A DNA stretch of 45,657 bases, from NCBI GenBank assembly GCA_020062745.1, contig JAGUVT010000056.1, positions 1 through 45,657 of the forward strand. The letters run 5' to 3'. The translations under genes and the position numbers were made by a program. Of this stretch, positions 1 through 45,657 are shown in pieces (the first letter of the stretch is position 1; every line of letters begins with the position of its first letter). The notes beneath the pieces are model-generated. The model did no database searches. It had not been told where the DNA came from and saw nothing but the letters and a program-made list of their open reading frames with translations. The stretch is from Deltaproteobacteria bacterium (GTDB lineage: Bacteria > Bacillota > Desulfotomaculia > Desulfotomaculales > JAGUVT01).

Positions 1-2387
1 AGTACGGGCTGGACGAAGCGAGCAAATGGTTGCAAGGCGCAGGCGGGAAAAAGGTCGAGAAGGTCTTTGTTGAAATGGCCGAGATAGCGGGACGGGCATG
101 GATGACAGCCCTGGGGGCAACCTTGAAAGGGGCCGGAAACGCAGCCAAGGAAGGTAATTGGAGCGGCGCTGCAGCTCTGGGCGGCATGGCCTGGATGCTT
201 GGCGCAGGAACATTGCTCGGTATAGTCGGCAAAGGAGGAAAAGCCGCTATAGCTGGTGGCAAGGGCCTGTGGAAAGCTGGTAAGTGGTTATTCGGTAAAG
301 GCTCGAATGCCACAGAAGCTGCGGCAGGTGCTACCAGGGTTGCCGGTTTAGCTGCAGGAGCCGCTGATGATGTTGCTGACATAGCGAAAACAACCAAAAA
401 CTTGAAGGATGCAGCAGAATCATTTAGGGCGGCTGCAAACGCTTCGAAAGAGGCAGAGAAAGCCGTAAAGACTGCAGAAATATTAAAGGCCGCCAAACAG
501 GCAGACCTTGAGAAAAACGCGAGGCTACTCAAGGAGTTGAAAAAGGAAGCGGCAAAATTCGGGGACGACATACCAAAAGGATTGTCCGGTAAGATTATGG
601 CTGCCGAGAAAGCGGTGGCAAAAGGCCGAGTTGATGTTAAAAAGGCGGCGTCATACCTTGACAACATGATAAACCTGAAAAATCTTAAAGCGATAGACTA
701 CGCAAACGCGAGAGAAGGGTTTGTTGTCGCAAAGGACGTCGCAAACGCAGCTAAAGTTGCAGACCAAGTGGGAGGAGGGGCCAGCAAGACGGGTATATTT
801 AGCAAAATCGTAGGATTGCTCGGCAAAAGCGGTGAGGATGTCTTAAAAGCAGGGAGTAAGTTTGCAGGAAAAGGCATTAAGGGAATACCCGTATTAGGCA
901 CACTTCTTGGTTTAACAGCAAGCGGAGCTGTTGTGGCTTCTGCAGCTCCAGAAAACAGAGGTAGAGAAGCTGCAGGAGAAGCAGGAAGCTGGTTAGGCGC
1001 CATAGGTGCTGGAGCTGGAGCCGGGGCTTTGGTTGGCACCCTCGGAGGTGGGCCAATCGGAACCGCAGTCGGTGGTATTGCCGGCGCCATTGGAGGCGCC
1101 ATAGGCGGAGAAGCGTTCACCGAGTGGCTGTACGACCAGAAAGACGCTATCGGTGGCTTTTTCAGCAACACGCTACCATCGGCAGCGGGAAGCGCATGGA
1201 ACTCCATCAAAAAAGGAGCTTCCGACGCTGGCTCGTGGATTACTGACAAGTGGAGCGGGTTCAGCGACTGGTTCGGAACCTCGGTATGGACGCCAATAAA
1301 GGATGCTGGCATTTCGGCCATCAATATCACGGCTGGTATTTGGGGCGGGGTAAGAGACGTGATTAGCGACAAATGGAGCGACCTCTCCGGGTGGTTTAAT
1401 ACGAACGTCTGGCAGCCGGTGAGCGGAGCCGCCCAGGAGGCTGCCTCGTGGTTAAATGACCGCTGGAGTGAAGTCAGCGGCTGGGTAAGAGACCGCTGGG
1501 CTGATTTCTCCGGCTGGTTTGGAGACAACATCTGGACGCCGGTAAAGAACGGAGCTCAAGCGGCTGCCTCATGGCTGAACGACCGCTGGGTAGAGGTCAA
1601 TTCATGGGTTATGGAGAAATGGGGAGCCTTTTCAAGCTGGTTCGACGAGACCGTATGGACACCTGTGAAAAGCGCAGCACAGACAGCCGGAGCTTGGCTG
1701 GGAGACCAATTCACAGCGGCGAAAAACGCCATCAGCGAAGCATGGAGCAGCGTGTCCGGCTGGTTTGAAACCAACGTATGGGGGCCAATTAAAACAGGAG
1801 CCACAGCAGCATGGGACTGGGTAGGAGACAAGCTCGGGGTTATCGGCGAGTGGATAGGCGATAAATGGACGAGCTTCAAAGATTGGCTCGGAAAGATGGG
1901 CGCCAAAGGCTCAAAGGAAACCGGCCTGACGACCAGCACCGGGAAAGGCAGCGTTTTTGAGCATGCAATGGGCGGCATCATGACGAAACCGCATATGGGC
2001 ATTGTGGCTGAGGACGGAGCCGAGGGCATCATTCCGTTAAGCCCAAGCAAACGCGCAAGAGGTCTCGACCTTTGGTGGCGGACGGGAGAACTGCTGGGTG
2101 TGCGACCGTACGAAAACGGCGGGATTGTAGGTGATATTCCCACAGCGAGCGCCGTGCCGGTCAGAGCAGGAACCGGTAACGTAACCCAGTATATTCAGGC
2201 AAGGGTGGAAAAAGTCGAAGTACACCCCGCATTTCACATTGAGGGGGACAACCTTGATGAGGAGAACGTCGTGACCATTATTAAGGGACGCATCCGGGAA
2301 ATGGCCGACGACATCGGCGATGAGCTCGCGGAACGGTTGGCCCGCATTTTCGCAAATATGCCGGTGAAAGGAGGGGCCAGGGCTTGA
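1..2387 (+). CDS. Phage tail tape-measure protein, C-terminal part (5' end outside window)
   Basis: The frame is open from the first bases of the window, so the gene is cut by the left edge; about 790 residues are visible. Tape-measure proteins set tail length and help DNA ejection. What shows it: an Ala/Lys-rich helical first half, a Gly/Ala-rich hydrophobic stretch (nt about 890-1130) typical of the membrane-active part, six Trp-rich repeats of 41 residues (nt 1194-1901), and a C-terminal segment of the GGI-(M/V)-x-P-HMGIVAEDG-AE-IIPL type that closes many tape-measure proteins. The next gene overlaps its stop (TTGA), so translation is coupled in a tail operon. The Met codon near position 30 is not a credible start because the frame continues upstream. 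Family assignment is confident; the phage type is not determined. Confidence 0.85.
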   Translation, partial: YGLDEASKWLQGAGGKKVEKVFVEMAEIAGRAWMTALGATLKGAGNAAKEGNWSGAAALGGMAWMLGAGTLLGIVGKGGKAAIAGGKGLWKAGKWLFGKGSNATEAAAGATRVAGLAAGAADDVADIAKTTKNLKDAAESFRAAANASKEAEKAVKTAEILKAAKQADLEKNARLLKELKKEAAKFGDDIPKGLSGKIMAAEKAVAKGRVDVKKAASYLDNMINLKNLKAIDYANAREGFVVAKDVANAAKVADQVGGGASKTGIFSKIVGLLGKSGEDVLKAGSKFAGKGIKGIPVLGTLLGLTASGAVVASAAPENRGREAAGEAGSWLGAIGAGAGAGALVGTLGGGPIGTAVGGIAGAIGGAIGGEAFTEWLYDQKDAIGGFFSNTLPSAAGSAWNSIKKGASDAGSWITDKWSGFSDWFGTSVWTPIKDAGISAINITAGIWGGVRDVISDKWSDLSGWFNTNVWQPVSGAAQEAASWLNDRWSEVSGWVRDRWADFSGWFGDNIWTPVKNGAQAAASWLNDRWVEVNSWVMEKWGAFSSWFDETVWTPVKSAAQTAGAWLGDQFTAAKNAISEAWSSVSGWFETNVWGPIKTGATAAWDWVGDKLGVIGEWIGDKWTSFKDWLGKMGAKGSKETGLTTSTGKGSVFEHAMGGIMTKPHMGIVAEDGAEGIIPLSPSKRARGLDLWWRTGELLGVRPYENGGIVGDIPTASAVPVRAGTGNVTQYIQARVEKVEVHPAFHIEGDNLDEENVVTIIKGRIREMADDIGDELAERLARIFANMPVKGGARA
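1194..1901 (+). repeat. Six tandem 123-bp (41-residue) Trp-rich repeats in the tape-measure gene
   Basis: The translated unit has the pattern W(L/I)xD(R/K)W..(V/F)S.W(V/F)...(V/I)W.P(V/I)K..A, repeated about six times at a regular 41-residue spacing. The third and fourth copies are most alike (both contain ASWLNDRW) and the last is shortened. Such repeats are a known way in which tape-measure genes gain or lose length. Confidence 0.75.
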
Positions 2388-2887
2388 AAATTGACACAAC
2401 AGAAGCTATAAAAAGCGCAGTAGATGACGCGGTACAGAAAATAACATGGGAAGTAAAATCAAGGGCCTTCCGAGCATCCAACGAACTCCGTAATGCGGCA
2501 CTCACTGTCCTGCGAGGTGAGCGAAGTGGCAGGGTTTATAAAAAGCCTGGCACATATGGTAAGAGAATGACCAAACAGACAAAAAAACTTCTCAAAGACT
2601 ACGGTCATAAATTACGAGGTGGGCAGCTGTACCGAGCATCTGCACCCGGAGAGCCACCCGCCAATCGTAGCGGAATCTTACGCGAAAGCTGGAGAGCAAG
2701 AACCGAGTCTGAAAACACAGGAAGCGGTTTGGCTGTAAGGTCGGCAATCACCACCGATGTGAAGTATGCGCCATGGCTAAATGATGGAACAAAAGACGGG
2801 CGAATAGCCCCGCGCCCGTTCGAGGAGCCTATCATCAAGAGGGCAAAGCCACGCATCAGGCGCATTTTCAAAGAACCGTACAGATAG
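2384..2887 (+). CDS. Phage HK97 gp10-like / minor tail or head-completion protein
   Basis: A 167-aa basic protein that starts at TTG, overlapping the tape-measure stop as TTGA, with AAGGAGGGG about ten bases upstream. It has an N-terminal helical stretch, then SAPGEPPANRSGILRESW, then a C-terminal segment of the form YAPWLNDGTKDGRIAPRPF with EEPI. This PGEPP-x-x-xSG-L-x-S plus YA-x-LxxGTxxGRIxPRPF pattern is characteristic of HK97 gp10-like neck or tail-completion proteins. These genes usually lie before the tape-measure gene; here it follows, so it may be a different tail component sharing the fold. Family moderately sure, exact role unknown. Confidence 0.6.
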   Translation: MKIDTTEAIKSAVDDAVQKITWEVKSRAFRASNELRNAALTVLRGERSGRVYKKPGTYGKRMTKQTKKLLKDYGHKLRGGQLYRASAPGEPPANRSGILRESWRARTESENTGSGLAVRSAITTDVKYAPWLNDGTKDGRIAPRPFEEPIIKRAKPRIRRIFKEPYR

Positions 2888-2902
2888 AGCTTCAGCTAAG
2901 TT

Positions 2903-3205
2903 TTGAACGGCAAACTCATAGGGCGGAACCCCATCCGCTCTATTATTTTTACCCAGGACTTTAAGCAAAAAGCTGCTCCTTTTTACTGGGGCAGAACAGG
3001 GCAGAAACAGGGCAAAAACGGGGCAGGAAAAACACCCCTCCCTGAACGCCCTGTGCGGCGCGTACAAGTCAATTACAAGGGCAAAGGAAAACACGCCAAA
3101 ATGGAGCGAATGTGGAGGCGCTACGCAGGCAGATATGGCTTACAATCAAAAAGCCCTGGAAAATCCAGAGCTTTGCTTGATATTATGGAATGGCAAGATT
3201 CATAG
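2903..3205 (+). CDS. Hypothetical basic protein, doubtful
   Basis: A 100-codon open frame from a TTG, 15 bp after the gp10-like gene and on the same strand. The product is rich in Lys, Arg and Gly and recalls no family. The DNA from about 2986 to 3032 is an imperfect purine-rich tandem repeat (units like GGGCAGAAACA), and no clear ribosome binding site is visible. It may be the degraded end of the tail module rather than a functional gene. Confidence 0.3.
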   Translation: MNGKLIGRNPIRSIIFTQDFKQKAAPFYWGRTGQKQGKNGAGKTPLPERPVRRVQVNYKGKGKHAKMERMWRRYAGRYGLQSKSPGKSRALLDIMEWQDS

Positions 3206-3228
3206 ACCTCGGCTATTCATAGACCTCG
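3198..3228. repeat. 14-bp direct repeat
   Basis: ATTCATAGACCTCG occurs at 3198-3211 and 3215-3228, start to start 17 bp. On the minus strand both copies would encode the same Glu-Val-Tyr-Glu-stop ending, so this looks like a small slippage duplication at the end of a former coding sequence. Confidence 0.7.
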
Positions 3229-3551
3229 AATTTAAAGGTTAACGTTCCAGTGTAAGTTCCAGACGGCGGATTATTGGAAACATTGGGGACTATTTTTATA
3301 GCTCCGGCACCTTTAGGAGTCGTATTTCCGTTCTCAAACCATGCAACGATAGTATCTGAGCCAGAATACCCAGTCCATCCTATGCTTTCGGAAGGATTTG
3401 AAACCATAATCATGCATGGTATCCGCAACGACCGGGCGGTTGAAAGCGGAGACCGGGTAATGGCTGCGTACCTGACCAGCAAGGGGAAAATTTGGATTAT
3501 AACCGAATGGGACAGGTCAGCGACGACGATTCTATTCCCCAGCGAGTATTA
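3213..3551. other. Decayed phage coding segment; strand ambiguous
   Basis: Two overlapping open frames on opposite strands share the same wobble positions here. The plus frame (TTG at 3274 to 3552, 92 aa) ends in a beta-rich stretch with GDRVMAAYL and WIITEWD, recalling the end of small phage baseplate proteins of the DUF2577 kind. The minus frame (about 112 codons, no ATG) ends in SGTYTGTLTFKFEVYE, which reads like the last strand pair of an adhesin or tail-fibre domain. Neither has a convincing start or ribosome binding site. I read it as a remnant and cannot say which strand was coding. Confidence 0.3.
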
Positions 3552-3643
3552 AAGTCGGCGCCAGATTGCAGGCGCCTCCGTGCAGAATATAATAGCAAAA
3601 GCCGCCACGAGCCAAGCAGGCCCAGGACGGCTTTAATACAGAA

Positions 3644-3682
3644 AGAGCGGGATTCCTGTGTTGGGATACCCGCTCTCGTTTT
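3644..3682. terminator. Bidirectional intrinsic terminator between phage remnant and fic copy 1
   Basis: AGAGCGGG (3644-3651) pairs with CCCGCTCT (3669-3676). The stem is extended inward by ATTCC/GGGAT with one bulged A, giving about 13 bp. CGTTTTA follows on the plus strand; on the minus strand TTTCTGTATT follows, just past the fic stop. A second, weaker inverted repeat (AAAGCCG 3598-3604 with CGGCTTT 3628-3634) lies upstream. Confidence 0.7.
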
Positions 3683-4430
3683 ATGACAGCTTGGGAAATG
3701 GAATGTGCAGCAGCCGCATGATTTCTTTCTGTGTTTCGTATACCCGCTCAGCAATGAAATCCATAAACGGTCGGTCATCTTTATGGGCTCGCTCCAGCAG
3801 GCTGTTATACTCCTGACGCAAAACCGGCGGGATCACAGCCAGCATGTAACCGTCCTGAATGAGAGCCGTGTTCATCAGCAGTCTGGAAATTCGACCATTG
3901 CCGTCGATAAAAGGATGAATAAATACGAATCGCTTGTGTAACTGAGCTGCGAACTTGACTGGGTGATATTTGTCCCGCTTCTCTGCGACCCATTGAAATA
4001 GTTTTGCCATCTCCTGCCCGATCAGCTTCACGTCGCACACTGTATACTTGGAACCGGTTATGAAGACAGGGCGGTCACGATAGTGGCCGGCTTCTTTAGC
4101 ATCTATTCCTGTATAAAACATTCGGTGCATTGTTAGAGCATCAGCCTCAGTGATACGACGGCTACCCAGCAGCGTGAACATAAAGTCGTACGCCTGTGCA
4201 TGCCCCAGTGCCTCAAATGTGTCTTTAAGCGGTTTACCGCCAACAGTCAGCCCATCCTCCAGCAGCACCTTTGTCTCGCTAATGGTGAGGGTATTTCCTT
4301 CCAGAGCATTGCTCGACCAAGTGAGACCAATACGGTAATAGCCCTTTATTTCATTGAGCAGGTGGCCCTCAAAAGGACGATGCTCATCAATTGATGCTTT
4401 GTAGCGGTCGATTTTATCATATAAAGTCAT
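3681..4430 (-). CDS. Fic family protein (class II), copy 1
   Basis: A 249-aa protein. Fic enzymes transfer AMP or a related group from a nucleotide to a hydroxyl side chain of a target protein. The catalytic loop HPFIDGNGRISR matches H-x-F-x-(D/E)-G-N-G-R-x-x-R completely, so the enzyme should be active. An inhibitory helix motif S-N-A-L-E-G lies N-terminal to it, marking class II self-inhibited Fic proteins. Start is ATG with GGGGGA upstream. It lies downstream of the XRE repressor gene at 4519-4737 on the same strand, with an 88-bp gap, probably one transcript. Copy 2 at 9233-9988 shares most of the sequence, including the identical end segment ERVYETQKEIMRLLHIPFPK. Target and substrate cannot be read from the sequence; toxin-antitoxin-like or defence roles are possible. 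Confidence 0.92.
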   Translation of the reverse strand: MTLYDKIDRYKASIDEHRPFEGHLLNEIKGYYRIGLTWSSNALEGNTLTISETKVLLEDGLTVGGKPLKDTFEALGHAQAYDFMFTLLGSRRITEADALTMHRMFYTGIDAKEAGHYRDRPVFITGSKYTVCDVKLIGQEMAKLFQWVAEKRDKYHPVKFAAQLHKRFVFIHPFIDGNGRISRLLMNTALIQDGYMLAVIPPVLRQEYNSLLERAHKDDRPFMDFIAERVYETQKEIMRLLHIPFPKLS

Positions 4431-4518
4431 TGGACAATCCCCCTTTTTTTCGGATTATAGCAGCGCTGTTTAATGCCGCTATAGATGGCATATAAGCGCG
4501 TATTGCTCAGACCATACA

Positions 4519-4737
4519 TTAATTATCTGTACCCCCTACGCCTTTTTTTATCTCGACGACCTGCTCTATCCGACAGTCGAGCGCAAGGCATATTTTCTCC
4601 AAAATCGACAGCGCGACATTCTCATTTTTTCCGAGCTTCGCAAGAGTCGATGTAGCAATACCGGCTTTCTTGCATAACTCAAGTTTTCCCATCTTTCTAT
4701 CTATCAGAAGATGCCATAGCGGGTCATAGCTTATCAT
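4519..4737 (-). CDS. XRE/Cro-type HTH regulator beside fic copy 1
   Basis: A 72-aa protein with a Cro/C1-type helix-turn-helix of the short (HTH_26) kind: YDPLWHLLIDRKMGKLEL, then GIATSTLAKLGKNENV, then ILEKICLALDCRIEQVVEI. It probably represses its own promoter and, with fic downstream, sets Fic expression. A good sigma-A promoter and inverted operator-like half-sites lie directly upstream (4754-4828). GGAGG precedes the ATG start. Role as regulator of fic is inferred from order and spacing. Confidence 0.85.
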   Translation of the reverse strand: MISYDPLWHLLIDRKMGKLELCKKAGIATSTLAKLGKNENVALSILEKICLALDCRIEQVVEIKKGVGGTDN

Positions 4738-4760
4738 AGAGCCGCCTCCTTTCCACGATT

Positions 4761-4789
4761 ATAATAACACTAAAATATCGTGATGTCAA
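4761..4789 (-). promoter_or_regulatory. Sigma-A promoter for xre-fic copy 1
   Basis: Minus-strand TTGACA (plus 4784-4789) and TATTAT (plus 4761-4766) are separated by exactly 17 bp. The -10 box is flanked by CACGAT (4754-4759) and ATCGTG (4777-4782), a 6-bp inverted repeat placed where an autorepressor could bind. Confidence 0.75.
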
Positions 4790-4828
4790 AAATATATTTG
4801 TAATATGCGAAAAAAGATATTGACATCA
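4781..4828. promoter_or_regulatory. Candidate operator pair between divergent promoters
   Basis: TGATGTCAA (4781-4789) and TTGACATCA (4820-4828) form a perfect 9-bp inverted repeat. Each half covers the -35 box of one of the two divergent promoters and extends beyond the consensus -35 by the same three bases. A single repressor, most simply the adjacent XRE protein, could control both directions. The repeat is seen; the binding is inferred. Confidence 0.5.
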
Positions 4829-4848
4829 AGAGCATTTAACAATAGAAT
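4820..4848 (+). promoter_or_regulatory. Sigma-A promoter for the phage early-type gene set
   Basis: TTGACA (4820-4825), 17-bp spacer, TAGAAT (4843-4848), followed about 60 bp later by the ribosome binding site AAGGAGAG and the ATG at 4911. Confidence 0.8.
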
Positions 4849-4910
4849 TGAATACGAGAACACGAAATATTATTTGCAAAAAGCGAAATGTGCCAAAAGG
4901 AGAGAATGAA

Positions 4911-5105
4911 ATGTTAAATCCAAGAAACCTGGCCAACGGCCAAGAGCAGTACGAAACCTTCAGGAGCAACATCACCAGGAAGACGGCAGTCCAATACGAC
5001 TACCGGCACGCAGATGGAGAATTATTCTCCTGTGTTAAACCCACCCTGGAAGCCTGCAGGCAGACAAGAGACGCCTGGCTTAACAAGAAGGAGGTGCAAC
5101 AATGA
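4911..5105 (+). CDS. Small phage protein of unknown function (64 aa)
   Basis: Starts at ATG 4911, with AAAAGGAGAG just upstream; the frame is open further upstream but has no ribosome binding site there. The product is a polar 64-aa protein with RKTAVQYDYRHADGELFSCV in its middle and no family I recognise. First gene after the divergent promoter, overlapping the next gene by ATGA. A 51-bp piece of it (4970-5020) recurs, 47/51 identical, at 10525-10575 beside fic copy 2. Confidence 0.65.
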   Translation: MLNPRNLANGQEQYETFRSNITRKTAVQYDYRHADGELFSCVKPTLEACRQTRDAWLNKKEVQQ

Positions 5106-5512
5106 TAGCCACGAAGGAACAGGAGCGCAAGACCCTGGAGAAAATCAAGCAGATGGTCGCCGAACTCGGAGAGAACAGCTACCTAGCGGCAGCCTTCACC
5201 GGAGCCTTCGAGTTGGCCGAACAGAACATCGAGAACGACTGGGGCCTCACCACACAGGAATACATCGACCGGGCTATCAAGGCCGACGATACTGAGAAGA
5301 GAATCAATGAGGAACTTGCCAAGACCAAGACAATGCTGGCGGCAGTGCAGGAAGCTCACCGGGCCACAACCGAAAACTTCGACGCAACGCAAGAACGTGC
5401 AAGCAAATACGCCCACGAAATCGACGACCTGAAGGCTACCATGAACGCCAAAGAAACGGAAATCACCATCCTTAAGGCAAAACTTTATGACTACATGACG
5501 GCGGGAAAATAA
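5102..5512 (+). CDS. Coiled-coil phage protein, unknown function
   Basis: A 136-aa acidic, Ala/Glu/Lys-rich protein, starting at ATG within the ATGA overlap with the preceding gene and preceded by AAGGAGGTG. Residues about 65-130 are strongly helical and probably form a coiled coil. There are no catalytic motifs or membrane segments. It probably belongs to the early region of the prophage, judged by operon position only. Confidence 0.7.
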   Translation: MIATKEQERKTLEKIKQMVAELGENSYLAAAFTGAFELAEQNIENDWGLTTQEYIDRAIKADDTEKRINEELAKTKTMLAAVQEAHRATTENFDATQERASKYAHEIDDLKATMNAKETEITILKAKLYDYMTAGK

Positions 5513-5522
5513 GACCGCCGGT

Positions 5523-5556
5523 ACCCGCAAGCCTGCCGCCTCCACGCGGCGCGGGT
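5523..5556 (+). other. GC-rich hairpin in intergenic region
   Basis: ACCCGC (5523-5528) pairs with GCGGGT (5551-5556), and GCCGC (5535-5539) pairs with GCGGC (5546-5550) around a 6-base loop. A 6-base bulge sits on the 5' side only. There is no U-run after it, so it is not an intrinsic terminator. It may be an RNA processing site or a small structured element. Confidence 0.4.
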
Positions 5557-5593
5557 GGATAACCAACCAGGAGCAGGCAAAAAAGAGGAAAGG

Positions 5594-5836
5594 ATGAGAT
5601 GCATGAAAACTTATTTCAAATGCTCCTCGTGCGGAAAGTTTCACCCTACTAACGAAGCCCATTTTACCGCTGACGACGAGAATGAAAAGAACCCCATGTG
5701 TTGGACTTGCTTTGCCAACCATCAAGATGCTCTCGCATACCGGGAGAGTGGCGGAGAATTCCTAAATTATGAAGACTGGATGGAGTCTCGCGGAGCAACG
5801 ATTTGTGACTGGGACACACCAAGAAGGGAATATTAA
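5594..5836 (+). CDS. Small zinc-ribbon phage protein
   Basis: About 77-80 aa, starting at ATG 5594 or ATG 5603; the latter has the better spacing from GAGGAAAGG. Two CxxC pairs, CSSCG near the start and CWTC near residue 40, suggest a single zinc site; the second pair is followed by FANH. The C-terminal half is acidic and Trp/Tyr-containing. Unknown function; a regulatory or structural accessory protein of the element is plausible. Confidence 0.6.
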   Translation: MRCMKTYFKCSSCGKFHPTNEAHFTADDENEKNPMCWTCFANHQDALAYRESGGEFLNYEDWMESRGATICDWDTPRREY

Positions 5837-5849
5837 ACCCGCCTGAATG

Positions 5850-5945
5850 AGAGCCTGGTGGGGCCAGGCCGAAACCGATGAACCGGCCCACTGCCGGGGA
5901 GGTCGCGGGAACCCGCCGCCAGAGGGGGAAAGATGGCGCCCCTTT
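5850..5945 (+). ncRNA. Candidate structured RNA (unclassified)
   Basis: A gene-free, GC-rich stretch of about 100 bases between two small genes. It contains consecutive short stems: GCCTGG/CCAGGC (5853-5858 with 5864-5869), CCGGC/GCCGG (5883-5887 with 5893-5897), GCGG/CCGC closed by GAAC (5905-5908 with 5913-5916), and GGGG...CCCC running into TTTT near 5946. The last may be a weak terminator. It matches no RNA family I can name. It could be a regulatory leader for the genes from 5987 on, or a small RNA. Confidence 0.35.
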
Positions 5946-5950
5946 TATAT

Positions 5951-5970
5951 AAATTGTTCTTTGACAATTT
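5951..5970 (+). promoter_or_regulatory. Perfect inverted repeat upstream of 51-aa gene
   Basis: AAATTGT (5951-5957) and ACAATTT (5964-5970) are perfect 7-bp arms around TCTTTG, immediately before the ribosome binding site GGAAAGGAG. It could be an operator or an RNA hairpin in the leader. Confidence 0.4.
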
Positions 5971-5986
5971 GGAAAGGAGAATGAGG

Positions 5987-6142
5987 ATGACCAACGCAGC
6001 GGCAATAGGATACATGATAAGAGCGGCCAAACAGGCAGGTCTTGACCATGACACAATCAAGGAACTGGAAGCCCTTATGAACGAACAGATGGACTTCCAT
6101 ACAGAGGAAGAGGCCGAGCAGACCTATCGAAGTTTTTATTGA
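5987..6142 (+). CDS. Small phage protein (51 aa)
   Basis: Chosen start is ATG 5987, seven bases after GGAAAGGAG; the in-frame ATG at 5981 is too close to it. The product is helical and acidic, with a C-terminus rich in Glu (HTEEEAEQTYRSFY). Very short proteins of this composition are common in Firmicute prophages. No function recognised. Confidence 0.55.
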   Translation: MTNAAAIGYMIRAAKQAGLDHDTIKELEALMNEQMDFHTEEEAEQTYRSFY

Positions 6143-6228
6143 GATGGACAAATACACTCGCGCCGACAGCCAGGAAACAAATCGACTGGCTCCAAGGCGG
6201 CAGTGAAAAACAGGGAGGATAGATAAGC

Positions 6229-6462
6229 ATGGCAGAAATAATTAATTTTCCAGCAAAAACAAAGCAGCCAAAGCTCCGGTACTTCATCACGATAGATGAG
6301 GATGAAACCCCCGCATATGCAGCAAGGGAATTAAAGCCCGGAGTAATAACAATCATGATAACAGCCAGGACACCGGAGGAAGCGGAAACGCTCCGCAAAG
6401 AAGGAGCCGCAATAGCAAAGCAGGGACAGCGGCATGCGGCCACGGGAGGAACCCCAAGATGA
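6229..6462 (+). CDS. Small phage protein (77 aa)
   Basis: ATG start with GGGAGG upstream, ending in an ATGA overlap with the DUF5131 gene, which implies translational coupling. The protein begins MAEIINFPAK, a start often seen in short prophage proteins. It then has a beta-alpha unit (GVITIMITARTPEEAETLRKEG). Function unknown. Confidence 0.65.
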   Translation: MAEIINFPAKTKQPKLRYFITIDEDETPAYAARELKPGVITIMITARTPEEAETLRKEGAAIAKQGQRHAATGGTPR

Positions 6463-7436
6463 TGAACAAGAGCAAGATAAACTTCTGCGATTTTTCATGG
6501 AACCCAGTGACCGGCTGTCGGACGGGGTGCGAATACTGCTACGCTGCCAAACAAGCGAAACGCTTCTCCGGCGACCCGAGGATGAACAAAGGCTCCAGCC
6601 AGCTACAGAGGGACGAGGCCGGGCTCTACACCTTGGAGAAGCCCTTCAAGAATTGGGGCGGCAAGGTGATACCCTGCCCAGCCGGATTTATCCCCACGCT
6701 CCACCGGTACCGGCTGGCTATGCCAGCACAAAAGAAGAAGCCGGCCAACATTTTTGTCTGCAGCATGGCTGACCTTTTCGGAGCCTGGGTAACCGACGGC
6801 TGGATAGAGGAAGTATTCAGGGCTTGCGACGCGGCGCCATGGCACAATTACCTCTTCTTGACGAGACACCCGGAGAGGTATGAGCAGATTAGTTCCATAG
6901 GGCAACTCCCCCGCTCCGGAAACTTCTGGTACGGGACGACCGTCTGCCGGAGCACCGACCTCGACCGGATAGTATACCTCCCTCGGAGGCAGCATAACCA
7001 ATTCATCAGCATAGAGCCGGTCATGGAGGCGATAGACATCGAAGACCTTACATTCATGGATTGGATTATCGTCGGAGCCGAGACCGGAAACAGGCGTGGC
7101 AAGGTAAAGCCGAAGCGCGAATGGATAGAGGCAATCTTCCAGACGGCACGAGCCGCCGGAATCCCGGTGATGATGAAGCACAGCAAGGAGCTGGCGGAGA
7201 TCTGGGGCGAGGAATTAATTCAAGAGCTTCCTGCGGCATTAAGCCGGCAAGAGGATAAACCAATCCCCCACTGCAGCGACTGCGAGCACCACAGGGCCAC
7301 AGAGCGCCACTACGACAGCGTGAAGGACACCATGATGATGAACCACGTATGTGAGCACGGCAAGACCCCCCAGCGCGTCCCAGGACGATATGCGAGAATG
7401 TCGCCGCCCTGGTGCCCGCTCCGGGGCGAACAATAA
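6459..7436 (+). CDS. Phage Gp37/Gp68 family protein (DUF5131), radical-SAM-like
   Basis: A 325-aa protein. Near the N-terminus it has NPVTGC-x3-C-x2-CYA (Cys20, Cys24, Cys27), the three-cysteine motif expected to bind a [4Fe-4S] cluster and S-adenosylmethionine. Further family marks are FVCSMADLFG, FLTRHPERY, FWYGTTVC, FISIEPVM, and WIIVGAETGNRRGK. Together they identify the DUF5131 (phage Gp37/Gp68) family. The C-terminal 60 residues add a second set of Cys/His residues (CSDCEHH, CEHG, WCPL), a possible extra metal site. The family is widespread in phages and mobile islands of anaerobes; its reaction is not established. Start is ATG 6459 or 6462 after GGGAGGA. Confidence 0.85.
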   Translation: MMNKSKINFCDFSWNPVTGCRTGCEYCYAAKQAKRFSGDPRMNKGSSQLQRDEAGLYTLEKPFKNWGGKVIPCPAGFIPTLHRYRLAMPAQKKKPANIFVCSMADLFGAWVTDGWIEEVFRACDAAPWHNYLFLTRHPERYEQISSIGQLPRSGNFWYGTTVCRSTDLDRIVYLPRRQHNQFISIEPVMEAIDIEDLTFMDWIIVGAETGNRRGKVKPKREWIEAIFQTARAAGIPVMMKHSKELAEIWGEELIQELPAALSRQEDKPIPHCSDCEHHRATERHYDSVKDTMMMNHVCEHGKTPQRVPGRYARMSPPWCPLRGEQ

Positions 7437-7451
7437 AACGAGGCATGAGGA

Positions 7452-7742
7452 ATGAAGAAGACCATCTATCAGTTAGCCTGCTTTTTACAGGAAGAGAACG
7501 ACACATATGCCATATCGACGGCGGACTTTAAGAAGGATACCGAGCTGGCGAAGGAGGAAATCCTGAACCTGCTGACCGAGAAAGTCGGCAAATGCGCTGC
7601 AGAGGACAAGTTCAACATTTTTACCACTGCAATGTACGACCAGGGCTATATCGACGGTCTCCGGATGGGCGCCCAGCTGATTAGGCTGCTCAACGGAGAG
7701 ACGGACACCATAAAAATCACAGAGAGGAGCGAAGCAAGATGA
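7452..7742 (+). CDS. Phage protein of unknown function (96 aa)
   Basis: ATG start with a weak ATGAGG ribosome binding site. The product is predicted mainly helical, with MYDQGYIDGLRMGAQLIRLL near the end. Ends in ATGA overlap with the next gene. No domain recognised; position suggests an early-region helper gene. Confidence 0.6.
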   Translation: MKKTIYQLACFLQEENDTYAISTADFKKDTELAKEEILNLLTEKVGKCAAEDKFNIFTTAMYDQGYIDGLRMGAQLIRLLNGETDTIKITERSEAR

Positions 7743-8092
7743 ACACAGTACAAATATCCCCGGTTTTCCGCAAGGAGATGGAGCAAATACGCGGCATGAA
7801 GCCCCGATTTTTCAATAATGACTCCCTGGGCCGCCTTTCACCGCTGACCCGACTTTTATTCATAGGGCTTTGGTGCAGGGCAGACAAAGAGGGACGCCTG
7901 GAGGACAGGCCCAGAGCGATTAAGAAGGCAATCCTGGGATACGATGATGTAACCGCCGGCCAGGTAAACGGCATGTTGCAGGATCTCCATGACAGCGGAC
8001 TTATTGCCCGGTACCAGGCAGAGGACGGTTGCTACATCCAGGTGGTTAATTTCAGCAAATTCCAAACTCAGCTATCAAAGGGAACCAAGTAA
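7739..8092 (+). CDS. Phage replisome-organiser-like / DnaD N-terminal-type winged helix, short form
   Basis: A 117-aa protein. It contains LTRLLFIGLWCRADKEGRLEDRP, then LGYDD, then LHDSGLIARYQ and a YIQVVNFSKFQTQ strand. This pattern (LPPLARLLFIGLWxLADREGRLEDRP ... NFxKHQ) is the N-terminal winged-helix domain of phage replication-initiation/replisome-organiser proteins. Those usually continue for 100-200 residues after NFxKHQ. Here the protein stops 7 residues later, so either only the DNA-binding domain is kept or the gene was truncated. Start ATG overlaps the previous stop; ribosome binding site GAGAGGAG. Confidence 0.7.
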   Translation: MNTVQISPVFRKEMEQIRGMKPRFFNNDSLGRLSPLTRLLFIGLWCRADKEGRLEDRPRAIKKAILGYDDVTAGQVNGMLQDLHDSGLIARYQAEDGCYIQVVNFSKFQTQLSKGTK

Positions 8093-8124
8093 AATACCGG
8101 CACTAGATGAATGGCGATAACCGG

Positions 8125-8153
8125 TTTACAAGCAGGAAAAATTGTTATATAAT
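8125..8153 (+). promoter_or_regulatory. Strong sigma-A promoter ahead of hairpin RNA
   Basis: TTTACA (8125-8130), a 17-bp spacer, and a consensus TATAAT (8148-8153). Transcription should begin near 8160, just ahead of the inverted-repeat region that ends in a U-run. Confidence 0.75.
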
Positions 8154-8159
8154 AGCATA

Positions 8160-8226
8160 GCACGAGCACCGTGCAGGCACCGAAAAGGCACCAGTATTAC
8201 GCACGGTACCCGGTGCTTATTTTTTG
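8160..8226 (+). ncRNA. Short structured RNA or attenuator with alternative hairpins
   Basis: Directly after the promoter come three GCACC copies (8166, 8177 and 8188) and then GCACGGT (8201-8207) and CGGTGCT (8211-8217), followed by TATTTTTT. AGCACCG (8165-8171) can pair with CGGTGCT to make a terminator hairpin, but the overlapping ACCGTGC (8168-8174) can pair with GCACGGT instead; the two pairings exclude each other. Either a small RNA of about 65 nt ends here, or this is an attenuator for the gene at 8248. Structure is seen; function is inferred. Confidence 0.55.
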
Positions 8227-8247
8227 AGAAGCAGGAGGTGCCAGACT

Positions 8248-8580
8248 ATGGACAGACGTGCAGTTTATTTTTATACGCTCCCAGGCGAGACCGCGTGCGC
8301 CGGACTGGCCCTCGACGTGCATATTCACAGTGAAGTGCTCCGATTTGACGATACCATCAGAGGCCACGAAATCCCTGGCAAGGTTGCAGCGGAAGACGAG
8401 AATGGTTTCACGTTTACGTCCACAGGTTACATGCCGGGAGAATGGCGGTTTGATGTGTTGACGGTTGAGGAGTTTCGGCGCGAACATTATAAGATGGTCG
8501 AGGGAGGAGAAACCATGGCGGCCAAAATCAAAACCACGGATGACCTTCACCAATGGTACCGGCGGGAGTTCGGAATTTGA
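8248..8580 (+). CDS. Hypothetical protein of the element (110 aa)
   Basis: Starts at ATG 8248 after AGGAGGTG; the frame is open slightly upstream but inside the terminator-like hairpin. An N-terminal beta-rich part (RRAVYFYTLPGETACAG) is followed by a charged C-terminal helix region with DDLHQWYRREFG. No family recognised. Expression probably depends on read-through of the hairpin at 8165-8226. Confidence 0.6.
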   Translation: MDRRAVYFYTLPGETACAGLALDVHIHSEVLRFDDTIRGHEIPGKVAAEDENGFTFTSTGYMPGEWRFDVLTVEEFRREHYKMVEGGETMAAKIKTTDDLHQWYRREFGI

Positions 8581-8599
8581 GGTAAAGGAGGGCGGAACC

Positions 8600-8791
8600 A
8601 TGCACTACAGTTTTAATGAACTGGCAGGCATTCCGAGTGTCCGGAAGAAGACAGGGCAAAGGGTACCCGTGGTTATAAAATGCCGTGTTGAACCCCAGTC
8701 CAGGCTTTCGGAAATTGCGGCAGTTACCGCCGACATGCTGCGCTCTCAATCGAAGGCGAAGCGGTCAAAGAATAGGTACCTGTATGAGTGA
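8600..8791 (+). CDS. Small hypothetical protein (63 aa)
   Basis: ATG 8600 preceded by AAAGGAGGGCGG. A short basic protein with VPVVIKCRVEPQSRL in the middle and a Lys/Arg-rich end (SKAKRSKNRYLYE). Ends overlapping the next gene's start. No function recognised. Confidence 0.5.
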   Translation: MHYSFNELAGIPSVRKKTGQRVPVVIKCRVEPQSRLSEIAAVTADMLRSQSKAKRSKNRYLYE

Positions 8792-9020
8792 GGAGAAACG
8801 ATACGACAAGCCATTCTCGCACCCGCGCTGGCACGAACCCATCGGCGGAGAGGTCGTCGGGCATGTGGAACTGTCCGAGGAAAAGCAGAAGAAGGCGCAC
8901 GAGGACGCTGTCGCCATCCTAAAAAGCTGGGGAATAAAAATCAAGGACGAGCCAGAATTCGACCCAAAACCGTGGCAGCAAAATGGCAACAAAAATATTC
9001 CTAAACCCAAAAAATATTGA
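8784..9020 (+). CDS. Small hypothetical protein (78 aa)
   Basis: ATG 8784, overlapping the preceding gene by 8 bp, with only a weak ribosome binding site, so translation is probably coupled. Very hydrophilic product; an LSEEKQKKAHEDAVAILKSWG helix is the most protein-like part. Last gene of the plus-strand set. No function recognised. Confidence 0.5.
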   Translation: MSEEKRYDKPFSHPRWHEPIGGEVVGHVELSEEKQKKAHEDAVAILKSWGIKIKDEPEFDPKPWQQNGNKNIPKPKKY

Positions 9021-9111
9021 TAAAATAAATAACAGAGGCAATAGAAATAACTAAAATCAAGGGGAAAAACCTCAAGATAAATTCAAGTGATAGAGTGGGA
9101 GTGACAGCATA

Positions 9112-9150
9112 AAGGCCGGAAACCAGCTTAAACACTGGATTTCTGGCCTT
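9112..9150. terminator. Long hairpin between element genes and fic copy 2
   Basis: AAGGCC (9112-9117) pairs with GGCCTT (9145-9150). The stem continues through a G-U pair, GAAA/TTTC and CCAG/CTGG, about 15 bp with one bulged A and a loop of 8. It lies between the last plus-strand gene and the end of the minus-strand fic gene, as the hairpin at 3644 does for copy 1, but it has no clear U-run. The rest of 9021-9232 shows nothing else I can name. Confidence 0.5.
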
Positions 9151-9232
9151 GCTCTACTGTGTAATGGGTAGCGGTAATCATGGCAGCAGTTTTGAACAGG
9201 CATGACCTTGGAAGGATGCCCGCTCGGTTATG

Positions 9233-9988
9233 CTATGCCATTTTTGGAAACGGAATATGCAGCAGCCGCATGATTTCCTTCTGCGTTTCGTATACCCGCT
9301 CGGCAATGAATTCACAGAACGGCTCCGATTTACCCTTGTTCTGGTACTGCCGGATGGTGTCGTTGTATTCTGGCCGGAGCACAGGGGGAATAATTGCCAA
9401 CTGATAACCGTCTTGTATCAGCGCCAAATTCATGATCAGGCGGCTCGTTCTGCCGTTGCCGTCGGTGAATGGGTGGATTGATACAAACTTCAGGTGCAGC
9501 AGCGCGGCAAAGGTTACTGGATGGTAATTGTTCCGCTCGGCCTCTACCCATTTCTCCAGCTTCCGCATTTGCCCATCAATCTCCTGTGGCCGGGGGAAGA
9601 CATACCTGGTGCCGGAGACGATAACGCTCTCCTTCCTCCATGTGCCGGCGTTTGCCTCGTCAATGCTTTTGTAGAACAGGCGATGCATGGTTTTAATGTC
9701 CTCCACAGTTATGCGCTGCTCCCCAATCAGGGTAAACATGAAATCATAGGCTTGGCCGTGGCCCACCGTCTCATAGAAATCCCGGAGCGGCCTGCCCCCG
9801 ATGGTTAGACCGTCCTCAAGCACCACCTTTGTCTCGCTGATGGTGAGGGTGTTCCCCTCGATGGCATTACTCGACCATGTGAGCCCGATGCGGTAGTAGT
9901 CCTTCAACTGCTTCAGCATATGCCCTTCGAAGGGGCGAACCTCGCTTATCGCCTTGTGGCAGCGGTCGATTTTTTCATATATGGTCAC
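9233..9988 (-). CDS. Fic family protein (class II), copy 2
   Basis: A 251-aa protein, paralogue of the protein at 3681-4430. The catalytic loop is HPFTDGNGRTSR, fully consistent with the Fic consensus, and the inhibitory S-N-A-I-E-G motif is kept. It starts with GTG in a GTGA overlap with the upstream zinc-ribbon gene, so the two are translationally coupled. The second half of the cassette differs from copy 1 by this inserted zinc-ribbon gene. The proteins are most alike around TWSSNA-EGNTLTISETK and at the C-terminus, and diverge between residues about 120 and 180, as expected if target recognition differs. Class is certain; target and role are not known. Confidence 0.92.
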   Translation of the reverse strand: MTIYEKIDRCHKAISEVRPFEGHMLKQLKDYYRIGLTWSSNAIEGNTLTISETKVVLEDGLTIGGRPLRDFYETVGHGQAYDFMFTLIGEQRITVEDIKTMHRLFYKSIDEANAGTWRKESVIVSGTRYVFPRPQEIDGQMRKLEKWVEAERNNYHPVTFAALLHLKFVSIHPFTDGNGRTSRLIMNLALIQDGYQLAIIPPVLRPEYNDTIRQYQNKGKSEPFCEFIAERVYETQKEIMRLLHIPFPKMA

Positions 9989-10185
9989 CGGCTATCACCG
10001 CCTCCTTTTTCCTCCCGATATGAGGTAATAATCCCGCTGGTTATAATTGTGCCATTTTCCGTAATGCACCAGGGGCAGTTTATACTTTCACAGTCTTTTC
10101 CACCCGGATAACCGGCATTCGAAATAGATGTGCTGAAATTTTTACCGCAAGCCGAGCACGTGTAAGAACTTTTCTCCATCTTCAT
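9985..10185 (-). CDS. Small zinc-ribbon protein in the fic-2 operon
   Basis: A 66-aa protein with CSACG near residue 10 and a C-x5-CPWC group near residue 35, probably one zinc site. It sits between the XRE gene (17-bp gap) and fic copy 2 (GTGA overlap). It has no counterpart in copy 1, although the leader GGGGGATTGTCC before its start is the same as before fic copy 1, so the gene seems to have been gained or lost at that point. It might modulate Fic or be a chaperone-like partner; that is a guess from position. Confidence 0.6.
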   Translation of the reverse strand: MKMEKSSYTCSACGKNFSTSISNAGYPGGKDCESINCPWCITENGTIITSGIITSYREEKGGGDSR

Positions 10186-10202
10186 AGGACAATCCCCCCT
10201 TT

Positions 10203-10418
10203 TCAGTACGTAACCTTTTCGCCGGAAGACGTAATAAAGGCCCCCTCATATCGGCAACCAGCGGCCTCCGCGATTTGCTTCAATTCGTCGACCGTAAAAC
10301 TTTCCCGTTTCATTTTCTGGCTGAAAGCTTGCGGGCTTTTTCCTGATATTCGTCCGAGTTCGGAAACGCTTATCCCGAGCTTGACACACAGTATTTTGAG
10401 CTGTTCAGATACTGACAT
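10203..10418 (-). CDS. XRE-type HTH regulator beside fic copy 2
   Basis: A 71-aa protein with a phage-repressor-type helix-turn-helix: LGISVSELGRISGKSPQAFSQKM followed by FTVDELKQIAEAAGC. First gene of the operon with the zinc-ribbon and fic-2 genes. It differs clearly from the copy-1 regulator in sequence, so the two cassettes carry non-identical repressors. ATG start with AGGAGTG upstream. A promoter with a palindrome in its spacer lies at 10443-10471. Confidence 0.85.
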   Translation of the reverse strand: MSVSEQLKILCVKLGISVSELGRISGKSPQAFSQKMKRESFTVDELKQIAEAAGCRYEGAFITSSGEKVTY

Positions 10419-10442
10419 ATCGCCACTCCTTTCAACATTCTC

Positions 10443-10471
10443 ATTATAAACGAAATCGTTTAGTAAATCAA
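10443..10471 (-). promoter_or_regulatory. Promoter with built-in operator for the xre-Zn-fic-2 operon
   Basis: Minus-strand TTGATT (plus 10466-10471) and TATAAT (plus 10443-10448) with a 17-bp spacer. The palindrome AAACGAAATCGTTT (10448-10461) fills the spacer next to the -10 box, an expected place for XRE autorepression. Confidence 0.7.
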
Positions 10472-10524
10472 CTTTAATATTTCACTTTTATTGAGAAACG
10501 TTAAAAAAAGAATTACAGGTGCAG

Positions 10525-10580
10525 CATCACCAGGAAGACGGCAGTACAATACGACTACCGCCATACAGATGGAGAGTAAA
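10525..10580 (+). pseudogene. Fragment of the 64-aa gene (second copy)
   Basis: 51 bases match 4970-5020 with four differences and keep the reading frame (ITRKTAVQYDYRH-DGE) before a TAA. There is no start or 5' part. It lies beside xre copy 2 at the same relative place as the complete gene beside xre copy 1. It marks the right end of recognisable element sequence. Confidence 0.75.
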
Positions 10581-10612
10581 CCGGTTGCCGGGATACATGG
10601 TTAAGGTTGACG

Positions 10613-10714
10613 TATAATCACGCCTTTGGTAAGATAAGCGTATAAAAAAGCCCGGCGTTTTGATGTATGTTCCCTTTGACCGGGTATATTTTTTCCGGGA
10701 AGGAGATTGATTTG
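10613..10714 (+). promoter_or_regulatory. Leader of the purine operon
   Basis: TATAAT at 10613-10618 has no good -35 box at 16-18 bp. In the leader, CCCGG (10651-10655) can pair with CCGGG (10680-10684), a hairpin followed by TATATTTTTT, or with CCGGG (10695-10699) next to the ribosome binding site. This could be an attenuator, but the stems are short. I see no purine-riboswitch core sequence. Confidence 0.3.
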
Positions 10715-11248
10715 ATGTTTCAGCCGCTGGTGGGGATTGTGGCCGGCAGTGATTCCGATCTGCCGGTAATGAAGGAAGCGGCGAAGGTTTTGGATGAATT
10801 CGGGATACCGTATGAAGTGGTAATATCGTCTGCCCACCGGGTACCGGACAAGACGGCGGGTTATGCCCGGTCGGCCGCCGGGCGGGGACTGAAGGCGGTT
10901 ATTGCCGGGGCGGGGGGCGCGGCGCACCTGCCGGGGGTAATCGCCGCGCACACTTCTTTGCCGGTAATCGGCGTGCCGGTCAGTTACGGCGCGCTAAACG
11001 GGGTGGACGCCCTTTATGCGATGGTGCAGATGCCGCCCGGGGTGCCGGTGGCGGTCGTGGGCATCAACCAGGCCGGCAACGCCGCCATACTGGCCGCCCA
11101 GATCATCGGAGCCGGCCATCCGCCGGTGCGGGAGAAGGTGGAGTCTTTCAAGGCCGCGCAGGCCCGTAAAGTGGAGGCCAAAGACGCCCTGCTGGCCGAA
11201 CTGGGCATTGAGGCTTACCTGAACCGGAAAGGAGACGGCAGGTTTTGA
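10715..11248 (+). CDS. purE: PurE, N5-carboxyaminoimidazole ribonucleotide mutase (or AIR carboxylase)
   Basis: A 177-aa enzyme of IMP synthesis that forms carboxyaminoimidazole ribonucleotide. The signature GSDSDLPVM at the start binds the phosphate; SSAHRVP carries the catalytic histidine; AGAGGAAHLPG and QMPPGVPVA follow. The chosen ATG follows AAGGAGA by nine bases. First gene of the operon, overlapping purB (TTGA). No purK lies nearby, so either carboxylation is done by a distant PurK or by spontaneous carboxylation in CO2-rich conditions, or this PurE uses CO2 directly; the sequence alone does not decide. Confidence 0.95.
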   Translation: MFQPLVGIVAGSDSDLPVMKEAAKVLDEFGIPYEVVISSAHRVPDKTAGYARSAAGRGLKAVIAGAGGAAHLPGVIAAHTSLPVIGVPVSYGALNGVDALYAMVQMPPGVPVAVVGINQAGNAAILAAQIIGAGHPPVREKVESFKAAQARKVEAKDALLAELGIEAYLNRKGDGRF

Positions 11249-12537
11249 TTGAACGCTATACGTTACCGGAAATGAAGCGGATCTGGTCGGAGGAAAACAA
11301 GTTCCGCAAGTGGCTGGATATTGAAATCTATGCCTGCGAAGCGCTGGCCGAACTGGGGCTGGTTCCGCCGGAAGCGCTGGCGGCGATTAAAGAGAAGGCC
11401 GGTTTTGATGTGCAGCGGATTGCCGAAATAGAGAAAGTAACCGACCATGATGTAATTGCCTTTACCACCTGTGTGGCCGAGTACGTCGGCGACGCCGCCA
11501 AGTATATCCACATGGGGCTTACTTCTTCGGACGTGCTCGATACGGCGCTGGCGGTGCTGATGCGGGAAGCCGGCTTCCACCTGCTGGGCAGGCTGAAGGA
11601 GTTGCGCGGGGTGCTTCTGGAAAAGGCGCGGGAGCACCGCAGTACGATCATGGTCGGGCGTACGCACGGCATCCATGCCGAGCCCACCACGTTCGGCTTG
11701 AAGATGCTGCTCTGGGTGGCCGAGACCGGGCGCAACATCGGACGCCTGGAACGGGCGCTGACTGCCGTGGGGGTGGGTAAAATTTCTGGCGCGGTGGGAA
11801 CCTACGCCGAGATTGACCCCCGGGTGGAAGAGCATGTTTGCAACAGGCTGGGGCTTGTCCCGGCACTGGTATCCACCCAGGTGCTGCAGCGGGACCGCCA
11901 TGCCGAGTACATGACCGCCCTGGCGATTATTGCCGGTTCTCTGGAAAAGTTCGCCACCGAAATCCGCAACCTGCAGCGCACCGAAATACGGGAAGTGGAG
12001 GAATTTTTCAAAAAGGGGCAAAAGGGTTCGTCAGCCATGCCCCACAAGCGCAATCCCATTACCGCCGAGCGGGTGGCCGGCCTGGCCCGCGTGCTCCGGG
12101 GCAATGCCACGGCCGCCCTGGAAAATATGGCCCTGTGGCATGAGCGGGACATTACCCACTCTTCAGTGGAGCGGGTCATTATTCCGGACAGCACCATTAC
12201 CCTGGATTACATGCTGGCAAAGTTTACCGGGGTTATGGCCGGCCTGCTGGTTTATCCGGAGAACATGCGCCGTAATATTGAACGCACAGGCGGCCTGGTT
12301 TTTTCCCAGCGGGTGCTGCTGGCTCTGGTTGAAAAGGGCCTCAGCCGGGAACGGGCTTATGAATTGGTGCAGCGCAACGCCATGCGCACCTGGCAGACCG
12401 GGGAAAGTTTCCGGGAATTGCTGCTGGCGGACACTGAGGTGACGGCGGAAATCAGCCGGGAGGAACTGCAGGCGCTTTTCAGTTACGACTTTTTTTTACG
12501 GCATGTAGATAAAATATACCGCCGCTTCGGCCTTTAG
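11245..12537 (+). CDS. purB: PurB, adenylosuccinate lyase
   Basis: A 430-aa enzyme that releases fumarate from SAICAR (giving AICAR) and from adenylosuccinate (giving AMP). The fumarase/aspartase-superfamily signature [11 protein letters not shown] is near residues 261-271, its serine being the catalytic base. TSSDVLDTA and [14 protein letters not shown] are the other two conserved regions. Length is normal. Starts at TTG in a TTGA overlap with purE, preceded by AAGGAGACGG. Second operon gene, 11 bp before purC. Confidence 0.97.
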
Positions 12538-12548
12538 GAGGGAAGAAA

Positions 12549-13259
12549 ATGGCGCAGAAACTGGCGCTTCTGTACGAGGGGAAGGCTAAAAAGATTTATC
12601 GCACCGCCGATCCCGGGCTTTACCTGGTTGAGTTCAAAGACGACGCCACGGCTTTTGACGGGGCGAAGAAAGGTACCATAAGGGATAAAGGGGTGCTGAA
12701 CAATCTTATTTCGGAAAAATTTTTTCGCCTGCTGGAAGAGCATGGAGTACCCACCCACTTTGTAGAGAAGGTAAACGAGCGGGAGATGCTGGTAAGGCCG
12801 CTGGACATTATCAAGGTGGAAGTGGTGGTGCGCAATATTGTTGCCGGCAGCCTGGCCAAACGCCTGGGTATGCCCGAAGGCACGCCCCTTTCCCGGCCGG
12901 TTTTGGAATACTATTACAAGAGTGACGAACTGGGCGACCCCATGATCAACGATTTTCATATCCAGTCCCTGGAACTGGCCACACCGGATCAGATGGAAAC
13001 AATAAGAGAGATTGCCTTCAAAGTAAACAATGTTCTCCTGGATTACCTTGCGGAGAGAGATATCGACCTGGTTGACTTCAAGCTGGAGTTTGGAGTCTGC
13101 CGGGATCAGATTATGCTGGGTGATGAAATATCGCCGGATACCTGCCGCCTCTGGGATCGTAAAACCGGTGAGAGAATGGATAAGGACCGCTTCCGGCGCG
13201 ATCTCGGCCATGTTGAGGAAGCTTATGCAGAAGTTTACCGGCGGCTGGCGGGCGACTAG
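12549..13259 (+). CDS. purC: PurC, SAICAR synthase
   Basis: A 236-aa ATP-dependent ligase that joins CAIR with aspartate. Family features: [10 protein letters not shown] at the N-terminus, [17 protein letters not shown], then [14 protein letters not shown] and [18 protein letters not shown] near the C-terminus. Typical length for the bacterial short form. ATG preceded by AGGAGGGAAG. In Bacillus purS-purQ-purL lie next to purC; here purF follows directly. Confidence 0.97.
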
Positions 13260-13282
13260 GTTTTTAAACACGGGAGAGAGGG

Positions 13283-14713
13283 ATGAAAATGCTCCACGGG
13301 AGATTCTCTTTGCCGGATAAACCGGTGGAAGAGTGCGGCCTTTTCGGTATTTACGGTCCCGGTCTGGATGTCGCCAGGTTAACCTACTACGGCCTCTATG
13401 CCCTCCAGCACAGGGGCCAGGAAAGTGCCGGAATCGCTGTCGGCGACGGAAAAACAATTCAACTGCAGAAAGATATGGGCCTGGTGTCCGAGGTATTTAA
13501 CCACAAGAAGCTGAGTGCTTTCAACGGCTGCCTGGCCGTGGGCCACGTGCGCTATTCCACCACCGGGGCCAGCCTTCCGGTAAACGCTCAACCGCTTGTT
13601 TTCCGCTATGCCCGGGGCATGCTCGGTCTCGGCCATAACGGAAACCTGACCAACATTGCTGAACTGCGTTCCCGCCTTGCTTCCACCGGGTCGGTATTTC
13701 AGTCCACCACCGACAGCGAGGTAATCGTCAACCTTATTGCCCGGTATAGTCAAAACAGCCTGGTAGAGGCTATTATGAAATGCATGATTGACATTAAGGG
13801 CGGGTACTCCCTTTTGATGCTGACTGAAAAAAGCCTGATTGCCGTGCGGGACCCGCACGGTATCCGCCCCTTGTGTCTGGGCCGGTTGGGGGAGGCGCAC
13901 GTGATTGCCTCGGAGTCCTGCGCGCTGGATACGGTCGGGGCCGAAGCAGTGCGTGATGTGGAACCTGGTGAGATTATCATCATCAATGAAGGAGGGCTTG
14001 CTTCCCGGCAGGCCCTGTCCCCCTGCCGGCGGGCTCACTGCATCTTTGAGTATATTTATTTTGCCCGCGCCGATAGCCGGATGGACGGCTTTAATGTGAG
14101 CCGGGTGCGCCGGGAGATGGGACGGCAGTTGGCCAGGGAGTACCCGGTCGAGGCCGACCTGGTAATTGCCGTGCCGGATTCGGGGACGACGGCGGCCAGG
14201 GGGTATTCTGACGTTTCCGGTATTCCCTTTGAAGAAGGTTTGATGAAGAACCGCTATATCGGCCGCACTTTTATCCAGCCCAGCCAGAATGTGCGGGACC
14301 TGGGGGTGCGCCTGAAACTGAACCCGATCCGGGATGTGCTGGCCGGCAAAAGGGTGGTAATGGTGGACGATTCCATTGTCAGGGGCACTACCAGCGGTAA
14401 GATCGTGGCCATGCTGCGGGAGTGCGGAGTGAAGGAAGTACATTTCTGTCTCAGTTCGCCGCCGGTAATCCGCTCCTGTTATTACGGCATCGACACCAGC
14501 AACGAGGATGAGTTGATTGCGGCCCGCAAGCCGGTGGAGGAAATCCGCCGGTTAATTGACGCGGACGGGCTGTATTACCTGAGTTTGGATGGGCTGCTGG
14601 GGGTTTTTGGCGACAGGCGGGATTATTTTTGTACGGCCTGCTTCAGCGGCGATTACCCGGTGGAGATGCCTAGGCTGCAGGACGGCGGCAAGTATGTGCT
14701 GGAGTCTTGTTAG
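13283..14713 (+). CDS. purF: PurF, amidophosphoribosyltransferase
   Basis: A 476-aa enzyme of the first committed step, forming phosphoribosylamine from PRPP and glutamine. The N-terminal glutaminase begins at Cys18 ([10 protein letters not shown]), so a 17-residue propeptide must be cut off to expose the nucleophile, as in Bacillus-type PurF. Cysteines in [11 protein letters not shown] and in FCTACF near the C-terminus fit the [4Fe-4S] ligands of this type. The PRPP loop is [16 protein letters not shown] with GGGAGAGAGG upstream. Overlap region with purM is short. Confidence 0.97.
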
Positions 14714-14730
14714 GAGAAGGGGTTTTGCGA

Positions 14731-15765
14731 ATGGATGAAGGTTTGACTTACGCCGGCGCCGGTGTTGATATTGATGCCGGGGAAAAGGCGGTGCGGCTGA
14801 TGCGTGATGCCGTCCGCAGCACGTTCCGGCCCGGGGTTTTGACCGATATAGGCGGTTTCGGCGGCTTTTTCGCCCTTGACCGGGCCGGTTACCGGGAGCC
14901 GGTGCTGGTGGCCGGCGCCGACGGGGTGGGTACCAAGCTGCGGGTGGCCATGCTGATGGACCGCCATGACACCATCGGTATCGATGCGGTGGCCATGTGC
15001 GTGAACGATATTCTGGTGCATGGGGCACAGCCCCTTTTCTTTCTGGATTACCTTGCCGTGGGCAGGCTGGCGCCGGAAAAGGCGGCTGCTATCGTAGCCG
15101 GTGTCGCCACCGGTTGCCGGCAGGCGGGCTGCGCCCTGCTCGGCGGGGAAACGGCGGAAATGCCGGGCTTTTACGGGGCGGATGAATACGACCTGGCCGG
15201 TTTTGCGGTAGGGGTGGTGGAACGGGCCGGGATTATCGACGGCCGTACCATCCGGCCCGGTGACCGGGTAATCGGCCTTCCTTCCGCCGGCCTGCACAGC
15301 AACGGCTATTCCCTGGCCCGCAAGGTTTTGCTGGAGGTGGCCGGGTACGGTGTGGATACTTACCTGGCGGCACTGGGGCGCGCCGTGGGGGAGGAAATGC
15401 TGGAGCCCACCCGGATTTATGCGCCGGTTGTCCTGCCCCTTCTGAAGAAGTACGGGATCAAAGGGATGGCGCATATTACAGGCGGCGGCCTGGTGGAAAA
15501 TATCCCCCGTATTTTGCCGGCCGGTACGGCGGTGGAGTTGAACCGTTCCGTCTGGCGCCTGCCGCCGGTTTTTAGTTTGATTCAGGAACTCGGGAAAATA
15601 GCCGAAACCGAAATGCTGCGCACTTTTAACATGGGTATCGGCCTGGTAATGGTAGCGCCGGCGGCAGAAGCCGGAAATATATTAAAAGACCTGGCGGACG
15701 TTGGCGAAGAGGCCTGCCTTATCGGGGAGGTAGTGGAAGGAGACCGGAAGGTAATCTTTGTCTAA
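14731..15765 (+). CDS. purM: PurM, phosphoribosylformylglycinamidine cyclo-ligase
   Basis: A 344-aa enzyme that closes the imidazole ring, giving AIR. Starts [28 protein letters not shown] is the ATP-binding segment; [11 protein letters not shown] and [16 protein letters not shown] follow; [15 protein letters not shown] is in the C-terminal domain. ATG 14731 gives the usual length; TTG 14725, closer to GGAGAAGGGG, is an alternative. 17 bp after purF. Confidence 0.96.
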
Positions 15766-15770
15766 AGCAG

Positions 15771-15832
15771 AATGAGATTGCTTCGCCTGCGGCTCGCAAT
15801 GACACAGGAGGGCGGCTCGCAATGACGAAGGG
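15771..15832. repeat. Dispersed intergenic repeat, copy 1
   Basis: Contains GAGATTGCTTCGCCTGCGG, then two copies of GGCTCGCAATGAC. This is the family with core TCATTGCGAG...GAAGCAATCTC found at four other places in the window. It separates purM from purN; a piece of a second family (GGGACGGTTCTC near 15856) follows. Confidence 0.75.
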
Positions 15833-15911
15833 GTAATTTTCAAAGTCTTTGTCTAGGGACGGTTCTCTATCACTTCTTTAGCTGCTGGTTGCTGAACGTT
15901 ATGTTGGGGGA

Positions 15912-16532
15912 ATGAAGATGGGTAAATTGCGCCTGGGCGTGCTGGCTTCCGGGCGGGGTTCAAACCTGCAATCCATTATCGACGCGGCCCGGGAGGGGTG
16001 GATTGAGGCTTTGGCGGCGGTGGTGATCAGCGACAACCGGTCTGCCTTTGCCCTGGAAAGGGCGCGCCGGGGCGGTATCCCGGCGGTGTTTATAGATCCC
16101 GGCGCTTTTTCCGGCCGGGAGGAATACGAATCCGCAGTGGTGGAAGTTTTGCGCGGCCACGGGGTGGAACTGGTCTGCCTGGCCGGTTACATGAGGCTGG
16201 TGGGGCGGGTGATGCTGAATGCTTTCCCCGGCCGCATTCTAAATATCCACCCGGCTCTCCTGCCGGCGTTCCCGGGCTTGCACGGCCAGCGGCAGGCCTG
16301 GGAATACGGGGTTAAGTTCAGCGGCTGTACGGTTCATTTTGTTGATGAAGGGGTGGATACCGGCCCGATTATTATCCAGGCGGTGGTGCCGGTGTTTGAT
16401 GAAGATACCCCTGACACTCTGGCTGCCCGCATTCTGGAGCAGGAGCACCGTATTTACCCGGAGGCCATCCGCCTTTTCAGCACGGGCAGGCTGAAAATCG
16501 CCGGACGGCGGGTGTTGATTGAAAAAGAGTGA
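15912..16532 (+). CDS. purN: PurN, phosphoribosylglycinamide formyltransferase
   Basis: A 206-aa enzyme that formylates GAR using 10-formyltetrahydrofolate. [15 protein letters not shown] binds the phosphate; [12 protein letters not shown] holds the catalytic Asn and His; [11 protein letters not shown] holds the conserved Asp. Start is ATG 15912 or, better spaced from GGGGG, ATG 15918. Separated from purM by 146 bp of repeat-containing DNA, so it may need read-through. Its end is followed closely by purH. Confidence 0.95.
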
Positions 16533-16545
16533 GGAGGAGATTCTA

Positions 16546-18087
16546 TTGCCCGTGAAGCGTGCCCTGATCAGCGTATCGGATAAGACGGGAGTGGTGGAGT
16601 TTGCCCGCGGCCTTACGGAACTCGGGGTGGAGATCATCTCCACCGGCGGTACGGCCGGTGCTTTGCGGGAAGCCGGTATTCCCGTCGTTTCTGTTTCTGA
16701 CGTCACCGGTTTCCCGGAAATTTTGGACGGGCGGGTAAAAACACTGCATCCCGCTGTACACGGCGGCATTCTCGCCCTGCGCACGGATGAACATTTGAAG
16801 CAGATAAAGGAACACGGGATTGCGCCGGTTGACCTGGTGGCGGTAAACCTTTACCCGTTCCGGGAAACGGTGGCCAGGCCCGGTGTCACCCTGGCGGAGG
16901 CTATTGAGAATATAGACATCGGCGGCCCGTCCATGGTCCGCTCGGCGGCCAAGAACTACCGGTACGTGCTGGTGGTGGTTAACCCGGCCCGCTACGGGGA
17001 AATTCTGGCCGCCTTGCGGGAAGGCGGGCCGGGCGAAGAGCTGCGACTGTCCCTGGCCGGCGAGGCGTTTGCCCACACAGCCATGTATGATACGGCCATT
17101 GCCGCTTATTTCGACGGGCTGGTCAACCCGGGGGAGATGTTTCCCCGTGTTTTCAACATTTCTGTTGAGCGGGCGCAGTCCCTGCGCTACGGGGAAAATC
17201 CCCACCAGAAGGCGGCTTTTTACCGGGACCCGGCGGTATCCGGACCATGCGCCGGCAATGCTGTGCAACTGGCCGGCAAGGAGCTTTCCTACAACAATAT
17301 TTTGGATCTTAACGCCGCCCTGGAGCTGGTGCGGGAATTTGACCGGCCGGCGGCGGTGATTATAAAGCACAACAATCCATGCGGCTGCGCGTGTGCGCCG
17401 GAGCCGGCGGAAGCTTACCGGCGGGCGCTGGAGGCCGACCCGGTTTCTGCTTTCGGCGGTATCGTGGCCTTCAACCGGCCTGTTGATGCGGCGACGGCTG
17501 AAGAAATGGCCGAAATTTTTTTGGAGGCGGTAATTGCCCCCGGTTATGATGAAGAGGCTCTGGCGGTTTTGCAAAAGCGGGCCGGCCTGCGGGTGCTGGC
17601 AACTGGAGACCAGGCCTGCGGGTCCACCGATCGGCTGGACATGCGTAAAGTAAACGGCGGCCTGCTGGTACAGGAAACCGACCGGGAGGTTTTGCGCCGG
17701 CCGGAGTTGAAAGTGGTCACCAGGCGGCAGCCGGATGAAGAGGAGCTGGCCGAATTGATTTTTGCCATGACGGTGGTCAAGCACGTGAAATCCAACGCCA
17801 TTGTGGTTGCCAGGGGACGCCGGCTGATTGGTGTCGGTGCCGGTCAGATGAACCGGGTGGGCTCGGCCCGCATTGCCCTCGAGCAGGCCGGCACAAGGGC
17901 TATGGGAGCGGTGCTGGCGTCGGACGCCTTTTTCCCTTTCCGCGACACCGTTGATGAAGCGTCCAGGGCCGGTATCACGGCCATTATCCAGCCCGGCGGC
18001 TCGGTGCGGGACGACGAATCCGTTCAGGCTGCCGACGAACACAACCTGGCCATGGTGTTTACCGGCATGCGCCACTTCAAACATTAG
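16546..18087 (+). CDS. purH: PurH, bifunctional AICAR transformylase/IMP cyclohydrolase
   Basis: About 513 aa from TTG 16546, seven bases after GAGGAGGAG; this gives the standard length, whereas the upstream TTG lies inside purN. The N-terminal cyclohydrolase starts [16 protein letters not shown] and has [24 protein letters not shown] and NIDIGGPSM. The transformylase domain has [30 protein letters not shown] and the C-terminal SDAFFPFRD. Carries out the last two steps to IMP. Confidence 0.97.
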
Positions 18088-18149
18088 GAGGTTGAAGCGG
18101 TCAACGAAAAAATCTCGCATTGTTTTACCGGGGTTTGGAGGAGGAGTTT

Positions 18150-19418
18150 ATGAAAGTTTTAGTGGTTGGGGGCGGCGGGCGCGAGCACGCGCTGGTCTGG
18201 AAATTGCGCCAGAGTCCGCAGGTGAAGGAGATTTACTGCGCTCCCGGTAATGCCGGTATTGCCGGAGAGGCTGCTTGTGTCAATATCGGCGCCGAAGATA
18301 TACCGGCGCTGCGGTCTTTTGCCAGGCAGCAGGCCATTGATCTTACCCTGGTGGGTCCGGAGGTACCCCTGACAGCGGGTATTGTAGATGTTTTTCAGGA
18401 ATCCGGCATGCGTATTTTCGGGCCCACCGGGGCGGCTGCTGCTATTGAAGGAAGCAAAGTGCTGGCCAAGGAACTGATGGCAAAATACAATATACCATCT
18501 GCCCGTTATGCCGTGTTCGACGACCCTGATCGGGCAGCCGGGTATATTAAAGCCAACGGTGTTCCCTGTGTGGTGAAGGCCGACGGTCTGGCTGCCGGCA
18601 AGGGTGTCATTGTGGCCGGAGATGAGGAAACGGCTTTGAACGCCGTGTGCTCCATTATGGTGGACCGGATTTTTGGCGAGGCAGGCCGCCGGGTGGTGAT
18701 CGAAGAATGTCTGACCGGCGAGGAACTGAGCATCCTGGCTTTTACCGACGGGACTGCCGTTGTTCCGATGGTATCGTCCCAGGATCACAAAAGAGCTTTT
18801 GACGGCGATAAGGGCCCGAACACCGGCGGTATGGGTGCCTATGCACCGACCCCGGTATGTACTGATAAAGTATACCGGCAGGCGTTGGATGAAGTCCTGG
18901 TACCGCTGATCCGGGGTATGGCCTCAGAAGGGCGGACCTACCGGGGAGTAATTTATGCCGGTTTGATGGTGACGGCGGAAGGCCCGAAAGTGCTGGAATT
19001 TAATGTCCGTTTCGGCGACCCGGAAGCCCAGCCGGTATTATCTTTGCTGGAAACTGACCTGATAGAAATAATAGAGGCGGTTCTGGCGGGGCGCTTAGGT
19101 CAGATGGATATACTTTGGAAAAAAGGAGCCGCTGTTTGTGTTGTTCTGGCTTCCGCCGGTTACCCCGGCCCTTACCGGAAGGGGAAAGTGATCCGCGGCC
19201 TGGCGGATGTGCCGCCGGAAATAAAAGTTTTTCATGCCGGCACGGCCCGGCGGGGAGATGAAATAGTTACCGACGGAGGACGTGTGCTGGGTGTAACGGC
19301 GGTTGCCGGCAGCGTTTCTGAGGCTGCTGATAAGGCCTATGCGGCTGTGGAAAGAGTTTATTTTGATGGTATGCAGTTCAGGCGGGATATAGCTTACCGG
19401 GCCCGGCAGCATTCTTGA
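18150..19418 (+). CDS. purD: PurD, phosphoribosylamine-glycine ligase
   Basis: A 422-aa ATP-grasp enzyme forming GAR. MKVLVVGGGGREHAL at the N-terminus; VGPEVPLTAGIVD; KADGLAAGKGVIVA and EECLTGEELSILAF in the ATP-grasp; DHKRAFDGDKGPNTGGMGAYAP; FNVRFGDPEAQ. Start is ATG 18150 after GGAGGAGGAG; the longer upstream frame has no support. Last purine gene; a hairpin follows. Confidence 0.97.
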   Translation: MKVLVVGGGGREHALVWKLRQSPQVKEIYCAPGNAGIAGEAACVNIGAEDIPALRSFARQQAIDLTLVGPEVPLTAGIVDVFQESGMRIFGPTGAAAAIEGSKVLAKELMAKYNIPSARYAVFDDPDRAAGYIKANGVPCVVKADGLAAGKGVIVAGDEETALNAVCSIMVDRIFGEAGRRVVIEECLTGEELSILAFTDGTAVVPMVSSQDHKRAFDGDKGPNTGGMGAYAPTPVCTDKVYRQALDEVLVPLIRGMASEGRTYRGVIYAGLMVTAEGPKVLEFNVRFGDPEAQPVLSLLETDLIEIIEAVLAGRLGQMDILWKKGAAVCVVLASAGYPGPYRKGKVIRGLADVPPEIKVFHAGTARRGDEIVTDGGRVLGVTAVAGSVSEAADKAYAAVERVYFDGMQFRRDIAYRARQHS

Positions 19419-19427
19419 AATATTAAA

Positions 19428-19458
19428 ATTCCTCAGTCTGGTAAAGGATTTGAGGAAT
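19428..19458 (+). terminator. Hairpin after purD, weak terminator candidate
   Basis: ATTCCTCA (19428-19435) pairs perfectly with TGAGGAAT (19451-19458). The loop is 15 bases and no T-run follows, so termination would be partial at most. The rest of the gap up to 19549 is AT-rich and shows no clear promoter. Confidence 0.4.
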
Positions 19459-19549
19459 GCTTGTAGAAAGTATTATCGTATCGTTACATTGTTAGTTTTG
19501 TTTTGCGGGTTGAATCTACTATTAAGGTAAAAAGGTTGTGGTTGTCGAT

Positions 19550-20434
19550 ATGCTCGGCAAGCTTAACCTCAATAAGAAGGCCTTTTTTTTAATTTTTATT
19601 ATTTTAACTCAGATAATCCTGGTGTTAAGCCTGGGGGTCTGCAGCTATCTCTTTTCCGGGGGAGTCAGCGGTTTTCCCAAACTGCCGGACGAAGTTCATT
19701 TATTTATCTTTGTTTTTATTGGGCTGGCATTTGTGGCAATTTCTCTGATTTTGGTCAAGGAAGTCGGCAGATTGGTAGAAGGCGATATTTTGGCCAGGGA
19801 TCAGATGATTCAACTGCAAAAGGCGGAGGAAATGATCCGGGTATTGCGGATTCACCGGCATGATTTTATAAATCACTTACAGGTAATTGCCGGTTTGGTT
19901 CAATTGAAAAGACATGACGAAGTGCTGAACTATGTTAGTGAAGTAACCAGTAATCTGCTGCTGGCCGGGCGCATTATTAATGTGGCCAAACCGGAGTTGG
20001 CAGCCTTGTTTTTGACGAAGTTGAGCGAGCTTGAAGAGATAGGTGCGGAGACGAAAGTTGATGTCCGTTCGAGCCTGGCCGAACTGGCTGTGAATTCTTC
20101 TGAGTTGGTGCAGATAATTGGTAATTTGCTTGACAATGCTATTTTTGCTTTGAAAGAAGCCGATAATTATGAACGCTGGTTGCGCCTGGAGATCTGTGAA
20201 AATGATACATACTATCGCTTTGTTATCGCTAACAGCGGTTCTTTTATTCCTACGGAACTGCACGAGAAGATTTTTATGCCGGGCTATACTACTAAAGATG
20301 GAAAGGATAGCGGCTTCGGGCTGTATATAGTAAGCTCTTTGGTAAAGAAATATAAGGGAGGAGTTAAAGTTCTCAGTACGCTGGAAGAAGGGACAACCTT
20401 TGAGGTGTGGTTGCCGAAAGGAAAGGTACATTAA
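19550..20434 (+). CDS. Orphan membrane histidine kinase of the Spo0B/CitA type
   Basis: About 294 aa. Two N-terminal membrane helices (residues about 10-32 and 47-68) flank a short outside loop; there is no large sensor domain. A linker helix leads to the Spo0B-type phosphoacceptor box RHDFINHLQVIAGL, His near residue 104, followed by a four-helix region. The ATPase domain follows with GNLLDNAIFAL (N box) and DSGFGLYIVSSLV (G box). No response regulator is encoded nearby. Start is uncertain (ATG 19550 or GTG 19538). Its stop overlaps hisD by one base (TAATG), so kinase and histidine genes are cotranslated in one unit. Signal and partner unknown. Confidence 0.85.
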   Translation: MLGKLNLNKKAFFLIFIILTQIILVLSLGVCSYLFSGGVSGFPKLPDEVHLFIFVFIGLAFVAISLILVKEVGRLVEGDILARDQMIQLQKAEEMIRVLRIHRHDFINHLQVIAGLVQLKRHDEVLNYVSEVTSNLLLAGRIINVAKPELAALFLTKLSELEEIGAETKVDVRSSLAELAVNSSELVQIIGNLLDNAIFALKEADNYERWLRLEICENDTYYRFVIANSGSFIPTELHEKIFMPGYTTKDGKDSGFGLYIVSSLVKKYKGGVKVLSTLEEGTTFEVWLPKGKVH

Positions 20435-21714
20435 TGATTAAAATAGTGGAAGCAGGCGCCTCCCTGCTGGAACGTATACTGGAAAGAAAGATAGCCGGCA
20501 TGGAGGAGGCCCGGGCGGTAGTGGCCCGCGTTCTGGCAGCGGTGCGGGAGCGGGGAGACGAAGCGGTTTGCGAATTTACAGTTTCTTTTGGTGGGCCTGC
20601 CGTAGCCCCGGTTGCGCTCAGGGTAAGTGAAGATGAGATAGCGGAGGCCTACCGGCAGGTGGACGATGATTTTTTGGCGGCACTGCGGCTGGCTTTAGAA
20701 AATGTTACCGCTTTTCACCGGCGGGAATTGCGCCGTTCCTGGCTGGAAGCAGGAACGGAAGGAGTTATCCTGGGCCAGTTGGTTCGTCCTTTGAAACGAG
20801 TGGGGATTTATGTTCCCGGCGGTACTGCCGCCTATCCTTCGTCTGTTCTGATGAGTGCAGTTCCGGCCAGGGTGGCCGGAGTGGCGGAAATTGCCATGGT
20901 TACGCCACCGGCGGCAGATGGTACGGTAAGCCCATATACCCTGGTAGCGGCTGCTGAAGCCGGTGTTACCGAGATCTACCGGGTGGGAGGGGCGCAGGCG
21001 GTGGCTGCCCTGGCTTACGGAACCGCTGCCATTCGGAAAGTGGACAAGATTACCGGCCCGGGCAACATTTATGTAACACTGGCCAAACAACAGGTTTACG
21101 GTATAGTGGACATCGACATGCTGGCCGGCCCGAGTGAAGTGCTGGTAGTGGCGGACGGCACGGCAAAACCAGACTGGGTTGCTGCCGATATGCTCTCTCA
21201 GGCCGAGCACGACAGGATGGCGGCGGCGGTTTTGATTACTCCCGACCGGGAACTGGCCCGGCGTGTGCAGGAAGAGATCGAGAGGCAAGTTCCGGCTCTG
21301 CCCAGGCGGGAGGTTATCTCCCACTCACTGGCTGAGTACGGGTTCATTGTTATTACAGCGGACCTAAAAGAAGCCCTGGAACTGGCCAACCGGTTTGCCC
21401 CCGAACACCTGGAACTGATGGTGGCCGAACCGTTTCGCTGGCTGCCGCTGGTGGAGAACGCCGGCGCCGTCTTCCTCGGTCACCACTCGCCGGAAGCGGT
21501 GGGCGATTACCTGGCCGGCCCCAGTCATATTCTGCCGACCGGCGGGTCGGCGCGCTTTTTTTCGGTGCTGGGATTGGAGACTTTTTTAAGGAGAACCAGT
21601 GTGATTTCATATACACCGGCGGCACTGGCCGGAGTGGGACGGGCAGTGGTAAAAATGGCCGGAGTGGAGGGTTTAACCGCCCATGCCCGCTCCGTGGAGG
21701 TAAGGCTTGAGTGA
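20434..21714 (+). CDS. hisD: HisD, histidinol dehydrogenase
   Basis: A 426-aa zinc enzyme making L-histidine from L-histidinol in two NAD-dependent oxidations. Recognised by RPLKRVGIYVPGGTAAYPSS, VGGAQAVAALAYGT, KITGPGNIYV, DMLAGPSEVLVVAD, LSQAEHD (zinc ligands) and RFAPEHLELM. Start ATG 20434 overlaps the kinase stop; upstream in-frame codons lie inside the kinase gene. hisG and hisZ, which usually precede hisD in Clostridia, are not present in the window. Confidence 0.96.
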   Translation: MIKIVEAGASLLERILERKIAGMEEARAVVARVLAAVRERGDEAVCEFTVSFGGPAVAPVALRVSEDEIAEAYRQVDDDFLAALRLALENVTAFHRRELRRSWLEAGTEGVILGQLVRPLKRVGIYVPGGTAAYPSSVLMSAVPARVAGVAEIAMVTPPAADGTVSPYTLVAAAEAGVTEIYRVGGAQAVAALAYGTAAIRKVDKITGPGNIYVTLAKQQVYGIVDIDMLAGPSEVLVVADGTAKPDWVAADMLSQAEHDRMAAAVLITPDRELARRVQEEIERQVPALPRREVISHSLAEYGFIVITADLKEALELANRFAPEHLELMVAEPFRWLPLVENAGAVFLGHHSPEAVGDYLAGPSHILPTGGSARFFSVLGLETFLRRTSVISYTPAALAGVGRAVVKMAGVEGLTAHARSVEVRLE

Positions 21715-21737
21715 GATAGGGGGGGTTAAGGGAGAAT

Positions 21738-22331
21738 ATGCGGGAGCAGCGTAAAGCGCAGGTAAGCCGGTGCACCGGTGAAACGGAAGTGTTCCTTAAT
21801 CTGAACCTGGACGGTACCGGCGTGTACCGGGTGGAAACTGGTTTGCCTTTTTTCGATCATATGCTTTCCCTGTGGGCCAGGCACGGTGCTTTTGACCTGG
21901 AAGTAACGGCCCGCGGGGACCTGGCGGTGGACGGCCATCATACCGTAGAGGATGTGGGCATATGCCTGGGGCAGGCTCTGAAAGCAGCGGCGGGAGAGAA
22001 AGCCGGCGTTACCCGGTACGGACATGCCTGTATTCCCATGGATGAGGCCCTGGCCCTGGCGGCTGTGGACTTGAGCGGACGCGGTTTTCTGGCTTTTCAG
22101 GTGAACCTGCCGGTGCCGCGGATAGGGGACTTTGATACCGAACTGGTAGAGGAGTTTTTGCGGGCTCTGGCTATTAATGGAGAATTTACCCTGCATATTC
22201 AACTGCTGGCCGGTACTAATACCCACCATGTCATTGAGGCTGTTTTTAAAGCCTTAAGCCGGGCTATGCGCGCGGCGGTGGAATATGATCACCGGTTGAA
22301 CGGCATTCCTTCTACCAAAGGGGTATTGTGA
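21738..22331 (+). CDS. hisB: HisB, imidazoleglycerol-phosphate dehydratase
   Basis: A 197-aa monofunctional dehydratase (no phosphatase domain). It has the duplicated metal-binding His motifs FFDHML, DGHHTVEDVG and TNTHHVIEA-FK, and starts REQRKAQVSR as family members do. ATG after AAGGGAGAA. Overlaps hisH by one base. Confidence 0.96.
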   Translation: MREQRKAQVSRCTGETEVFLNLNLDGTGVYRVETGLPFFDHMLSLWARHGAFDLEVTARGDLAVDGHHTVEDVGICLGQALKAAAGEKAGVTRYGHACIPMDEALALAAVDLSGRGFLAFQVNLPVPRIGDFDTELVEEFLRALAINGEFTLHIQLLAGTNTHHVIEAVFKALSRAMRAAVEYDHRLNGIPSTKGVL

Positions 22332-22942
22332 TGATCGCCGTTGTTGATTACGGGATGGGTAACTTGAGAAGTGTCCAAAAAGGTTTTGAAAAAGTAGGAG
22401 TGGAAGCGGTTATAGTAAAAGAACCGGCGCTGGTGGCCCGGGCAGAGGGGGTGGTTTTACCTGGGGTGGGCGCATTTGCCGATGCCATGCATAACCTTGG
22501 CGCTGCCGGTTTAGACGAGGCTGTGCGACGGTCGGTGGCGGACGGGAAGCCGTTTTTAGGTATTTGCCTGGGCCAGCAACTGCTTTTTGAAGCCAGTGAA
22601 GAGTGGGGAGTAACCAGGGGATTGAGTATTTTCCCGGGATGGGTCAGGCGCCTGCCGGATGGGGTTAAAGTCCCCCATATGGGCTGGAACCAGGTGGAAA
22701 TCAGGCGCTTTTGTCCCCTTTTGGAAGGAATTCCGGAAGGCTCTTCTTTTTATTTTGTGCATTCGTATTTTGTCGAGCCGGCCGACCCGGACCTGGTAGT
22801 CGGCCTGACCGGGTACGGAGGATATTTTGCGTCTATAGTGGCCAGGAACAACATATACGGCATCCAGTTCCATCCCGAAAAAAGCAGTGGCCTTGGCTTG
22901 CGTATCTTGGAGAACTTTGGGAGGTTGGTTGAAAAATGTTGA
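22331..22942 (+). CDS. hisH: HisH, glutamine amidotransferase subunit of IGP synthase
   Basis: About 203 aa. Class I glutaminase: DYGMGNLRSV at the start, LPGVGAF oxyanion strand, catalytic Cys near residue 79 in GICLGQQ, and His/Glu in FHPEKS. It supplies ammonia to HisF. ATG 22331 overlaps the hisB stop (TGATG). Overlaps hisA by 7 bases. Confidence 0.95.
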   Translation: MIAVVDYGMGNLRSVQKGFEKVGVEAVIVKEPALVARAEGVVLPGVGAFADAMHNLGAAGLDEAVRRSVADGKPFLGICLGQQLLFEASEEWGVTRGLSIFPGWVRRLPDGVKVPHMGWNQVEIRRFCPLLEGIPEGSSFYFVHSYFVEPADPDLVVGLTGYGGYFASIVARNNIYGIQFHPEKSSGLGLRILENFGRLVEKC

Positions 22943-23676
22943 TTATTCCCGCTATTGATTTACGGGCCGGGCGGTGTGTGCGCCTGGTGGAGGGGCGCCC
23001 GGAACAGGAGACCGTTTATTCCCGTGACCCGGTTGCGGTGGCCCGCCGGTGGCAGGAACAGGGGGCCCGGTGGCTGCACGTGGTGGACCTGGACGGGGCT
23101 TTTGCCGGCGTGCCTAAGAATTTAGATATGATCAAGGAGATTTTGGCCGGGGTTGATATTCCGGTTCAGGTAGGCGGCGGGATCAGAGATATTGATATAA
23201 TAGACCGGTTGATGAGCCTGGGTGTGTCACGGGTTATTCTCGGAACGGCGGCTGTTTTAAAGTCGCAACTGGTGGCGGAAGCCTGTGCGAAATACGGGGA
23301 TAAAGTGCTGGTGGGGATAGACGGGCGTGACGGCCGGGTGGCCGTAGAAGGCTGGGGGGTTACCGTGGAGAAGAGCACTACAGAGCTGGCCATGGAAGCG
23401 AAAGCGGTGGGTGTGAAAAGGGTGGTATTTACCGATATCTGGCGGGACGGCACGCTGAAAGGGCCGAACCTGGCAGCCACCGCCGAACTGGCCCGGGCCA
23501 CCGGCTTGAAGGTAATAGCCTCGGGTGGAGTTTCCAGTGCGGATGACTTAAGAGAAATAACAAAGCTTGAGCAATACGGAGTTGAGGCGGTGATCCTGGG
23601 CAAGGCCCTTTACGCTGGAACGGTAACCTTAAAGGAAGCTCTGTCTATAGCCGCCGGATCGGAAACGGAGGAATAA
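22936..23676 (+). CDS. hisA: HisA, ProFAR isomerase
   Basis: A 246-aa TIM-barrel isomerase. [14 protein letters not shown] carries the first catalytic Asp; VQVGGGIRD and ASGGVSS are the phosphate-binding loops; [14 protein letters not shown] carries the second catalytic Asp. ATG start inside the end of hisH. Its TAATG overlap couples it to hisF. Confidence 0.96.
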
Positions 23677-24434
23677 TGCTTCAGAAACGAATTATTCCAT
23701 GCCTGGACGTTACCGGCGGGCGGGTAGTGAAAGGCACTAATTTTGTTAATCTCAAAGACGCCGGTGATCCGGTGGAACTGGCTGCTTTTTATGACCGGGA
23801 AGGGGCCGATGAACTGGTTTTTCTGGATATTACGGCGTCTGCCGAAGGTCGCAAGACCACCCTTGAGATGGTTTACCGTACTGCCGGCGAAGTTTTCATT
23901 CCTTATACCGTGGGAGGGGGAATCGGCAGCCTGGAGGATATCCGGGCCATTCTGGGCGCCGGCGCCGATAAGGTTTCCATCAATACGGCGGCGGTAAAGA
24001 ATCCCGGTCTGGTGGCGGAGGCTGCCGGCCGGTTCGGCAGCCAGTGTATAGTGGTGGCTGTTGACGCCCGGCAGGCGGGGTCTGGACAGTGGGAAGTCTA
24101 CATTCACGGCGGCCGTACTCCGACCGGCATTGATGCGATAGAGTGGGCGAAACGGGTGGAGTCTTTGGGAGCGGGGGAAATTCTTCTAACCAGTATGGAC
24201 CGGGACGGCACCAGGGACGGATATGATCTGGCCCTGACCCGGACAGTGGCCGGAGCAGTAAATATACCGGTTATTGCTTCAGGCGGCGTAGGGAACCTGG
24301 AACACCTGGCCGAAGGGCTTACCCTTGGCGGGGCCGATGCCGCTCTGGCCGCATCGATTTTTCACTTCGGGGAATACTCCATCCGGGAGGCGAAGGAGTA
24401 CCTGCATTTGCAAGGGATAGCAGTTCGCTTATAA
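23676..24434 (+). CDS. hisF: HisF, cyclase subunit of IGP synthase
   Basis: A 252-aa TIM barrel that works with HisH to form imidazole glycerol phosphate and AICAR; the AICAR links this pathway back to Pur[49 protein letters not shown] and [10 protein letters not shown] are diagnostic. ATG with GGAGGAATA upstream. Confidence 0.97.
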
Positions 24435-24445
24435 AGGAGATGTTT

Positions 24446-24835
24446 ATGTTCAAGTTCGATCAGGCCGGGCTTATCCCGGCCATTATCCAGGACGCCCGTA
24501 CCGGGACGGTTTTAATGATGGCATATATGAACAAAGAAGCTCTGGAAAAGACTCTGGCCACCGGCGAAACCTGGTTCTGGAGCCGCAGCCGGCAGGTTTT
24601 CTGGCACAAGGGTAAAACTTCGGGGAATGTGCAGAAGGTGAGGGAGGTTTACTACGACTGCGACCGGGATACTTTATTGATTAAAGTGGAGCAGAAAGGC
24701 GCCGCCTGCCACGAAGGTTATCAGAGCTGTTTTCATTACCGCCTGGAGCGGGACGGCAGTACCACCGTGGTCGGCGAGCGGCGGTTCGACCCGGCGGAAG
24801 TTTACAAAAAAGAGAATTCAGGAGTAAGGAGTTAG
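24446..24835 (+). CDS. hisI: HisI, phosphoribosyl-AMP cyclohydrolase
   Basis: About 129 aa, the cyclohydrolase only: no HisE pyrophosphohydrolase domain is fused. Zn- and Mg-binding marks are [10 protein letters not shown] and [27 protein letters not shown] is the substrate-binding region. ATG 24446 is well spaced from AAAGGAG; ATG 24440 overlaps it. Last gene of the histidine set. The 116-bp gap that follows shows only AT-rich, CAATCAGCAATTAG-type sequence. Confidence 0.95.
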
Positions 24836-24951
24836 AAGAAACAGCAATCAGCAATTAGTCCTCAGTTATCAGCTCTTTAAAGATAGCTTTTTATTGTGGC
24901 TCCTGTATTCTGACTCCTGGATTCTTTAATTTTATACTTGTGAGGGCTTAA

Positions 24952-27090
24952 GTGGATATTTTAGCGGGACTTAATCCGCCTCAGGCTGAAGCGGTGCAGC
25001 ACAGGGACGGGCCTCTGCTGGTGTTGGCCGGGGCGGGAAGCGGGAAAACCAGGGTATTGACTTACCGGGTTGCCTGGCTGCTGCAGGAAGCGGGGGTACC
25101 GCCGCACCGCATCCTGGCCATTACGTTTACCAACAAGGCCGCCGGGGAAATGCGGGAACGGGTGGCGGCTTTGCTTCCGGAAGCGGCCCGTGACCTCTGG
25201 ATTTGTACTTTTCACGCCGCCTGTCTGCGTATCTTGCGCCGGCAGGCAGAATTTTTTGGCCGCAGCGGGAATTTTGTCATTTACGATGCCGATGATCAGT
25301 TGACGGCGGTCAGGGACTGCTTGAATGAATTGAATCTTGACAGCAAAAAATATCCGCCCCGGGCAGTGGCCGCAGCCATATCGCGGGCCAAAAATCTGTT
25401 GCAAGAAGTTGGAGATTACGAACGGCAGGCCGACGATCCATACAGCCGGCTGCTTGCTGGAGTATACCGTCACTACGAGGATATGCTGAAGCGAAATAAT
25501 GCCGTTGATTTTGACGACCTGTTATTTTTAACTGTGCGTCTTTTTCAGGAATACCCGCAGGTCCTGGCCTGTTACCAGGGCCGCTTTCGCTATATTCTAA
25601 TTGATGAGTACCAGGATACCAACTATGTTCAGTATGTGCTGGTCAACCTGCTGGCCGCTGGGCACAAAAACCTCTGTGTGGTGGGAGACCCGGACCAGTC
25701 CATTTACGGCTGGCGCGGGGCGGACATTCGCAATATTTTAAGCTTTGAGAAGGATTACCCCGAGGCGAAAGTGATCAAGCTGGAGCAGAATTACCGCTCG
25801 ACCGGGATGATCCTGAAAGCGGCAAACCAGGTTATCCGTCATAACTCCGGGCGCAAGGAAAAGCATCTCTGGACTGCGGCCGGGGAAGGGTCGCCGGTAA
25901 CGGTTTACTGCGGGAAAGATGAACAGGCCGAGGCCTGGTTTTTAAGCAGGCATATTCGGCGCTTGTGGGAACAGGGTGACAGGCATTACCGGGATTTTGC
26001 GGTACTTTACCGTACTCATGCCCAGTCCCGGGTGGTGGAAGAAATCTTTCTGCAATCAGGTATTCCCTATACCATTATCGGCGGCCTGAAATTCTATGAG
26101 CGTAAGGAAATAAAGGACCTTCTGGCCTACCTCAGGTTGATTGCCAATCCGCATGATGAATTGAGCCTGGGCCGGATAATCAACGTGCCCAGGCGGGGAA
26201 TCGGAAAGGCTTCGTTGGGAAAGATAGTTGAGTTTGCCAGGGGGAAAGAGGTTAGCCTGGTGGATGCGCTGGCCAGGGCTCCAGAAATTCCCGGTCTTAC
26301 GGCCGGGATGCGCGATAGGGCTAAGTTGCTGGGTGATTTGTTGCAGCAACTGGCGGTTTTGTCCGAACAGTTGACTATTACCGAACTGGTGCGGGCAACC
26401 CTGGAGCAGACCGGCTACCGGCAGGAACTGGTAGACGAAAATACTGTGGAGGCTAGAACCAGGCTGGAAAACCTGGATGAGTTTTTGTCCGTAAGCGGGG
26501 AGTTCGACCGGCCAGGCGCCGGGGGGTTGCTGGAATTTCTGGCTGAAATCGCCTTGTTTACCGATGTGGACGGCTACCGGGAGGTCACTGATCAGGTGGT
26601 TTTGATGACCCTGCACAGCGCCAAGGGGCTGGAATTTCCGGTGGTGTTCTTAACCGGGATGGAAGAAGGTGTCTTTCCTCATTCCCGGTCTCTTGAGGAA
26701 CCGGGAGAGATAGAGGAAGAAAGGCGTCTTTGTTATGTGGGTATTACCAGAGCGCGGGAGCAGATTTACCTTACCCACTGCCTCAGGCGCACTCTTTACG
26801 GCGCCACTCGTTTTAACCCACCATCCCGTTTCCTGGGCGAAATTCCACCGCACCTGGTGGATGTTGTTACTTATCCGGGTTACCCGGAAAAAAGCCGTAA
26901 GCCTGCCGGTGGGAGTTTCTGCGGCGCTCCCGAGGCTTTTACTTTAGGTGACAAGGTGCGGCACGGCAAGTGGGGAGCGGGAGTTGTGGTCGGTGTGCGG
27001 GGCGAAGGGGAAGAAATTGAGTTAAAAGTAGCCTTTCCGGAAATGGGAATAAAAACCCTGCTGGCCCGTTATGCCCCGCTGGAAAAATAA
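24952..27090 (+). CDS. pcrA: PcrA/UvrD-type ATP-dependent DNA helicase
   Basis: A 712-aa superfamily 1A 3'-5' helicase of repair and replication-conflict resolution. Motifs in order: GAGSGKTRVLTYR (Walker A, near residue 27), AITFTNKAA, IDEYQDTNYVQY (Walker B), GDPDQSIYGWRGAD, LEQNYRST, MTLHSAKGLEFPVVFLTGMEEG, EERRLCYVGITRAR. A C-terminal tudor-like segment (DKVRHGKWGAGVVVGVRGEG) matches the PcrA tail that touches RNA polymerase. Start GTG; pcrA is next to ligA in many Firmicutes, here with amj between. Confidence 0.96.
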   Translation: MDILAGLNPPQAEAVQHRDGPLLVLAGAGSGKTRVLTYRVAWLLQEAGVPPHRILAITFTNKAAGEMRERVAALLPEAARDLWICTFHAACLRILRRQAEFFGRSGNFVIYDADDQLTAVRDCLNELNLDSKKYPPRAVAAAISRAKNLLQEVGDYERQADDPYSRLLAGVYRHYEDMLKRNNAVDFDDLLFLTVRLFQEYPQVLACYQGRFRYILIDEYQDTNYVQYVLVNLLAAGHKNLCVVGDPDQSIYGWRGADIRNILSFEKDYPEAKVIKLEQNYRSTGMILKAANQVIRHNSGRKEKHLWTAAGEGSPVTVYCGKDEQAEAWFLSRHIRRLWEQGDRHYRDFAVLYRTHAQSRVVEEIFLQSGIPYTIIGGLKFYERKEIKDLLAYLRLIANPHDELSLGRIINVPRRGIGKASLGKIVEFARGKEVSLVDALARAPEIPGLTAGMRDRAKLLGDLLQQLAVLSEQLTITELVRATLEQTGYRQELVDENTVEARTRLENLDEFLSVSGEFDRPGAGGLLEFLAEIALFTDVDGYREVTDQVVLMTLHSAKGLEFPVVFLTGMEEGVFPHSRSLEEPGEIEEERRLCYVGITRAREQIYLTHCLRRTLYGATRFNPPSRFLGEIPPHLVDVVTYPGYPEKSRKPAGGSFCGAPEAFTLGDKVRHGKWGAGVVVGVRGEGEEIELKVAFPEMGIKTLLARYAPLEK

Positions 27091-27098
27091 CCAGCAGT

Positions 27099-27149
27099 TG
27101 TCATTGCGAGGGCTTTAGCCCGGATTGCTTCGCTTTGCTCGCAATGACA
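27099..27149. repeat. Dispersed intergenic repeat, copy 2, perfect 12-bp inverted ends
   Basis: TGTCATTGCGAG (27099-27110) and CTCGCAATGACA (27138-27149) are perfect inverted arms. Between them are GGCTTTAGCC (a small hairpin) and GGATTGCTTCGCTTTG. A compact, self-contained member of the repeat family between pcrA and amj. Confidence 0.85.
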
Positions 27150-27182
27150 TTTTCGGGATGGAAGGTTTCTGGAGGATTGATT

Positions 27183-30144
<2,962 letters not shown>

Positions 30145-30160
30145 GCAGATAAAACAGCCC

Positions 30161-30535
30161 TCAGAGGCAACTGCCTTCCTTGCGCACCTGGTTCATCCTT
30201 GTTTCCAGGCAGGGGCAGATGTTTTCGGGCACGTTGTCGAAACGGCAGGGGCAGTAAAAATCGCCGTACTGTTCTTTTTTTTGCATCAAACCTTCCATTA
30301 CCAGGTCCTTGTTTTCGTTGAACACGTACCCTTTCAGCCGGGCGTACGTATTTACCCGTTCGGTTATTTCCCCGGCCGGTTCCTGGGGGAACTTGCGCGC
30401 CAGGACTTCATCGCCGATTTCCATGACCTCCAGTTTGGCCCCGCACACCGGGCAGATCAGGATCGATCCTTCTTCCAAAGGTTCTCTGGCGACAAATGAG
30501 ACCAGGCACACCGGACAAAATACTTTATTTTTCAT
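30161..30535 (-). CDS. Zinc-ribbon plus ferredoxin:thioredoxin-reductase-like catalytic domain
   Basis: A 124-aa protein. Residues 7-31 form a zinc ribbon (CPVC ... CPVCG). The C-terminal part has CPC at 95-97, CPC at 107-109 and a single Cys123 in the last GSCL. This matches the CPC...CPC...C-x-C layout of the FTR catalytic subunit, where four Cys bind a [4Fe-4S] cluster and two form the redox disulfide. The last Cys of the usual CHC motif is missing because the protein ends first. Start ATG 30535, nine bases after GGAGG, overlapping the glutaredoxin gene by 11 bases. Probably the electron-transfer partner of that glutaredoxin; activity is uncertain given the missing Cys. Confidence 0.7.
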   Translation of the reverse strand: MKNKVFCPVCLVSFVAREPLEEGSILICPVCGAKLEVMEIGDEVLARKFPQEPAGEITERVNTYARLKGYVFNENKDLVMEGLMQKKEQYGDFYCPCRFDNVPENICPCLETRMNQVRKEGSCL

Positions 30536-30776
30536 TTTGGAGTGCCTCCATGACTTCATCGGTCTTATAGCCCTGGATTACCCTGCCGTTTGCCACCGTG
30601 ATGGGAAAAGACCGTTTGCCCGCCAGCCTGTCCACTTCCGCCAGGACCTGTTCCTGTTCCGCTCCTTTCAGCAGGTCCACGTCGACAAAGTCATAAGGAA
30701 TTTCTTTTTCGGTCAGCCATTGCTTCATTTTTTTACACCAGGGGCAGGTGCTTAAAGCATAGAGTTTAACCTGCAA
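30525..30776 (-). CDS. Glutaredoxin/NrdH-like thiol redox protein
   Basis: An 83-aa thioredoxin-fold protein. The active site is CPWC at residues 11-14 (LSTCPWCKKM); DFVDVDL and the cis-Pro strand RSFPITV follow, then GYKTDEVMEAL. TTG start, with AGAGGTG nine bases upstream. Overlaps the FTR-like gene, so the two form an operon; together they suggest a ferredoxin-driven disulfide reduction path. Could be called glutaredoxin or NrdH-redoxin; no ribonucleotide reductase gene is in view. Confidence 0.88.
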   Translation of the reverse strand: MQVKLYALSTCPWCKKMKQWLTEKEIPYDFVDVDLLKGAEQEQVLAEVDRLAGKRSFPITVANGRVIQGYKTDEVMEALQNEK

Positions 30777-30868
30777 CTTAATTCACCTCTTTTTAGATAT
30801 TGTCGGAGGGTATTAATAACATCCCCTTTCGCCAAAAAAATAATTTTATAAAAGTCATTCGCCTTTTA

Positions 30869-30882
30869 GAGGAAATTTCCTC
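30869..30882. promoter_or_regulatory. 14-bp perfect palindrome between divergent genes
   Basis: GAGGAAATTTCCTC lies in the 215-bp gap between the glutaredoxin operon (minus) and the HEAT-repeat gene (plus). Its position fits an operator acting on either gene; the regulator is unknown. Confidence 0.4.
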
Positions 30883-30928
30883 CTGTTGATTTTGTTTTCT
30901 TTCAGGGCAGGGTAAAGGTGAAATATTG

Positions 30929-30958
30929 TTTACCCCGGCCGGCTTGTTTTGGTATAAT
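30929..30958 (+). promoter_or_regulatory. Promoter for the HEAT-repeat gene
   Basis: Consensus TATAAT (30953-30958) with TTTACC (30929-30934) at an 18-bp spacing. Confidence 0.5.
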
Positions 30959-30991
30959 TAAGCAGCAGTGCTATAAGTGAGGAATAGTTAT

Positions 30992-31618
30992 GTGAAGGCT
31001 TCAGTGTCGGGTTTATTAAAAGAAAAGAATTATGACCGGTTGATCGGTCTGGCGGGTGAAAAGAGGAAGATTGTCAGGTACCTTTTTTCATTGCTTTATG
31101 ATCAAGACGACCTGACCCGCTGGCGCGCTGTGGAGGCGATGGGTCTGGTTGTGGGCGCGCTGGCGGCTGAAAACCAGGAAGCGGCCAGGGATATTATCCG
31201 CCGCCTGTTCTGGTTGCTGAACGAGGAGTCCGGCGGTATCGGCTGGAACGCTCCGCAGGCCATCGGAGAGATTATCAAGAACCGGCCGGATTTATTTGGG
31301 GAGTATATCACCATATTGCTTTCAAGCCTGGATGATCCGGCGTTTACTGCCGGGGTGCTTTGGGCTGTCGGGCGTATCGGCGGGCAGAAGCCGGAGCTTG
31401 TAAAGGATGCCGTTCCTGTGATTTTGCCTTTGCTCGGCCACGTTGACCCTGCAGTCCGCGGACATGCGGCGTGGGCGCTCGGCATAATCGGCACAGAATG
31501 TGAAAAGGGCCGGCTGGGGCCGCTTAAAAGCGATTCCGCCCTTTTTCATTTGTATACGGAAGGTGAAATATGGAATAAAACGGTCGGTGAGGTTGCGGTA
31601 GAAGCCATGGGAAAGTAA
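30992..31618 (+). CDS. HEAT-repeat protein (DVU0298-like)
   Basis: About 208 aa from GTG 30992, which is well spaced from GAGGAA; GTG 30977 is an alternative. The sequence is a run of HEAT-type helix pairs: LTRWRAVEAMGLVVG, NEESGGIGWNAPQAIGEII, GVLWAVGRIGG, VRGHAAWALGIIG. The WxxNEESGGIGWxAPxxIGEI block is typical of a family known from anaerobes and sulfate reducers (DVU0298). Probably a protein-protein scaffold; partner unknown. Stands alone on the plus strand with its own promoter. Confidence 0.75.
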   Translation: MKASVSGLLKEKNYDRLIGLAGEKRKIVRYLFSLLYDQDDLTRWRAVEAMGLVVGALAAENQEAARDIIRRLFWLLNEESGGIGWNAPQAIGEIIKNRPDLFGEYITILLSSLDDPAFTAGVLWAVGRIGGQKPELVKDAVPVILPLLGHVDPAVRGHAAWALGIIGTECEKGRLGPLKSDSALFHLYTEGEIWNKTVGEVAVEAMGK

Positions 31619-31737
31619 TACGGCAGGAATGGCGGCAATTTGCGGATTTAGAAGGCGCAATAAAAAAATAGCGTGGGAATAAAAAGGAAAAGCCCGGTGC
31701 AATAGCGAACATAGGGAAACAAAAGGAGGGACTTTTG

Positions 31738-32061
31738 ATGGCCTACCTGGTAAAAATGGAGCGGGCAAGTCTTTCTGTTGAACAAGGCACACCCAACGTT
31801 CCTGATGATGGGAAATATTATATTGTTCATCGGGGGTGCGTGGTGGGAAAATATAAATCACTGAAACAAGCCGAAAAACTCTACAAAAAAATATTGTCTG
31901 AACTTAATCTGCCGCCCTTGCCCGGCACCCCTCCCGAAGAACAAGAAGCCATTCAGTCAAAGCAAAATGCCTACGAATCGGTCGACAAAATGGCTTTTGA
32001 GACTTTTGCTAGATCGAAGCAGCGAACCATGAAGCGGGGGAAAACGAGGACGTTCGGTTAA
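31738..32061 (+). CDS. Hypothetical protein upstream of the restriction-modification locus
   Basis: A 107-aa protein with a good ribosome binding site (AAAGGAGGGAC, eight bases before ATG 31738). The first half is beta-rich (GKYYIVHRGCVVGKYKSLKQAEKLYKKIL) and the second half is charged, with a basic end. No family recognised. It lies 27 bp before the broken nuclease gene and may be a small control or accessory protein of that locus, or an unrelated gene. Confidence 0.55.
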   Translation: MAYLVKMERASLSVEQGTPNVPDDGKYYIVHRGCVVGKYKSLKQAEKLYKKILSELNLPPLPGTPPEEQEAIQSKQNAYESVDKMAFETFARSKQRTMKRGKTRTFG

Positions 32062-32088
32062 TAAAATTTATTAAAGCAGGTGTGCCTG

Positions 32089-32632
32089 TTGTGGAATAAA
32101 GACGAAGAAGTGAAGTTTTTTGCCGAATCCCTTAATATTGCTGCGCCGGAGAAACTTTTTTACGTAACAGACGGCGGCAGATATATTGCTTACTGGCCTA
32201 AGGAATATAAAGGTAAAAAGGATACTCTGCAGAGCAGAAATGCTTTTATCGGTAGTTATACTGAGAAGTGGGTAAAAGAAATTTTAAGTCCGGTTGCAGA
32301 AAAAATTAATGCATTTCCAGTTTTAAAGGTTAAATGTCCGGATATAGGACTTACATCCGATTCGCCTGCAGACTTAGCTATTTGCAGAACCAGCGAAAAA
32401 TACCAAAGGTCGGAAGATATTTTGCTTATTATAGAAGTGAAAATGTCTGTTGTCTGGAATTGGGAATACGCCAATTACTGCAAGTTATCGTGACAAGGTA
32501 GATCACTTGAAAGAAACCGGTATGAAAACAAAAATGGAACTGGGCAAAATTATCGAAATAGCTAACAAGGAAGCAACTTATAAGGCAAAGGCGGAAAAAT
32601 TCTTGCAAATTCTGAAAGGGGGAGAAAGTTGA
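32089..32632 (+). pseudogene. Broken type II restriction endonuclease
   Basis: The first frame (to 32493) reads WNKDEEVKFFAESLN ... PADLAI ... ILLIIEVKMSVVW, with the D...ExK layout of a PD-(D/E)XK nuclease. It then runs out of frame. From about 32450 another frame continues with GNTPITASYRDKVDHLKETG and ends overlapping the methyltransferase start (TTGA). The two halves read as one protein joined by a frameshift, probably with loss of a central segment, since the join falls directly after the catalytic strand. Nuclease activity is therefore unlikely. Identity as the methyltransferase's partner is inferred from position and motif. Confidence 0.65.
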
Positions 32633-33582
32633 AAAAGTACGGAACTCAGACCAGTTCCTTCGGCACGCCCGGAAGAGTAAACCACGATTCTACTTCTTTT
32701 TACAACAGCATGCTCTACAAAGGTCTGCCCGCAGAAAAAAGAGTCTCTTATGTGGAAAAACCCATTCCGAATGAGTTTTTAGATAAAATCTTTTGCAAAA
32801 CCAGCGAAAACATGGAGGAGCTTCCCGATAACAGCGTGCACCTGATGGTAACTTCACCGCCTTATAATGTTGGAAAGGATTATGACGAGGACTTGACCCT
32901 CGATCAATACAGGGAATTTTTGAAAAAGGTGTGGAAAGAAGTCTACAGGGTGCTTGTTCCCGGCGGACGAGCCTGCATAAACATAGCGAACCTGGGCAGG
33001 AAGCCGTATATCCCGATTCATGCCTTTATCGTTGAGGACATGCAGGGCATGGGGTTTTTAATGCGCGGCGAAATCATCTGGAACAAAGCTTCCAGCGCGA
33101 GCCCTTCCACAGCCTGGGGGAGCTGGCTTTCGGCAGCTAATCCTACTTTGAGGGATATTCACGAATATATCCTTATTTTTTCTAAGGATTTATTTACCAG
33201 AAAAAACCCTGCTTGCAGAAAAAATACCATAACCAAGGAACAATTTTTGGAATACACGAAAAGCATCTGGACGTTCCCGGCGGAGCAGGCCAAAAAGGTC
33301 GGCCACCCGGCGCCATTTCCGGTAGAACTCCCTTACCGGTTAATCCAGCTTTACACCTTTGAGGGAGAGGTTGTTCTGGATCCTTTCACGGGCAGCGGGC
33401 AGGCTGCCATAGCAGCCTTGAAAGCAAAAAGGCGGTATGTTGGGTATGAAATAGATGAAAATTATGTGGAACTGGCAAACAGGCGGGTGTGCAGCTTTAA
33501 AGAAATGTTTTCCCAACTGCGGCTTTTTGAGGGACCGGGAGCTTACGAAGCGATGGAAGATTGTCTGGTTAACACTGAGTGA
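32629..33582 (+). CDS. Type II DNA methyltransferase (amino-group methylating, beta class)
   Basis: A 317-aa enzyme. Catalytic motif IV TSPPYN comes first (near residue 80), and the AdoMet-binding motif DPFTGSGQAAIAAL is near the C-terminus, the beta-class order. The N-terminal segment SFGTPGRVNHDSTSFYN is shared by a group of type II methyltransferases. It methylates the amino nitrogen of cytosine or adenine in its target site; which base and site cannot be told. All motifs look intact. Starts with TTG overlapping the broken nuclease gene. A terminator follows at 33596. Confidence 0.9.
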   Translation: MKKYGTQTSSFGTPGRVNHDSTSFYNSMLYKGLPAEKRVSYVEKPIPNEFLDKIFCKTSENMEELPDNSVHLMVTSPPYNVGKDYDEDLTLDQYREFLKKVWKEVYRVLVPGGRACINIANLGRKPYIPIHAFIVEDMQGMGFLMRGEIIWNKASSASPSTAWGSWLSAANPTLRDIHEYILIFSKDLFTRKNPACRKNTITKEQFLEYTKSIWTFPAEQAKKVGHPAPFPVELPYRLIQLYTFEGEVVLDPFTGSGQAAIAALKAKRRYVGYEIDENYVELANRRVCSFKEMFSQLRLFEGPGAYEAMEDCLVNTE

Positions 33583-33595
33583 AGTGAAAAACAAT

Positions 33596-33626
33596 GGCCG
33601 GGAAAAGTAACCCGGCCGTTTGCTTT
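33596..33626 (+). terminator. Intrinsic terminator after the methyltransferase gene
   Basis: GGCCGGG (33596-33602) pairs with CCCGGCC (33611-33617), loop of 8 bases, followed by GTTTGCTTTTA. Confidence 0.7.
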
Positions 33627-33627
33627 T

Positions 33628-33876
33628 ATATGCCCGGTCACCACCGGCATCTTTATCCGGATTGCCGCCGAAGCGGCGGAAGAGGATTTGCGCATGGGCC
33701 GGGAAGATATCACGCCTTACTGGCGGGTGGTCAGGGACGACGGCAGTTTAAACGAGAAATTCCCCGGCGGGGTGGAAGCGCAGGCGACGCGGTTAAAAGA
33801 AGAGGGATATGCGATATTTTACTCTCCGTTGCTACATTGCCTGCTGCGCGGTGAGATTTTTTGTTTTGATCAGTAA
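33628..33876 (+). pseudogene. Remnant of an MGMT-family alkyltransferase-like gene
   Basis: The frame reads CPVTTGIFIRIAAEAAEE, then ITPYWRVVRDDG-SLNEKFPGGVEAQ and LKEEGYA. This matches the C-terminal half of small MGMT-fold proteins of anaerobes, in which the PCHR alkyl-acceptor motif is replaced (here PYWR), as in alkyltransferase-like proteins. The N-terminal half is absent: the frame begins inside the terminator after the methyltransferase. The last 20 codons diverge and run into the end of the MFS gene. It is a remnant truncated at both ends. Confidence 0.6.
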
Positions 33877-35037
33877 AAGCGCCAGGACTGCGACCAGGAG
33901 GGCCAGGCCGGAGGCGCTCCAGGCCATCGGGGTGCGGCCGTAGCCCATCAGGAAGCCGAAAAGAGGGGGGCCGATGGCCACCCCGAAGAAACGGACACTG
34001 CCGTACAGGGCGGTTACCATACCCCTTTCGTCGCTGCCGGAGGCGCTGGTAATGAGCGTGTTCAGGCAGGTCAGGGTCAGGCCGGTACCGATGCCGGCCA
34101 GGGAAATGGCTGTAAAGAAAAGGTAGATATTCTCGCAGGCCGGTATCGCGGCCAGCGAACCGGCAATTATGGTAAGGCCGGTAACCACCAGGGCTTTCAT
34201 TAACCAGAACTTTTTCTTGACCAGGATTCCGGCGCTGAAAGAAGCGGCGCACATGAAAAAAACCGGGATGGCCAGGGCGGCGCCTTTTAAAACCCCGTTA
34301 ATGTTGTACTTCTCTTCCAGATACTCCGAAAGAAAAAACAGGACCCCGAAAAGGATCAGCAGGGCCGTCATGCCCGCCAGGAACGAGACCGTTAAAGCCA
34401 TGGATTTCCGGGAAAAGATTTCCCCCAGCGATTTTAAGTATTCTACGGGGCTTTCCGGTTTGCGCCGGGCAGCCGGCTCTTTAATCATAAACCATACTCC
34501 AAGTACAATCGGGACTACCACCAGGGGAAAAAAGAGAAAGGTAGCGTACCAGGCAATCAGACCGATTGCTGCGCCGAGAATAGGGCTGATTAATTTACCC
34601 AGGCCGTTGGCGGTTTCCAGGATGCCCAGCGATTTGCTGCGTTCCCTGCCGGTAAAAAGGTCGGCGCTTAAGGCCATGGCGACCGGACCGGTGCCGGCGG
34701 CGCCGATTCCCTGGATTATCCGTCCTCCTAAAAGCCAGGGATAGGCTTCAGCTTTGAAGTAAATGGCGGACAGGCCGGCCATTATTCCTCCCAGGCCGTA
34801 GAGGATCAAAGAAGGGACGATGATGTTTTTACGCCCGAAGCGGTCCGATAAAAAACCGGCCAGGGGAATGATCAGGCCGGCCGGCACGGAAAACAGGGTG
34901 ATGACCAGACTTACCTCAAACTGAGACAGTTCGAGCGCTTCTTTGATGGCCGGGAGGATGGGGATCAGCATGGAGTTACCCAGTACCAGGGATAAGGGAA
35001 CGCCGGAAATGGCTGCCAGCGAAAATTTATCTTTCAT
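33832..35037 (-). CDS. Major facilitator superfamily exporter
   Basis: A 401-aa protein with twelve predicted membrane helices. MFS motif A, GFLSDRFGRKN, lies between helices 2 and 3. The N-terminal half has RIIQGIGAAGTGPVAMAL (helix 4, motif B) and ANGLGKLISPILGAAIG (helix 5, motif C, typical of drug/H+ antiporters). A charged cytoplasmic loop lies in the middle (EPAARRKPESP). Probably a drug or metabolite efflux protein; substrate unknown. ATG start. Its end overlaps the alkyltransferase remnant on the other strand. Confidence 0.88.
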   Translation of the reverse strand: MKDKFSLAAISGVPLSLVLGNSMLIPILPAIKEALELSQFEVSLVITLFSVPAGLIIPLAGFLSDRFGRKNIIVPSLILYGLGGIMAGLSAIYFKAEAYPWLLGGRIIQGIGAAGTGPVAMALSADLFTGRERSKSLGILETANGLGKLISPILGAAIGLIAWYATFLFFPLVVVPIVLGVWFMIKEPAARRKPESPVEYLKSLGEIFSRKSMALTVSFLAGMTALLILFGVLFFLSEYLEEKYNINGVLKGAALAIPVFFMCAASFSAGILVKKKFWLMKALVVTGLTIIAGSLAAIPACENIYLFFTAISLAGIGTGLTLTCLNTLITSASGSDERGMVTALYGSVRFFGVAIGPPLFGFLMGYGRTPMAWSASGLALLVAVLALLLIKTKNLTAQQAM

Positions 35038-35140
35038 TTGTCATTATTTTACCTCCGGAAAAACCGGGGTATGCATTTCCACACCGGAACGGGCATATGA
35101 AATTTAAACTGGTTTTTAAGGAAGGGGTTATTATTTTTTC

Positions 35141-35407
35141 ATGATTGATAAGATAGTGGCTGGCATGGCTGGAGTCAGGATTTTATCTGCCGCCATTGAG
35201 TTTACTGCGGCAATGTTGATGCTGAAATTGAACCGGGTGGAGGCGGCTTTTAAGATAAATTCTGTTCTGGCCCTGGTCGGGCCGGTAGTGTTGCTTACGG
35301 TTACTTCGCTGGGGCTGATCGGACTGGTGGGGAAGGTGTCGCCGGCCGGGATGTTCGTTATCCTGGCCGGCGTGGCCCTGATTTTTATCGGGATCAGCCG
35401 GCTTTGA
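35141..35407 (+). CDS. yqhV: YqhV-like membrane protein (DUF2619)
   Basis: An 88-aa protein with three hydrophobic helices. It has MAGVRILSAAIEFTAAMLML, then NSVLALVGPVVLL and a final hydrophobic helix, the pattern of Bacillus YqhV. In Bacillus yqhV lies before the spoIIIA operon; no sporulation operon is seen here. Function unknown. ATG start, ribosome binding site rather far upstream (GGAAGGGG). Confidence 0.7.
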   Translation: MIDKIVAGMAGVRILSAAIEFTAAMLMLKLNRVEAAFKINSVLALVGPVVLLTVTSLGLIGLVGKVSPAGMFVILAGVALIFIGISRL

Positions 35408-35510
35408 GAATATTTTCCGGGAGTCAGCCCGGTCGATGTTCTGGGAATTTTCGTAATTCTTGACGGGATCACTGTTTTTTCTTACAATAAAGTTGCTTTA
35501 ACTTAACGGG

Positions 35511-35630
35511 TCATTGCGGGTCGCCCTCCCGTATCATCGCAGGTCGCCCTCCTGGGTCATTGCGAGCGAAGCGAAGCAATCTCACTCCACCGGAGGGGAT
35601 TGCCACGGGCTAAAGCCCTCGCAATAACGT
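35511..35630. repeat. Dispersed intergenic repeat, copy 3 (several units)
   Basis: TCATTGCGGGTCGCCCTCC, a diverged copy, TCATTGCGAGCGAAGCGAAG followed by CAATCTCACTCC, and GATTGCC with GGGCTAAAGCCCTCGCAAT stand in a row. A compound of at least three family members between yqhV and the Nudix gene. Confidence 0.8.
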
Positions 35631-35688
35631 GGCAGGCGGGATTTTTATTATCTGCTGGCGCCGCAACGTGGCAGGATCGTGACAGGGG

Positions 35689-35739
35689 ACCGTCCCTTTG
35701 TTTGTTCTTGTGCAAACACGAGAACCGTCCCTTTGTTTG
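35689..35739. repeat. 16-bp direct repeat of a second repeat family
   Basis: ACCGTCCCTTTGTTTG at 35689-35704 and 35724-35739, with TGTGCAAACACGAGA between. The complementary sequence GGGACGGTTCTC occurs near 15856, so this is a second dispersed family. Confidence 0.7.
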
Positions 35740-35760
35740 GTTACTTTGTTTGGTTTAAGG

Positions 35761-36285
35761 ATGGTTGAAGTAATGAAACAGCGGTTTTTTTACTGTCCGA
35801 AGTGCGGCGGCCGGCTGGAGTACAGGCCGTGCGGGGAGCGCCGGCGCCTTGTATGCGTTGGGTGCGGTTATGTTTTTTACGAAAACCCGGTTGCCGGCGT
35901 GGCTGCTATTGTGCTGGATGAGCGGCGGCGTGTTTTACTGGGCCGGCGCCGTACCAATTACCGGGGGTTGTGGTGTGTCCCGTGCGGATACGTGGAGTAT
36001 AATGAAGATGTTTACGCTGCGGTAATACGTGAATTTAAAGAAGAAACCGGACTGGATATTGTGGTGGACGGGGTTTTTACCGTGCAGTCCAACTTTCACA
36101 ATCCAGAACAGCATACGGTGGGAATCTGGTTTATGGCGAGAGTGACGGGCGGCCGGATGCAGGCTGCCGACGACCTGGACGAACTGGCCTTCTTTGCCCT
36201 GGATAACCTGCCGCCGCTGGCTTTTACCACTGACCGGATTGTGCTCAACCAGTTAAGGAACGAGCTTAGTCCTTGTATTCTATAG
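35761..36285 (+). CDS. Zinc-ribbon Nudix hydrolase
   Basis: A 174-aa protein. The N-terminal zinc ribbon has Cys12, Cys15, Cys32 and Cys35 (CPKCG...CVGCG) followed by YENP, as in the NADH-pyrophosphatase-type ribbon. The Nudix box GYVEYNEDVYAAVIREFKEE-TG fits G-x5-E-x7-R-E-x2-E-E-x-G exactly, so it should hydrolyse a nucleoside diphosphate linked to another group. It lacks the N-terminal domain of NudC, so NADH is possible but not certain as substrate. ATG 35761 is chosen; the upstream frame lies in repeat DNA. Its last 20 bp overlap the convergent gene. Confidence 0.88.
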   Translation: MVEVMKQRFFYCPKCGGRLEYRPCGERRRLVCVGCGYVFYENPVAGVAAIVLDERRRVLLGRRRTNYRGLWCVPCGYVEYNEDVYAAVIREFKEETGLDIVVDGVFTVQSNFHNPEQHTVGIWFMARVTGGRMQAADDLDELAFFALDNLPPLAFTTDRIVLNQLRNELSPCIL

Positions 36286-37033
36286 GTAATTTGGCAACGG
36301 TGCCGGGAATATTTTTTTGCTTTGAAAGAGCGCTTGCTTCTTTAAACAAGTCAACGTCTCTCTCGTCCAAGGCTTTTTTTGTATAAATAACCACACTCTC
36401 ATATTTCTGATAGAGATCGTAAATCAACAGATAAGCCATATAATCGTCATAATAGTTGTTCCCGTTATAATAAGCTGCAAAAACGTTCGTGTTTCTGAAA
36501 ACCGGCTCCCTTTTTTCAAACTTCCGAATGGCTTTTTTCAACTCGATGCGCCATTCGCTTGATGAGATGTTTCCTGATTTTTCTGCTAAAATCAGTTTGT
36601 TATTAATCTGATTTATGGTGGCTATTGTTTCCTTTGTAAAAGACCGGAAATCGGAAAAAGCGTTTACCAGTACTTTTTCTTCCGCCTCGCTCAGCACCTC
36701 TGTGCCGGTGACTGTTGCCGAAGAAAATTCGCCTTTAACCTCTCCCTGATCAGTGTATTCGGGTGTATTATATTCGGAATTGCTGCTTCCTGAGGGAAGG
36801 GGCTTTCCTTCCCCTTTTCTTTCCCTGCGCTCCGCAGCTGCTTGTTTGGCATAATCTTCTAAAATAATGTTCTCGGTTTTATCCGCCGGTGATAATAAAA
36901 CCAGGGCCGTGTCAAGAACAAAAAGAATGAGAAATAAAGAGGCTAGAAATAAAATAATTTTTTTCCCTTTTTTGATACTGAACCCGGCGTTTAACCCGGC
37001 TGCTTGAATTTCTTCCGGGGGGAAATCTCTCAT
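36266..37033 (-). CDS. Membrane-anchored protein of unknown function
   Basis: About 255 aa from ATG 37033 (AAGGTG upstream). A short cytoplasmic N-terminus is followed by one hydrophobic helix (residues about 26-48, IILFLASLFLILFVLDTALVLL). Next is a polar, Ser/Glu-rich linker, then a helical domain with ERRERKGEG, FRSFTKETIATINQINNKL, and a Tyr/Asn-rich segment (AAYYNGNNYYDDYMAYLL). Predicted to be anchored facing outward. No family recognised. Its 3' end overlaps the Nudix gene by 20 bp. Codon use is more AT-rich than its neighbours, a possible sign of transfer. Confidence 0.65.
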   Translation of the reverse strand: MRDFPPEEIQAAGLNAGFSIKKGKKIILFLASLFLILFVLDTALVLLSPADKTENIILEDYAKQAAAERRERKGEGKPLPSGSSNSEYNTPEYTDQGEVKGEFSSATVTGTEVLSEAEEKVLVNAFSDFRSFTKETIATINQINNKLILAEKSGNISSSEWRIELKKAIRKFEKREPVFRNTNVFAAYYNGNNYYDDYMAYLLIYDLYQKYESVVIYTKKALDERDVDLFKEASALSKQKNIPGTVAKLPIEYKD

Positions 37034-37190
37034 TTTAATCACCTTATATTTTTAAATTAAGTGATTGTTTTGCCCTGTCCACTTAAGATATATTTAACAT
37101 CCGGAAAAGATTATCACTCTTTTGGCGGCACTACCATTAAAAATTGAGCGCTGGGAGAGTGCCGGAACCACTGCTGCCGCCGGTAAAAAA

Positions 37191-37217
37191 GAAGCCAGCC
37201 GCGCGGGGCTGGTTTTT
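37191..37217. terminator. Bidirectional intrinsic terminator
   Basis: CCAGCC (37195-37200) pairs with GGCTGG (37207-37212), extended by a G-U and A-T pairs to about 9-10 bp. It has TTTTT on the plus strand and TTCTTTTTT on the minus strand. Ends the minus-strand gene at 37271-38323. Confidence 0.75.
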
Positions 37218-37222
37218 ATAGT

Positions 37223-37248
37223 AATCATTGCCAGCGAAGCGATCCCCT
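37223..37248. repeat. Dispersed intergenic repeat, copy 4 (short)
   Basis: ATCATTGCCAGCGAAGCGAT is a diverged, shortened member of the TCATTGCGAG...GAAGCAATC family, next to the terminator. The rest of the 37034-37270 gap has no other feature I can support. Confidence 0.6.
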
Positions 37249-37270
37249 TGAGCCTTTTAAAGGTATATCG

Positions 37271-38323
37271 CTAAGGTTTGGGGACGCTGTCCACCTGGTT
37301 GAAATCGTACAGGTCGACGCTGCCGGTATAGCCGGTCTTCACGTCTTCCACAATATATTCGCCGGTAAGCTCAAATTTTTGAATCACGAAGTCCGCTTTC
37401 CGGATCGTTAAATCGCATACCAGCTTCCGTTTCAGGTCCGGAAAACCGCTTTCCTCGGGCGGGGTTTCCGCCAGAAGCTTGTCGGCGTCGATGGTTGCCC
37501 GTACCCCGCAGGATTCGGCGCTGTTTGCCGTAAAGCTGATAATGCCGCCCATTTCCTTGATCCTTTTCATGACGGCCGCCGGGTACTGGTCACCGATCAT
37601 GTCGTGCACATCGTCCAGCAGGACAAAGCTGAAGGACTCGTTCTCCACCCAGCCGCCGCCGTCATTGACCAGGAACACTTTCCCGTTGGTCCACATTTCC
37701 ATGGTTATAGGCCCTTCCGGCGGGTTGCCGGACATTTTCAGCCTGGTGGCCCCGGCCTTGGCCGCGCCCTCTATGGCTATCCGCACCGGGTCGCCCACAC
37801 CGGTATTGGCTTCGATGGTTCCCTTAAACCGGGTGCCGTCCAGGCCGGCTGTGGCGGTCAGGGACTTTTCCAGCACCTGCTCGGGAGTCAGCCCGTTGTC
37901 TTCTTCCTGCTTGTTGATGATTACCGTGCGGGTCTCCCCGTTCCAGTCCACCTGGGCGTCCAGGGACTCGCTCACCACCCGCACCGGCACCATGGTCCGG
38001 TCGGAAACGATCTGGGCCGGCACGTCCATCTTGAGTGTCTGGCCATTTTTGGTGTAATTCGTATTGTCAATGGTCAAAATGACGGTGTTGCCGCTTTTTT
38101 TAACAGTAACCTGCCGGCTGGCCCCGTCCCAGCCCACTTCGGCGCCGAATCCCTCGGCGATGGCCCGCACCGGTACCAGCGTGCGGCCGTCGATGATGAC
38201 CGGGTCCACGTCGGTGGCCAGCCTGGCGCCGTTAATCTGGATCTTTACCGGCCCGGCGGCGGCTGCCGGCAGCACGGCCAGGCTTAAAGCGAGCAAGACG
38301 GCCAAAAACAACTTTTTGAACAT
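37271..38323 (-). CDS. Secreted copper-amine-oxidase-N (stalk) domain protein
   Basis: About 350 aa from ATG 38323, eight bases after GGAGGTG. A signal peptide (MFKKLFLAVLLALSLAVLPAA) is followed by two copper amine oxidase N-terminal-like repeats. These share the pattern (I/V)xxRTLVPVRAIAEGFGAEVxWD and DRTMVPVRVVSESLDAQVDWN. A C-terminal domain of about 200 residues follows (GTRFKGTIEANTGVG, EMWTNGKVFLVND), resembling LolA-like or DUF6612-type beta folds. Such proteins are exported and abundant in Clostridia; despite the name there is no enzyme domain. Role probably at the cell surface; ligand unknown. Confidence 0.82.
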   Translation of the reverse strand: MFKKLFLAVLLALSLAVLPAAAAGPVKIQINGARLATDVDPVIIDGRTLVPVRAIAEGFGAEVGWDGASRQVTVKKSGNTVILTIDNTNYTKNGQTLKMDVPAQIVSDRTMVPVRVVSESLDAQVDWNGETRTVIINKQEEDNGLTPEQVLEKSLTATAGLDGTRFKGTIEANTGVGDPVRIAIEGAAKAGATRLKMSGNPPEGPITMEMWTNGKVFLVNDGGGWVENESFSFVLLDDVHDMIGDQYPAAVMKRIKEMGGIISFTANSAESCGVRATIDADKLLAETPPEESGFPDLKRKLVCDLTIRKADFVIQKFELTGEYIVEDVKTGYTGSVDLYDFNQVDSVPKP

Positions 38324-38477
38324 AAAAAGCACCTCCAAAAAATTTATTGGTTTAATGGTTTGGCCTTTAAGAAGAATTTTTCCTGCAAATAAATGATATT
38401 TAAAGAAAATTAATGTTTTTTTAACATATTTAACAATTATATCGTCGTTCTTTGGCTCTCACCTCCTTCCTGGCGCG

Positions 38478-39734
38478 TCACTTCACATTGTATCCCGAAA
38501 GCATACCGGCCACCATTCCCCAGGCCACAAAGCCGACCATCCCGGCCAGGGTCAGGATCAGGAAGGGTTCCAGGCTGGAGTTTAACTTTTTGATGTAAGA
38601 CTCCAGGATATCCTTGTGGATGTTTCCCACCCTGACCAGGGACGCGTCCAGGTTTCCGGTTTCCTCCCCCACTTTTACCATGCTGCCCACCATCGGCGTA
38701 AAAATATGGCCGGCCTGGGCGATCGGGTCGGCCAGCCCTTCTCCCAGCAGAATATTGCCGATAAAGTTGTCGATGGCGTCGCGCACCGCCAGGTTGGCAA
38801 TGGTGTTCTGGGTGGTGCGCAGGGATTCCACGATGCCCACCCCGCTGCCGATCAGCAGGGAAAGGGTCTTGGCAAACTGGACGATCATGGAATACCTGAT
38901 GATGAATCCGAAAAACGGCAGGCGCATCATGTAGAGGTCCATGTAGTACCGTGCCCGCCGCACCCGGTAAAGCAAAATCCCGCTGCTGGCGGCAGCCAGG
39001 ACGGCCAGGCCGATATCTTTTAAGTGGCCGGAAACCAGATTGGCGGCGGTGACCAGGATTCTGGTGTTCCAGGGCAGCTCGCCCCCCATCATCTCCAGGA
39101 AGGGGATGATGCGCGGGATGACGAAGCCCACCATGAAGCCGATGACGAAAATCGTGGCCGAAAACACCACTGCCGGGTAAATCAAGCTGGTGATGAGCTG
39201 CCCTTTCAGGGCGGCCCTTTCCTCCAGGTAGCCGGCAATTTGTTCGATGGAGGTGTCCAGCAAACCGCTGGTTTCCCCGGTCCTGACCGTGGTGGTGATG
39301 GCGGGCGGGAAAACTTTGGGGAACTTCTCCATCGCGTCGCTTAAAGCGTTACCGCCCTCCACCTCTTCCCGCACTTTCTGCAGGGTGAATTTAAGTTTCC
39401 GGTTTTTAGTCTGCCTTTCTAAAATGGCAAGGCTGGACACCACCGAAACACCGGCTTCGATCAGGGCCGCCATTTGCCTCAAGGTCAGGATGACGTCGCC
39501 CTGCTTGACGTTGCTTATTTTAATCAGCAGGTCGTTTAAGCTAAAAGTAAATCCCGGGGACGGCCGTTCCAGCGCGTCGTCGTCCGCGGGCGGGGCGGCA
39601 CTTTCCTGCAGGGCGGTGATGGCCAGGCCGCTTTCTCTCAATTGGGCGGAAGCTGCCGCCATGCTCTCGCTTTCCAGCGTTCCGCCGATTGTTTTGTTGT
39701 TTTTATCTACTGCCTGGTAGCGGTACTGCGGCAT
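38478..39734 (-). CDS. pilC: PilC, type IV pilus inner-membrane platform protein
   Basis: A 418-aa GspF/PilC-family protein. It begins MPQYRYQAVDKNNKTIGGTLE, the usual start. Two tandem GspF domains follow, each with FP..(F/V)...V..GE.(S/T)G.L: KFPKVFPPAITTTVRTGETSGLLD and FTPMVGSMVKVGEETGNLD. Three long hydrophobic helices are present. It anchors the pilus motor proteins and helps polymerise pilin. ATG after AGGAGATAA; 10 bp after pilB. No pilin gene lies downstream in the window; the 154 bp after it (38324-38477) hold only AT-rich sequence. Confidence 0.93.
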   Translation of the reverse strand: MPQYRYQAVDKNNKTIGGTLESESMAAASAQLRESGLAITALQESAAPPADDDALERPSPGFTFSLNDLLIKISNVKQGDVILTLRQMAALIEAGVSVVSSLAILERQTKNRKLKFTLQKVREEVEGGNALSDAMEKFPKVFPPAITTTVRTGETSGLLDTSIEQIAGYLEERAALKGQLITSLIYPAVVFSATIFVIGFMVGFVIPRIIPFLEMMGGELPWNTRILVTAANLVSGHLKDIGLAVLAAASSGILLYRVRRARYYMDLYMMRLPFFGFIIRYSMIVQFAKTLSLLIGSGVGIVESLRTTQNTIANLAVRDAIDNFIGNILLGEGLADPIAQAGHIFTPMVGSMVKVGEETGNLDASLVRVGNIHKDILESYIKKLNSSLEPFLILTLAGMVGFVAWGMVAGMLSGYNVK

Positions 39735-39744
39735 TTTTTATCTC

Positions 39745-41409
39745 CTACCGTTCTAGAGTAACCCTAAGGATTTCGGAAACCGAGGTTTCGCCCCGGCGTA
39801 CTTTTAATAGCCCGTCTTCCCGCAGGGTGCGCATGTTGTTCCGGATGGCGTATTCCCTGAGCAGTTGGGGGTTCGAGCCCTGTGCTACCAGTTTTCTAAA
39901 CCCGCTGTCGATGTTGAGAAGCTCGAAAATCCCGATCCGGCCCCGGTACCCGGTTCCGTCGCAGGACGGGCAGCCGTCGCTGATATAAAAAACTTCCTGC
40001 CGGTCCGGGGCGATTCCCAGCGCCTCCAGTTCTTCCGGGTGCGGTTCGTAAGACCGGCGGCAATGGGGGCAGAGGAGGCGCACCAGCCGCTGGGCCAGCA
40101 CGGCCAGCGTTGTGGTGTTCACCAGGAACGGCTCGCAGCCCATCTCCAAAAGGCGCGTAATAGTGCTGGTCGCGTCATTGGTGTGCAGGGTGGAGAGCAC
40201 CAGGTGGCCCGTCAGCGCCGCATGCAGGGCCAGGCGCGCCGTTTCGCCGTCCCTGATCTCGCCCACCATGATGATGTCGGGGTCCTGGCGCAGGATGGAG
40301 CGCAGGGCCACCCCGTAGTTGTATTTATTGGAAGTGTGGTCCACCTGGGTCTGGACGACGCCGCTGATCTGCATCTCCACCGGGTCTTCGATGGTGACAA
40401 TATTGAGCGTGTCCGAGCGCAGGTAGTGGATGGCCGCGTACAGGGTGGTGGTTTTGCCGCTGCCGGCTGGTCCGGTGGTCAGAATAATGCCGTTCGGCGA
40501 GGCCAGCGCGACGCGCAGGGATTCCAGGGTGTCCGGCTCCATCCCAAGTTTTTCCAGTAGCAGAAGCTGTTCCTGGGCCGGCAGCAGCCGGAGCATCATC
40601 TTTTCGCCGTGGCTGCAGGGGAGGGTGGCCACCCGGGAGCTTACGGACAGGGTCTGGCCGCCGGATTCGTACTGAAACAGAAAGCCCCCGTCCTGGGGCG
40701 CCCGCCGGTCGGCGATATTCATTCCGGCCAGCACCTTTAAGCGGGAGATAACGAGGGGGGCGGCGTGGGCGGGAAGCCGGTCGACGGTGCGCAAGATGCC
40801 GTCCACCCGCAGCCGGACGCGTAAAGAATCGGCGCCGGGCTCCAGGTGGATGTCGGACGCTCCCCGGGAAACGGCCCGTCTGATAATCTGTTCCACCATT
40901 TTGACGATGTTTGGGGCGGCTATTTCCGTTTCGGCCGGTTCCACCGCCGCCGGCTGGGCCGGCACGGCGGCCGTGTCTCCGCTCCCGTAAACCTGCTGCT
41001 GGGCCAGGGCCAGTTCGTGCGGACTCATCATGACAAACTGCAGGTTCTTGCCGATGGTCCGGCGCAGGTTTTCTACCACCTGGCCGGGCAGGGGCGCGCT
41101 GGTGGCCAGGGTCAGGGTGTTCTGTCCGTTTAAGGATATCGGCACGAGATTATACCGGCGGGCAATCGGCTGGGGCAGCAAGGAAGACGTATCGGGCCGG
41201 ACCTCGAAATGTCCGATCTCCAGATAGCCCATGCCGAAAAAATCGGCCAACAGCGAGGACAGTTGGGATTCGCTGAGAAGGCCCTGCCTGACCAGGACCT
41301 GGCCCAGTTTCTCCTGCGAGCCCCGCTGGAGACGCAAGACGTTTTTTAATTCCTCGGCGGTGAGCACACCCTGCTCCACCAGGTATTCTCCAAGCCTTGC
41401 CTTCGGCAC
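39745..41409 (-). CDS. pilB: PilB, type IV pilus extension ATPase
   Basis: A 554-aa GspE-family ATPase. An MshEN-type N-terminal domain (LGEYLVEQGVLTAEEL, then LGQVLVRQGLLSESQL) is followed by the secretion-ATPase core. The core has GPAGSGKTTTLYAAI (Walker A near residue 313), the Asp box around TIEDPVE, GEIRDGETA (Walker B) and TLHTNDA. The tetracysteine zinc motif CPHC...CPSC is in the C-terminal part. MshEN domains often bind cyclic-di-GMP; whether this one does is not shown. GTG start, 1 bp after the pilT stop. Confidence 0.95.
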   Translation of the reverse strand: MPKARLGEYLVEQGVLTAEELKNVLRLQRGSQEKLGQVLVRQGLLSESQLSSLLADFFGMGYLEIGHFEVRPDTSSLLPQPIARRYNLVPISLNGQNTLTLATSAPLPGQVVENLRRTIGKNLQFVMMSPHELALAQQQVYGSGDTAAVPAQPAAVEPAETEIAAPNIVKMVEQIIRRAVSRGASDIHLEPGADSLRVRLRVDGILRTVDRLPAHAAPLVISRLKVLAGMNIADRRAPQDGGFLFQYESGGQTLSVSSRVATLPCSHGEKMMLRLLPAQEQLLLLEKLGMEPDTLESLRVALASPNGIILTTGPAGSGKTTTLYAAIHYLRSDTLNIVTIEDPVEMQISGVVQTQVDHTSNKYNYGVALRSILRQDPDIIMVGEIRDGETARLALHAALTGHLVLSTLHTNDATSTITRLLEMGCEPFLVNTTTLAVLAQRLVRLLCPHCRRSYEPHPEELEALGIAPDRQEVFYISDGCPSCDGTGYRGRIGIFELLNIDSGFRKLVAQGSNPQLLREYAIRNNMRTLREDGLLKVRRGETSVSEILRVTLER

Positions 41410-41410
41410 C

Positions 41411-42607
41411 TTACCTTGCGCCTCCCTGCCGCAGCACTTTTACCACCGGGTTTACTCCCGTTTTTGCCCCCGGATTTACCCCCGGTTTTACACCCGGCCT
41501 CACTCCCGGGTTTGACCCCGTGCCCGCCCTCGTATTCTCCGCTTCCCGGGAACCCAGCCTTTCCTCAATTAAAGAGGGACTTTTGGCTGACTTGAGCGCC
41601 GTTTCAAAGTCGATCAGGCCGGACTTGTGAAGTTCGATCAGGGACTGCTCCATGGTCTGCATGCCCAGTTTGGAGCCGGTTTCTAAAGACATGTAGATAT
41701 GTTCCTGCTTGCCGAGCCGGATCAGGTTGCTGATGGCCGGCGTTACCAGCATGAACTCCGAGGCCAGAGCGCGTCCCGCCCTGTCGGCCCTGGTGAGAAG
41801 CTGCTGGGAAATAACAGCTTTTAAAGAGACCGAAAGCTGCTGCCGGATCTGCATCTGTTCCTCCGGCGTGAAGACGCCGATCATCCGGGTGATGGAAGAG
41901 GTTGCGTCGCGCGAGTGCAGGGTGGAAAAAACCAGGTGGCCGGTTTCGGCCGCCATGATGGCGGTTCTGATGGTATCCAGGTCTCTCATTTCGCCCACCA
42001 GGATCACGTCCGGGTCGGCCCGCAGCGCCCCCCGCAGGGCGTCGGGAAAAGAAGGAACGTCGGTGTACAGTTCCCGCTGGTTGATCAGGCTTTCTTTATT
42101 ATAGTGGACGTATTCAATCGGATCCTCGATGGTGATGATGTTGCGCCTGGAGGTCGCGTTGATCAAGTTGATCAGCGAGGCCAGGGTGGTGGATTTACCG
42201 CTGCCGGTGGCGCCGGTAACCAGCACCAGCCCCATTTTCATGTCGGCCAGTTGGCTTACGGCCGGCGGCAGGCCGAGCGCTTCCAGGCCGGGGATGTCGT
42301 CCGCCAGCCGGCGGATGGCGCCGGTCAAATACCCTTTCTGGTAGTAAATGTTTACCCGGAAGCGGCCGGCGCCGGTATAGCTGACGGCCAGGTCTACCGA
42401 CTTTCTTTCCTCCAGCACCTCCCGGTGGCGCGGAGTCAGCAACTGGTAGCAGAGATCCCTTACTTCCTCCGCGGTCAGCGGCTGGTTGCCGGCGGTTTCC
42501 AGCATGCCGTTTACCCGGTAGATGGGCGGTGTATTGAAGGCCAGGTGGAGGTCCGAAGCATTGCGCAGGCTGGCCTCCCGCAGCAGTTCCTCAATGGAAT
42601 GGAACAA
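41411..42607 (-). CDS. pilT: PilT, type IV pilus retraction ATPase, with Pro-Gly-rich tail
   Basis: A 398-aa retraction ATPase. Core motifs: RNASDLHLA at the start, GATGSGKSTTLASLI (Walker A near residue 132), TIEDPIEYVH, GEMRDLDTI, TLHSRDA. The PilT AIRNLIR-type motif appears as AISNLIRLGK. Beyond the usual end (about 350 residues) there is an unusual tail of about 45 residues made of repeats like PGV-(R/K/N) (nt 41441-41520). TTG start with GGAGG eight bases upstream. Precedes pilB directly. Confidence 0.94.
   Translation of the reverse strand: MFHSIEELLREASLRNASDLHLAFNTPPIYRVNGMLETAGNQPLTAEEVRDLCYQLLTPRHREVLEERKSVDLAVSYTGAGRFRVNIYYQKGYLTGAIRRLADDIPGLEALGLPPAVSQLADMKMGLVLVTGATGSGKSTTLASLINLINATSRRNIITIEDPIEYVHYNKESLINQRELYTDVPSFPDALRGALRADPDVILVGEMRDLDTIRTAIMAAETGHLVFSTLHSRDATSSITRMIGVFTPEEQMQIRQQLSVSLKAVISQQLLTRADRAGRALASEFMLVTPAISNLIRLGKQEHIYMSLETGSKLGMQTMEQSLIELHKSGLIDFETALKSAKSPSLIEERLGSREAENTRAGTGSNPGVRPGVKPGVNPGAKTGVNPVVKVLRQGGAR
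41441..41520 (-). repeat. Short in-frame tandem repeats encoding the PilT tail
   Basis: Units of about 12-15 bp of the type CCCGG-(G/A/T)-TTTAC-(T/C)C repeat about six times and encode PGV-(R/K/N)-PG. The unit length varies in multiples of three, so the frame is kept. Confidence 0.7.
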
Positions 42608-42622
42608 TATCTTTTCCTCCCT

Positions 42623-43336
42623 TTACAGGGTAATCTTCAGCGTTGTTTCAAACTCGCCGGTTTTCACCATACCCTCTTTGTTTATAGTTGTTTGCGTCTT
42701 TTTCTTTTTGTCGTCTGCCGGCACCTTTACGCTCAGCTCGTCCACGCTGACCACCCAGTTCGTCCGGGAGAGGTCCCGCATGAAACCCACCAGGCCGTCG
42801 TGGCTGCCGTTTACCACCAGGGTGTATTCCTGCCAGGGATAATAAACCGCCGAGGTGACGGTGCCGGGGGCGGCTTCCTCGGCAGCCTTTGTCGCGTCCT
42901 GGCTCCTTCTCTTGGAAGTTTTCTTAGCCGGTTTTTCTTCTTTTTTGGCCCCTTTAATGTCAATGCGCTGCTCAAACTTCAAAAGCTTGAAGATTAAATT
43001 ATTGTTATTGGCCAGGCGGTTGATCTCGGCCATGGCCTGGGTGACGGTCACCTCCTGGCCGGCCTTACGGGTGTTCTGCACGTGTTCCAGTTGCTTTTCC
43101 AGTACGCTGGTATCTTCTTCCAGTTTCTCTAAGTTTTCCTTGGCCTTTTGCGTGCTGGGCGGCACCCCGCCGTGCCGGGCGATTTCTGCGCTTGACCGGG
43201 CCAGTTCCTGCCGTACCTGGCTGAGGGCGGCCCGCGCCGGCTTGTAGGCGTAGGTGAGGTAGACGTAAAAACAGCCGATTACCATAAGGGCGGTCAGGGC
43301 GTAAATCTCAATTTTTGTCAGCTTTCGTTTAATCAA
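42623..43336 (-). CDS. pilO: PilO-like type IV pilus alignment protein
   Basis: A 237-aa protein. A short basic N-terminus precedes one membrane helix (IYALTALMVIGCFYVYLTYAY); a coiled coil follows (residues about 35-105). A periplasm-type ferredoxin-like domain comes next with a Lys-rich insertion in it (residues about 128-150: KKEEKPAKKTSKRRSQ). YPWQEYTLVVNGSHDGLVGFMRDLSR is the typical PilO core. TTG start in a TTGA overlap with the PilM/N gene, after GGAGGGAGC. Connects PilM/N to the outer parts of the machine. Confidence 0.85.
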   Translation of the reverse strand: MIKRKLTKIEIYALTALMVIGCFYVYLTYAYKPARAALSQVRQELARSSAEIARHGGVPPSTQKAKENLEKLEEDTSVLEKQLEHVQNTRKAGQEVTVTQAMAEINRLANNNNLIFKLLKFEQRIDIKGAKKEEKPAKKTSKRRSQDATKAAEEAAPGTVTSAVYYPWQEYTLVVNGSHDGLVGFMRDLSRTNWVVSVDELSVKVPADDKKKKTQTTINKEGMVKTGEFETTLKITL

Positions 43337-45258
43337 CGTGCTCCCTCCTTGGGCGGCGGGTCCGGCAGCAGTTCTTTCTTCATTACCAGCCGGAGCTTGA
43401 ACTTGAACACCTGGATGGTTTTTTTCTTGACGCGGGTCTTTTTCCTTTTCTTTTTAGCGGCGGACTCGCCGTCCGGCTCCCCGGCAGCCGCCAGCGTGGC
43501 CGTACTTTCACTGGAAGATATCCCGTTTAAGGCCAGGATCACCCTGTCCGGCGGGTCGGTGGGCAGGGCGCCCCCGCCCATGGCCAGCAGGTACTGACCG
43601 CCGGGCCGCAGCGCGAACCCTTCCGGCAGCGCAAACTCCTCGTTTCCTTCAGTATCCTCGGGCAGATCGGTTTCTTCAGGCGGCGTTTCCTCCCCGCCGG
43701 GCTCCTCTCCGCCGCCGGGTGTTTCGCCACCGCCGGGCGATTCTTCTTCGCCGCCCGGCGTTTCACCCCCGCCGGGCTCCTCTCCGCCGGGCTCTATCGC
43801 CACGTCCCCGCCAGTTGATGTAATGGTTATCTCCCGGTCTTCCCGCACAATTTCTTCCACCTTGGCGAAAACGCACCAGTCTGCCTTCTGCAGGGCCAGG
43901 GCTAGATTGTGAATGGAGGCGGTGGTGGAGCTTTCGCCGGCCACCATGTACTGGTCATCGGTGCTTAAAAGCTGAATTTCCATAAACTTCAGGTCCGGGG
44001 GGGCGTCCTGCCGGAGCGCCCCCAGGGAGGCGCTGAGCAGCCTGCTGTAGCCGGAAAGCCCCCGATCCAGGAAGTAGAGTTTGCGGTCGATAAAAGCCCG
44101 CAACTTCTCCTGTTCCTTTGCCTTTTTTTCCAGATCGGCGATGCGTGCCACGGCGGCCCGGATTGCTTCCACCTTTTGCGTCTGTTTGGCCAGTTGGGCC
44201 TGGCTTTGACTGGTCTGGTATTTTATCCACAGGTAATGGGTACCGAATAAGATCAAGAGCACGACCAGGGTGGTAGCCGGGACGAAGTAAGCCTTTTCGG
44301 TGGCCAGCTTGAGCAGGGGAATGCCGTCGTTTACCCCGATCAGGCGGCTGCGCCAGTGGGGGAAGTAAAGTTCCCGCAGCCCGGCTCCCGCCGCCGCAGC
44401 GAACTCGGTGCCCGGCAGGGCCGGGTCCGGCGGTTTGCTGACCGGCAGGAGAAGCGCTTCTGCGGTCAGGCCGAGCTTTTCCCGGAAATAATTCACCACT
44501 GTTTCATCCAGCCCGCCGGGTCCGCAGACCACCACCGGCCACTGGACACTGTCCCACGATTCAAAAATGTCCCGGGCGAAAGCTGTTTCAGTCTGTTCGG
44601 CGAAGTAAGCGGCGCGGATCTGTTCTATCCCTGCCGGCAGCGCCCGGTAGGCGGCCAGGCGCCCTTTTTCCAGCAGGGTAAAGCTGGTATTATGCGCCCC
44701 CACGTTGACCACCACCAGGTTTTTATCCTTTTTCCCTTCCGCAAAAAGGGCGGCAATGGTAAAGCAGAACTCCGGCGGGTAGACCCGCATCAGCTTGAAT
44801 CCCTTCTCGGCCAGGGTTTCCTTCAAGAGCTGGTAGTCCGCCAGGGGGAAGGCGGCAACCTGGATGTTTACCAGACCGGCCTGGTCGGGCTGGCCCAACT
44901 CGTAGCCGGTCAGGGTTTCCATAGCCGGGACGCCGGTGTAGGCCTCGCTTTCCCAGCGCAGCGCTTCTTTCAGGTTGTAGGGCAGGTTGAAGGGCTCCAG
45001 CTTCTGCAGGCGCTTTTTTTCCATGGTGATTTCCAGCACCATGGTCTGGGGGCTCACCACCACCACGCGGCGCGGGCACTTCGGGATCTGGGCGGTGATC
45101 ATGGCCAGTTCGTCGAAGCTCAGGGGCTCGTTTTCCATTTCGGTGCGTTCAATCTGCAGGCAGTGCGAAATTTCGTATTTTAAAAGGTTCCGCCGGACGA
45201 CGGCGCTGCGGATGAACGCGCCGTCAAACTCCAGGGCGAGTACAGAGAACAAAAACAA
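43333..45258 (-). CDS. PilM-PilN fusion protein of the type IV pilus
   Basis: A single 641-aa frame. Residues 1 to about 305 are an actin-like PilM domain (ALEFDGAFIRSAVVR, VVVNVGAHNTSFTLLEKG, AAAAGAGLRE). One membrane helix follows at about 320-341, then a coiled coil (about 345-400) and a PilN-like domain. Inside the latter a Gly/Glu/Pro repeat (residues about 486-526) and then a Lys-rich segment (KKKRKKTRVKKK) interrupt the fold; the end resumes with VFKFKLRLVMKK. PilM and PilN are separate genes in most bacteria, so the fusion is notable. Start is TTG 45258 or 45252, following GGAGC. First recognised gene of the pilus operon in the window. Confidence 0.82.
   Translation of the reverse strand: MFLFSVLALEFDGAFIRSAVVRRNLLKYEISHCLQIERTEMENEPLSFDELAMITAQIPKCPRRVVVVSPQTMVLEITMEKKRLQKLEPFNLPYNLKEALRWESEAYTGVPAMETLTGYELGQPDQAGLVNIQVAAFPLADYQLLKETLAEKGFKLMRVYPPEFCFTIAALFAEGKKDKNLVVVNVGAHNTSFTLLEKGRLAAYRALPAGIEQIRAAYFAEQTETAFARDIFESWDSVQWPVVVCGPGGLDETVVNYFREKLGLTAEALLLPVSKPPDPALPGTEFAAAAGAGLRELYFPHWRSRLIGVNDGIPLLKLATEKAYFVPATTLVVLLILFGTHYLWIKYQTSQSQAQLAKQTQKVEAIRAAVARIADLEKKAKEQEKLRAFIDRKLYFLDRGLSGYSRLLSASLGALRQDAPPDLKFMEIQLLSTDDQYMVAGESSTTASIHNLALALQKADWCVFAKVEEIVREDREITITSTGGDVAIEPGGEEPGGGETPGGEEESPGGGETPGGGEEPGGEETPPEETDLPEDTEGNEEFALPEGFALRPGGQYLLAMGGGALPTDPPDRVILALNGISSSESTATLAAAGEPDGESAAKKKRKKTRVKKKTIQVFKFKLRLVMKKELLPDPPPKEGAR
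43679..43800 (-). repeat. In-frame repeat encoding a Gly-Glu-Pro-rich segment of PilM/N
   Basis: Units with GCCGCCGGG and TCCTCTCC alternate and encode PGGGE-TPGGEEE-type repeats, about 40 residues in total. Low-complexity, acidic, and likely to be a flexible linker. Confidence 0.75.
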
Positions 45259-45375
45259 TCAGCTCCGTTTCTATATTTGTCATGCATTCCCAGTCCTCGA
45301 CCCGGCGCGATTCGACCGCCGCTCTGCACCATGATAAAAAGGCCGTTGCGGGCGGAAAACAGTCTTTTACGCGCC

Positions 45376-45424
45376 GTCATTGCGAGCCCCGGGCGAAGCA
45401 ATCCTCTTATATCGTCATTGCGGG
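45376..45424. repeat. Dispersed intergenic repeat, copy 5
   Basis: GTCATTGCGAGCCCCGGGCG followed by AAGCAATCC, and then GTCATTGCGGGCGG. Same family as the other four copies. It lies in the 207-bp gap between the PilM/N gene and the edge gene. Confidence 0.75.
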
Positions 45425-45465
45425 CGGCAGGCGCGGCCGTCCCACTTGAATTTTCGCCGCCGTTC

Positions 45466-45657
45466 TTACCGGATCACCAGCTTGAGGCCGTGTTCGTCGG
45501 GCGACTGGATTACATCGCCGTTGCCGGCCCTGTAAACGTAAGCGTTTGCCTCGGCCAGCACCTTTCCGCTACTATCCAGCACTTCCAGGTAGCGGTAGCT
45601 GGCCCGCAGTGATATTGGATCTAATGCATCATCGGGAATGGCGAATGTCGCCTCCCG
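45466..45657 (-). CDS. C-terminal end of an unidentified protein (5' end outside window)
   Basis: Minus-strand frame open from the right edge to a TAA at 45466-45468, 63 codons. The translated end contains SLRASYRYLEVLDSSGKVL, then YVYRAGNGDVIQS and a final GLKLVIR, a beta-rich composition. It lies upstream of and codirectional with the pilus operon, so it may be a pilus-related or surface protein, but no family can be named from this piece. Confidence 0.6.
   Translation of the reverse strand, partial: REATFAIPDDALDPISLRASYRYLEVLDSSGKVLAEANAYVYRAGNGDVIQSPDEHGLKLVIR

Follow-up and report, generated by a model that had tools for sequence, protein, structure and literature searches.

Lambdoid phages keep their replication origin inside a gene: iterons and an AT-rich tract occupy the middle of initiator gene O (PMC7466680). 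Lambda also provides an inhibitory arrangement, oop-ori, which needs iterons, a promoter and the short terminated OOP RNA, and does not need the AT-rich part (PMC3349717). Intrinsic-terminator attenuators place competing stems and a GC-rich hairpin with a T-run between a promoter and a gene. Type III toxin-antitoxin systems (ToxIN-like) combine a promoter, tandem repeats of roughly 34-38 nt, a terminator and a gene for a small protein. We compared each of these with a prophage locus in a 45,657-nt stretch of DNA, hereafter called the window.

The locus shares with the lambdoid origin a set of helically spaced direct repeats beside an initiator DNA-binding domain. The domain, RepN, lies directly upstream, and the repeats are phased at 11 nt and match those of relatives. 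Full-length RepN relatives hold their repeats in-gene and follow them with a second repeat tract, again as in lambdoid phages. However, RepN arrays have an unrelated repeat sequence and length (11 bp) and belong to a different protein. Moreover, the window initiator is truncated, its array is non-coding with its own promoter, and the second tract is missing: no unwinding tract of 7-bp repeats adjoins the array, which lies at 8155-8214, outside a RepN reading frame that stops at 8092.

Lambda oop-ori likewise joins iterons to a promoter-driven, short terminated RNA and dispenses with the AT-rich part, and the window anatomy would be compatible with such an arrangement. That inhibition was described on laboratory plasmids rather than in a natural module, however, and lambda oop lies beside the iterons, whereas the window transcript would run through them. 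Attenuators match the window in having a promoter, competing stems, a GC-rich hairpin with a T-run and then a gene. They differ in that the repeats in the window are iterons of an initiator, neither a leader peptide nor an Rfam motif was identified, and some members of the window's family (L016, L005, L023) depart from the terminator form. Type III toxin-antitoxin was tried and rejected: the window units are 11 nt long and are common to rep genes, repeats of tens of nucleotides with a ToxN-like protein are absent, and the protein encoded downstream matches no toxin family.

A repeat leader in a prophage remnant

The window is an entire contig (C45) of a 2.69-Mb genome. Roughly its first 9-10 kb form a prophage remnant carrying tape measure and tail genes, Fic, a DUF5131 gene, RepN, the repeat element and a gene for a 110-aa protein. 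The DNA beyond resembles chromosome (pur genes, a helicase, an NAD-dependent ligase). In a remnant of this kind, the module may be inactive. purE adjoins the prophage (10667-11248), a purE homologue adjoins related prophages in L038, and the prophage in L019, which belongs to Thermoanaerobacterium butyriciformans, adjoins a xanthine/uracil permease gene, in both cases downstream of the 110-aa gene; possibly, an integration site is common to prophages across genera. Two similar Fic-domain genes, 3681-4430 (-) and 9233-9988 (-), flank the early operon, and behind each come small ORFs on the minus strand: a pair of immunity-like modules in the remnant.

By its profile match and structural model, RepN is predicted to comprise no more of a phage replication initiator than the winged-helix N-domain, the C-terminal half of full-length initiators being absent. 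Modelled with AlphaFold2 (mean pLDDT 82.5), it comes closest to winged-helix DNA-binding proteins such as CodY, MarR and MecI (Foldseek E 6e-3 and weaker). Further matches in the same range of E-values are 4pql and 4pt7, titled 'N-Terminal domain of DNA binding protein' and 'Structure of initiator'. No other protein of the RepN kind was found in the genome. The 110-aa protein has no PHROG, Pfam or NCBIfam match, and comparison of its model (pLDDT 82) with the PDB gave no significant match.

Between these two genes lies the element. A first-pass annotation had described a TTTACA-17-TATAAT promoter, three GCACC copies and a later CGGTGCT running into a T-run, all outside coding sequence. All of these motifs are present at their exact coordinates (Table 1), and the region, situated between two small genes, is non-coding. 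The promoter (8125..8153, plus strand) is of the sigma-A type and agrees with the consensus at 11 of 12 positions. Absent from that annotation was the feature we consider key, the exact 11-nt period of the repeats. It had also named 8248-9020 as the stretch that an attenuator might control; the leader does precede the 110-aa gene, and the interval holds three small ORFs, not one gene.

As classes, neither promoter-like sites (5 found against 5.4 expected from shuffles) nor terminator-like sites (9 against 8.7) are enriched in the window, and a strict, simple terminator scan of the window did not list the hairpin at 8166..8225.

Table 1. Features of the leader and adjoining genes, in window coordinates
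Feature	Position	Strand	Detail
RepN, 117 aa	7739..8092	+	phrog_16167, E 9e-33, profile 1-96 of 315
-35 TTTACA	8125-8130	+	sequence
-10 TATAAT	8148-8153	+	17-nt spacer after TTTACA
Predicted iteron array	8155..8214	+	best place for matrix in 45.7 kb, both strands
GCACG	8160 and 8201	+	sequence; GCACGGTACCCGGTGCT begins at 8201
GCACC copies	8166, 8177, 8188	+	spacing exactly 11 nt
Array units	8166, 8177, 8188, 8201	+	GCACCGTGCAG, GCACCGAAAAG, GCACCAGTATT, GCACGGTACCC, respectively; last unit at 13 nt spacing
Terminator-like hairpin	8166..8225	+	upstream GCACC units with CGGTGCT 8211-8217, T-run 8217-8225
GGTACC	8205-8210	+	sequence
CGGTGC	8211-8216	+	sequence; CGGTGCT is 8211-8217
T-run TTATTTTTT	8217-8225	+	sequence
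Shine-Dalgarno AGGAGG	8233..8242	+	runs into GGTGCC; could pair with GGCACC units
110-aa gene	8248..8580	+	homologues at 38-92 percent identity
Small downstream ORF	8600-8791	+	sequence, ORF list
Small downstream ORF	8784-9020	+	phrog_8857, E 4e-14

The same iterons inside phage rep genes

A search for relatives of RepN returned 80 viral loci, most of which have, about 280-450 nt downstream of where the domain starts, an array of the type AAGCACCATACAAGCACCAGACAAGCACC. Among 48 loci from non-redundant phages with RepN relatives, all outside the window's family, the best lag-11 stretch of the whole locus fell within +270..+470, counted from the RepN domain start, in 41, where 2.0 were expected. 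Control lags of 10, 12 and 13 placed only 2, 4 and 0 of the 48 there. The reading frame is open across the array stretch in every one of the 48. Since 11 is not a multiple of 3 and the frames are nonetheless open, the repeat is conserved as nucleic acid and not as protein. From this pattern, we identify the rep-gene arrays as RGCACCRTRCAA-type 11-bp iterons, the predicted DNA sites of a RepN-type initiator.

Many rep loci carry a further set of 7-bp repeats after the array. At least two such units occur in 28 of the 48 loci, and the best lag-7 stretch lies there in 19. The repeats, TGATTCC/CTTAACC or TATTACC/GTTAACC, sit directly 3' of the iterons at +380..+560 after the RepN domain (L082, L094, L097, L099, L108, L121, L125, L129 and others). 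The 11-bp iterons and 7-bp repeats inside rep genes are probably the two parts of an origin, one apparently undescribed. In the open-access literature we found neither this family's 11-bp repeats nor the TGATTCC repeats described as an origin; an earlier description elsewhere is possible.

The window array belongs to the same class of repeat. A weight matrix was trained on 58 rep-gene arrays with the window's family left out entirely; training and test loci were separate yet from one protein family, which was the aim of the test. Across both strands of the 45.7 kb, the matrix ranked position 8155 first with a score of 23.2 (next best, 17.7), while the maximum in random 45.7-kb sequences was 10.0 +/- 2.5 and never exceeded 16.7. 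Scores of the individual units were uneven: 12.9 for unit 1, 5-7 for units 2 and 4, and below 3 for unit 3. The window GCACC repeats are accordingly classed, by sequence, as 11-bp iterons of the RepN type, with the sites themselves predicted.

A separate 11-12-nt repeat (CAGAACAGGGCAGAAACAGGGC...) at 2983-3040, inside ORF 2903-3205, is unrelated and scores 17.7, against the random maximum of 16.7. Six unrelated viral contigs (L042, L049, L059, L068, L069, L073) have a TATAAT followed by 11-nt GCAC or GTAC arrays, and phmmer with the window protein found no RepN relative in any of them. A pattern of TATAAT plus three RGYAC units, searched in viral contigs, re-found members of the family along with many unrelated 11-nt arrays; phmmer with the window RepN found the protein encoded only in the family members, and the other contigs were left out. 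The pattern GGCACC..GGCACC..GGTGCYTNTTTTT gave five hits in viral contigs, all tRNA genes followed by a terminator and unrelated. No near-identical DNA copy of the element turned up among 50,697 phage records, among 72,556 plasmid records or elsewhere in its own genome.

Split initiators, leaders and RNA folding among relatives

Homologues of the 110-aa gene are of two kinds, one leaderless and one with RepN and the leader upstream. In the leaderless kind (L009, L018, L021, L032), the last part of a larger ORF overlaps the gene. Very large ORFs lie upstream of the homologue in L018 (594-3998), L009 and L021, reaching 1135-1140 aa in L018 and L009, and the one in L018 has a Phage_Mu_F domain. 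The setting looks like a head-gene operon, and its layout may recall polymorphic toxin/immunity pairs. Nine loci with a 110-aa homologue and no leader had no iteron array by the matrix (best score 11.9).

The kind with RepN and leader comprises 14 loci including the window, of which about 8-9 are clearly distinct, related prophages inflating the locus counts. Here the RepN reading frame closes with the domain or just past it (for example, '...SQIPAPEFQ*'), at the point from which full-length relatives continue into the array. A promoter matching at least 9 of 12 consensus positions stands in the same place in 13 of the 14 loci, with a TTTA-like -35, usually 17 nt, and a TATAAT-like -10. The 11-nt periodicity is common to the leaders, though weak in L006, and matrix scores are poor in L006 and L017. 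A T-run is present in 13 of the 14 leaders, compared with 1 of 71 coding loci; L016 is the only leader without one.

The linkage also holds in an even phylum sample of 399 genomes, the window's own included, which yielded 19 RepN matches. All six short, N-domain-only RepN proteins precede a promoter, a repeat leader and a 110-aa gene, while none of the long RepN proteins that could be examined has a 110-aa gene nearby. In two of the six the leader is not well picked by the matrix: L168 has GGTACC-type units, and the leader of L169 has diverged and is accompanied by a second array further downstream.

L016 is intermediate, with a non-coding leader that still has both iterons and 7-bp repeats. 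About 1.9 kb upstream in L019, L030, L031, L033, L035 and L038 lies an array accompanied by 7-bp repeats, which the leader array of these loci lacks. The window leader has none, and pattern searches of the window genome found neither 7-bp repeats elsewhere nor a second array.

Leaders fold more stably than coding arrays. The window transcript has a folding z of -3.0, and ten leaders average -2.5, eight of them at -1.5 or below (exceptions, L005 and L016). Coding arrays fold little above expectation (mean z -0.7, n=23; Mann-Whitney p = 0.0014, uncorrected for relatedness). The window's arm-unit duplex reaches -20.0, against -12.1 +/- 2.7 for shuffled arms. In seven of the ten leaders, upstream units pair far better with the arm that precedes the T-run than with shuffled arms; L006 is borderline, and in L005 and L023 the arm does not pair. 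A leader's own arm does only somewhat better than the arms of other relatives (-16.1 versus -13.4).

Folding predicts alternative, mutually exclusive stems in the window, as the first-pass annotation had proposed, and their partners shift between relatives. The iterons bear a partial dyad of their own (GCACNGTGC). Because the partners shift and the iterons are themselves dyadic, these results support hairpin potential rather than one conserved structure. Most relatives do have the hairpin potential and the T-run. Pairing between the units and the Shine-Dalgarno sequence is seen in the window and absent in L017, L019 and L030; sequestration of that sequence by GGCACC was rejected, the pairing not being conserved.

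Readings of the leader

We slightly favour the view that initiator iterons have been displaced into a transcribed, terminator-capped leader, where they would act as a RepN-responsive operator or attenuator of the 110-aa gene. This draws on the iteron identity, promoter, T-run, folding and linkage computed above. RepN would bind the array just downstream of the promoter. Judging only from where that site lies, bound RepN would limit transcription into the 110-aa gene, and the terminator would halt most transcripts at about 65 nt, with some read-through. Several features weigh against this reading: the weak units 2-4, the scores of L006 and L017, the missing T-run of L016, the unpaired arms of L005 and L023, and the weak Foldseek E-values of RepN.

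Alternatively, the array could be the prophage's replication origin or its remnant, with RepN on the iterons starting replication and the promoter giving transcriptional activation or a primer. We think this unlikely. The iterons do occupy the place of the origin-like tract in full-length rep genes, and the L016 leader retains both repeat types, but the window leader has no 7-bp repeats, and the C-terminal half of a full-length initiator is missing from RepN. In L019, L030, L031 and others, an array that includes 7-bp repeats lies about 1.9 kb upstream, and the leader array would then have another task. More doubtful still is an origin decoy or replication silencer analogous to lambda oop-ori, in which transcribed, terminated iterons and a DNA-binding-only initiator would hinder phages with the same iterons. 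The ingredients of oop-ori (PMC3349717) are present in the window, without unwinding repeats, but the parallel is one of analogy, no target phage is known, and oop is a separate unit that does not cross the iterons. We give the same low weight to a related proposal, that this prophage family uses the split initiator gene as a stand-alone module sensing or blocking the replication of phages with the same iterons. Its parts would be the DNA-binding half of the initiator, the transcribed iteron array with its terminator but no unwinding element, and the 110-aa gene.

Least probable, in our judgement, is the RNA-only attenuator or small RNA of the first-pass annotation, with the GCACC copies as alternative 5' arms. 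Relatives show good folding, a T-run and a conserved promoter. However, the copies do not appear to be primarily RNA arms: the same iterons recur in dozens of phages inside rep coding sequence, nearly always with no promoter, T-run or unusual folding. Pairing partners also shift between relatives, and no Rfam family matches the element. Part of that proposal is supported. Given the conserved promoter, the non-coding position before the 110-aa gene, the hairpin potential and a T-run in most relatives, the leader may plausibly be attenuated or yield a short terminated transcript.

If the stand-alone module were real, it would be a natural counterpart of laboratory lambda oop-ori inhibition. More broadly, a guess at a small RNA gives way to a link that can be tested, tying a widespread, little-described initiator family to its probable binding sites, the 11-bp iterons and 7-bp TGATTCC/TATTACC repeats inside the rep gene. 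In the window's family, a naturally occurring variant, the sites are parted from the initiator and lie under a promoter, and such a variant could show by what means phages control, or jam, one another's replication.

Follow-up and report, generated by a model that had tools for sequence, protein, structure and literature searches.

Two overlapping genes on the minus strand of the DNA stretch analysed here (45,657 nucleotides, the window) very probably encode a ferredoxin:glutaredoxin reductase module. In this putative assignment an FTR-like protein with a zinc ribbon would act together with a glutaredoxin (Grx) by means of a [4Fe-4S] cluster and the redox pair Cys97-Sec125. The analysis revealed a UGA at a Cys position of the FTR motif, a covarying hairpin downstream of it, the selenocysteine (Sec) machinery in the same genome, an FTR fold in the predicted structure, a zinc ribbon pattern and a pairing with a Grx gene.

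The gene pair and the domains of the FTR-like protein

The first gene of the pair (30525..30776, minus strand) encodes a glutaredoxin-like protein of 83 amino acids with an STCPWC active site containing Cys11 and Cys14; its TTG start is preceded on the minus strand by AAAGAGGTGA. The second gene, encoding the FTR-like selenoprotein (30137..30535, minus strand), extends from an ATG (30533-30535) to a TAA (30137-30139) and would yield 132 residues with Sec at position 125. The genes overlap by 11 nt (30525-30535) and thus represent two ORFs. A sequence-only reading of this DNA had described an ORF at 30161-30559 (minus strand) with CPC, CPC, one further Cys and a zinc ribbon at its N-terminus, in overlap with a CPWC glutaredoxin. 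This content was confirmed by the ORF list and by Pfam, the ribbon having the motif CPVC...CPVC. The ORF is present, but its proposed start at 30559 is wrong: comparison with relatives placed it 24 nt too early and favoured the ATG given above. A promoter scan returned two sites only, both on the plus strand. Elsewhere in the window (32080-33582, plus strand), inspection of the ORF list by eye showed a DNA methyltransferase-like ORF (32629-33582) after short ORFs (32080-32632), which may be its broken restriction partner.

Pfam assigned residues 1-50 of the FTR-like protein (30386..30535, minus strand) to the LysW-like zinc ribbon PF21344 (32.9 bits, cut-off 27), with Cys7, Cys10, Cys28 and Cys31, and also detected PF02943 FeThRed_B (46.3 bits, cut-off 22). 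The FTR catalytic domain comprises residues 52-132 (30140..30382, minus strand) and contains C95-P-C97, C107-P-C109 and C123-L-U125. The protein therefore belongs to the FTR/FDR family (PF02943) by its score above the cut-off, by the FTR fold of its predicted model and by the order C-x-C, C-x-C, C-x-C, in which the UGA was counted as the sixth residue. The best of five AlphaFold models had a pLDDT of 94.9 and a pTM of 0.88 (36 sequences, U given as Cys; pLDDT of the others 82.8 to 92.5). In this model, the FTR domain matched 1dj7_A with a VIA Z of 10.5 (76 residues, rmsd 1.6) and the ribbon matched LysW 5eio_C with a VIA Z of 7.4 (46 residues, rmsd 1.3), the best unrelated row reaching Z 4.0. 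From the FTR structures, we take Cys95, Cys107, Cys109 and Cys123 to be the cluster ligands and Cys97 and residue 125 to be the redox pair. A PF02943 search of the genome found no second FTR-type gene.

The ribbon cysteines and all six motif positions were invariant in the 36 aligned sequences, which were drawn from the 75 genes described below. The zinc ribbon that had been noticed at the N-terminus was borne out in these genes, as the CxxC...CxxC pattern occurred in 73/75 and was absent from L058 and L090. In L058/L025 (Pelotomaculum propionicicum) the first ribbon CPVC is missing and the FTR part follows short GGTACC-type repeats, an arrangement that looks like an insertion or rearrangement. 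L090 (a Peptococcaceae MAG) is a Cys form in which the frame ahead of the FTR domain shows no ribbon pattern, whether by loss or by a frameshift, and its Grx gene is still present. Pfam, NCBIfam and the PDB gave no role for the ribbon. It may dock ferredoxin or Grx, or may act as a shield of the cluster, a role that the available part of PMC9025218 suggests for the phototrophs' variable subunit.

The in-frame UGA as a putative selenocysteine codon

Under the standard code the FTR-like ORF ends ...KEGSCL at the UGA (30161..30163, minus strand), and the same frame runs on through GLFYLPE to the TAA. This UGA occupies the last Cys position of the FTR CxC motif; it aligns with the last Cys of C-x-C in relatives and in solved FTR chains, and the match goes on beyond it. 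The sequence-only reading had taken the UGA for a stop and had accordingly let the protein end before its last Cys. Gene finders that stop at UGA truncate the FTR-like protein in the same way and give it the look of a one-cysteine protein.

Codon 125 was compared in 75 genes, the window's own and 74 motif-holding loci (L029-L102), and was TGA in 40, TGC in 23 and TGT in 12 (35 Cys genes in total). The loci came from a scan of 84,980 species genomes that used two short patterns and reaches only close relatives; 75 loci were found, 74 of them with the motif, and L103, in which the full motif is missing, was excluded from every count. One of the 74 loci, L029 (Desulfotomaculum copahuensis strain LMa1), is 80-81% identical. 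L018-L025 mostly duplicate named loci and were not added; three more genes, L024, L115 (Cys) and L116 (TGA), likewise do not belong to the 75. A search of the 113 genomes in the window's order (the class-level search covered the same ones) gave matches in 11. The match spanned most of the protein in nine, counting the window's own; one TGA is read through in seven of these, and the remaining two have Cys. Of 398 genomes drawn from the phylum, 22 gave a match; three had the TGA (the window's own, G542 and G384), and the other long matches, for example L115 (Cys), were stop-free.

In 36/40 Sec genes the tail after the TGA is 7 residues long, and most tails follow the pattern GLFYLxE or NLFHLKE. 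Pairwise differences in the first five codons beyond the TGA numbered 1206/673/1870 at codon positions 1/2/3, an excess at the third position that was absent from codons +13 to +17 (2869/2909/2927), all these figures being sums over pairs and not independent events. These comparisons indicate that the frame past the TGA is conserved as protein. An in-frame UGA at the Cys position of homologues, followed by coding conservation, is what would be expected of a bacterial selenoprotein gene.

A SECIS-like hairpin (30126..30144, minus strand) with an 8-bp stem and a GGU loop starting 25 nt past the UGA spans both convergent stops, the TAA of the FTR-like gene and, on the opposite strand, the TAA of ligA. 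All 40 TGA genes possess a hairpin with a stem of 6-10 bp and a loop of 3-4 nt carrying G in position 1 or 2. The loop is GUU in 25 genes and otherwise GGU, GUC, AGUU, GGUU, GGUC, GGA, GCUU or GGGU, and starts at +25 nt relative to the UGA in 31 genes and at +24 nt in 9. The available part of PMC13188914 gives a bacterial SECIS model with a loop of 3-9 nt having G in the first two positions, a stem of 4-16 bp and a distance of 16-37 nt between UGA and loop, and 40/40 TGA genes agree with it. A stem of at least 6 bp near the expected place was found in 40/40 Sec genes, in 3/35 Cys genes (L073, L074 and L076, all with 12-bp stems) and in 359/8000 shuffles; under a looser test (stem of at least 5 bp, G in the loop) 3/35 Cys genes passed (L074, L085 and L094).

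In an ungapped alignment, some rows of which are out of register, each of the 7 stem pairs was changed on both sides and 82.5% of cells paired. Double-change cells numbered 29 versus 12.1 in shuffles (0/500 shuffles as high), and shifting the stem partners by 1 to 3 columns reduced all measures of pairing and covariation. The hairpin region of the window taken alone did not fold unusually well (z -1.07; 27/200 shuffles as good). Rfam reported no SECIS on the window, and region 30080-30240 gave only IS009 on the other strand (E 0.51).

The window's genome (2.69 Mb, 99.65% complete) contains a tRNA-SeC (ARAGORN call; Rfam 70.8 bits, cut-off 47), SelB (381 bits, cut-off 242), SelA (585 bits, cut-off 268) and a formate dehydrogenase alpha subunit (FdhA, 866 bits, cut-off 666) with one in-frame TGA. 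The Rfam model of tRNA-Sec matched in 14/14 named control genomes (5 over cut-off), and because of this lack of specificity the ARAGORN call carries the weight; a second over-cut-off Rfam match in the window's genome (L002) was not called by ARAGORN. Among the same controls, SelB was over cut-off in 2/14 and SelA in 1/14.

SelA was over cut-off in 34/39 TGA genomes versus 6/35 Cys genomes (p about 1e-9, nominal and ignoring kinship). The Sec synthase of archaea differs from SelA according to the available part of PMC13188914, so that SelA cannot fairly be used to judge the 14 archaeal genes; in the fairer set of 21 non-archaeal Cys genomes it was over cut-off in 6/21 (p 8e-6, likewise nominal and ignoring kinship). 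Sec and Cys genes cluster on the tree, and these p-values therefore overstate independence. The TGA genomes without SelA over cut-off are L041, L049, L063, L064 (none) and L077 (a fragment near the contig start), which may reflect gaps of draft genomes. L077, a MAG labelled Desulfovibrio, is a TGA form labelled outside Bacillota; it sits on a long branch, has the SelA fragment only and may stem from misbinning of the contig or from a transfer.

A tree of 76 rows (the 75 genes and L024) required at least four Sec/Cys changes, at least two of them forced by well-supported branches, and Sec has thus been lost or gained more than once. One half of this tree, itself weakly supported, contains the 40 Sec rows with five Cys rows among them. 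The middle residue of the CxU/CxC motif was His in 0/40 Sec genes and 23/35 Cys genes. In the weakly supported Sec-rich half, His occurred in only 1/5 Cys rows; the residue tracks clade as much as Sec and was given little weight.

A sequencing error as the source of the UGA, which the sequence-only reading had considered in the form of a 3' error restoring CxC, is very unlikely, as TGA occupies the same codon in 39 other genomes, including the complete one of Candidatus Formimonas warabiya (L046). A general reassignment of TGA is ruled out: the frame is ended by a second TGA 8 codons on in 24/40 Sec genes, and by TGA after a longer tail in one more. Since the second TGA ends the frame in these 24 genes, the recoding is position-specific. 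The alternation of TGA and Cys at codon 125, the conserved covarying SECIS-like hairpin and the Sec machinery of the genome argue strongly that the UGA codes for selenocysteine at residue 125, a putative incorporation that we regard as nearly certain.

Three other explanations of the UGA and its hairpin were weighed against this reading. Convergent genes meet at the hairpin, and long downstream hairpins occur in some Cys relatives (e.g., L043, L072 and L073), as would be expected if the structure only ended transcription and the UGA were read through by another route. This is extremely unlikely: the terminator scan listed the hairpin at 30126-30144 on neither strand, and the termination at the second TGA speaks against general readthrough. 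Moreover, loop position, loop letters and stem track the UGA and not the downstream gene, which differs among the 24 loci with neighbours listed, so that the hairpin belongs with the FTR-like gene, and a plain transcription terminator was rejected. The mechanism proposed from the sequence alone amounts to a true stop at the UGA and, as its product, a one-cysteine cluster enzyme joined to Grx in a mixed disulfide. The ORF does end at this codon under the standard code, and a Sec UGA usually causes some termination; yet the protein-like conservation past the UGA, Cys at this codon in 35/75 genes, the covarying hairpin in every UGA gene and the Sec machinery leave a true stop with hardly any probability. 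With these features Cys and Sec make up a complete redox pair, and a one-cysteine enzyme with a different mechanism finds no support. Grx should still form a mixed disulfide, as an ordinary intermediate of the FTR cycle and not as a separate mechanism. Recoding is rarely complete, and a truncated product would retain the four proposed cluster cysteines and Cys97. It is therefore conceivable, although improbable, that the Sec enzyme is made with selenium and a one-cysteine form with a separate role without it; no conserved feature hinting at use of the short form was found, and the all-Cys relatives (35/75) are unable to make it.

The glutaredoxin partner and related systems

The 30525-30776 product matched PF00462 Glutaredoxin in Pfam (49.2 bits, cut-off 22.9), whereas its NCBIfam YruB-type match stayed below cut-off. 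Among solved structures it resembled 3nzn_A (3e-16) and the Grx half of 7pwe_A (1.6e-7), and also 5cax and 3ic4. A Grx gene lies immediately upstream of the FTR-like gene in 71/74 loci from several bacterial and archaeal phyla. Together with the solved Grx/FTR-like fusion 7pwe, this upholds the coupling to a glutaredoxin that had been proposed from the sequence. The exceptions are L045 and L099, at contig ends, and L058, which has no Grx in the 0.7 kb up to the contig end. At the 71 loci the Grx motif was CPWC (38), CPFC (15), CPYC (14), CPHC (1) or began with TGA (1), and in two cases the match started past the motif. By eye, Grx was the sole neighbour recurring across phyla in the 24 loci with neighbours listed. 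A search for glutamate-cysteine ligase of the PF04262 type found none in the window's genome; Grx therefore probably works without glutathione.

The ferredoxin:glutaredoxin function is suggested by the FeThRed_B match, the solved FTR chains, the predicted fold, the adjacency of the Grx gene and the 7pwe fusion, so that the roles of ferredoxin and Grx would follow from homology and gene order. The Sec reductase could instead act on another disulfide or a low-molecular-weight thiol, with Grx as a donor or merely co-expressed. The likeness of Grx to other small glutaredoxins (3nzn, 5cax, 3ic4 and, below cut-off, the YruB type) would fit such a role, as would the position of the pair after a serA-like gene in 4/24 listed loci (by eye). 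We consider another partner or electron source unlikely, as Grx alone recurs as a neighbour across phyla and both proteins form one chain in 7pwe. In the four loci concerned (L048, L053, L057 and L059), the end of the serA-like gene lies 16-28 nt upstream of the expected start of Grx, a hint of a connection with serine synthesis.

One MAG (L031:4760-5008, plus strand; also L104) carries a Grx gene in which an in-frame TGA takes the place of the first CPWC cysteine. A hairpin CAAGC-AGTT-GCTTG with its loop G 24 nt past the TGA was recognised by eye and was absent from the minimum-free-energy fold. Judged from these sequences, both proteins of the L031 pair may be selenoproteins. In the family of L031 (23 genomes), 11 genomes had Grx matches; one TGA was present in that of L031 itself, in that of L108 (49% identical) and in five weaker matches, which may be other known kinds of Sec-Grx. 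L108:1501-1740 (minus strand) encodes a UPWC glutaredoxin with no FTR-like gene adjoining; by eye, the upstream ORF is desulfoferrodoxin-like and the downstream one 2-oxoacid:ferredoxin oxidoreductase-like.

Selenocysteine-containing FTR is a kind of protein already known. The available part of PMC2398784 reports two Sec-FTR sequences from ocean metagenomes (GOS 2008), one of them with two Sec. An FTR with the motif CxU is tabulated in the accessible portions of PMC13188914 and PMC9312934, and the former, a 2026 review, gives NF041072 with two Sec. These sequences and NF041072 FtrB_double_U resemble the window protein in being FTR catalytic subunits with Sec at the redox CxC position, as far as the sources are available. 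However, NF041072 describes a double-Sec protein, whereas the window protein has one in-frame TGA and Cys at residue 97, and its match covered residues 59-128 only, with a score of 28.6 bits where the cut-off is 160. NF041072 matched 33/36 aligned sequences at E 0.001 or better, and no NCBIfam model fitted the FTR-like protein over cut-off.

The Grx/ferredoxin disulfide reductase fusion of Desulfotalea psychrophila (7pwe) combines Grx and FTR-like domains and matched both window proteins. For the FTR-like protein it ranked first by sequence and by Foldseek E-value and took ninth place by VIA Z (Z 9.4 over 80 residues, rmsd 2.5). In contrast to the two overlapping genes of the window, 7pwe is one chain; its residue aligned to Sec125 is Cys, and its matched parts (6-82 and 90-170) leave no space between them for a zinc ribbon. 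No literature on the Desulfotalea glutaredoxin/disulfide reductase was found in our search. The ferredoxin-dependent disulfide reductase of Methanosarcina acetivorans (4tpu, named rubredoxin in the deposit) shares the FTR catalytic domain (VIA Z 8.6, 79 residues, rmsd 2.9) but has a C-terminal extension and Cys at the aligned position, and only two residues precede the match, so that it has no N-terminal ribbon. The plant and cyanobacterial FTR (1dj7, 2pu9, 7bzk) has the same fold and, in the 7bzk alignment, the same C-P-C, C-P-C, C-x-C pattern. It ends CHC and, according to the available part of PMC9025218, has a variable subunit (FTRV, described there as exclusive to oxygenic photosynthetic organisms) and works with thioredoxin, whereas the window protein has CLU, the ribbon and a Grx neighbour. 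A single-Sec, ribbon-bearing, Grx-paired FTR clade was not found among the literature matches listed, subscription journals lying outside the search, and the available part of PMC5890173 describes no such Sec protein; within this scope the clade is new.

Proposed mechanism and significance

In the proposed cycle, Sec125 would be inserted at the UGA by SelB and the hairpin just downstream. Reduced ferredoxin would then pass one electron to a [4Fe-4S] cluster held by Cys95, Cys107, Cys109 and Cys123, the Cys97-Sec125 selenosulfide would open, and the selenolate would settle at a cluster iron. Cys97 would attack the CPWC disulfide of Grx to form a Cys97-Grx mixed disulfide, and a second electron would free the reduced Grx, which could in turn reduce protein disulfides. 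The iron-ligating sulfur of FTR is presumably that of the C-terminal residue, here the position of Sec. According to the available part of PMC3838966, thioredoxin is attacked by one of the two active-site sulfurs of FTR, and the second serves as the fifth ligand on a cluster iron.

More tentatively, and with some doubt on our part, the Sec selenolate could be an extra ligand of the cluster iron in the one-electron intermediate, the enzyme could be the terminal reductase of a thiol system running from ferredoxin to Grx in anaerobes lacking glutathione, and in at least one lineage (L031) the two proteins could form a Se-to-Se relay. If the Sec reading is right, the family would provide a natural exchange of sulfur for selenium at the residue expected to touch the Fe-S cluster, with the all-Cys relatives as controls, and 77Se would offer a spectroscopic handle on the way in which two-electron disulfide cleavage is driven by a one-electron cluster. 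The pair would serve as a ferredoxin-driven thiol-reducing module of an anaerobe, and the analysis names a probable ferredoxin-linked reductase for the glutaredoxins of anaerobes.
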